Part shown: positions 1-34,246 of the stretch, piece after piece
How positions within the stretch are numbered: position 1 is the first letter of the stretch
How the letters are laid out: each line of letters starts with the position of its first letter
NCBI GenBank assembly: GCA_944323635.1
Contig: CALUTH010000003.1
Span: 1 to 34,246, forward strand
DNA length: 34,246 nt
Reading direction: 5' to 3'
Source of the DNA: Candidatus Gastranaerophilales bacterium
GTDB taxonomy: Bacteria > Cyanobacteriota > Vampirovibrionia > Gastranaerophilales > Gastranaerophilaceae
Translations under genes and position numbers: made by a program
The notes under the pieces: model-generated
Seen by the model: the letters and a program-made list of their open reading frames with translations, nothing else
The model's database searches: none
What the model was told of the DNA's origin: nothing

Positions 1-328
1 AAACTTCTTGTTCTTTAATTTCACCGCTGTCACGGTTAACAAGTCTGACCATAACACGGAGCTGTTTTGCATAAGTAGCGTCGTGAATACGTGCTTCTTC
101 TACAGTATACTTTGCGTTATCGAAAGTATAGTTAGGAAGGAAGTGGAGTTCTAATCTGCCAGTGTAGTCTTTAACAGGGCTAAAGGCAAGCAGTTCTTCC
201 TTTAAGCCTTCCTTAAGAAACCACTCAAATGATTTCTTCTGCACGTCAATTAAATCCGGTAAATCATCCAATCTAGTATTTGGAATGCCCATCGGAGTTA
301 CTCTTTTTGCATATTTCGTTGTCGACAT
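1..328 (-). CDS. rpoB: RNA polymerase beta subunit, N-terminal part (runs off the window)
   Basis: Translating the minus strand from the ATG at 328 gives about 109 residues that I recognise as the RpoB N-terminus. Key stretches are [20 protein letters not shown], the conserved [10 protein letters not shown] and the ending GEIKEQEVF. RpoB is the catalytic-core beta subunit of RNA polymerase and carries the rifampicin site, which lies outside this window. A Shine-Dalgarno sequence TGAGGTGA sits just upstream of the ATG. The upstream neighbour is a divergent unknown gene, not rplL, so rpoB begins its own transcript here. Separation of rpoB from the ribosomal protein genes is also the arrangement in cyanobacteria. 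The gene is truncated only by the window edge. I am very sure of the identity. Confidence 0.95.
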
Positions 329-492
329 TAAATCACCTCATCTATTCTAATGGTGTACATAAACTATATAAAAAATGTATATTTGCTATATTATTTTTAT
401 TATTTTCGGACTAAATCCCCATACATACGCATGTTCTCTAATCGTACTACTTAAAAATTTCCCGTCAAGATTAAATGTATATACTACAACCA

Positions 493-564
493 TTGTTTAC
501 AAAATTTTACAATTTTTTGTAAATTTTTATTAAGATATAACCTTTTGTAAAAAATTGTAAACAA
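493..564. promoter_or_regulatory. Inverted repeat between rpoB and the divergent gene at 611
   Basis: The arms TTGTTTACAAAATTTTACAA (493-512) and TTGTAAAAAATTGTAAACAA (545-564) are reverse complements except for two central positions, with a 32-base spacer. The repeat sits in the 282-base gap between two divergent genes, nearer to the gene at 611. It could bind a dimeric regulator or form a long hairpin. The AT richness makes partial matches easy, but 18 of 20 paired positions including all G/C positions is more than I would expect by chance. No protein partner is implied by the sequence. Confidence 0.45.
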
Positions 565-610
565 ACTAACAAAAAATTTTACTCCCGTTTTTTATAAATT
601 CAAGAAAATT

Positions 611-1555
611 ATGTATATACTACCAGTTTATAACAGCACATATGGCAGTTTGAACAATACGGGGAGCGCCTTAAGAGCAGCGCCTGCTTTTAAGGCTCAG
701 CGCTGTACAATGTTTTTGAACAGCAAGGAGTTAAATTTTGTTAATAATATTTTAAAGAAGTGTGTTTACAGCAAAAAATCCATGCTGACAAACCCTGATT
801 TCAAACTAAAAATAAAAGGAAATACCGCAATTCTTAAGAATTTTTATCAAAATATGGACACGCCCCACCGGACTGAAGGAATCTGCGAAGAATTAGTTTT
901 CAAAACAGGTAACATACTTAGCGAACAGTTTTCAAATAAATACCATGTAAATGCGGTTAACTGCTTAACCTCAGCATACGGAATGCTGCATAACTTTATA
1001 TTTATAACCCCTAAAACCCCGGAAAACACTGAAGCTATTAATACGCTACTAAAAGTTTCAAAACACCTGAAAATACTTGCTGATTACCTGAAAAACGCAG
1101 TATCGGAGAAAGATTTAATGAATGCGGCATATATAAAAGGTCAAATGTGGAAACTGGAGCTTAAGCATAAATATTTTGATGAAAGCTTAATAATAGACCC
1201 AAGCCTGAAAAAAATTATGCCATTCAATTCTGATGAAGCAGAAAACCTGTACCCCAAAATTAATTTTGTATATAATATTAACGATTTTAATCCTGTAAAA
1301 GATAAGGATTTAAAAATTATAATTAATCAAAACGTATCCCCTCTGGGGCTTACGGGAGATATTGCCCCCGAGGTTTTAAAATACGGTTTTAAACCGGATG
1401 ATCTAATAAGCCTTAAAATCAGCAAACAGGCGAACAATACAGATATAAAATTTCCCGTATACAGAATAAACGGAGAAAAAATACAGGGAGATATTAAAAA
1501 TATTTTGCCTGAAAAACATATTTTGAATCTATTTTATAAAAGAATAACACAATAA
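611..1555 (+). CDS. Uncharacterised 314-aa protein with N-terminal APAF motif
   Basis: I do not recognise this family. The predicted protein has no signal peptide or obvious membrane segment. It is Lys/Asn-rich with an alternating helical and beta-type composition. Residues 23-31 (AAPAFKAQR) resemble short Phe-centred motifs near the ends of other unknown proteins in this window. The ATG lacks a clear ribosome binding site, and a TATAAA box lies about 12 bases upstream, so the leader would be very short. The gene is divergent from rpoB across a 282-base gap that contains a long inverted repeat. It is convergent with the SLH gene, with only 52 bases between the stops. It is clearly a real ORF: no strong competing frame exists and its composition matches its neighbours. 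Confidence 0.75.
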   Translation: MYILPVYNSTYGSLNNTGSALRAAPAFKAQRCTMFLNSKELNFVNNILKKCVYSKKSMLTNPDFKLKIKGNTAILKNFYQNMDTPHRTEGICEELVFKTGNILSEQFSNKYHVNAVNCLTSAYGMLHNFIFITPKTPENTEAINTLLKVSKHLKILADYLKNAVSEKDLMNAAYIKGQMWKLELKHKYFDESLIIDPSLKKIMPFNSDEAENLYPKINFVYNINDFNPVKDKDLKIIINQNVSPLGLTGDIAPEVLKYGFKPDDLISLKISKQANNTDIKFPVYRINGEKIQGDIKNILPEKHILNLFYKRITQ

Positions 1556-1585
1556 AAAGAGGTTAGCCGCATAATACGGCTAACC
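1554..1585 (-). terminator. Intrinsic terminator of the SLH-protein gene
   Basis: GGTTAGCCG (1561-1569) pairs perfectly with CGGCTAACC (1577-1585) around a 7-base loop. Read on the minus strand, the stem is followed by TCTTTTT (1554-1560). It lies about 20 bases past the SLH gene stop. On the plus strand no T-run follows, so it probably acts only on minus-strand transcripts. Confidence 0.8.
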
Positions 1586-1607
1586 CCGGAAGCGAACGAC
1601 TTACTCA

Positions 1608-3563
1608 CTATTCGCTGCACCCGAAAGCTATCGTAACGTGTTCTCTCGGATTTATAGAAGATATTTTGTATCCTTTAGCATCAACAAGGTACGCAACTTC
1701 GTCGCCGGTTGACTGTAACAAGCCAAATGTACCTGAAAGTGCTGTTCTTGTAATATCAATAGGAGCTTTAACAGTCTGATACAATGCACCGCCAAAACTT
1801 CTTGCTGACGCGCCGAACTGACCCTGGAAAATATCGCCTAATGCAATACCTGTACCGTTAGAAACATTTTCTACTGCATTGCCGAGGTTAGACAACATAC
1901 CGCCAGTAGTTCTACCGACTATACCAACCATAGACCCTGCCCAGGTAAATGGGGCTGTTACAAGTCTGGCTATAATATTAGGCTGTTTGGAACAATCAAC
2001 CTGCGCCGTTAAAATTTGTCTCGGCAATTTAGCCTTACAGCCGTTATTGCTTATATCGGTAAATGCAAGTTTTAATGCGCCTTTCTGGCAGCCTGAAGGT
2101 CTTACTACTTCTACGACTTTACCTGTAACTTTTGAACCGCACGGGAAGCATTGTCCGTCAATAGTAACTTCTTCGAGCGTAGTGGCTGCAAATATTTGAC
2201 CTACGTGAGACGATTTTGCGTTAATTTCATCGAGGAACTTAAGTTCAAGAGTAGGGATTTTAACGATTTGTTCGTTTTCTACGTAAGCCTTTTTATCGGT
2301 CGGACAAATCGGGCATGTATTGTTAGCGGTTTGAGGATTAGTATCGTACCCCATAGCTACGCGTACATTTTGTAACATAGACGCAATTTCTGCGCGGGTA
2401 GCCTCGGCATATGGTCTAATCATCTTAGAATTCGGCGAAGAATTAAGAGCACCGCTTTCTAAAGCTTTTGCAATAGGAATACGTGCCCACTCAGGAACAG
2501 ATGACGCATCGGAGTAACAGGACAGTACCTGTTGAGCCTTCGCAGCATCCATTTCTATATTAATACCTTTAGATAATGCACATAAAGCTTCTGCTCTTGT
2601 TACATTATTGTTAGGCTTAAATAATCCGTCCGGATAACCTTTTAACAGGTTTTCATGAACAGCCTTTGCGATAACAGAGTTCGCCCAGTGAGAAACTGGT
2701 ACATCGCTAAATAAGGCTTCTGTGCCGCATCCGCAGTCATTTTTATTAAAGCCCTTAACTATCATTGTCGCAAACTCGGCACGGCTAATATTTTTAGACG
2801 GTTTAAACATTCTATCCGGATACCCGACAACTACGTCATTCATCGCTAACTTATCGATAGGACAAGATGCCCAATAGTTATTCGGAACATCCGGAAACAT
2901 ATTCATACTCGGCATATCAGCGGCCGCACCGGTTACATTACTGTATTGAGACAAATCAAGCGGAACCATAGTTTTCTTAATTGCTTGAATTGAATTTGCG
3001 GTACTAATCTGGATAGGGCAGCCGTTGCCGTCCATTTTTCTTTCATCGCGAAGAATCGGTACACCGTTGTGTGCTACTGGAGAATCATTTAAACACGGAA
3101 TATCGGTAGCAGCACCGGTCATTGTACCTTCAGGAAGGACTGCAGCACCCATGGTTGTGCTGTTTAATCCATGAGTACCAACGGTAAACCCGCCTTCACC
3201 TCTAAAAGTAGCGGCAGAACTTGTACATTCTCCGATGTAGTTGTTTGAACCATAAATAGCATTAGGGTATGCGTACACCTGATTCATAGAACATCTCGGT
3301 ACAGCGGATGCATTAGGGCATACCGCACACGATGGAACGGCAGGTTCTTCGCAAGAAGGGACATCGCATCCGCAGCTTGGTTCTTCTGTCTGGCACGGAC
3401 AAGCCTGACCTGTTACGACAGGAATATCATCAGCAGGACAGCATGATGATTCTGTGACTACCGGACGCTGGTCACAGGGGCAGGCTGCCATTGCATTATT
3501 AAACGAACACGTTGCTATTCCAACGGCAATCGCAGCTGCCACAGTCAGTTTTTTTATCGTCAT
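1608..3563 (-). CDS. Exported Cys-rich protein with three SLH domains
   Basis: The 651-aa protein starts with a Sec signal peptide (residues 1-26, cleavage after AMA). A Cys/Pro-rich region with 12 cysteines follows (28-91). Two copies of a TGAA(T/A)D(I/M)P motif occur at about 149 and 211. Three S-layer-homology domains lie at about 222-270, 284-331 and 348-398, each with FxDVP...W, GYPDG-type and TRAE signatures; the third is degenerate. The C-terminal 200 residues look beta-rich and then Gly/Ala-rich and hydrophobic. SLH domains bind cell-wall-linked polymers, so the protein probably tethers envelope layers. A strong AGGAGGT ribosome binding site precedes the ATG, suggesting high expression. 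The 5' leader can form a small hairpin (TTCTC/GAGAA). It is monocistronic with its own terminator. What the Cys-rich region does is unknown. Confidence 0.88.
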   Translation of the reverse strand: MTIKKLTVAAAIAVGIATCSFNNAMAACPCDQRPVVTESSCCPADDIPVVTGQACPCQTEEPSCGCDVPSCEEPAVPSCAVCPNASAVPRCSMNQVYAYPNAIYGSNNYIGECTSSAATFRGEGGFTVGTHGLNSTTMGAAVLPEGTMTGAATDIPCLNDSPVAHNGVPILRDERKMDGNGCPIQISTANSIQAIKKTMVPLDLSQYSNVTGAAADMPSMNMFPDVPNNYWASCPIDKLAMNDVVVGYPDRMFKPSKNISRAEFATMIVKGFNKNDCGCGTEALFSDVPVSHWANSVIAKAVHENLLKGYPDGLFKPNNNVTRAEALCALSKGINIEMDAAKAQQVLSCYSDASSVPEWARIPIAKALESGALNSSPNSKMIRPYAEATRAEIASMLQNVRVAMGYDTNPQTANNTCPICPTDKKAYVENEQIVKIPTLELKFLDEINAKSSHVGQIFAATTLEEVTIDGQCFPCGSKVTGKVVEVVRPSGCQKGALKLAFTDISNNGCKAKLPRQILTAQVDCSKQPNIIARLVTAPFTWAGSMVGIVGRTTGGMLSNLGNAVENVSNGTGIALGDIFQGQFGASARSFGGALYQTVKAPIDITRTALSGTFGLLQSTGDEVAYLVDAKGYKISSINPREHVTIAFGCSE

Positions 3564-3679
3564 TTTTACCTCCTTTTTCTCAGATACACTCTTTCCGAGA
3601 AAACTAACTTCTAAATTATGTGTTCGATTAAGATGAAATTCATTACCATATACGGGTATACAGTTGGAGTATTTGGTTT

Positions 3680-3685
3680 TATAAT
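3680..3685 (+). promoter_or_regulatory. -10 box for the DUF3326 gene, leaderless start likely
   Basis: A perfect TATAAT ends exactly six bases before the ATG at 3692, so the usual transcription start would fall on or next to the A of the start codon. No ribosome binding site is present. A TATACA element 17 bases upstream is a plausible weak -35. Confidence 0.55.
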
Positions 3686-3691
3686 GTAAAT

Positions 3692-4639
3692 ATGAAGAAA
3701 CTCGGAGCTTTTATTGTACCTACGGGAATAGGCGCATCTATCGGCGGTTTTGCGGGAGATGCCTCCGTATACGCGCGAAAAATTGCAGAATATGCAAGAC
3801 TTATAGTTAACCCGAACGTAGTTAACGCAGGCTGTTTTTCGGGAATTACGGACAATATGCTCTACGTTGAAGGGTACGCAATTGACGAATTTTTTAAAGG
3901 GAATATTACACTCACTCCTCAGAGAAACAACAAAATCGGAGTATTATTTGACAGGGCAATACCGCAGGGAGTGTTAAACGTACATATAAACACAATCAAT
4001 GCGGTAAAAACTGTTTACGGCGTAAATATAACAGAGTATGCAATAACAGATGAAGAGGTTGGAGTATACTTTGAAAACCAGGGTAGCTACTCAACCGGCG
4101 GAATTAAAAATCCTGAAACACTTATAAATTGTGCTAAGAAACTTATTAACAACGGTGCGGACGCAATAGCCATTGTATGCAGATTTGAAGAGGATAACTC
4201 TACAGACTATGCTGAGGGCATCGGTGTTGATCCTATCGGAGGGGTTGAAGCAATAATTTCGCATTACATTACAAAAGAGCTAAAAATCCCATGCGCACAC
4301 TCCCCCGCTTTTGATGACATAAGTATTTCAACAGACCTGGTTGATTCAAGATGCGCAGCAGAATACATTACACCAACTTTTTTACCCTGTATACTCCTCG
4401 GGCTGCAAAACGCACCGTCGCTAAATGCTACAGGAGGATTAACAATAAAGGATTTAGATTTTTTACTTATGCCGCATAATGCTCTGGGTTCAATACCGGT
4501 ATTTGAAGCACAAAAAAGGGGAATTCCGGTTTATGCAATAAAAGAAAACAATACCCTTTTGAATGTAACAAATGATAAAATTAACGGAAAATGTGGTATA
4601 TTATATACATACGAAGAATTTTTGGAGAGTTTAAGATGA
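3692..4639 (+). CDS. DUF3326 family protein
   Basis: The 315-aa protein matches DUF3326 as I know it from cyanobacteria and plants. The hallmark N-terminus is AFIVPTGIGASIGGFAGDA (residues 6-24), and Gly/Asp-rich motifs continue through the chain (GADAIAIVCRFEEDN, GIGVDPIGGVEAIISHY). The fold and reaction are not established to my knowledge, so no function is assigned. Length is close to a full-length family member. The start is the ATG directly preceded by TATAAT and six bases, with no Shine-Dalgarno. The stop overlaps the ATG of the following prepilin-like gene (ATGA), so the two are translationally coupled. Its presence supports a cyanobacterial-lineage origin. Confidence 0.85.
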   Translation: MKKLGAFIVPTGIGASIGGFAGDASVYARKIAEYARLIVNPNVVNAGCFSGITDNMLYVEGYAIDEFFKGNITLTPQRNNKIGVLFDRAIPQGVLNVHINTINAVKTVYGVNITEYAITDEEVGVYFENQGSYSTGGIKNPETLINCAKKLINNGADAIAIVCRFEEDNSTDYAEGIGVDPIGGVEAIISHYITKELKIPCAHSPAFDDISISTDLVDSRCAAEYITPTFLPCILLGLQNAPSLNATGGLTIKDLDFLLMPHNALGSIPVFEAQKRGIPVYAIKENNTLLNVTNDKINGKCGILYTYEEFLESLR

Positions 4640-5454
4640 AAAAAGCTTTTACGTTTGCTGAAGTACTCCTTGTACTCGGGATTATAGGTGTTCTTGTTGC
4701 CCTCTGTATGGGAGCAGGTCAGGTAAGCCTGCGTAATGCTTACAATCTGTATTATTACAGAACATTTAATGCTCTCAATACAGCCTTTGATAATTTTATA
4801 TACCTAAAAAAACATGAAAGAACAGATGCAGAAGGAAATGTGCTTCCGCAAGAGTCACTAAGCACTGCTTTTCAAAATTGGTTTAACCATTTGACTGATT
4901 CAACATACGGTATATCAACCGATGATGTTACAAGTTTTCAATTTAAAGGCTTAAATGGCGACCCTTTCTACGACGCAGTAGTTGTTACGATACCAACAAT
5001 AAAAACCAGAGCAAATGACAGCGGCAGAACTTATTATTATGCTATATATCACTGCGGCTACTTGAGAACAGCTTATGAAGGGAAACAGGCCGGTGAACCA
5101 TCAGGATTTGCACCTATACTCATATTAATTGGAAGCAGTAACAACTCTTCAACATTCCCGCTTAACCCCATAGAAAACTATACTAGTATAGTTGACAACG
5201 CCGAAGTACTACCTGCATATGCTGACAATGGTACGATTGGCAGAATATTAACAGGACAGCCTTATGAGCCCATTGTCCCGCGGACATACAGACAGGCACT
5301 GTGCTCTACTTATGATGCAACTGACGAAAATTCCGTACTAAAGTATCCAACAGCAAACTTTAACATAAATACCTATTGCAGTTCTGTAGGTCTTGGTTCC
5401 GAAAGATTTAAAAGCGGTACGGTAGTCCTTATTCCGCCTAAAAACATGAGATAA
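4636..5454 (+). CDS. Type IV prepilin-like / pseudopilin protein
   Basis: The 272-aa product starts MKKAFTFAEVLLVLGIIGVL, a class III (prepilin) signal: a short basic leader, cleavage before Phe5, Glu at mature position +5 and a hydrophobic helix. The residue before the cleavage site is Ala rather than the usual Gly. The remainder (about 250 residues) has the alternating beta-strand and aromatic composition typical of pilin head domains, with Cys residues near 164, 247 and 263 that could form a disulphide. I chose the ATG at 4636 because the 15 extra upstream codons would bury the prepilin leader and overlap DUF3326. The ATGA overlap suggests coupling to the upstream gene. It could be a minor pilin or a type II secretion pseudopilin; no assembly genes are nearby. 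Confidence 0.8.
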   Translation: MKKAFTFAEVLLVLGIIGVLVALCMGAGQVSLRNAYNLYYYRTFNALNTAFDNFIYLKKHERTDAEGNVLPQESLSTAFQNWFNHLTDSTYGISTDDVTSFQFKGLNGDPFYDAVVVTIPTIKTRANDSGRTYYYAIYHCGYLRTAYEGKQAGEPSGFAPILILIGSSNNSSTFPLNPIENYTSIVDNAEVLPAYADNGTIGRILTGQPYEPIVPRTYRQALCSTYDATDENSVLKYPTANFNINTYCSSVGLGSERFKSGTVVLIPPKNMR

Positions 5455-5480
5455 TGGTCACTTTTCGCCATACAGAATAA

Positions 5481-5512
5481 GGTAGTGTTTACATAAAAAA
5501 ATAAACAATACC
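5481..5512. terminator. Weak hairpin between convergent prepilin-like and upp genes
   Basis: GGTAGTGTTTA (5481-5491) pairs with TAAACAATACC (5502-5512) with one mismatch, and the loop is A-rich. Short T-runs follow on either strand. It lies between two convergent stops and may terminate both transcripts, though the U-tract is poor. Confidence 0.4.
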
Positions 5513-5577
5513 TTGTTTGCGTGTTTATAATTTTCAGATTATACGTCCTATAAATCACTTAAAACTAAACAAGAAAA

Positions 5578-6234
5578 TTATTTTACTGTATTAAAGATTC
5601 TATCTCCCGCATCACCTAATCCCGGCAGAATATAACCGTTTTCATTAAGCGATTGGTCAATAGCAGCAGTAAAGATTTCTATATCAGGATATGAGTTTTT
5701 AATATTTTTAAGCCCCTCCGGTGCGGCAATAAGACAGACACAGCGGATGTGTGAGACATCAAGACCTTTGCCTTCGTACATTTTGATAGTTTCTAACAGA
5801 GAGTTGCCGGTTGCAAGCATCGGGTCAGTCAGGTAAACATAAGTTTTTTCAGGATTATCAAACTTCTCAGGCAGCTTGTTATAGTACCATACGGGTTTTA
5901 AAGTCTTTTCATCTCTGTACATACCGATATGGCGGATTTCAGCGCGGGGAAGCATATCGGAAGCCGAATCAGTAAATACAAGTCCCGCTCTTAATATCGG
6001 AGAAATAATAACCCTTAAACTGCGGTCTATTGATTTGGTCGTAAATTTCATCAGGGGCGTTTCAACCTCCGTATCAACCTGAGGGAGATTTTTTGATGCT
6101 TCATATAATAATATATTTGTTATTTGCCGTGTTGCACACTTAACCCCCATTGTATCAGTATATTTGCTCCTTAGAATACATAAATTTTCATTAACCACGG
6201 GTGTCGAAATTACAAAAACATTCTTAAATTCCAT
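5578..6234 (-). CDS. upp: Uracil phosphoribosyltransferase
   Basis: The 218-aa product converts uracil plus PRPP to UMP and pyrophosphate in pyrimidine salvage. Diagnostic elements are ILRAGL (80-85), the GMYRDEKTLKP...YYNKLP segment (104-122), the PRPP-binding loop VYLTDPMLATGNS (133-145) and the C-terminal uracil-binding GYILPGLGDAGDRIFNT. Length is close to the typical 208-210 aa. The ATG directly follows the TAA of the upstream MCE gene (TAAATG), so the two are co-transcribed and probably coupled. No metabolic link between them is evident. Confidence 0.95.
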   Translation of the reverse strand: MEFKNVFVISTPVVNENLCILRSKYTDTMGVKCATRQITNILLYEASKNLPQVDTEVETPLMKFTTKSIDRSLRVIISPILRAGLVFTDSASDMLPRAEIRHIGMYRDEKTLKPVWYYNKLPEKFDNPEKTYVYLTDPMLATGNSLLETIKMYEGKGLDVSHIRCVCLIAAPEGLKNIKNSYPDIEIFTAAIDQSLNENGYILPGLGDAGDRIFNTVK

Positions 6235-6861
6235 TTATTTATCCTTCCGCCATTTATTTCCTAATTCAGAAACTTTATTATTAGAATTATCTAACCAACG
6301 ATTTGCAAATTCAAGGAAGTTTACGAATTGTAAATTATTCTTATCTTTTGGAAGCTCCAAATCCAAATCCGCATCATTGAGACTTGCACTGAATGCAGAT
6401 ATACCGAAACAAATATCCATAAACTTGTTATACATCTCATATAACAGGCTCAAAGACTTGCTTAAACGCGTCGGATTGACCACTCTTATATAATCAACGT
6501 TCTCTCCGTCATCATGATTTTCGGGCGGGTAGAGTTCCAGCGAGCGAGAGCCTGCCATACCGCTAAATTCAACGGTTGCCGTCGTCCCCCACGGGAGGTG
6601 CAAATCCTTGTCCTTGATTACAAACCTTATATATACATTATCGTCAACAATCTTTATATCGTTAACATACCCGACCTGAACCCCCATAAGCTTGACCGGC
6701 GAACCCACAATCAGCCCGTCAATATCAGACATAAAGATTTTATGTGTTTCGTACTGTCTTTGTGAATGTCTGTACAAAAGCGATGCAGCAAGCATTAAGA
6801 CAAGGATAATAATAATCCAAACAAGAATTTCCAATCGTACATATTTATTAATGCTGCGCAT
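6235..6861 (-). CDS. MCE/MlaD-type lipid-transport protein
   Basis: The protein has an N-terminal membrane helix (EILVWIIIILVLMLAASLLY) followed by an MCE domain: SDIDGLIVGSPVKLMGVQVG, then WGTTATVEFSGMAGSRSLELYPP. This is the architecture of MlaD, the inner-membrane-anchored ring component of ABC systems that move phospholipids between the membranes of didermic bacteria. The short C-terminal region (about 90 residues) lacks the long helices of PqiB/YebT types. I chose the ATG at 6861 (208 aa) because it gives normal topology and has TATAAT exactly six bases upstream. A start at 6939 would add 26 hydrophobic residues and has no good ribosome binding site either. The partner MlaE and MlaF genes are not in the window. 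Confidence 0.82.
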   Translation of the reverse strand: MRSINKYVRLEILVWIIIILVLMLAASLLYRHSQRQYETHKIFMSDIDGLIVGSPVKLMGVQVGYVNDIKIVDDNVYIRFVIKDKDLHLPWGTTATVEFSGMAGSRSLELYPPENHDDGENVDYIRVVNPTRLSKSLSLLYEMYNKFMDICFGISAFSASLNDADLDLELPKDKNNLQFVNFLEFANRWLDNSNNKVSELGNKWRKDK

Positions 6862-6867
6862 AGAAAT

Positions 6868-6873
6868 ATTATA
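6868..6873 (-). promoter_or_regulatory. -10 box for the MCE gene, leaderless start likely
   Basis: TATAAT on the minus strand ends six bases before the ATG at 6861. That spacing places the expected transcription start at the start codon. No Shine-Dalgarno is present and the -35 region is weak. An alternative TATAAT near 6975 could serve the longer 6939 start. Confidence 0.42.
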
Positions 6874-7067
6874 ATACAAAAGGGGTAAAAGGGAAAGAAA
6901 TACAGAGTATACTTGCTTCCAAAGGAATATAATCTCCATAATAACACTTTAGTAAATATTGAATATATAATTATAGTAACAATTACCTAAAAAATATAAA
7001 TTTTTAAAATTCAACAATACCAAAGGTTTCGCCATAATTAGTTTTCTTTTTAAACATTTTTGTAAAG

Positions 7068-7080
7068 TTTTGTAACAAAA
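7068..7080. promoter_or_regulatory. Palindrome TTTTGTAACAAAA upstream of the gene at 7163
   Basis: A perfect 6+1+6 palindrome lies 83 bases before the start of the Gln-rich gene. Closely similar palindromes occur at 11897-11907 and 27399-27407, also 58-78 bases upstream of genes. A shared operator is possible. Confidence 0.3.
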
Positions 7081-7162
7081 TTATATACTTTTGGCAATTT
7101 TAGTATATAAGAAATACTTTATATATATGAGGATACTAAAACACACGGAGCTATAGAAGCAA

Positions 7163-7891
7163 ATGGCATATTTATTATTACTACATCAAAAAATGAGCCT
7201 GAAGCGCAAAGTCAATAAATTGACTTTAGCTCAAACTTCTATCGGCACCAGAAAAGACAGAATCACCAAACGGATTGAAAATGTCCAAAAATGTTATGCA
7301 CGGAAGCAATCAAAACTTGAAGCGCAAGCTAAAAGAATGACATCAATGACAAACTCCATTATGAATAATTATTCAATGGCTGCATCTCAACAATTACAAA
7401 TGATGCCGATTGAATACTTTATGAAACAATCACATGGTAAGGTCTATGAAGAATATATGCAGTATCAAGAAAACTTAAATAAATACGCAAATGGTGAAGG
7501 CGGTACTGAAAGTCAACTTTATAAAGACGAATACGCTAAATACCAAAAATTCTTACAAGGTGACGATTATAAAACTGCATATCAACAAGCGCAATCTGCA
7601 CAAATGCAAGCTAACCAGGCAATGGCAATGAATAAGCAGATGGTTCAACAATATACCAGTACGATGACCACAAACTTCAACGATCAGGTATCAATCTGGT
7701 TAGAGGCACAAACCCAAGCCCTCGAAGATGAAGAACAAATGGCTCTTGCACCATTGAACGAAGAAGATACATTAATAGATATAGAACAAGCATCCAACGA
7801 GGCTCAATTGTCTTATGCTCAATCTAGATTAGAAAGCATTGAGTCAGCACTCCAAAGCCAAACACAAGAGGCTCCTAAGTTCGGTGCATAG
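7163..7891 (+). CDS. Uncharacterised Gln-rich helical protein
   Basis: I do not recognise the family. The 242-aa product has no signal peptide or membrane helix. It has a basic N-terminal helix (about 12-60, rich in Lys/Arg), a Gln/Met/Tyr-rich middle (70-170) and an acidic C-terminal helix. It ends in APKFGA, a Phe-centred tail like the tags seen in other unknown proteins here. The composition suits an extended helical or self-associating protein. The ATG at 7163 is preceded by GGAG about 14 bases away; the Met at residue 11 is an alternative start. Codons look optimised and a strong terminator follows, suggesting substantial expression from a single-gene unit. Confidence 0.75.
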   Translation: MAYLLLLHQKMSLKRKVNKLTLAQTSIGTRKDRITKRIENVQKCYARKQSKLEAQAKRMTSMTNSIMNNYSMAASQQLQMMPIEYFMKQSHGKVYEEYMQYQENLNKYANGEGGTESQLYKDEYAKYQKFLQGDDYKTAYQQAQSAQMQANQAMAMNKQMVQQYTSTMTTNFNDQVSIWLEAQTQALEDEEQMALAPLNEEDTLIDIEQASNEAQLSYAQSRLESIESALQSQTQEAPKFGA

Positions 7892-7943
7892 TTAAAAGCT
7901 TTATCTTACTAAAAATAATTATTTATCCTCACAATTACGAAGT

Positions 7944-7976
7944 CGTACTTGGATTTATTCAGGTACGCTTTTTTTT
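7944..7976 (+). terminator. Intrinsic terminator after the Gln-rich gene
   Basis: CGTACTT (7944-7950) pairs with AGGTACG (7961-7967), with one G-T wobble and a 10-base loop, followed by C and eight T residues. This is a clear plus-strand terminator 53 bases past the stop. The T-run runs straight into the promoter region of the next gene. Confidence 0.85.
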
Positions 7977-8019
7977 GTATTTTTGCTATGATTTATTGTG
8001 GAGGATATATTTTAGGGAT

Positions 8020-9234
8020 ATGAAATACGATTTAAAACAAGCCGAAAAATCTTTAATAAAAGAATTTGAATTTATTGACGAGATTAGAGATTACAATCAA
8101 AAAAAAGTGCTGCAAGCGTTTATTGATAACAAAGTTGCGCCGGAGCACTTCTACACGGTCTCAGGCTACGGGCACGACGATGTAGGGAAAGAGGTTCTGG
8201 ACAAGGTTTTTGCGCAGGTATTCCGTGCTGAAGCCGCCATCGCCAGAAATCACTTTGTATCAGGTACGCACGCACTCTCATGTGTACTGTTCGGGAACCT
8301 CAGATATGGAGATAAGTTAGTTTCCGTTGCAGGTGCGCCCTACGACACTATGCAGGAGGTAATCGGTACAACAGGCGGTAAGCGTGAGTCACTAATCGGG
8401 CACGGAGTACTTTATGAAGAAATACCTTTAACCGATACAAAGGAAGTTGATTTTGAAAAACTTGAGCAAACAATTGACAAATCCGTAACAATGGTGGAAA
8501 TACAGCGTTCCCGCGGGTATTCAACGAGAAAATCACTTAATATTGATACAATAAGAAAAATCGTAAATATCGTAAAAAGTAAAAATCCCGACTGTATCTG
8601 TTTTGTAGACAACTGTTACGGCGAGTTTGTGGAAAAAGAAGAGCCGCTTGAAGCAGGTGCCGATATTATTGCAGGGTCGTTAATCAAAAACCCCGGAGGC
8701 GGGATTGTAGAGACCGGCGGATACATTGCGGGGAAACAGGAATACGTAGATTATGCAGCTATGGCGCTCACTGCCCCGGGCATAGGCGCCGAAGGCGGAG
8801 CAATGCTAAATCAGCACAGATTAATATTTCAGGGGCTTTTTATGGCGCCGTCCGTCGTATCAGACGCCGTAAAAGGGGCAGTTCTTGCAAGCAAAGTTTT
8901 TGAAGACATCGGCTACAAATCAACCCCGCGTCACGACGAGCCGCGGACAGATATTATACAGACAATTATTTTTGACAAGCAAGAACCGCTTGAACACTTC
9001 TGTAAAACCGTTCAGGCGCTCTCTCCGGTCAACTCTTATGTAACACCAATTCCTGACGATGTTCCGGGATATGAGGACAAAGTTATTATGGCTGGAGGAA
9101 CTTTTATTGAAGGTTCAACAATAGAGCTATCCACAGACGGTCCCTTAAGACCGCCTTACGCAGCATACATGCAGGGCGGATTAAACTATGCGCACGTAAA
9201 ACTTGTTCTTGAAGGAATTTTAGAAGGCGTGTGA
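8020..9234 (+). CDS. Methionine gamma-lyase-like PLP enzyme (aluminium-resistance protein family)
   Basis: The 404-aa product belongs to the PF06838-type family usually annotated 'methionine gamma-lyase family / aluminium resistance protein' (B. subtilis YnbB). These are Cys/Met-metabolism fold type I PLP enzymes; the physiological substrate of this subgroup is not well established. Visible motifs are the N-terminal YTVSGYGHDDVGKE, RNHFVSGTHA, VDNCYGEF (Asp197 for the pyridine nitrogen), and GSLIKNPGGGI with Lys223 as the expected Schiff-base lysine. The C-terminus GPLRPPYAAYMQGGLNYAHV is typical. I chose the ATG at 8020; an upstream start at 7975 would begin inside the preceding terminator. 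GGAGG lies 15 bases upstream and AGGG directly upstream. Confidence 0.9.
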   Translation: MKYDLKQAEKSLIKEFEFIDEIRDYNQKKVLQAFIDNKVAPEHFYTVSGYGHDDVGKEVLDKVFAQVFRAEAAIARNHFVSGTHALSCVLFGNLRYGDKLVSVAGAPYDTMQEVIGTTGGKRESLIGHGVLYEEIPLTDTKEVDFEKLEQTIDKSVTMVEIQRSRGYSTRKSLNIDTIRKIVNIVKSKNPDCICFVDNCYGEFVEKEEPLEAGADIIAGSLIKNPGGGIVETGGYIAGKQEYVDYAAMALTAPGIGAEGGAMLNQHRLIFQGLFMAPSVVSDAVKGAVLASKVFEDIGYKSTPRHDEPRTDIIQTIIFDKQEPLEHFCKTVQALSPVNSYVTPIPDDVPGYEDKVIMAGGTFIEGSTIELSTDGPLRPPYAAYMQGGLNYAHVKLVLEGILEGV

Positions 9235-9352
9235 TAAATAATAGGGAGAGGATACCTGACTAAATCTGGATTACAAGTGTTTATATTGCTGAGAACTAAA
9301 TGAAATCCGTTAAAGTTTGATAAAAATCAAAAAGAAAAATTAAGGAATAGAC

Positions 9353-10288
9353 ATGACAGAATTTATCCACTATACGGTTATGAAAAGAGAAGCAGTCGAC
9401 ATTATGAATCCGCAACCCGGGAAAATCTATGTTGACTGCACACTCGGCGGCGGCGGGCACAGCGAGTATATTTTACAAAAAATATCCCCATCTGGAAGAT
9501 TAATAGCTTTTGATATAGACGATGATGCAATCACAGCAGCAAAAGAAAGGCTCAAAGAGTATGACAACTTAACAATCGTAAAATCATCCTACACAAATAT
9601 AAGGAATGTTCTTCATAATCTCGGGATTGAAAGAATTACAGGAGGCGTACTCTTAGACCTAGGCGCCTCCTACCACCAGCTTACAACAGCTGAACGCGGG
9701 TTTTCGTTCTCAAAAGATGCTCCGCTTGATATGCGGTTTGACATGTCATCGGACTTTTCAGCATACGACGTAATAAATAAATATAAAGAAGACGAACTTG
9801 TTAGAATTTTCTCCGAATACGGAGAAGAACACTTTTCTAAAAGAATTGCAAAAAAAATTGTTGAAGAAAGAAGAAAAGCCCCGATTAAAACAACGCTGGA
9901 ATTATCAAACTTGATAATCAGTGCCGTACCTAAAGTAAAATCACACTTACACCCTGCAACCCGTGTGTTTCAAGCCGTCAGAATTGAAGTTAATCAAGAG
10001 TTAAAAAATGTAAACACAATTCTTAATGAAATCTTGGATTTATTAGATGTAGGTGGTATAATTTCAGTTATAAGTTTCCATTCTTTAGAGGATAGACTGG
10101 TTAAGACAATTCTAAAAAGAGAAGCGCAAAAATGCAGATGCAACAACCTTATTTGTACCTGTAAACCTCCGCGGATAGAGTTGATAACGAAAAAGCCGGT
10201 ACTTCCGACAGATGAGGAGATAAGAGTAAACCCGCCATCACGGAGCGCAAAACTCAGGGCGGCTAAATGTATCAAAATATGGGGGTAA
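9353..10288 (+). CDS. rsmH: 16S rRNA (cytosine-1402-N4)-methyltransferase
   Basis: RsmH (MraW) transfers a methyl group from S-adenosylmethionine to N4 of C1402 in the 16S rRNA decoding centre. Visible motifs are HYTVMKREAVD at the N-terminus, the SAM-binding VDCTLGGGGHSEYIL (27-41), LLDLGASYHQL, ISFHSLEDRLVK near residue 240, and the C-terminal NPPSRSAKLRAAK. At 311 aa the protein is full length. As in many division (dcw) clusters it is followed at once by a small FtsL-like gene, with 4 bases between them. Two Cys-x-Cys pairs (CRCNNLICTC) occur near residue 262, as in many family members. Confidence 0.96.
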   Translation: MTEFIHYTVMKREAVDIMNPQPGKIYVDCTLGGGGHSEYILQKISPSGRLIAFDIDDDAITAAKERLKEYDNLTIVKSSYTNIRNVLHNLGIERITGGVLLDLGASYHQLTTAERGFSFSKDAPLDMRFDMSSDFSAYDVINKYKEDELVRIFSEYGEEHFSKRIAKKIVEERRKAPIKTTLELSNLIISAVPKVKSHLHPATRVFQAVRIEVNQELKNVNTILNEILDLLDVGGIISVISFHSLEDRLVKTILKREAQKCRCNNLICTCKPPRIELITKKPVLPTDEEIRVNPPSRSAKLRAAKCIKIWG

Positions 10289-10292
10289 GTCA

Positions 10293-10784
10293 TTGGCGCA
10301 ATCACTCGCTAACAACAATTATTACTCGGCTAAGGCTGTAGTAAGGAATGATAATTTAAAAAACAAACAAAATTACATTGATAACCCGTTAGTTAAGCCC
10401 GATTTCAACCGTGTTATTGAAGGTTATTTCCCAAAGGAGAATTTCGTTAGAGATATGGCAATTAAAAAAATTAATACTACACTATGTATCCTATTAGCGT
10501 TAATTGTTATTGTATCTTTTGCAAGTTATTATTTCGTATTATCAACAGAATTGAAGTTAAACGAATTAAGCCGTCAGACAATCATGTTAAATGATGAAAA
10601 TACAGAACTCCAAAACAATCTAGATAAACTTAAGTCCTTCAATAATGTTGACGCAACAATGCAAAAAAACAATTTTTTACAAAAAGCAGATATGGTCATT
10701 GAAACCCCTGAAGTTTCTGTTGATATTAACCCGCAGCAAAAGAAAAAATCACAACGCATATTTAAATGGGCGGTAGGGTACTAA
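10293..10784 (+). CDS. FtsL-like bitopic division protein (candidate)
   Basis: The 163-aa product has a basic cytoplasmic tail (1-60), one membrane helix (about 62-83, TLCILLALIVIVSFASYYF) and a coiled-coil segment (about 84-130), then a Lys-rich end. This is the plan of FtsL/DivIC proteins, which join the FtsQ-FtsB complex at the division septum. Sequence conservation in this family is poor, so the call rests on topology and on position directly after rsmH. The start is TTG at 10293 with a strong GGGGGTAAG ribosome binding site that overlaps the rsmH stop. No ftsI or mur genes follow, so the cluster is broken here. Confidence 0.65.
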   Translation: MAQSLANNNYYSAKAVVRNDNLKNKQNYIDNPLVKPDFNRVIEGYFPKENFVRDMAIKKINTTLCILLALIVIVSFASYYFVLSTELKLNELSRQTIMLNDENTELQNNLDKLKSFNNVDATMQKNNFLQKADMVIETPEVSVDINPQQKKKSQRIFKWAVGY

Positions 10785-10871
10785 AGCAGCAAATACAAAA
10801 ATGTTACGGCAGGAATTTTGGCCCAGACCCATTTGGTTAATATTGTTAGAATGCCCATATTTATATTAAAT

Positions 10872-10894
10872 AACGGAGCGTTTTCAGCTCCGTT
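10872..10894 (-). terminator. Hairpin downstream of the sigma factor gene
   Basis: AACGGAGC (10872-10879) pairs perfectly with GCTCCGTT (10887-10894) around a 7-base loop. It lies 5 bases past the sigma factor stop and between convergent genes. The T-tract is weak on both strands, so termination efficiency is uncertain. Confidence 0.55.
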
Positions 10895-10898
10895 AAAA

Positions 10899-11837
10899 TT
10901 ACTCGCCTCTTATATAGTCCCTAAAATGCTGAAGTTCTCTTTTATTTCTCAATTTTTCCAGCGCAGCTGTTTCAAGCTGCCTTATCCGTTCCTTAGAAAA
11001 TCCAAGGTTTTTACCTATCTGCTCTAATGTTTTATAATCCTCATTATTTATCCCGAACCGGCAGGATAAAATTTCTTTTTCTCTATCAGTTAAATACCTC
11101 ATCAACTCCTCCATCCCCTCAGAGAGCATCTTATCTGCCGTTATTTTGTCAGGAGAACGATAAGATGTATCTTCTATATAATCCTCAACAGACAAATCCT
11201 CAGTTATTGGTGTATCAAGGCTTATAGGTTCCTTATTCAACGCGGAATTAATAAGTTTTAATTTTTTTCGGTCAAACCCTGTTAATTCCATCATCTCCTC
11301 ATCGCTCGGCTCTCGCCCGTGAATAAAAGTAAATTTTGAAAATGCCCTCTTATACTTCCGCATTTTATCCTGCATGTGAACAGGAATTCTAATCAGCTTT
11401 GAGGTATTAGAGATTGCTCTTATCATCGTCTGCTTTACCCACCAGGTTGCGTAAGTTGAGAATTTATATCCTTTTCTGTAATCATATTTCTCAGCCGCAC
11501 GCATTAAACCCAACCCGCCTTCCTGAACTAAATCCATAAAAAGGACGCCGTGCCCTGTGTATTTTTTTGCAATACTAACAACCAGACGCAAGTTTGCATT
11601 AACAAGTTTTCTCTTTGCAATTTCTTTTTCTTTGCCCCTGCCCTCGCGAATTGTTTTTCCAAGCAGCAATTCTTCCTCTGATGTAAGCATCTTTGTTCTG
11701 CCAACATCTTTAAGATACATTTGCAGCAAGTCATCCGAATCCATCACAGAACTAAAAGTTTTAACATCTTCAGTTTCTGTACCAAATTCCATATCAAAAA
11801 TATACTCATCCTTTTCTCTCTTCATAGGAAATCCCAT
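10899..11837 (-). CDS. RNA polymerase sigma-70 family factor, group 2-like
   Basis: The 312-aa product has sigma region 1.2 (about 35-62, DLLQMYLKDVGRTKML), region 2 with the core-binding and -10-melting segments (LRLVVSIAKKYTGHG, then YKFSTYATWWVKQTMIRAI at 124-142), region 3 and region 4 with a helix-turn-helix (LEQIGKNLGFSKERIRQLE, 271-289). Region 1.1 is absent and the protein is short, like the alternative group 2 sigmas of cyanobacteria. Regions 2.4 and 4.2 are close to primary-sigma sequences, so it should read ordinary -35/-10 promoters. It is not a sigma-28 type. GGAGGATAG precedes the ATG at 11837. It is divergent from the GH77-like gene across a 128-base gap. It might still be the main sigma of a reduced genome. 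Confidence 0.92.
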   Translation of the reverse strand: MGFPMKREKDEYIFDMEFGTETEDVKTFSSVMDSDDLLQMYLKDVGRTKMLTSEEELLLGKTIREGRGKEKEIAKRKLVNANLRLVVSIAKKYTGHGVLFMDLVQEGGLGLMRAAEKYDYRKGYKFSTYATWWVKQTMIRAISNTSKLIRIPVHMQDKMRKYKRAFSKFTFIHGREPSDEEMMELTGFDRKKLKLINSALNKEPISLDTPITEDLSVEDYIEDTSYRSPDKITADKMLSEGMEELMRYLTDREKEILSCRFGINNEDYKTLEQIGKNLGFSKERIRQLETAALEKLRNKRELQHFRDYIRGE

Positions 11838-11896
11838 ATACTATCCTCCATAATTCCTACACCTATTTAGACGTAACAGAATACAAAATGTTTCAA

Positions 11897-11907
11897 TTTG
11901 TAACAAA
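11897..11907. promoter_or_regulatory. Palindrome TTTGTAACAAA in the sigma / GH77-like divergent gap
   Basis: A 5+1+5 palindrome sits midway between two divergent genes, about 60 bases from each start. It matches the sites at 7068-7080 and 27399-27407. Confidence 0.3.
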
Positions 11908-11965
11908 AAATAAGATGAAATAGCAAAAATAATTGTTTTAGCGTATTAATATATCAGGAGTTTTT

Positions 11966-14005
11966 ATGCGCGTAAACAATATTTCAAATATATCCTTCCA
12001 GCGGAGACTAAACAGACGCGAAGATAAGAAGGTAAACAAACTACATCCTCAAGTACAAAAACTGCTTGAACACAACGGGGATAATATTTTAATAGTCCAT
12101 GACCCTTGTCTGCCGGCAGCAAAAAACAAAGACACGGGCATCGGATATTTGTTCAGCAAAGAGGGGCTCAAATACCTTAAGGATATGAAAACCCTGCTCG
12201 GTATAACAGCCGTAGAGGTACATCCGCAGGGAGAGTACTATATAGGCGGCAGCAGACGCTTTTGCTGCCCGTACTCTGCTACGGCGCTTTCTCTCGGCTC
12301 TCATCTGATCCCGCCCGCAGAACTTACAAAATCCGAATACGGCAAACTTCTTACCGCTGATGAAGTTCAATCAATAATCAGCAGCAATACTGCATCAAAC
12401 AAAGATACAATCCTTAATTGGGAAAACATACTTCCGTCCGACTCTCAAAATGAAAAAATACTAAAAAAAGCGCACGAACGTTTTAAATCACTGCCTGATA
12501 ATGCCGGTATAAAACAGGATTACAAAAGCTTTATTGCATCAAATAATGACTGGCTAGAGCCGATAAGTATATACGAAGAATTACTAAAAAAATATCAAAA
12601 GGCCCTAAAACACTGGAATATACTTGACCAAAACCTGTACAATCCGGATTATTCAAACCCGCAAAAAGAAACACGGCTGAAAGAAATCCTGACCCAAAAT
12701 GCAGATGATATTGATTTTTACAAATTCAAAGAATATCTGGCAGACAAATTCTTAACCAAATCAAAAGAGGCGCTAAACAATATAGGGTTGAGATTGACAG
12801 GCGATCAGTTAATAGGTTTTAGCGAGGCAGAAGTTTTTGCATATCCAAAAGCCTTTATGAAAGGTAAGACTATTGGCTGGGATTTACCTGCGCTTGACTA
12901 TGATACAATACTTAACCCCGATTCATCTGCCGCCAAGCTGCTAAAACGAAAAACAGAACTTTTTGCAAAACGTTACGACGGGTCAATACGGTTTGATGTT
13001 GCCTGGGCATACTTACAGCCGGCAATAGAAGACACGAAAACCCAAGATATTGAGCACAGACAGCTTAATACAGACGCACTGTTAAAGATGATTGAAGACA
13101 CCGTAAAAAAAGTAAGGGGCGACAAATTTAATCCAAACCACCTGCTCTATGAATTTGAAGCCGATTCGAAAGACTTTCCGCTTGACAGTACAAACTGGAG
13201 ATTTGTAAATAACAGAGTAAAAGTATACTCAATGCAATACATGGATAGCACATGGGGATACACCGAGGGCTTTGAAAGAGGTCAGAAGTTCGCGCCGGAA
13301 ACTGTAATAGGCGGACTCGGAAATCAGGATGTACTTCCGCTCAAAAGGTTTGTGCAGTTTAAAGATACTGATATTAGCAAATTATCCAAAGAAGAAAGTA
13401 TTAATCTGTTATGGGAAACCTTCGGCGGGGATAAAAACCAATTATATAAAGAAAAAAACTACAATTTTTATGTAGACAGATACAAAGAAATCTGTATAAA
13501 AAGAAAAGCACAGATTGAAATCTTATCTAAAAAATACAACATTCCGGCAGAAACTTTATATTCAAACCCTGCAGAACTTGCAAAAGCAAAGGCGGCAGAA
13601 GCTTTTGCCGGAAAAAATACGATGTTCTATTTTATGGATGTTTTAGGTCGGGCTCAGGTTTTCGATGCTGACAGGCTAAACAGTTACGAAAACTACAGGT
13701 ACAGAATTACGCCCAACTATATGGACGAGTACACAAAAGCGCTGGCTGACGGTTTTGGAATAAATATGTTTGATATTTATGAAAAACGGTTTAAACAAAC
13801 GGGGCTTGATAAAAAATACCCTCAAATATTTAAACAGATACAAAAATTTAAAGAAATAATAATGGAACCGGAGGTTCAAAAGAAATCCCCCGTAAAAAAA
13901 TATGTACTTATTGCGGGCGGGGTATTATTAATCGCAGGGTTAGGAATAGCGGCTTTCATAAGCAATAAAAAACAGCCGGTAAAAAACAAACCGGCTGAAA
14001 TCTGA
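11966..14005 (+). CDS. GH77 (4-alpha-glucanotransferase)-like protein with C-terminal membrane anchor
   Basis: The 679-aa product follows the order of GH77 amylomaltase (MalQ) motifs in diverged form: GIGYLFSKEGLKYLK (58-72), VEVHPQGE...CPYSATALSLGSHLI (83-115), GLRLTGDQLIGF (274-285), WDLPALDYD (305-313), RFDVAWAYLQP with Asp344 in the nucleophile position (342-352), YEFEAD (395-400) in the acid/base region, and GNQD (452-455) where MalQ has THDN. GH77 enzymes move alpha-1,4-glucan segments between chains in glycogen/maltodextrin metabolism. Two parts are unusual: an N-terminal extension with NISFQRR and a C-terminal membrane helix (646-666) after a Pro/Lys-rich linker. AGGAG precedes the ATG. 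Activity is uncertain given the altered motifs. Confidence 0.7.
   Translation: MRVNNISNISFQRRLNRREDKKVNKLHPQVQKLLEHNGDNILIVHDPCLPAAKNKDTGIGYLFSKEGLKYLKDMKTLLGITAVEVHPQGEYYIGGSRRFCCPYSATALSLGSHLIPPAELTKSEYGKLLTADEVQSIISSNTASNKDTILNWENILPSDSQNEKILKKAHERFKSLPDNAGIKQDYKSFIASNNDWLEPISIYEELLKKYQKALKHWNILDQNLYNPDYSNPQKETRLKEILTQNADDIDFYKFKEYLADKFLTKSKEALNNIGLRLTGDQLIGFSEAEVFAYPKAFMKGKTIGWDLPALDYDTILNPDSSAAKLLKRKTELFAKRYDGSIRFDVAWAYLQPAIEDTKTQDIEHRQLNTDALLKMIEDTVKKVRGDKFNPNHLLYEFEADSKDFPLDSTNWRFVNNRVKVYSMQYMDSTWGYTEGFERGQKFAPETVIGGLGNQDVLPLKRFVQFKDTDISKLSKEESINLLWETFGGDKNQLYKEKNYNFYVDRYKEICIKRKAQIEILSKKYNIPAETLYSNPAELAKAKAAEAFAGKNTMFYFMDVLGRAQVFDADRLNSYENYRYRITPNYMDEYTKALADGFGINMFDIYEKRFKQTGLDKKYPQIFKQIQKFKEIIMEPEVQKKSPVKKYVLIAGGVLLIAGLGIAAFISNKKQPVKNKPAEI
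13967..13997 (-). terminator. Terminator of the ompH unit, inside the 3' end of the GH77-like gene
   Basis: CAGCCGGT (13973-13980) pairs with ACCGGCTG (13990-13997). Read on the minus strand the stem is followed by six T residues (13967-13972). It lies 20 bases beyond the ompH stop but within the last codons of the convergent gene, so those codons carry two roles. Confidence 0.7.
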
Positions 14006-14016
14006 TATAATTAAAA

Positions 14017-14490
14017 TTATCTTACATATTGGCTGACTGATGTTGTAATGTCAGTTCCGCCGAATAAAACAGAACTCTTTGACAGTATCAGATTATAACC
14101 TTCCGCTTTTGCTCTCTGAGCAATAACAGTATTGATATTGTCTTCTATTTTCTTTAACTTCTGATTATATGCCATTTGCATTGTTTTTCTTTTTGCATTC
14201 AGCTCTCTGTCATATCTGTCAGTCATTTGTTTTTTCTTTAAAGCGTCCGTCTGTTTATTTACATCAGCTCTTGCCGTTTCTATGTATTTTTCAAGTTCCG
14301 CCTTATTACGCAGCTGCTCGTCCTTAAGTGCTTTTACCTGCTGTGAATTGGAAACAACCTTTGCAACATCAACAACTGCAATTTTAAAATTAAGCGGTAT
14401 ATCTGATATTGCCATATTGTTTGCACCAATTCCCACCCCGAGTCCGAGTGCAAAACAAGCTACAAAAATCTTTGCTAAACTCTTTTTCAT
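14017..14490 (-). CDS. OmpH/Skp family periplasmic chaperone
   Basis: The 157-aa protein has a signal or anchor sequence (1-22, KKSLAKIFVACFALGLGVGIG). The OmpH/Skp core follows: IAVVDVAKVVSNSQQVKAL (37-55), long charged helices (about 56-120) and a C-terminal YNLILSKSSVLFGGTDIT strand. Skp holds unfolded outer-membrane proteins in the periplasm as a trimer with helical tentacles. Length and layout fit the family. It follows the GH57 gene with the stop and ATG abutting (TAAATG). The GAGGAGGAG that encodes Glu residues at the GH57 C-terminus doubles as its ribosome binding site, so translation is likely coupled. Confidence 0.88.
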   Translation of the reverse strand: MKKSLAKIFVACFALGLGVGIGANNMAISDIPLNFKIAVVDVAKVVSNSQQVKALKDEQLRNKAELEKYIETARADVNKQTDALKKKQMTDRYDRELNAKRKTMQMAYNQKLKKIEDNINTVIAQRAKAEGYNLILSKSSVLFGGTDITTSVSQYVR

Positions 14491-16995
14491 TTATTTCTCC
14501 TCCTCCGTTTCATTATTTATCGCATTAACTAACGCTTTGTTAAACATTTGTTCGTAAAATTCCGTGTTTATATTTAAACGCTTGCCTACTTCAAATAACA
14601 TACTTATAAAGTCTTTATCCAAAGTATAATCAATATGCGATAATATTTCATCAAAAGAACTTACGATTTTACTAAAATAAATACTTTGCGCGTCAGAAAT
14701 ATCAACCTGCAACTCCATATCCTCAATATTGCTCAATAACTCAAGCGTTGCTTCCGCCTGTTGGATTTCTAGAGAGTAAGCAAGCCTTGCAACACTTTGT
14801 GCCACTTTTTTAGAGAATATTTTATTTGTTACCGATTTATCAATAGTTATACCGAGTTGTTTAGCCTCAAAATTAATATCCATAGCCTTTTGTATTGCTT
14901 CAAAAGACGGATTTTTAGAGTTTTCAAACAAGGCGTTGAACTGCTTAGCCAAAACATACTGTGCAACAAGTTTAAACTCAACCGGCGGCTCCAAACCAAG
15001 CGCCTGCAATTGATAAATAGAACCTTTGCTTTCTGTATACAATGTTTCGTAGGTATTTGCAAATGCTTCCATTCTGTCTTTTAATAACGTATCAAGCAGT
15101 TTCTTTCTTGCTTCAATGAATATATCTTTAAGTGTAAAATATTCTTCACCAAAGTACTTGTCAATCAACCTTAAAATTTCCGTAATTGGCGAAGTCAAAT
15201 ATGTTTTTATAAGCTCTTTTCTTATATCAACAAAGTCATCTGTGTAGCCCGCAATAGCACAATGGAAATCACCATCAGAGAACTGCAGGAGCGTAAATAT
15301 CATATTTAAACGCTCGCGGGTAACCTGTGATTCAATTTCTATATTACCAATCAACAGTTGGGAATCCGCCTTAGAGATTTTTTTGTAAGAATTTTGCTTA
15401 ATTTTATAGCTGTATACAATTTCTTCATCATCAACATCACGGTACATAGAAGAAACAGCCCATAAACTTACAATCTGTTTCGGAGTAACAACTGAAGGGC
15501 GGACAAATTTTTCAAAAATATCCCTGCCGTTGCCAAATTCCGGAATATTACTTTGCGCATTTGCAAGAATATCAAGGAACGGAGTTTCAAAATCCTTTTT
15601 ACTGAACGCTTTTAAAAGTTGTAAAACCCGTGCCGCGTACTTCATTATTTGAACGGTCTCAATACCTGAAATTTCTGAGAAAAACCAGCCGCAGCTTGTA
15701 TACATAAGCATTGCATGACGTTGTATTTCAAGAAGCTTCATACCTTTGACTTTCATATCATTATCAAGTTCGGGCAGGAAGTATTCTTCCTGAAACCTTT
15801 TAACATTAGTTTCACTCCGGTCAAGTATAACATTAATATAATTTTCTCTTGCTTCAGCCGGATTTTTGAAATACTTTTTGGCATGATTTTTATAAATAGT
15901 AACAGTTTCATCACGCAGAAAATCAAGAGCCTCTCTTAACGGTTTACGCCATTTTTGATTCCAGCCCGGATGACCGCCCGTTGAACAGCCGCAATCCTCA
16001 CACCAGCGACCAACGCCATGGAAACAGCTCCACGAAGAAACAGGCTTAATATCAACAACCCAGTCGCTTCTGTATTTTTCAAGATACTCGCCATAATTTG
16101 TAACCTTAAATCCCGCATCCTTTACTTTTAATTTAAAAGCGTAAGATAAGCCCATATCACCGAATTTAGTATGGTGACCGTAGCTTTCTCCATCAGTTGC
16201 AATATGAACAAGCTGCGGGTAATCACGGGATTCTGAAATCCCGTCAGTAAGACGGCGCACAAACTTATTGCCATCCTTTAATATTTCATCAAAAGCTACG
16301 GAACGGGATATTGCTCCATCATAGAAGAATAAATCAATATACTTGCCCGGAGCAGACTTTATATAATACCGGTAAGAACGAGCAGGGTCAATATTCCCCC
16401 AGCTTACATCAACCCAATCCTTATCCCCCTCTTTTTTAACTTTTTGTGCCTGAAACGGTGAAAGAATAGTAAACTTAATTCCATTTTCCGCAAGAACTCT
16501 CAATGTGTCATCGTCAACTGCAGTTTCTGCAAGCCACATCCCCTCGGGAAGACGTCCAAAGCGGTATTCAAAATCTTTAATTCCCCATTTTACCTGAGTT
16601 TGCTTATCACGTTCATTGGCAAGCGGCATAATCATGTGGTTATAAACCTGTGCAATGGCATTTCCATGTCCGCCATGTTTTTTTATACTGGTAATATCCG
16701 CTTTTATTATTCTTTCGTATGTAAGAGGCGCATATTCCTCCATCCACGATAACAATGTCGGTCCAAAGTTAAAACTCATATATTCATAATTATTAACCAC
16801 ATCCAGAATACGATTCTTATTATCAACTATTTTGGATACAGAATTTGGATTATAACACTCCTTGCACACTCTTTCATTCCAGTCATGACAGGGTGCGGCG
16901 CTTTCCTGCAATTCAATAGCTTCCAGCCACGGGTTCTCCCTCGGCGGTTGATAAAAGTGACCGTGAATGGTCAAAAACACATCATTCTTTGGCAT
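14491..16995 (-). CDS. Glycoside hydrolase family 57 protein with DUF3536
   Basis: The 834-aa product has a GH57 N-terminal domain with HGHFYQPPRENPW (11-23), GMWLAETAVD with Glu157 as probable nucleophile (152-161) and HIATDGESYGHH with Asp268 as probable acid/base (264-275). A long helical C-terminal part matches DUF3536-containing GH57 proteins. GH57 enzymes act on alpha-glucans (amylases, branching enzymes, 4-alpha-glucanotransferases); the substrate of the DUF3536 type is not established to my knowledge. A Cys-rich stretch with SCFHGVGRWCEDCGCSTGGH (about 325-345) is typical of this subgroup and might bind metal. There is no signal peptide, so it acts in the cytoplasm. It sits in a unit with an exported protein upstream and ompH downstream. 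Confidence 0.9.
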   Translation of the reverse strand: MPKNDVFLTIHGHFYQPPRENPWLEAIELQESAAPCHDWNERVCKECYNPNSVSKIVDNKNRILDVVNNYEYMSFNFGPTLLSWMEEYAPLTYERIIKADITSIKKHGGHGNAIAQVYNHMIMPLANERDKQTQVKWGIKDFEYRFGRLPEGMWLAETAVDDDTLRVLAENGIKFTILSPFQAQKVKKEGDKDWVDVSWGNIDPARSYRYYIKSAPGKYIDLFFYDGAISRSVAFDEILKDGNKFVRRLTDGISESRDYPQLVHIATDGESYGHHTKFGDMGLSYAFKLKVKDAGFKVTNYGEYLEKYRSDWVVDIKPVSSWSCFHGVGRWCEDCGCSTGGHPGWNQKWRKPLREALDFLRDETVTIYKNHAKKYFKNPAEARENYINVILDRSETNVKRFQEEYFLPELDNDMKVKGMKLLEIQRHAMLMYTSCGWFFSEISGIETVQIMKYAARVLQLLKAFSKKDFETPFLDILANAQSNIPEFGNGRDIFEKFVRPSVVTPKQIVSLWAVSSMYRDVDDEEIVYSYKIKQNSYKKISKADSQLLIGNIEIESQVTRERLNMIFTLLQFSDGDFHCAIAGYTDDFVDIRKELIKTYLTSPITEILRLIDKYFGEEYFTLKDIFIEARKKLLDTLLKDRMEAFANTYETLYTESKGSIYQLQALGLEPPVEFKLVAQYVLAKQFNALFENSKNPSFEAIQKAMDINFEAKQLGITIDKSVTNKIFSKKVAQSVARLAYSLEIQQAEATLELLSNIEDMELQVDISDAQSIYFSKIVSSFDEILSHIDYTLDKDFISMLFEVGKRLNINTEFYEQMFNKALVNAINNETEEEK

Positions 16996-17006
16996 ACTAA
17001 CTCCAA

Positions 17007-17501
17007 TTATTTCTTAATACTTTCAAGAGAGAGAACATCTACCCACGGGTCACCAAGTGCAGATGAAAAGACTTTGCCTACGATTTTAACACTGTCTTTT
17101 GATTTAAGTTCTATAAACTTTTGAGCGTCTTCCCTCTTCATAAATAATTTTAATTCTGATAATGGAATCTCATATTCTGTATCATCTCTAAATACCATAA
17201 GTCCTATATAATCTTCTGTTTTCCTTAATGCCGGAGGATAATCGAGTCCAACGGTAGAAAATTTATCGAATTTTGCAGTCATAACAACCGTCTTATTAAG
17301 AAACGAATTCGGATTTGCAACAAGCGCAAGCGGCGTTACCTGCATAGCATTCGCAGGAACAACAACGGCAGGCGCCGTTTTAGTCTGAACTTCCGCAGCC
17401 GGTTTTGTTTCCAGAACGGCAGGTGCCGAAAATGCAGGTGCTTGAACTGCTATCCCTAAAATCAATAATAACAGTATAATATATTTATTAGTTCTCTTCA
17501 T
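17007..17501 (-). CDS. Exported protein, possible OB-fold domain
   Basis: The 164-aa product starts with a signal peptide (1-26, MKRTNKYIILLLLILGIAV, then AFSAPA). An Ala/Pro/Val-rich linker (27-50) and a compact, probably beta-rich domain (about 55-160) follow. That domain has the spacing of a small OB-fold (strands around VVMTAKFDKF, YIGLMVFRD and SVKIVGKVF). I do not recognise a named family and assign no function. The ATG at 17501 has AGGAG upstream, while a start at 17534 would put 11 residues before the signal peptide. It is first in a minus-strand unit with GH57 (11-base gap) and ompH. It is divergent from uppS. Confidence 0.78.
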   Translation of the reverse strand: MKRTNKYIILLLLILGIAVQAPAFSAPAVLETKPAAEVQTKTAPAVVVPANAMQVTPLALVANPNSFLNKTVVMTAKFDKFSTVGLDYPPALRKTEDYIGLMVFRDDTEYEIPLSELKLFMKREDAQKFIELKSKDSVKIVGKVFSSALGDPWVDVLSLESIKK

Positions 17502-17602
17502 ATTTAACTCCTCTATACAAACACATTGTAGCATAAATTTTTTTATTTGTAATGTACAACTTATTAAATAAAAATATATGTTTGTAGTAATATATAATTA
17601 TT

Positions 17603-18349
17603 ATGGTTTTACTGGAAAATAAACAAGAGATAGCAAAGGAAATAGTAAAAAAAACAGGTTTTAAGCACGCGGCAATAATTATGGACGGAAACAGACGCTG
17701 GGCGAAGAATAAACATCTGCCGTCCGCCGTGGGGCATAAAGAGGGTGTAAGCGCACTTAAACGTACAATCAGAGCGGCTGATGATCTCGGGATAGAGTAT
17801 GTTACAGTATATGCGTTTTCTACAGAAAATTGGAACCGTTCGCCCGAAGAAGTTAATTTTTTGATGGATTTACTTGCTAATACACTGAAAAATGAGCTTG
17901 ATGAAATGCACAAAAATGGTGTAGTAATCCGTTTTATCGGAGACACAGCAGCATTGAGCAAAAATTTAAAGAAAGTAGTAGACAACTCCGTTGAAAAAAC
18001 TAAAAATAACCACGGAGTAAAACTGCAAATCGCTTTCAATTACGGCGCAAGAGCAGAAATTCTGCATGCGTTTAAAAACATTGCTGCAAAAATTGAAGCC
18101 GGAGAAATCACGGCTGATAACCTGACGGAAGCTGATATTTCCGCAGCTCTATACACGGCGGGCATCCCTGACCCTGATTTATTAATCAGAACAGGGGGAG
18201 AAATGAGAGTTTCAAATTATCTATTATGGCAAATTGCATACACTGAGTTTTATATAACCGAAAAATACTGGCCGGAGTTTGATAAAGATGCGCTTTGCGA
18301 TGCTATTATTGAATTTGGCACAAGAAACAGGCGCTGGGGCGGGGGATAA
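17603..18349 (+). CDS. uppS: Isoprenyl transferase (undecaprenyl diphosphate synthase)
   Basis: The 248-aa product makes the C55 lipid carrier precursor for peptidoglycan and other envelope glycans by cis-condensing isopentenyl diphosphate. Visible motifs are AIIMDGNRRWAK with catalytic Asp28 (24-35), TVYAFSTENWNR (68-79), FNYGARAEI (145-153) and LLIRTGGEMRVSNYLLWQ (193-210). Length is normal. The protein ends with RRWGGG. No ribosome binding site precedes the ATG; AT-rich TATATAAT lies directly upstream, so a very short or absent leader is possible. rdgB follows 35 bases later on the same strand. Confidence 0.95.
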   Translation: MVLLENKQEIAKEIVKKTGFKHAAIIMDGNRRWAKNKHLPSAVGHKEGVSALKRTIRAADDLGIEYVTVYAFSTENWNRSPEEVNFLMDLLANTLKNELDEMHKNGVVIRFIGDTAALSKNLKKVVDNSVEKTKNNHGVKLQIAFNYGARAEILHAFKNIAAKIEAGEITADNLTEADISAALYTAGIPDPDLLIRTGGEMRVSNYLLWQIAYTEFYITEKYWPEFDKDALCDAIIEFGTRNRRWGGG

Positions 18350-18384
18350 TCGCACTAATAAACCGGCAGGAGCAGTAAAAGAGT

Positions 18385-18951
18385 ATGGAAATCGTCTTTG
18401 CAACAAATAATATAAATAAATTAAAGGAAGTTAATGAAATAGCTAAAGTCAGCGGAGTAAAGTTTATACGGCCGCCCGAGGGATTTAATCCTGACGAAAC
18501 GGGGAGCACATTTGCAGAAAATTCTTACATTAAAGCCGCCGATGCAGCAAAATTGTCAGGCAAGACAGCACTTGCGGATGATTCCGGCTTGTGCGTGGAT
18601 GCGTTAAACGGAGCTCCGGGGTTGTACTCAGCAAGATACGCTGAGACACAGGAATTAAGGATACAAAGGCTGCTCAGGGAATTGGCGGACAAACCTAACA
18701 GAAATGCACAATTTGTCTGCTGTATGACTTTAGTTACTCCAGACGGGCAAATTCTTAACCAAACAACAGGCTATTGTAAAGGGCATATTACAGACAGCCC
18801 GCGCGGAGTAAACGGCTTCGGATACGATCCTGTATTTATCCCCAATGATTACAATATAACCATTGCAGAAATGGATGAACAAACTAAAAACCAAATATCA
18901 CACAGGGGGAACGCCCTGCGGCAGATGCTTACGTATTTATCTAACCTTTAA
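18385..18951 (+). CDS. rdgB: XTP/dITP diphosphatase (non-canonical purine NTP pyrophosphatase)
   Basis: RdgB/HAM1 hydrolyses dITP, XTP and ITP to monophosphates, keeping deaminated purines out of nucleic acids. The 188-aa sequence shows the N-terminal FATNNINKLKE (5-15), the active-site ALADDSGLCVDALNGAPG (66-83), GFGYDPVF (about 145-152) and the C-terminal SHRGNALRQM. It follows uppS by 35 bases and is probably co-transcribed. A GGAG lies about 15 bases before the ATG. Its last 11 bases overlap the end of a convergent small gene. Confidence 0.95.
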   Translation: MEIVFATNNINKLKEVNEIAKVSGVKFIRPPEGFNPDETGSTFAENSYIKAADAAKLSGKTALADDSGLCVDALNGAPGLYSARYAETQELRIQRLLRELADKPNRNAQFVCCMTLVTPDGQILNQTTGYCKGHITDSPRGVNGFGYDPVFIPNDYNITIAEMDEQTKNQISHRGNALRQMLTYLSNL

Positions 18952-19183
18952 AATAGTCACAAATTCTTTTTTCACCAAAAGGTAAAGCAGATTTGATTTT
19001 ATCGGCAATTTTAGACACAGCAGGCTGCATAAGCCTTTTAAGTTCGTCTTTCAGAATTGCTTTTTCGAGAATAGCTTTATTATACAATTCTGCGCACACA
19101 GGCGACAGTTCAGCAGCATCCCGCAATTTCTCAATTTGATGTTCTTTTTCTAAAATTTTTTGTTCTAAATAAGATTTATTCAC
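18941..19183 (-). CDS. Small charged coiled-coil protein (80 aa)
   Basis: The 80-aa ORF starts at GTG with GAGGT six bases upstream. It encodes an amphipathic charged helix (1-30, KSYLEQKILEKEHQIEKLRD), a Cys/Ala-rich middle and a second helix ending in a basic tail. I do not recognise the family. Its 3' end overlaps rdgB by 11 bases in convergent orientation, so transcripts of the two can pair at their ends. The good ribosome binding site and helix periodicity favour a real gene, though short length keeps confidence moderate. Confidence 0.6.
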   Translation of the reverse strand: MNKSYLEQKILEKEHQIEKLRDAAELSPVCAELYNKAILEKAILKDELKRLMQPAVSKIADKIKSALPFGEKRICDYFKG

Positions 19184-19434
19184 GTCATTACCTCATAAAA
19201 AGTATAACAAACTATATATAAAAAATAATCACTCTTTTAGTCGATTATTTATAGAGGGAGATATAAGTATATACTTTATATAGACTATATTAAGTTTTGT
19301 TAACGAGGCTAGACGCTTATAAAATAAATGGTTTTAGGGACTTTATAAATATTTTTTTTGTAAAAATAGCAATTTTGAAAAAGGAAAATACTTTATTAAT
19401 ATAACACAGGATATAAAAATAAGGGGATGTTATT

Positions 19435-21777
19435 ATGACAGGAGAAGTACAAAACAACACAAATCCAATTGTACAAGCAAGATTTATCAGAAAATCTGAC
19501 GCAAAGGAGTTGGACAAAATCAGAGAAGATTATGTATCTTTAATGGACGAAGCAAGAGCACTGGAAGCAAAAGGCAAATCAGAAAAGGCTGAAAAGAAAA
19601 GAAACCTTGCTGAAGGCGCTATGTTAGTATATGAACAAAAAGCAAAAGAATTAGGCTTGAGTGTAACAACCGTACAAGAAGCCGCAGCAGCAGTTGATGC
19701 TTACAACGGCGAACCTCTTGTTACTCCGGGAACCAAATTAACAAAAGCGGAGAAAAAAGAAGTTGAAGCACTTGAAAAAGAAATTAAAAAATATCAAAAG
19801 AAATTAGGTAAATTCTCAAAAGAAGAAATACATCGTGCAAATAGTACTACTACTGCATCAGAATTGACAAAAGACCAAAAAGAAATTCTTTACTATCAAC
19901 AAGAATTAGGCAAAGTTCAGGCACAATATGCTGAAACCTGTGACAGATTGGGTATCCCTTCTGCTGCAGACATTATTAAAAGAGTATATTCAATAGAAGA
20001 TCCTACCAAAGCATCCAAAATAAGAGACATCGTTAAAAAAGAACTCAAAGATGCAAATATGTACTTCGGATTAACAAAAGATGCTCTTAAAGCCGATGAA
20101 ATGGATAATGTTCTTGATGCACTTGCTATCAGAAACGAAGTTCGTTCTAACATTGAAAAAGGATATGTTGGAACCAAGAAAAAACTTGTTGAAAGATACA
20201 AAAATGAAGACGCCGCTGAGGTAGCAGCAGAATATGCACAAGCAGCAGGCGGTGACTTAACCTTCAACAGAAGAAGCAACGAAAGAGAAATTACTCAACG
20301 TTCACAAAACGTAGAATACTTTAACGAACCGTTTATAGAAGCCAATAAAGGTAATGGATTAACCGAATTCAACACCATCACTCTTGACGGCAAAGAAATC
20401 AACACTTCTGATATTACAAGAATTACAACTCTTGCCGGCGGAGTATTAACAAGCAATGACGGATTTGAAGGAGTAAAACTCGGCGACATTCGAACTATCG
20501 AAACAAAAGATGGACAATACAGTTTCCAACCCATTTATAAAGAAAAAGGTGATGAAAATTATTTAAAAAGAAGAGATACTAAACGTCTTGGTAAAGATAT
20601 GGGCTATAAATATGACAAAATCAAATGGGGTAAGGCAATTGCTGATACAGTACTTGGCACTATACCGGCAGGAGTAACTGCAGCTTTATTACCTTTCAAA
20701 GTAGCATTTAATGACAATTTAAGAGTCAGTATTAATGTAGAGAATGGCTCTATAACATCAGATGCGCTGAATCAACTATACCAAGAATTCTTGCAAAAAG
20801 CTCAAGAACAAGGTGCAGATGTTAATCTTAAAGAACTCGGTGAAATCACTTCCCTTGAACTTATTAAAGAAACTCACTTTGAGAAGACACACTACTGTGT
20901 AGCACCGGCAATAGCAAATGCAGCTGCAGTATTTATCGGCAGTATGTTGGAACAAGTTTACAGGAAAGAAGAAATTGTACCGGAAAAAGCTTACAACGCA
21001 GCAAGAGAGAAATTAACTCTTGAAATGAAGCATAACGTATCCGGCGGTGACGGCTACATCCTTAACCAAAAAGAATTAGACAAAGCAATGTTTGATGTTA
21101 TCGCACTTGCTAAAGAAGTTATTGATACACCAGTAAATACAACAGGTGAACCGGCTCAAGAATCACAACCGGCACAACCTGCTAAACCAACGACAAATCA
21201 AACACCAACAAGATTTGCAACAATTACAACAACAGATGTTGCCCCGCAGGTTAAAGAAGCTGAAGATTGTTTATACAACAACAAACCTGGTGAACACTGG
21301 GATGGTATCATAAGACTCGGCTATGTTGATGCAAATGGCAATGCAATCACAAACGAAAAAGATATTGCAGAACTCAGAAACTTAACAAAACGTACAATCA
21401 ACGGTTTTGCTGCATCAAGTGCAGATATGCCTAAAGGTGTTAAACTCAGAAAGACATACACCTGCAAGAGCGGTAACACTTACACCTGGAACTTCTGTGG
21501 CGAAGAACCGGAAGCAAAACTCCGTAACAAATACACTTCTAAAGAAGCAGCAAAAGATGCAAACGGAAACCCGATAGCATCAAGAAGAATTGCCCCGAAA
21601 GTTGGCATGGAGTCTACGCAATCAACAATGACTCCTGGCAGATACAGCTGGAGCTGGAGTGATAACAATAACAGATACGAATTCGGCGGTATGAGTTTTG
21701 ATAATCCGGCTGATAGAGATGCATCAATGGAAGCAGAAAGAGAAGCATTAATAAAAGGTGGTTATATTGTTAAATAA
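19435..21777 (+). CDS. Large uncharacterised coiled-coil protein (780 aa)
   Basis: I do not recognise the family. There is no signal peptide. Residues 20-75 and 100-170 are charged coiled-coil helices. A mixed domain spans 270-400. One hydrophobic stretch (403-425, ADTVLGTIPAGVTAALLPF) could be a membrane helix or a buried core, and a second lies at 490-505. A Pro/Gln/Thr-rich linker (570-595) leads to a C-terminal domain (600-780) with two DANGN turns, Cys residues at 612, 677 and 688 and Trp/Tyr-rich SWSWSDNNNRYEFGG. A candidate promoter has TTGAAA at 19375-19380 and an AT-rich -10 around 19398-19404; GGGG precedes the ATG. Codon choice looks optimised. It is convergent with the 1215-aa gene and shares a strong terminator. 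Confidence 0.78.
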   Translation: MTGEVQNNTNPIVQARFIRKSDAKELDKIREDYVSLMDEARALEAKGKSEKAEKKRNLAEGAMLVYEQKAKELGLSVTTVQEAAAAVDAYNGEPLVTPGTKLTKAEKKEVEALEKEIKKYQKKLGKFSKEEIHRANSTTTASELTKDQKEILYYQQELGKVQAQYAETCDRLGIPSAADIIKRVYSIEDPTKASKIRDIVKKELKDANMYFGLTKDALKADEMDNVLDALAIRNEVRSNIEKGYVGTKKKLVERYKNEDAAEVAAEYAQAAGGDLTFNRRSNEREITQRSQNVEYFNEPFIEANKGNGLTEFNTITLDGKEINTSDITRITTLAGGVLTSNDGFEGVKLGDIRTIETKDGQYSFQPIYKEKGDENYLKRRDTKRLGKDMGYKYDKIKWGKAIADTVLGTIPAGVTAALLPFKVAFNDNLRVSINVENGSITSDALNQLYQEFLQKAQEQGADVNLKELGEITSLELIKETHFEKTHYCVAPAIANAAAVFIGSMLEQVYRKEEIVPEKAYNAAREKLTLEMKHNVSGGDGYILNQKELDKAMFDVIALAKEVIDTPVNTTGEPAQESQPAQPAKPTTNQTPTRFATITTTDVAPQVKEAEDCLYNNKPGEHWDGIIRLGYVDANGNAITNEKDIAELRNLTKRTINGFAASSADMPKGVKLRKTYTCKSGNTYTWNFCGEEPEAKLRNKYTSKEAAKDANGNPIASRRIAPKVGMESTQSTMTPGRYSWSWSDNNNRYEFGGMSFDNPADRDASMEAEREALIKGGYIVK

Positions 21778-21800
21778 ATAATTTCTCTTGTTAAAAAGAA

Positions 21801-21832
21801 AAAATCCCATTCAGAAAACTGAATGGGATTTT
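21801..21832. terminator. Strong bidirectional terminator between two large convergent genes
   Basis: AAAATCCCATTCAG (21801-21814) pairs perfectly with CTGAATGGGATTTT (21819-21832), giving a 14-bp stem with an AAAA loop. The A/T-flanked stem gives a T-run on each strand, so it can stop both the 780-aa and the 1215-aa transcripts. Confidence 0.92.
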
Positions 21833-21857
21833 ATTATGTTTAGGTATTGTAACTCAA

Positions 21858-24800
21858 TTATGCATCTGTACCGGATCCGCCTTGTGCTTGTATAGCTTCA
21901 AGAAGATCTTTCATCAGCACATTTAATTGCTGCATTTGGTCATTAACCTCGCCTGTAGTAGCATTACCGGCTCTTACAATTTCTTGTAAAGACTCAAGCA
22001 TTGCTTCAATGTCGTCAGTATTAATAACTATGTCCTGATTACCCATACCTTGCATTTGTTCAACGATAGTTGCAGTATTATTAATCAAAGTTTGGATAAG
22101 GTTATTTGTTGTCGTCAAATCAGAACTATTACCGCGAATAGCATTTATGATATCCTGAGTATTTTGAGTATTAACATCATTGATGTCAATACCTAAATCA
22201 TCTAACATTGCCTGCAATGTTGTTCCTGCATCAGCAAGAACTTGTTCAAGATCTTCACGGGTTAAACCGTTTGATTGATTAGCTACAAGATTATCAAGTC
22301 TTTCGATAATATCATCATACTTGTCATTTGCCGTTTGCAGATAGTTATTATTAGTATTCATTGATGTATTTAAATCACCAAGTAATGAACCCGCATTCTG
22401 TAAATCACTATAGATATTAGAAAGATTATCTAATATATCAGCACTGTTTGTTCTGTACAGTGATAAGAATGTACTAAACTCATCAGCCATACTAACAACT
22501 TCACCATACATATCTACTACGGTTTGATAAAGTTGATCTAATTTATCGTTTGCCTGTTGTAATTGATCATTGATATTTGCATTACCAGCATTATATGCAT
22601 CAATAAGTTGTTGCAATAAAACTTGTAATTCTGTATTATCCGGAATTGTCGGAGCTATTGCTGACAATTGGTTAATAATTGTTTGGATTAAATTGTTTGT
22701 TGTTGTTAAATCAATTGCGCTGGCTCTTATAGCAGCAATTAATTCGCTTACTTTAGCGTCAGCGTAATCTTGCACTTCTAAACCTAATGCCGTAAGCATA
22801 TTTTGAAGAGCTTCAAGGTTGGATGAACTTTGATTTGCAAGGAGTTCCTGCAGCTCTTCGTAAGTCAAGTCATCACCTTGATTTTGAATAATTTGTTCAA
22901 GACTGTTAGCAATATTATCTGCAGATGTTTGTAAATTATCAAGTTTTGATAACATTTGATCACCATTTGTCTTAATATCGTTTACAGTTCCTGCAATATC
23001 ACCTACCTGATTTTTAATATCTTCTAACGCTTGATAGAACATATCAGAATTAGTCTTATAATCATTGTAGAATGAATTAAAGCTGTCTAATCCTTCTTGA
23101 ACTTTGGCAAGAATATCTTTCAATGTTCCGTCAATACTTGCAAGGTAATCTTTAATTTCATCAAGTTTTACATTGATTTCTTCTTGCGAAGTATTACCCT
23201 GATCAATCATTGCATTTAATTCTTCAACAAGACTTAATAATCTATCCATTTGAGAATTGCTCAATGAAGTATTTAAGTCAATTGATGAAAGAAGATTAAT
23301 GATTGTATCCATTGTTTCTTCATTACCTTCCAAAGCACCCATTATTGATTGGAGCGCCTCAATGATTTGAGCAGTAGCATTATTTGTATTATCATTGATA
23401 GTTATACCAAGATTTTCAATCATTTCTTGAAGTTTTGCAGCCATTTCAGCATCAAGTCTTTCAAGTTCTGCGATTAACTCGGAGAAGTTCAAATCTCCTA
23501 ACTGATCATTTGCCTGTTGTAAAAGTTCAATAATTTGATTTGCTTGTTGTACTAATGCATCAGTATTTTCTTTATTTGCATTTTGTACACTAATCATTTC
23601 TTGTAAGTATGTATTTTGTTGTTCAGCATTTTGTATAAGCTGTTCAAAATAACTTGCATATTGAGATTGAGCTTGATCATTTTGTTCAATTATCACATTA
23701 ATCTTATCTAATGCTTCTGATAATTTTCCGCTTATTTCTGTTAGCGTTGAATCTATATTTGCAAGCAAGTCTTTAATTTCATCAAGTTTTGCACTGATTT
23801 CAATTTGAGTAGTATTGTCATCACCTGCAAGTTGTTTTAATTCATTTACAAGAGAAATCAATTCTGACATTTGACTTGCATTTAATGCAGTATTAATATC
23901 AATATTATTCAGTTTTTCAAGGATTTCAGTCATTGAAGTTTGACTATCGCTTATTGCACCTCTTAATGCTTCAAGCTGTTCAATAATCGCAGCAACAGCA
24001 TCATCGGTACTATTATCAATTACAAGACCGAGATTTTCAGCCGCATCTTTAATTGTTTGAACAACTTCTGCATTATTAGCATTTAATACTTCATAAAGTT
24101 CATCTAAGCTGATTTCACCAACATTTTCTTTAATATTATTAAGTACATTGATTGCTTCTTCAGCTCTTATATCTAACTTAGCAAGTAATTGAGCCTGTGC
24201 TTCATTAGACTGTACTAACTTTTCAAGATATTTGTTTTGTTGGTTAGCATTTTCCAATAATAATGCAAAGTTATCAGCATTAGCCTGGTTACCAGCCTTA
24301 ATATTATTGTTAATATCTTGTACTTCTGCAAAGATGTCATTCAATTGAGAACTCATACCTTGTAATGTTTCATTAATAGATCCAAGTAATTCAGCAATTT
24401 GAGCCAATGCCTCAGATACTGTCAACTTACCATCCTCTAATGATACATATATTTGATGTATTTCTTCTAATTGCAGTTTATCTAATGTATTACCTTCTAT
24501 CAATGCATTATACATGAGTTCCATCATTTTTTCAGAAGTTATTTGACCTTCTTTATACTGATCTAAGAACTCTTGTAAAATCTCTTTTACTTCGCCTGTT
24601 TGTGAACCTATTGTTGATTCCATAGATTCAACAATAACTTTAATATCATTAATTGCATTAATGATTTGTTCATTTCTTTCATTTGCAGACAATTCACTAT
24701 TTTCATAAATTTCTGTAATTGTATTGAGAAGTTCATCATTGTTCACATCAAGAATGGAACCTAATCCATCAATACTATCAATAATTGCGGTATTTCCTTC

Positions 24801-25505
24801 TTGAATATCTGCCCAAATAAGTTCAAGAACCGCAATTACAGACTCATTGCCATTTTCAATTGCTGCTTGTATATTTTCCATATAAGAAATAATGCCGTCA
24901 CCATACTGACTGATTAAAGCATTATTTTCTTCCAGCGCAGCAAGAATATCGTTCATTAAATCAAGCCCTTGTTGAGCAATAGCAAGGCTTTCTTCTGTAT
25001 TTGTATCAATACTTGCAAGAAGCTCTCTGTATATTTCCATCATTGCATTAACAGTATCATAATAAACTTTATCCTGATCATTGCCGGCTTGAACTAACTG
25101 AGTTAAATAATCAATTGCATTTAAAATTTGACCCTGAAACTCTGTATTCTGTTCCATGTATTGCTTCCAGAGCTCGATCATTTGTTTTAAAAGTTCCTCT
25201 GATTCAGATTTTTCAGTAACATTTAAAGTCCAGTTTTCAGTAATTTCTGTTTTTTCACAGCTGGTAAGTGCTGCAGCACCCGGCACTAATAAAATAGCCG
25301 CAGGCGCCATTTTCGGCAGTGTTTTAACAACTTTCAAACTTGCTTGTGCATAATTACCCAATCCTTTTAAACCATTGAGACCTGTAAATGCAGGTTCCTG
25401 GGGTAATTCTTTTTTCTCAGCTTCAGGCTGAGGATTTTCCTGGTAATTAAGAATGTTCTTATTGAACAACTTTTTCAAACCAAGAGTTTGATTCGTAATG
25501 TCCAT
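21858..25505 (-). CDS. Giant repetitive helical protein with displaced lipobox (1215 aa)
   Basis: I do not recognise a named family. After a 67-residue polar leader containing EPAFTGLNG (37-45) comes a hydrophobic segment (68-82) ending in LTSC, which fits a lipoprotein signal with Cys83. The rest is almost wholly helical and rich in Asn, Gln, Glu, Leu and Ile. From about 463 there is a repeat of roughly 205 residues: 463-668, 669-875, 877-1078 and a partial 1079-1215. Repeats share a start like LTxEELxELL, a (N/A)LGL-type turn, a TTTNNLIQTxIN or SQMxxLxSLV block and a LDEIKDxLAxID block. Such proteins often form long fibres or tethers. The ATG has AAGGAG upstream. It lies downstream of ctpA on the same strand. 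Surface attachment is inference. Confidence 0.82.
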   Translation of the reverse strand: MDITNQTLGLKKLFNKNILNYQENPQPEAEKKELPQEPAFTGLNGLKGLGNYAQASLKVVKTLPKMAPAAILLVPGAAALTSCEKTEITENWTLNVTEKSESEELLKQMIELWKQYMEQNTEFQGQILNAIDYLTQLVQAGNDQDKVYYDTVNAMMEIYRELLASIDTNTEESLAIAQQGLDLMNDILAALEENNALISQYGDGIISYMENIQAAIENGNESVIAVLELIWADIQEGNTAIIDSIDGLGSILDVNNDELLNTITEIYENSELSANERNEQIINAINDIKVIVESMESTIGSQTGEVKEILQEFLDQYKEGQITSEKMMELMYNALIEGNTLDKLQLEEIHQIYVSLEDGKLTVSEALAQIAELLGSINETLQGMSSQLNDIFAEVQDINNNIKAGNQANADNFALLLENANQQNKYLEKLVQSNEAQAQLLAKLDIRAEEAINVLNNIKENVGEISLDELYEVLNANNAEVVQTIKDAAENLGLVIDNSTDDAVAAIIEQLEALRGAISDSQTSMTEILEKLNNIDINTALNASQMSELISLVNELKQLAGDDNTTQIEISAKLDEIKDLLANIDSTLTEISGKLSEALDKINVIIEQNDQAQSQYASYFEQLIQNAEQQNTYLQEMISVQNANKENTDALVQQANQIIELLQQANDQLGDLNFSELIAELERLDAEMAAKLQEMIENLGITINDNTNNATAQIIEALQSIMGALEGNEETMDTIINLLSSIDLNTSLSNSQMDRLLSLVEELNAMIDQGNTSQEEINVKLDEIKDYLASIDGTLKDILAKVQEGLDSFNSFYNDYKTNSDMFYQALEDIKNQVGDIAGTVNDIKTNGDQMLSKLDNLQTSADNIANSLEQIIQNQGDDLTYEELQELLANQSSSNLEALQNMLTALGLEVQDYADAKVSELIAAIRASAIDLTTTNNLIQTIINQLSAIAPTIPDNTELQVLLQQLIDAYNAGNANINDQLQQANDKLDQLYQTVVDMYGEVVSMADEFSTFLSLYRTNSADILDNLSNIYSDLQNAGSLLGDLNTSMNTNNNYLQTANDKYDDIIERLDNLVANQSNGLTREDLEQVLADAGTTLQAMLDDLGIDINDVNTQNTQDIINAIRGNSSDLTTTNNLIQTLINNTATIVEQMQGMGNQDIVINTDDIEAMLESLQEIVRAGNATTGEVNDQMQQLNVLMKDLLEAIQAQGGSGTDA

Positions 25506-25610
25506 ATCTTATTTACTCCTTTCAAGTAATTATTATTTTTCTGGTTACTATCGCTTGAACAAAGGAGAAGATTTTTTTTTGCTATTATTTGACAAAAAAT
25601 TTACAAATTG

Positions 25611-26867
25611 TTACATATTATTAGATATACGTACTACATCAACATCATCTATCATCTTATGTAAAATATTCTTAGCCGCATTCAATTGTTTATCCTTTGA
25701 CTCATCGTTTGAAAATTTACCGGGGTCTACTTTTATATGCGGCTCAATGCCTTTATTATTTATATCATGATTTTTAGGCGTCAAATATTTAGCAATAGTC
25801 AAGTTAATTCCTGTTTCATTTGGTAAAGGTATAACACTTTGAACCATCCCTTTGCCAAATGACTTATGCCCGATTATTGTTGCTCGATTATAATCTTTCA
25901 TTGCACCCGAAAATATCTCGCTCGCGGAAGCACTTGCCTCGTTTATTAAAATCACTACAGGCTTATGAATTTTCTTCCCTGAAGAACTTGCCGCAAATAC
26001 GTTTTTCTTTCCATCTCGTGTAACAACACTTACTATTGTACCGGAATCTATAAAAGCTTCCGACAAATGAACAGCATTATCCAGAAGTCCGCCTGTATTC
26101 CATCTTAAATCAATTATTAACCCTTTACAGTCTTTTGTTTTTTCAAGCGCCGAATCTAGTTCATTTTTCATGTCAGAACTCAAAAAGCTGCTCAAATTAA
26201 TATAACCAATATCCCCGTAGACTTTTGTTTCAATCGTCTTAATTTTTATTTCTTCACGAGTCAATTCTTTTGTAAAAGTACGACCGCCCCGAAGGAAAGT
26301 AAGCACAACCTTTGTATCTTTTGCACCACGTATTAAATCTGCAACCTGATCTATCTTTTTCCCGTTGCATTCAACATTTCCAACTTTAAGTATAATGTCA
26401 TCAGGTTTTAGACCTGCCCTTTGAGCCGGCGTTTCCGGCACGACACTAAATACAGTTATTTTACCCGAATCATTATATATATTAACACCAATTCCATAAA
26501 TTTTTGATTTAATTGAAGTATTTAAATTCTTAAATTCTTCTTTAGTCATAAAATGGGTATATGGTTCATTAAGACTAGCAATCATTGTATCAATCGCAAC
26601 TTTCATATCATCATCTGTCTTAATTTTCCCTTTATAACGCTTAGTCCACTTCTTCCAATCTTGATGGTTTAAATCAGCTTCAATATATTGTTTTTCTATT
26701 AGTCCGGCAACCACATCAAATAATTTTTGTGGTTCCATGCTTTCTTTGTTAACTATAAGTCTATTATTTTTTATATCAACCGTTCTGGTATACGTATCAT
26801 AAAATACCTTATTAAGAGCTAATAGACAAAATAAAATTGCTATAATTGTAATAAGCTTTCTCATCAT
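25611..26867 (-). CDS. Carboxy-terminal processing protease (S41 family, CtpA-like)
   Basis: The 418-aa product has a membrane or signal helix (about 6-24), an N-terminal helical part, a PDZ domain (about 120-205, with GIGVNI, AGLKPDDIILKV) and an S41 protease domain. Catalytic Ser314 is in NEASASASEI and Lys339 in FGKGMVQS; the 25-residue spacing matches the known Ser/Lys dyad of plant D1 protease. Such enzymes trim C-termini of periplasmic or envelope proteins. I chose the ATG at 26867 because a TATAAT lies exactly six bases upstream and the TTG at 26873 would be within the promoter. No ribosome binding site is present. The 1215-aa gene lies 105 bases downstream on the same strand. Confidence 0.93.
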   Translation of the reverse strand: MMRKLITIIAILFCLLALNKVFYDTYTRTVDIKNNRLIVNKESMEPQKLFDVVAGLIEKQYIEADLNHQDWKKWTKRYKGKIKTDDDMKVAIDTMIASLNEPYTHFMTKEEFKNLNTSIKSKIYGIGVNIYNDSGKITVFSVVPETPAQRAGLKPDDIILKVGNVECNGKKIDQVADLIRGAKDTKVVLTFLRGGRTFTKELTREEIKIKTIETKVYGDIGYINLSSFLSSDMKNELDSALEKTKDCKGLIIDLRWNTGGLLDNAVHLSEAFIDSGTIVSVVTRDGKKNVFAASSSGKKIHKPVVILINEASASASEIFSGAMKDYNRATIIGHKSFGKGMVQSVIPLPNETGINLTIAKYLTPKNHDINNKGIEPHIKVDPGKFSNDESKDKQLNAAKNILHKMIDDVDVVRISNNM

Positions 26868-26873
26868 AACCAA

Positions 26874-26903
26874 ATTATAGCAAGAAAAAATCGTTTATAT
26901 CAA
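26874..26903 (-). promoter_or_regulatory. Sigma-70 promoter of ctpA giving a leaderless mRNA
   Basis: On the minus strand TTGATA (26898-26903), an 18-base spacer and an extended -10 TGCTATAAT (TATAAT at 26874-26879) are followed by six bases and the ATG at 26867. The expected transcription start coincides with the start codon. Confidence 0.7.
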
Positions 26904-26949
26904 TAATTCTTTCCATATTTTTATAAGGCTATTATATTTTTTTTATAAC

Positions 26950-27321
26950 TTAAGCAGCAAAAATATTTTTACTTTCATCAAGGGTAAAATCAAATAAATC
27001 TTGTTTCTCGGCAGCTGCATCAGGTATATCTATAAGCGCATCTTTAGTAAAAGATTTAATAGCAGCTTTATTGTTTAAAAAATTCAATGTTTGCTGCAAA
27101 TTATTATTAGTAAATGCTCTCGACGAAATATTGCAAATATAAGTCTCAGCCGGAATATATGTTTTGGTTGTATAATCCTCATACTGAGGCATTACACGAT
27201 CTACACTGCGCTCTTTTTTGTCTGCATTCTCAAATATTTCCTTTGTAAGCCTACGTAAAGTTTCGCGGTTTCTTTGTCCTGACGAATGAGTATTATTTCT
27301 GATTGAAAAATCTGCGACCAT
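26950..27321 (-). CDS. Orphan 123-aa protein behind a sigma-28 promoter
   Basis: I do not recognise the family. The 123-aa product is polar with no signal peptide or membrane helix. It has a basic N-terminal part (5-40, RNRETLRRLTKEIFENADKK), a Tyr/Thr-rich middle, a helical part (75-110) and an acidic tail ending NIFAA. A perfect sigma-28 type promoter (27358-27384) lies directly upstream on the same strand, so it is probably a late flagellar or motility-linked gene. AGGAAAAGGG precedes the ATG. It is small and acidic-tailed, but I do not see an FlgM anti-sigma motif, so that role is only a possibility. It is flanked by the dnaK terminator upstream and ctpA downstream. Confidence 0.75.
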   Translation of the reverse strand: MVADFSIRNNTHSSGQRNRETLRRLTKEIFENADKKERSVDRVMPQYEDYTTKTYIPAETYICNISSRAFTNNNLQQTLNFLNNKAAIKSFTKDALIDIPDAAAEKQDLFDFTLDESKNIFAA

Positions 27322-27357
27322 AATTATATCCCTTTTCCTTTTTCCCTGGTAATATAG

Positions 27358-27384
27358 TTATCGGCACATTTTTTCAAAACTTTA
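27358..27384 (-). promoter_or_regulatory. Perfect sigma-28 (FliA/SigD) consensus promoter
   Basis: On the minus strand the sequence reads TAAAGTTT (27377-27384), an 11-base spacer and GCCGATAA (27358-27365). This is identical to the enterobacterial FliA consensus TAAAGTTT-N11-GCCGATAA in all 16 positions and in spacing. The start would lie near 27350, about 30 bases before the ATG of the 123-aa gene. Confidence 0.85.
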
Positions 27385-27398
27385 ATTTTTGCTTGAAA

Positions 27399-27407
27399 TT
27401 GTTACAA
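27399..27407. promoter_or_regulatory. Palindrome TTGTTACAA upstream of the sigma-28 promoter
   Basis: A 4+1+4 palindrome 15 bases upstream of the sigma-28 -35 element. It resembles the sites at 7068-7080 and 11897-11907. Confidence 0.25.
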
Positions 27408-27427
27408 AAATTAACATTTAAAAAAGT

Positions 27428-27455
27428 AAAAAAGCCCATACAATGATGGGCTTTT
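27428..27455 (-). terminator. Intrinsic terminator of dnaK
   Basis: AAAAAGCCCAT (27428-27438) pairs with ATGGGCTTTTT (27445-27455), an 11-bp stem with a 6-base loop, 22 bases past the dnaK stop. T-runs exist on both strands but only the minus strand carries a gene into it. Confidence 0.9.
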
Positions 27456-27477
27456 TATCATTGAGAAAGGAACCTTG

Positions 27478-29319
27478 TTATTCTTTAGTATACTCCGCAT
27501 CAATAACATCGTCGTCTTTTGATGAAGAGTTACCAGAAGAGTTAGCATCTTCGCTGTTAGTTTGAGCCGTTTCTCCTTCCTTCTGAACTTGCTCATATGC
27601 TTTTTGTGAAATTGCGAACATTGTTTGCTGCAATTCTTCTGAAAGCTTTTTAAGTTCATCACTTGATTTATTTTCATCAAGAGCTTTTTGTAATGCAGCC
27701 TTGTTATCATCAAGTTTTTTCTTATCATCCTCTGAAATTTTACCATCAAAATCCTTAACAATTCTTTCAGCAGATGATATAAGCGAATTTGCATTATTTT
27801 TAATTTCAGCTTCTTCTTTCTTACGTTTATCTTCTGTAGCATTTGCTTCAGCTTCTTTAACCATCTTTTCAATATCTTGTTCAGACAGGTTAGAAGAGTT
27901 GGTAATTGTAATTTTTTGTTCCTTATTAGTAGCTTTATCTTTCGCAGAAACATTAACAATACCGTTAGCATCTATATCAAATGTAACTTCAATTTGAGGA
28001 ACACCTCTCATTGCAGGAGCAATTCCTTCCAATCTAAACATACCCAGTGACTTGTTATCGCTTGCCATAGGTCTTTCACCTTGAAGAACATTAATATCTA
28101 CAGCCGTCTGGTTATTTTCCGCTGTTGAAAATACTTGAGATTTCGAAACAGGGATTGTTGTATTTCTAGGAACAAGAGGAGTCATAACGCCGCCCAGTGT
28201 TTCAATACCAAGTGTAAGAGGAGTTACATCAAGCAAGACAATGTCTTTTACTTCCCCTGCAAGTACACCGGCTTGAATAGCTGCACCAACAGCAACAACT
28301 TCATCAGGGTTTACAGATTGGTTTGGCTCTTTACCTGTATATTCTTTGATTAATTGTTGAACCGCAGGAATACGTGTAGAACCACCGACCAATACAACTT
28401 CATCAATTTCATTCTTTGTTAACCCAGCATCTGACAATGCTTGTTCAACCGGTTTCTTACATCTATCCAAAAGGTCTCTTGAAAGTTCTTCAAATTTTGC
28501 TCTTGTTAAAGTCATTTCAAGGTGTTTTGGGCCGTTTGCATCAGCCGTAATATACATCAAACTAATCGGAGTTTCAACAATAGTTGAAAGTTCGCATTTA
28601 GCCTTTTCTGCAGCTTCTTTAATACGCTGCATTGCTTGTTTATCAGTTGTTAAGTCAATACCTGTATCTTTCTTAAATTCAGAAGTAATCCAATCCATGA
28701 TTTTTTGGTCGAAGTCATCACCACCTAAGTGTGTATCACCTGATGTTGAAAGAACTTCATGAACACCATCACCAATTTCAAGAATAGATACATCAAATGT
28801 ACCACCACCTAAGTCAAAAACCAAAACTTTTTCCGGTTTATCTTTTTCAAGTCCATAAGCAAGGGCAGCAGCCGTAGGTTCGTTTACAATACGTAAAACA
28901 TCCAATCCCGCAATTTTACCGGCATCCTTTGTTGCTTGTCTTTGAGCATCGTTAAAGTATGCAGGCACAGTAATTACAGCAGATGTAACCTTTTCTCCAA
29001 GGTATGCACTTGCATCATCTGCAAGCTTCCTTAAAATCATTGCTGAAATTTCTTGTGGTGTATAATCTTTTCCGTCAATGTTCTTTTTATAATCTTCGCC
29101 CATGTGACGTTTAATAGATGCAATTGTTTTATCCGGGTTTACAATTGCCTGACGCTTTGCCAACTGACCAACCAATCTTTCACCATTTTTTGTAAAACCA
29201 ACTATTGAAGGGGTTGTTCTTGTACCTTCAGCATTTGCTATAACTGTAGGATGTCCACCTTCCATAACTGCAACTACGGAGTTTGTTGTTCCTAAGTCAA
29301 TACCAATTGTTTTTGCCAT
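27478..29319 (-). CDS. dnaK: Chaperone DnaK (Hsp70)
   Basis: The 613-aa Hsp70 chaperone binds exposed hydrophobic segments of proteins and cycles with ATP. It has the nucleotide-binding domain ([10 protein letters not shown] at 5-14, [30 protein letters not shown]), the [14 protein letters not shown] linker, the substrate-binding domain and a helical lid ending in [18 protein letters not shown] lies about 10 bases before the ATG. The gene stands alone: no grpE or dnaJ is adjacent, and no CIRCE inverted repeat (TTAGCACTC type) is visible upstream. After [20 protein letters not shown] the sequence runs straight into PQEISAMIL, so it lacks the roughly 20-residue insertion of proteobacterial and most cyanobacterial DnaKs and resembles the Firmicutes form. 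Confidence 0.98.
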
Positions 29320-29439
29320 TTTTAATATCTCCTTTTCTATGAAATATAGTTATAATCTTTCTACATTATTATTAAATCACTTTTTTTCAGGAAACCTTAA
29401 AAAATAAACAAAAAATTAATAATTTAAAATAAACTTTCT

Positions 29440-29850
29440 TCAGGCAAGATAGTCCAAAATTGCGCCGCCAATCTCTTCATTTGGATCAAACGAACTCTCC
29501 GGCGGGTTTATAGCATTTCTTATAAGCATTGCGCACAGAGGGCCAAACGCATCCGGAACCTTTATTTTTCTGTAAATACCCGCCAGAAAAGTTTGAATAT
29601 TAGGAGAGGTTGTATTGTTATAGTTAGAAAGAACAGGGTACAATCGTTCACCGCCTTTTACGCCATTTTCTATAATCCTGTCTAATATATAGAGGTTCTC
29701 CACAACCTCTTCCTCTGATGAAGCATGCTTTAAATTATTTTCAATTTCAGGGAAGGCGGCTTCACCTTTGTTTATCACCGGCTTGATTTTTGTTTCATCA
29801 AACCGGCTGTAATTACAATTTACATCAGGTAATATCACTGTTCCGTACAT
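29440..29850 (-). CDS. Uncharacterised helical protein (136 aa)
   Basis: I do not recognise the family. The 136-aa product has no signal peptide or membrane helix. It starts with about 30 residues of extended character including EAAFPE. Helices follow with a spacing like short HEAT-type pairs (EEEVVENLYILDRIIENG, TFLAGIYRKI, FGPLCAMLIRNAI), and the tail is acidic. AAAGGAC lies six bases before the ATG. It is the last of three same-strand genes (42 bases after the 483-aa membrane protein), followed after 120 bases by dnaK. A soluble partner of the two upstream membrane-associated proteins is a reasonable guess. Confidence 0.72.
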   Translation of the reverse strand: MYGTVILPDVNCNYSRFDETKIKPVINKGEAAFPEIENNLKHASSEEEVVENLYILDRIIENGVKGGERLYPVLSNYNNTTSPNIQTFLAGIYRKIKVPDAFGPLCAMLIRNAINPPESSFDPNEEIGGAILDYLA

Positions 29851-29892
29851 ATTTAAGTCCTTTAAATGTAATCCTGCTCAGGCAGCGTATTA

Positions 29893-31344
29893 TTAAGAAT
29901 ACACGAATGGCGGCCCGTTCTTTATTTCAAATAATATATTATCTGCCATAACTTTTAACTCTTCATTTGATTTACCGTTAACCTTTTGCCGATAGAATTC
30001 ATTACACAACGGCTCAATTGCAGCGTCTTTTTTGGCTTTAAAGTTTCTTAATTCTGTTGCTACCAGTCTGCGCTGCAAATTCAATTCAATATCCGCATTA
30101 TATTTTTTCACCTGAACCTCTTTAACAGCTTCAAAAACATTCTTTCCTGTATAAGAAAGCGCGCTGATAGAACTAATCCCGATGAAGAGATTTCTAAACT
30201 GTTTATTATCGCTATTCATCAACCAATCGTAAAAGAATGAAAGGTAATCATTCACATGAGAATAATATGTAATTTTATTTCGTCCTGACCCGCCCATAAC
30301 ACTGTTCGCCTGTTCTATAGGAGAAGTTACGCTTTCTATAAACTGTTTTGTCAACCGCCGTTTTTCTTCTTCAGGTAAATTAAGTTTTCCAACGACCCGC
30401 TTAATATATTCCGGCTCTGCCCAAATTGTTTCTAAAAGCTTCTCAAGATAATTAAGTTCTTCTTTATTTTCTGTCTTGCTTTTACCTTCATTTATAAAAT
30501 TGACAGTACTCTCTATCATTGATTTTGTTTTATCAACGCCGCTTTTTATATTCTGGGCGTTTTTTCGCAGATTTTTCATAGCAAAATACCCCAATCCTGC
30601 AATGGAAACAACAGTACCAAGCGCCGCCATCCAATAATTTAGTCCGTTATTTCTTTTGTCACCGTTATTATCTGACTTAAAGTTGACATTACCTTTACTT
30701 GAGACCTCTTTATCTGCATTTCCGCCCAGGTCCAAAGAAAATTGTCTCGCCTTTTGTGAAAGAAGGCTTCTTATAATCTGAATTTTTCCTGAAAAACACT
30801 GTGCCTCAACTTTAACAAGATTTTCCTGCAAATTTTTCTGGATATCAGCCTCTCGTTTTTTTACCCAAATCTCCTTGCACCCGTCAATAAACATCTTACC
30901 AAGAAACACCATTGAACTTAACGCAATAACACCCGAAAACGCCTGAATTGTCTTTTTATTAGGAGAGTGCAGCATGCTGAACATACTCTGATGTAATTCA
31001 TCGTTAACACAGTGGTTTCGCGTTATTCCGGGGAGTTTTTCGCTGTCCGGCTTTGAAATATAAGAAATAAATTTTGTACCTAAAAACAATGCCCCCATAA
31101 TACCAAGGGAAGCCGCACAGAGAGGAAGCAAGCCCCTCTCTTTTTTTGTTTCCACCTCATAAAGTTTTTCGGGCATTTGGGTTTGCTTTGATATGACCAG
31201 TGTATCATATGTTTCATCAAGGGTTACATCCTTCATAAAATTGTTAACAACAACACCCTCCATCAAGCTTGTTTGATTTTTCTTCTGGGTATTCGTCATA
31301 TTCCTGCGTGTCATTCTTGTTTCTATATCTTGTTCAAGTTTCAT
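29893..31344 (-). CDS. Uncharacterised membrane protein with an internal duplication (483 aa)
   Basis: I do not recognise the family. A polar N-terminus (1-70) precedes hydrophobic segments at about 71-95, 134-153, 236-256 and 386-402. Residues 136-188 and 387-439 are repeats of each other: both read F-x-G-(V/I) ... GK, then KExxVKKxxADIxxNLQxxLV and a downstream ExxxF. This indicates duplication of a membrane-helix plus amphipathic-helix module. The rest is charged and helical. The ATG overlaps the end of the upstream 217-aa gene by 11 bases, with GAGGACGATA as ribosome binding site. The pair is translationally coupled and probably works together at the membrane. Confidence 0.78.
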   Translation of the reverse strand: MKLEQDIETRMTRRNMTNTQKKNQTSLMEGVVVNNFMKDVTLDETYDTLVISKQTQMPEKLYEVETKKERGLLPLCAASLGIMGALFLGTKFISYISKPDSEKLPGITRNHCVNDELHQSMFSMLHSPNKKTIQAFSGVIALSSMVFLGKMFIDGCKEIWVKKREADIQKNLQENLVKVEAQCFSGKIQIIRSLLSQKARQFSLDLGGNADKEVSSKGNVNFKSDNNGDKRNNGLNYWMAALGTVVSIAGLGYFAMKNLRKNAQNIKSGVDKTKSMIESTVNFINEGKSKTENKEELNYLEKLLETIWAEPEYIKRVVGKLNLPEEEKRRLTKQFIESVTSPIEQANSVMGGSGRNKITYYSHVNDYLSFFYDWLMNSDNKQFRNLFIGISSISALSYTGKNVFEAVKEVQVKKYNADIELNLQRRLVATELRNFKAKKDAAIEPLCNEFYRQKVNGKSNEELKVMADNILFEIKNGPPFVYS

Positions 31345-31987
31345 TATCGTCCTCTTTTTGCCTACGGCGCAGTTTTCTTAAAAAGCGGTTAAAATTAAAT
31401 ATTTTTTTATCATCTTCAATATACCTATTTTTTTCATTGTTATTTTCTGCTCCAAACAGTTCAAATAATTTGAAAAATTTATTTTTTATTTCTTTAATAA
31501 ACTCGTTGAGTTTTTCTTTTGCTGTTTCCAACCCTTTTAACATTTCTCCGAAAATTGCCGCAATTTTATCTGATATATCAACAACTTTGGAAAATGTATT
31601 CTGCAGTAACTGTAGAGGCAAAATAAGAAAAAGCCTTACTGGTAAAGAAATAAAAATACCTCCGGGAATGTGAGAAAACATTGCCGCAAACTCACTCATT
31701 TTTGCTGCCATTTTACCAAACTTATCAGCCAGCAATTGAAGCTGTAAAGTAAGGAGTTTAAAGTTTAACCTCTGTTTTTCGGAAGCACGTCTTTGTGCCT
31801 TTAAGAAGTATCCTATTGCCTCACACTGGTTCCAGCTCATCATCGGCAGTTTTGAAGATTTAAAATTAAACTCAGTTCTTTTTCCGCCACCACCCATATT
31901 AGAACATATCGGACAGGCTGACGGAGGCATACCATGCGGGCACAATCCGGCACGCGGCTGCATTACAGAAGTTACATTATTAGTCAA
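31334..31987 (-). CDS. Uncharacterised protein with CxHxxxxxxCxxC motif (217 aa)
   Basis: I do not recognise a named family. The N-terminus has CPHGMPPSACPIC (Cys16, His18, Cys25, Cys28), a likely zinc-binding knuckle, then a Gly run and TEFNFKSS (38-45). Residues 55-105 are helical, 105-130 are hydrophobic (GGIFISLPVRLFLILPLQLL) and may enter the membrane, and 135-180 form a long amphipathic helix. The tail is very basic and then acidic. The start is TTG at 31987 with AGGAAG seven bases upstream. It is the first gene of a three-gene minus-strand unit and overlaps the next by 11 bases. An imperfect leader hairpin lies at 32020-32044. Confidence 0.75.
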   Translation of the reverse strand: MTNNVTSVMQPRAGLCPHGMPPSACPICSNMGGGGKRTEFNFKSSKLPMMSWNQCEAIGYFLKAQRRASEKQRLNFKLLTLQLQLLADKFGKMAAKMSEFAAMFSHIPGGIFISLPVRLFLILPLQLLQNTFSKVVDISDKIAAIFGEMLKGLETAKEKLNEFIKEIKNKFFKLFELFGAENNNEKNRYIEDDKKIFNFNRFLRKLRRRQKEDDNET

Positions 31988-32019
31988 ATTAAAACTTCCT
32001 CGCTATTCAATACATAAAG

Positions 32020-32044
32020 ATAATACTTTGCTCCGAAGTATTAT
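32020..32044. other. Hairpin in the leader of the 217-aa gene
   Basis: ATAATACTT (32020-32028) pairs perfectly with AAGTATTAT (32036-32044) with a 7-base loop, about 33 bases before the TTG start at 31987. It could be a leader structure affecting expression. The rest of the 211-base gap up to the fliD terminator shows no gene I can support. Confidence 0.35.
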
Positions 32045-32145
32045 TAACATTGAGCATTCCGGCTATTACGGCTGCGGCACAGCTGGAGATATTCACTCCA
32101 TTTCCTCACAGATAAATCGTAAAATAAGATGGTGTCTTTGTCAAT

Positions 32146-32182
32146 AAAAAAGAGCGTTCGATTAACTCGAACGCTCTTTTTT
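32146..32182. terminator. Strong terminator downstream of fliD
   Basis: AAAAAAGAGCGTTCGA (32146-32161) pairs perfectly with TCGAACGCTCTTTTTT (32167-32182), a 16-bp stem with a 5-base loop. T-runs lie on both strands. It is 17 bases past the fliD stop, so fliD is its main client. Confidence 0.93.
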
Positions 32183-32198
32183 TTTTATTCCATAAAGA

Positions 32199-33932
32199 CT
32201 AACCGCTCAATAGCGAACTATAGTTCGCATTAAGTTGTGAAATAGTCGTTTCCATCGCCGCGAATTTTGCTTCTAGTCTTGCCTGATATGTATCAACAGA
32301 CTCTTGTTTTCTGGTTATTCTGTCCTGCATATTAGAAACTTGAGTACTCAGTGAAGATTCTTTTGTCGAGAAATACCCCCCGGAATACAGGACATTATCA
32401 ACGGTCGATTTAAGAGATTTAAATATACCGTTGGTACCAAGTAACAATTCTTTTACAGAATCACTATTTTCTGCAAGAGCTTCCGCTAATTCATCCGCAT
32501 CAAGAGTCAAGGAAACAGTATCACTTGCAAGAGCACTGCTTGCTTCTTCTGTACTAATACCTATTTGAGACAACAATGAAAAATCACCATCTGTTTGAAT
32601 AGCTGAATTCATCGTATTTCTTAAAGTTGTATAAATCGTATTTAAGGTTGTTTCTCCATGCAAATCACCGGATTGAGCAGTAGCCGTATCAATTTCTGAC
32701 ATTAATGAATTATAAGCATCAACAACTTCAGTAAGAGCCTCAGTTATTTTGGTAGTATCCTGTGCTATGGTTAATGTGGTATCCCCTGTTTCTTCCGTAT
32801 TAACAGACTTAAGGTTTAATGTTAAACCGGTAATACGTGATACATCAGCAGTAACAGTATTAGATGTAGAAGTAATGTCCGTACCATTAATATTGACAAT
32901 AGCATTTTGTCCTAATTCTTGCGCAGCCGTAACCAGCTTAGTAGAAGTAATGTTATTGCTACTATCACGCTCGGTAACAGTTAACCCCATAACATCAGTA
33001 AAATTACTGGTTCCTGCTTCTACATTAATATATGAAGAGCCTTCAACAGTAGACCTTAAGACAAGCTTACCATTCGCCGCATCCCAAGAAGCAAAGACAT
33101 TAGAATCTTCACTATTATTAATTTGTGAAATAATATTATCCAATGTTGTATTAGAGTCAATAGTAAATGTAGCATTTCCTATTGTAAATGTACCTTCTGT
33201 AATCTGAGAAGTAAAACCGGCATTTGCATCAGTTAACACGGTAGAACCGGTAACTTTATATACAGAAGAAGCAGACTGGTATACACCATCCTCATTCATT
33301 TCTAAGCCTAGTAAAGAAACAAAGTTTGAAGTATCAGTGTTTGCTCCGATTCTCAACTCTGAACCTGAATTGGAAGCCTCAATAGACAAAATGCCTGTAT
33401 CCGGATCAATAGAAAGAGTTGCACCTGCAGTGCTCAAACGTGATTGGAGATTGGCAACCGTATCATTTTCATCAATATTAATTTCAGATCTAACACCATC
33501 AACATATACAGTTAAGGTGCCTGCCTGAATACCCAAATCAGAAAGCCTCGTGTTACCATCAGCCACCTCACTTGCCGCATCAACTCCCTGAGCGGTTGTC
33601 ATTGTTGCAAGTTGTTTAACAGTTATATCATAGGTATCACGAATTGCATCTGTCGTAACAGTTGCAGTAAATACCGATTCATCACTTGAAGTAGCAGTAT
33701 TAGCTGCAAATATATCAGATGATGAACTGTACAAAGAATCTGTTAAAGCCTGAAGAGCAGTCTGAAAATTTGTAAATGAAGTCTTTAAATTAGAAAGAGT
33801 TGTCTGTGTTTGTTGTATAGCAGATAACTGATTTTGTAAAGACGTTACACCAAGTTGTTTCACAGAGACTAAAGCGCTAACCCACGAGTCTGTATCTAAC
33901 CCTGTTGCTAAACCACTGAATGAAATTGACAT
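32199..33932 (-). CDS. fliD: Flagellar hook-associated protein 2 (filament cap)
   Basis: FliD caps the flagellar filament and guides flagellin folding at the tip. The 577-aa sequence shows the N-terminal SISFSGLATGLDTDSWVSAL with a following heptad helix (FliD_N, about 1-105) and Ser/Thr/Asn-rich surface domains. The C-terminal FliD_C region includes VVDAYNSLMSEI, SQIGIS and the end coiled coil RITRKQESVDTYQARLEAKF. As usual for the family, it lacks Cys and has no signal peptide, being exported by the flagellar apparatus. AGGAAGGA precedes the ATG. It is monocistronic between a good sigma-70 promoter and a strong terminator; fliS and other flagellar genes are not adjacent in the window. Confidence 0.95.
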   Translation of the reverse strand: MSISFSGLATGLDTDSWVSALVSVKQLGVTSLQNQLSAIQQTQTTLSNLKTSFTNFQTALQALTDSLYSSSSDIFAANTATSSDESVFTATVTTDAIRDTYDITVKQLATMTTAQGVDAASEVADGNTRLSDLGIQAGTLTVYVDGVRSEINIDENDTVANLQSRLSTAGATLSIDPDTGILSIEASNSGSELRIGANTDTSNFVSLLGLEMNEDGVYQSASSVYKVTGSTVLTDANAGFTSQITEGTFTIGNATFTIDSNTTLDNIISQINNSEDSNVFASWDAANGKLVLRSTVEGSSYINVEAGTSNFTDVMGLTVTERDSSNNITSTKLVTAAQELGQNAIVNINGTDITSTSNTVTADVSRITGLTLNLKSVNTEETGDTTLTIAQDTTKITEALTEVVDAYNSLMSEIDTATAQSGDLHGETTLNTIYTTLRNTMNSAIQTDGDFSLLSQIGISTEEASSALASDTVSLTLDADELAEALAENSDSVKELLLGTNGIFKSLKSTVDNVLYSGGYFSTKESSLSTQVSNMQDRITRKQESVDTYQARLEAKFAAMETTISQLNANYSSLLSG

Positions 33933-33972
33933 CTTTAAGTTCCTTCCTGATTATATTCTTCCATGTATAATT

Positions 33973-34001
33973 ATTATATTCCACATTTTTATCCTTTTCA
34001 A
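33973..34001 (-). promoter_or_regulatory. Sigma-70 promoter of fliD
   Basis: On the minus strand TTGAAA (33996-34001), a 17-base spacer and TATAAT (33973-33978) match the housekeeping consensus in 11 of 12 positions. The expected start gives a leader of about 35 bases carrying the ribosome binding site. No sigma-28 element is visible in this gap. Confidence 0.7.
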
Positions 34002-34116
34002 CCATACAAACACACTAATTGTGAAGAAATATTAAGACAAGTTTTATAAAATAAAATGAACATTTAGTTTTTTCATTCGTTATATCAGTGTACAAAGAAA
34101 CGAAAGGATACACATT

Positions 34117-34246
34117 ATGAGTGAAGAACAAAAAGAAGTTTATGAAATCAAGAAAAGCAGCGTAAAACAATTTTGATAATTGTTTGCGGCTCATTTGTAG
34201 GCTGCCTTATTGCATTATTATTAATGGGACAAATTATGAAGCCAAA
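34117..34246 (+). pseudogene. Frameshifted small membrane-protein gene, cut by the window end
   Basis: From the ATG at 34117 (AAAGGA upstream) the frame runs MSEEQKEVYE and then hits TGA at 34174. Shifting by one base near the AAA at 34145-34147 restores an open frame: NQEKQRKTILIIVCGSFVGC, then LIALLLMGQIMKP to the window edge. The joined product would be a short acidic cytoplasmic tail followed by a membrane helix. A single missing A (AAA instead of AAAA) explains it. It may be a true mutation, an assembly error or slippage control. The family is not recognised. Confidence 0.6.

Follow-up and report, generated by a model that had tools for sequence, protein, structure and literature searches.

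A candidate composite HLR1 and sigma-28 promoter precedes an uncharacterised gene family that occurs independently of flagellin in Candidatus Gastranaerophilales

Why should a small orphan gene between dnaK and ctpA stand under a promoter of the flagellar sigma factor FliA (sigma-28)? The gene, P0001, encodes 123 amino acids and lies in a 34,246-nucleotide stretch of a Candidatus Gastranaerophilales contig, analysed whole and referred to here as the window. Gastranaerophilales are non-photosynthetic, dark-living gut relatives of cyanobacteria, to which they form a sister group. A preliminary description of the locus had reported an upstream match to the FliA consensus in every specified base and in spacing, which we confirm: TAAAGTTT-N11-GCCGATAA (27358–27384, minus strand; 16/16 bases) is the sole exact copy in the window and occurs in none of 100 dinucleotide shuffles. 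The distance from this sequence to the open reading frame (ATG at 27321) is 36 nt (Table 1).

Table 1. Features at the 123-aa gene, in window coordinates
Feature	Position	Strand	Basis
123-aa gene P0001, founder of an uncharacterised order-wide family	26950..27321	-	ORF, orthologues, profile matches, third-codon variation
Sigma-28 -35 element TAAAGTTT	27377..27384	-	Exact match, family conservation
Sigma-28 -10 element GCCGATAA	27358..27365	-	Exact match, 11 nt from -35, family conservation
Untranslated leader, purine-rich, GGGA/GGA repeats	27322..27357	-	Sequence; similar leaders in orthologues
HLR1-like element GTTACAAAAATTAACATT, candidate RpaB-type response-regulator site	27401..27418	+ (opposite strand to gene)	1 mismatch
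Terminator after dnaK, separating dnaK from the 123-aa gene	27429..27456	-	
ctpA sigma-70-type promoter TTGATA-18-TATAAT	26874..26903	-	Same sequence downstream of orthologues

The leader yielded no RNA fold, its last repeat acting as ribosome-binding site. Bounded by the terminator that closes dnaK and by a separate sigma-70-type promoter for ctpA, the 123-aa gene forms an independent unit, and the sigma-28 promoter is not needed by ctpA. Both neighbours are as first described; the accompanying remark that no flagellar gene is adjacent holds for these flanks, with the qualification that fliD (32199–33932) lies 4.9 kb off, itself without a sigma-28 site. Among eight window genes tested, only the 123-aa gene has a convincing sigma-28 site, the best scores elsewhere being 10–12/16 (shuffle p 0.13 to 0.97). 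A fliA/sigD-type sigma factor, whose absence had been named as grounds against the promoter assignment, is present: the genome encodes one FliA-family sigma (TIGR02479 above the curated cut-off; G000:C36:15267-15929), and exactly one FliA per genome is found in 129 of 146 relatives. The window also holds an RpoD-type sigma factor of 312 aa (10899–11837, minus strand), below the RpoD cut-offs and resembling an extra group-2 sigma. By its sequence, the region 5' of the 123-aa gene looks like a genuine FliA-type promoter.

Six orthologues within the genus (59–74% identity) all carry the same promoter, and third codon positions are the most variable, indicating that the 123-aa ORF is a real gene. 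The dnaK–gene–ctpA order is kept within the genus; neighbours differ in other genera. We built two profiles of the P0001 family: one of 11 sequences, with matches in 90 of 383 genomes of the taxonomic family, and one of 64 sequences, detecting members in 80 of 146 relatives (Ca. Gastranaerophilales genomes, identified by sequence), comprising 73/88 in the taxonomic family and 7 in other families of the order. By a strict pattern, the promoter lies 5' of 58 of 70 homologues; it is also seen 5' of homologues in flagellin-negative genera. Members are mostly 110 to 180 aa long and usually single copy. Common to most are an N-terminal helix (LR..AK.IL.NA or LKEVS.EIL.RA) and, in mid-sequence, another (..(T/S)(L/I).(F/Y)LN..AA); the carboxy terminus is often NIFAA, NIFA or NIFG. 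Both AlphaFold2 models, which are of low confidence, show three longer helices and flexible termini. With a GRAVY of -0.71 and no hydrophobic stretch, P0001 looks soluble. Pfam, NCBIfam and PDB sequences offer no fitting family; weak hits to Glyco_hydro_4C, Gag1-like and YggL (Pfam) and to V-ATPase subunit E and a cytochrome c555 fusion (PDB) lay below cut-off, in one or a few members or outside one of the two profiles, and were set aside as chance. A substrate/protease pairing of P0001 with CtpA was rejected, the neighbourhood being kept only in the genus and ctpA having its own promoter. The C-terminal ...NIFAA of P0001 (within 27100–26950) resembles non-polar C-terminal protease signals of the ClpXP or Tsp/CtpA type.

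What might such a protein do? That the protein is near-universal, usually single copy, small, flexible and helical, and that its gene has a FliA-type promoter, suggests an adaptor or a feedback regulator. It is possible, and we propose it with reserve, that the product is a cytoplasmic protein of this kind serving the regulon and not a structural part of a flagellum. A more specific version, in which P0001 is a FlgM-like anti-sigma-28 of independent origin, so that FliA makes its own inhibitor and is held in check, draws on several observations: FlgM itself (PF04316) was sought and not found in this genome, the protein is predicted to be small, flexible and helical, and in genomes that keep FliA the gene tends to occur once, with a FliA-type promoter. 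Against it, family members do not match PF04316, hhalign of the family with E. coli FlgM returns a probability of 0.1–0.2%, and in several genomes that do encode FliA no member is detected; we regard an anti-sigma role as unlikely.

A second element precedes the -35. TGTAA repeats 10 bp apart lie at a fixed distance 5' of it, and read on the other strand they match the cyanobacterial HLR1 consensus. RpaB is a light/redox response regulator of cyanobacteria. This OmpR-type regulator binds HLR1, (G/T)TTACA(T/A)(T/A)NN(G/T)TTACA(T/A)(T/A) (PMC9241938, PMC11633204). HLR1 is perfect in 21 of 58 homologue promoters (0.02 in shuffles) and within two mismatches in 57 (1.3 expected); these shuffles preserve single-base composition only and the genomes compared are related, so that more weight falls on the position, which is fixed across genera. 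The left edge of HLR1 lies 34–36 nt from TAAAG in 42 of these promoters and 45–46 nt in seven, with none at intermediate distances on that strand. A shift of exactly one helical turn points to a protein bound on a fixed face of the helix. Among 34 sigma-28 sites of this genome, 16 have a perfect HLR1 and 18 have the element at exactly 35 nt; it is missing from about a third. G081, a genome without flagellin, mostly has poor copies of the element at its sigma-28 sites, two of nine being within two mismatches.

The upstream TTACA repeat could instead be a contact for the RNA polymerase alpha subunit (a UP element) and no regulator site, as befits an AT-rich sequence that is directly upstream and helically phased. 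However, its TTACA half-sites are sequence-specific and spaced by 10 bp, unlike plain A/T tracts, and HLR1-like elements also stand 5' of genes without a sigma-28 core, two flagellins among them; we therefore doubt the UP-element reading and keep to a candidate regulator site. Elsewhere in the window there are four perfect HLR1 matches, against 0.38 expected with up to one mismatch. These repeats (496–513, plus; 544–561, minus; 7059–7076, minus; 25600–25617, plus) precede three genes without a sigma-28 site: the ORFs starting at 611 and 7163 (both plus) and a 1,215-aa ORF at 21858–25505 (minus). The putative HLR1 regulator seems to act outside the sigma-28 regulon too. The flagellins L093 and L098 have an HLR1-like element 115–130 nt 5' of the ATG and no sigma-28 core; their core promoter looks to be of another type. 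Homologues of RpaA, RpaB and NblS are reported from four Melainabacteria genomes, where they may have another function (PMC3787301). A motif search for response regulators among the loci examined here found none.

Is the gene flagellar? The preliminary description took its product for a probable late-flagellar one, and this does not hold. Scoring genomes with a flagellin N-terminal profile, we find P0001 family members in 31/39 of those with flagellin and 42/49 of those without it (taxonomic family, n = 88; p = 0.57). FliA is kept in 46 of the 49 flagellin-negative genomes, and in flagellin-negative genomes the P0001 family is still present with its sigma-28 promoter. A link to flagellin hinted at by the narrow profile disappeared with the broader one, a sensitivity artefact. 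At the flagellin genes, where the preliminary description suggested looking for the motif, five of six (L093, L094, L095, L097 and L098) lack a sigma-28 site, scoring at best 10–11/16 (shuffle p at least 0.48), and fliD lacks one too. For the sixth, the flagellin-domain protein L096, a 15/16 site lies 349 nt upstream; this locus (also L075; G000:C6:28183-28578) is a 1,361-codon ORF joining a flagellin N-terminal domain to glycine/asparagine/aspartate-rich repeats. The same description had found no match to a known flagellar family, and our profile tests agree: FlgM is unmatched, and FliS, FliT and FlgN are absent from the Pfam matches to E = 1 (11 members) or E = 0.1 (45 members). A late product of filament, motor or chaperone type would suit the perfect sigma-28 promoter, the encoded FliA and a flagellated genus with fliD nearby, but it is highly improbable for a family equally common without flagellin, whose promoter persists in flagellin-negative genomes and which matches no flagellar family, in a genome where most flagellins and fliD have no motif. 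By sequence comparison, the P0001 family and its promoter are independent of flagellin in Gastranaerophilales. Loss of flagella within the group was already known (PMC4040986; PMC3787301). Two flagellins from f9, another family of the class, have sigma-28-like sites (14/16; 0/200 shuffles) without HLR1, which suggests, short of proof, that sigma-28 control of flagellin is older and was lost in this lineage.

A whole-genome count of TAAAGTTT-N11-GCCGWWW gives 35 sites where the reversed control gives 1; a full 16/16 match is seen at just two sites. Counts per genome range from 9 to 35 within the genus and from 0 to 18 in other genera. That the match upstream of P0001 is a functionless chance or relic sequence, for which one could cite the AT-rich genome and the roughly 100 sites with up to three mismatches (about as many as in the reversed control), is as good as refuted, as the preliminary description anticipated, by the shuffles without an exact copy, the 35 sites against 1 at higher stringency and, decisively, conservation of the same position across dozens of divergent homologues.

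Several other genes accompany these sites. A further class of sigma-28 sites has, in place of HLR1, (TATGA)n repeats immediately 5' of the -35, with a GTGGTGGGGTGGGC-like tract after the repeats in this genome. Sites of this class lie at L032, L064, L067, L069 and L070 of this genome and at L214 of genome G030; EF-hand or 'NWGNVGDGFV' proteins are the products of several of these genes. Two tiny proteins, one of 51 aa (LRGAKKRR.MAIA) and one of 43–45 aa (WPG.YSF), are each encoded under a sigma-28 site (L062/L222/L209 and L079/L211); they are common to flagellated genomes and flagellin-negative G081, and neither has a Pfam match. A family beginning MG(M/L).(S/C)QARLL.L..R, with a C-terminal coiled coil and no convincing Pfam match, recurs under sigma-28 sites (L002, L063, L104, L215, L221 and L224), one copy in G030 lying immediately 3' of fliA. 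A GAF + HD protein (L068; G000:C21, ~12057–12082) has a sigma-28 site whose HLR1 match is displaced upstream by one turn, which may point to a link with second messengers; the G030 gene L220 resembles it and is likewise under such a site.

How, then, would the 123-aa gene be controlled? Five observations hold at the level of sequence: the promoter, its gene-linked conservation, the fixed and helically phased element 5' of it, a single FliA per genome and independence from flagellin. The gene probably belongs to the core of a FliA regulon that does without flagella, and its promoter is probably a composite of HLR1 and sigma-28 elements. Counting against this are eight flagellin-positive and seven flagellin-negative genomes with FliA-type backgrounds in which no family member is detected, and the sigma-28 sites where HLR1 is weak or missing. 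FliA holoenzyme would read the core, and the HLR1-like direct repeat would be bound by a response regulator of the OmpR type, for which the group's RpaB homologue is the likeliest candidate. Positioned on a fixed helix face just 5' of the core, the regulator would recruit or gate polymerase, as CRP does at aer and trg. The weakest step concerns the product, which may work as a cytoplasmic adaptor or feedback regulator, being small, soluble and helical with flexible ends and a conserved C-terminus. Somewhat more speculatively than the composite promoter itself, we would venture that RpaB co-activates a FliA regulon uncoupled from flagella, with the P0001 family as a near-universal member and possibly an independent FlgM-like feedback factor.

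In the literature searched, no paper joins Gastranaerophilales with FliA or any sigma factor, and the RpaB and HLR1 papers listed there make no mention of FliA. Sigma-28 without flagella (Chlamydia, PMC12282069) and activator-dependent sigma-28 promoters (E. coli) were known beforehand; the attached protein family is new. Two testable questions follow: the role of FliA in Gastranaerophilales without flagellin, and the job of RpaB and NblS homologues in non-photosynthetic bacteria, a point that PMC3787301 leaves open. If true, the proposal would give a regulon-wide case of activator-dependent sigma-28 promoters, against the two (aer and trg) of PMC2859248. The P0001 family provides a marker gene for reading the regulon across an order.

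Known systems share parts of this arrangement. Like the FlgM anti-sigma factor, P0001 is small, flexible and helical and its gene is predicted to be under sigma-28 control; unlike FlgM, to which it has no sequence or profile similarity, its distribution is independent of flagella. Enteric FliA promoters have an identical -35, spacing and -10, and the cognate sigma is encoded here too, yet the regulon is not flagellar, with five of six flagellins and fliD devoid of a site and a regulon gene that persists without flagellin. Chlamydia likewise keeps a FliA-family sigma without flagella for other genes, its regulon having just two targets, hctB and tsp (PMC12282069); the target genes differ here, where the tsp-type protease gene ctpA adjoins P0001 but has its own promoter. 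Similar in layout are the two activator-dependent sigma-28 promoters of E. coli, aer and trg, with CRP at -49.5 (PMC2859248): both arrangements place an activator site just upstream of a sigma-28 promoter at a fixed position, whereas the candidate site here is an HLR1-like direct repeat that accompanies much of the regulon and is kept in many genera, and activation is a prediction. The repeat itself is the same 18-bp direct repeat as in cyanobacteria, placed upstream as where RpaB activates (PMC9241938, PMC11633204), but in a setting with no photosynthesis genes and a sigma-28-type core, for which RpaB is the candidate binder.
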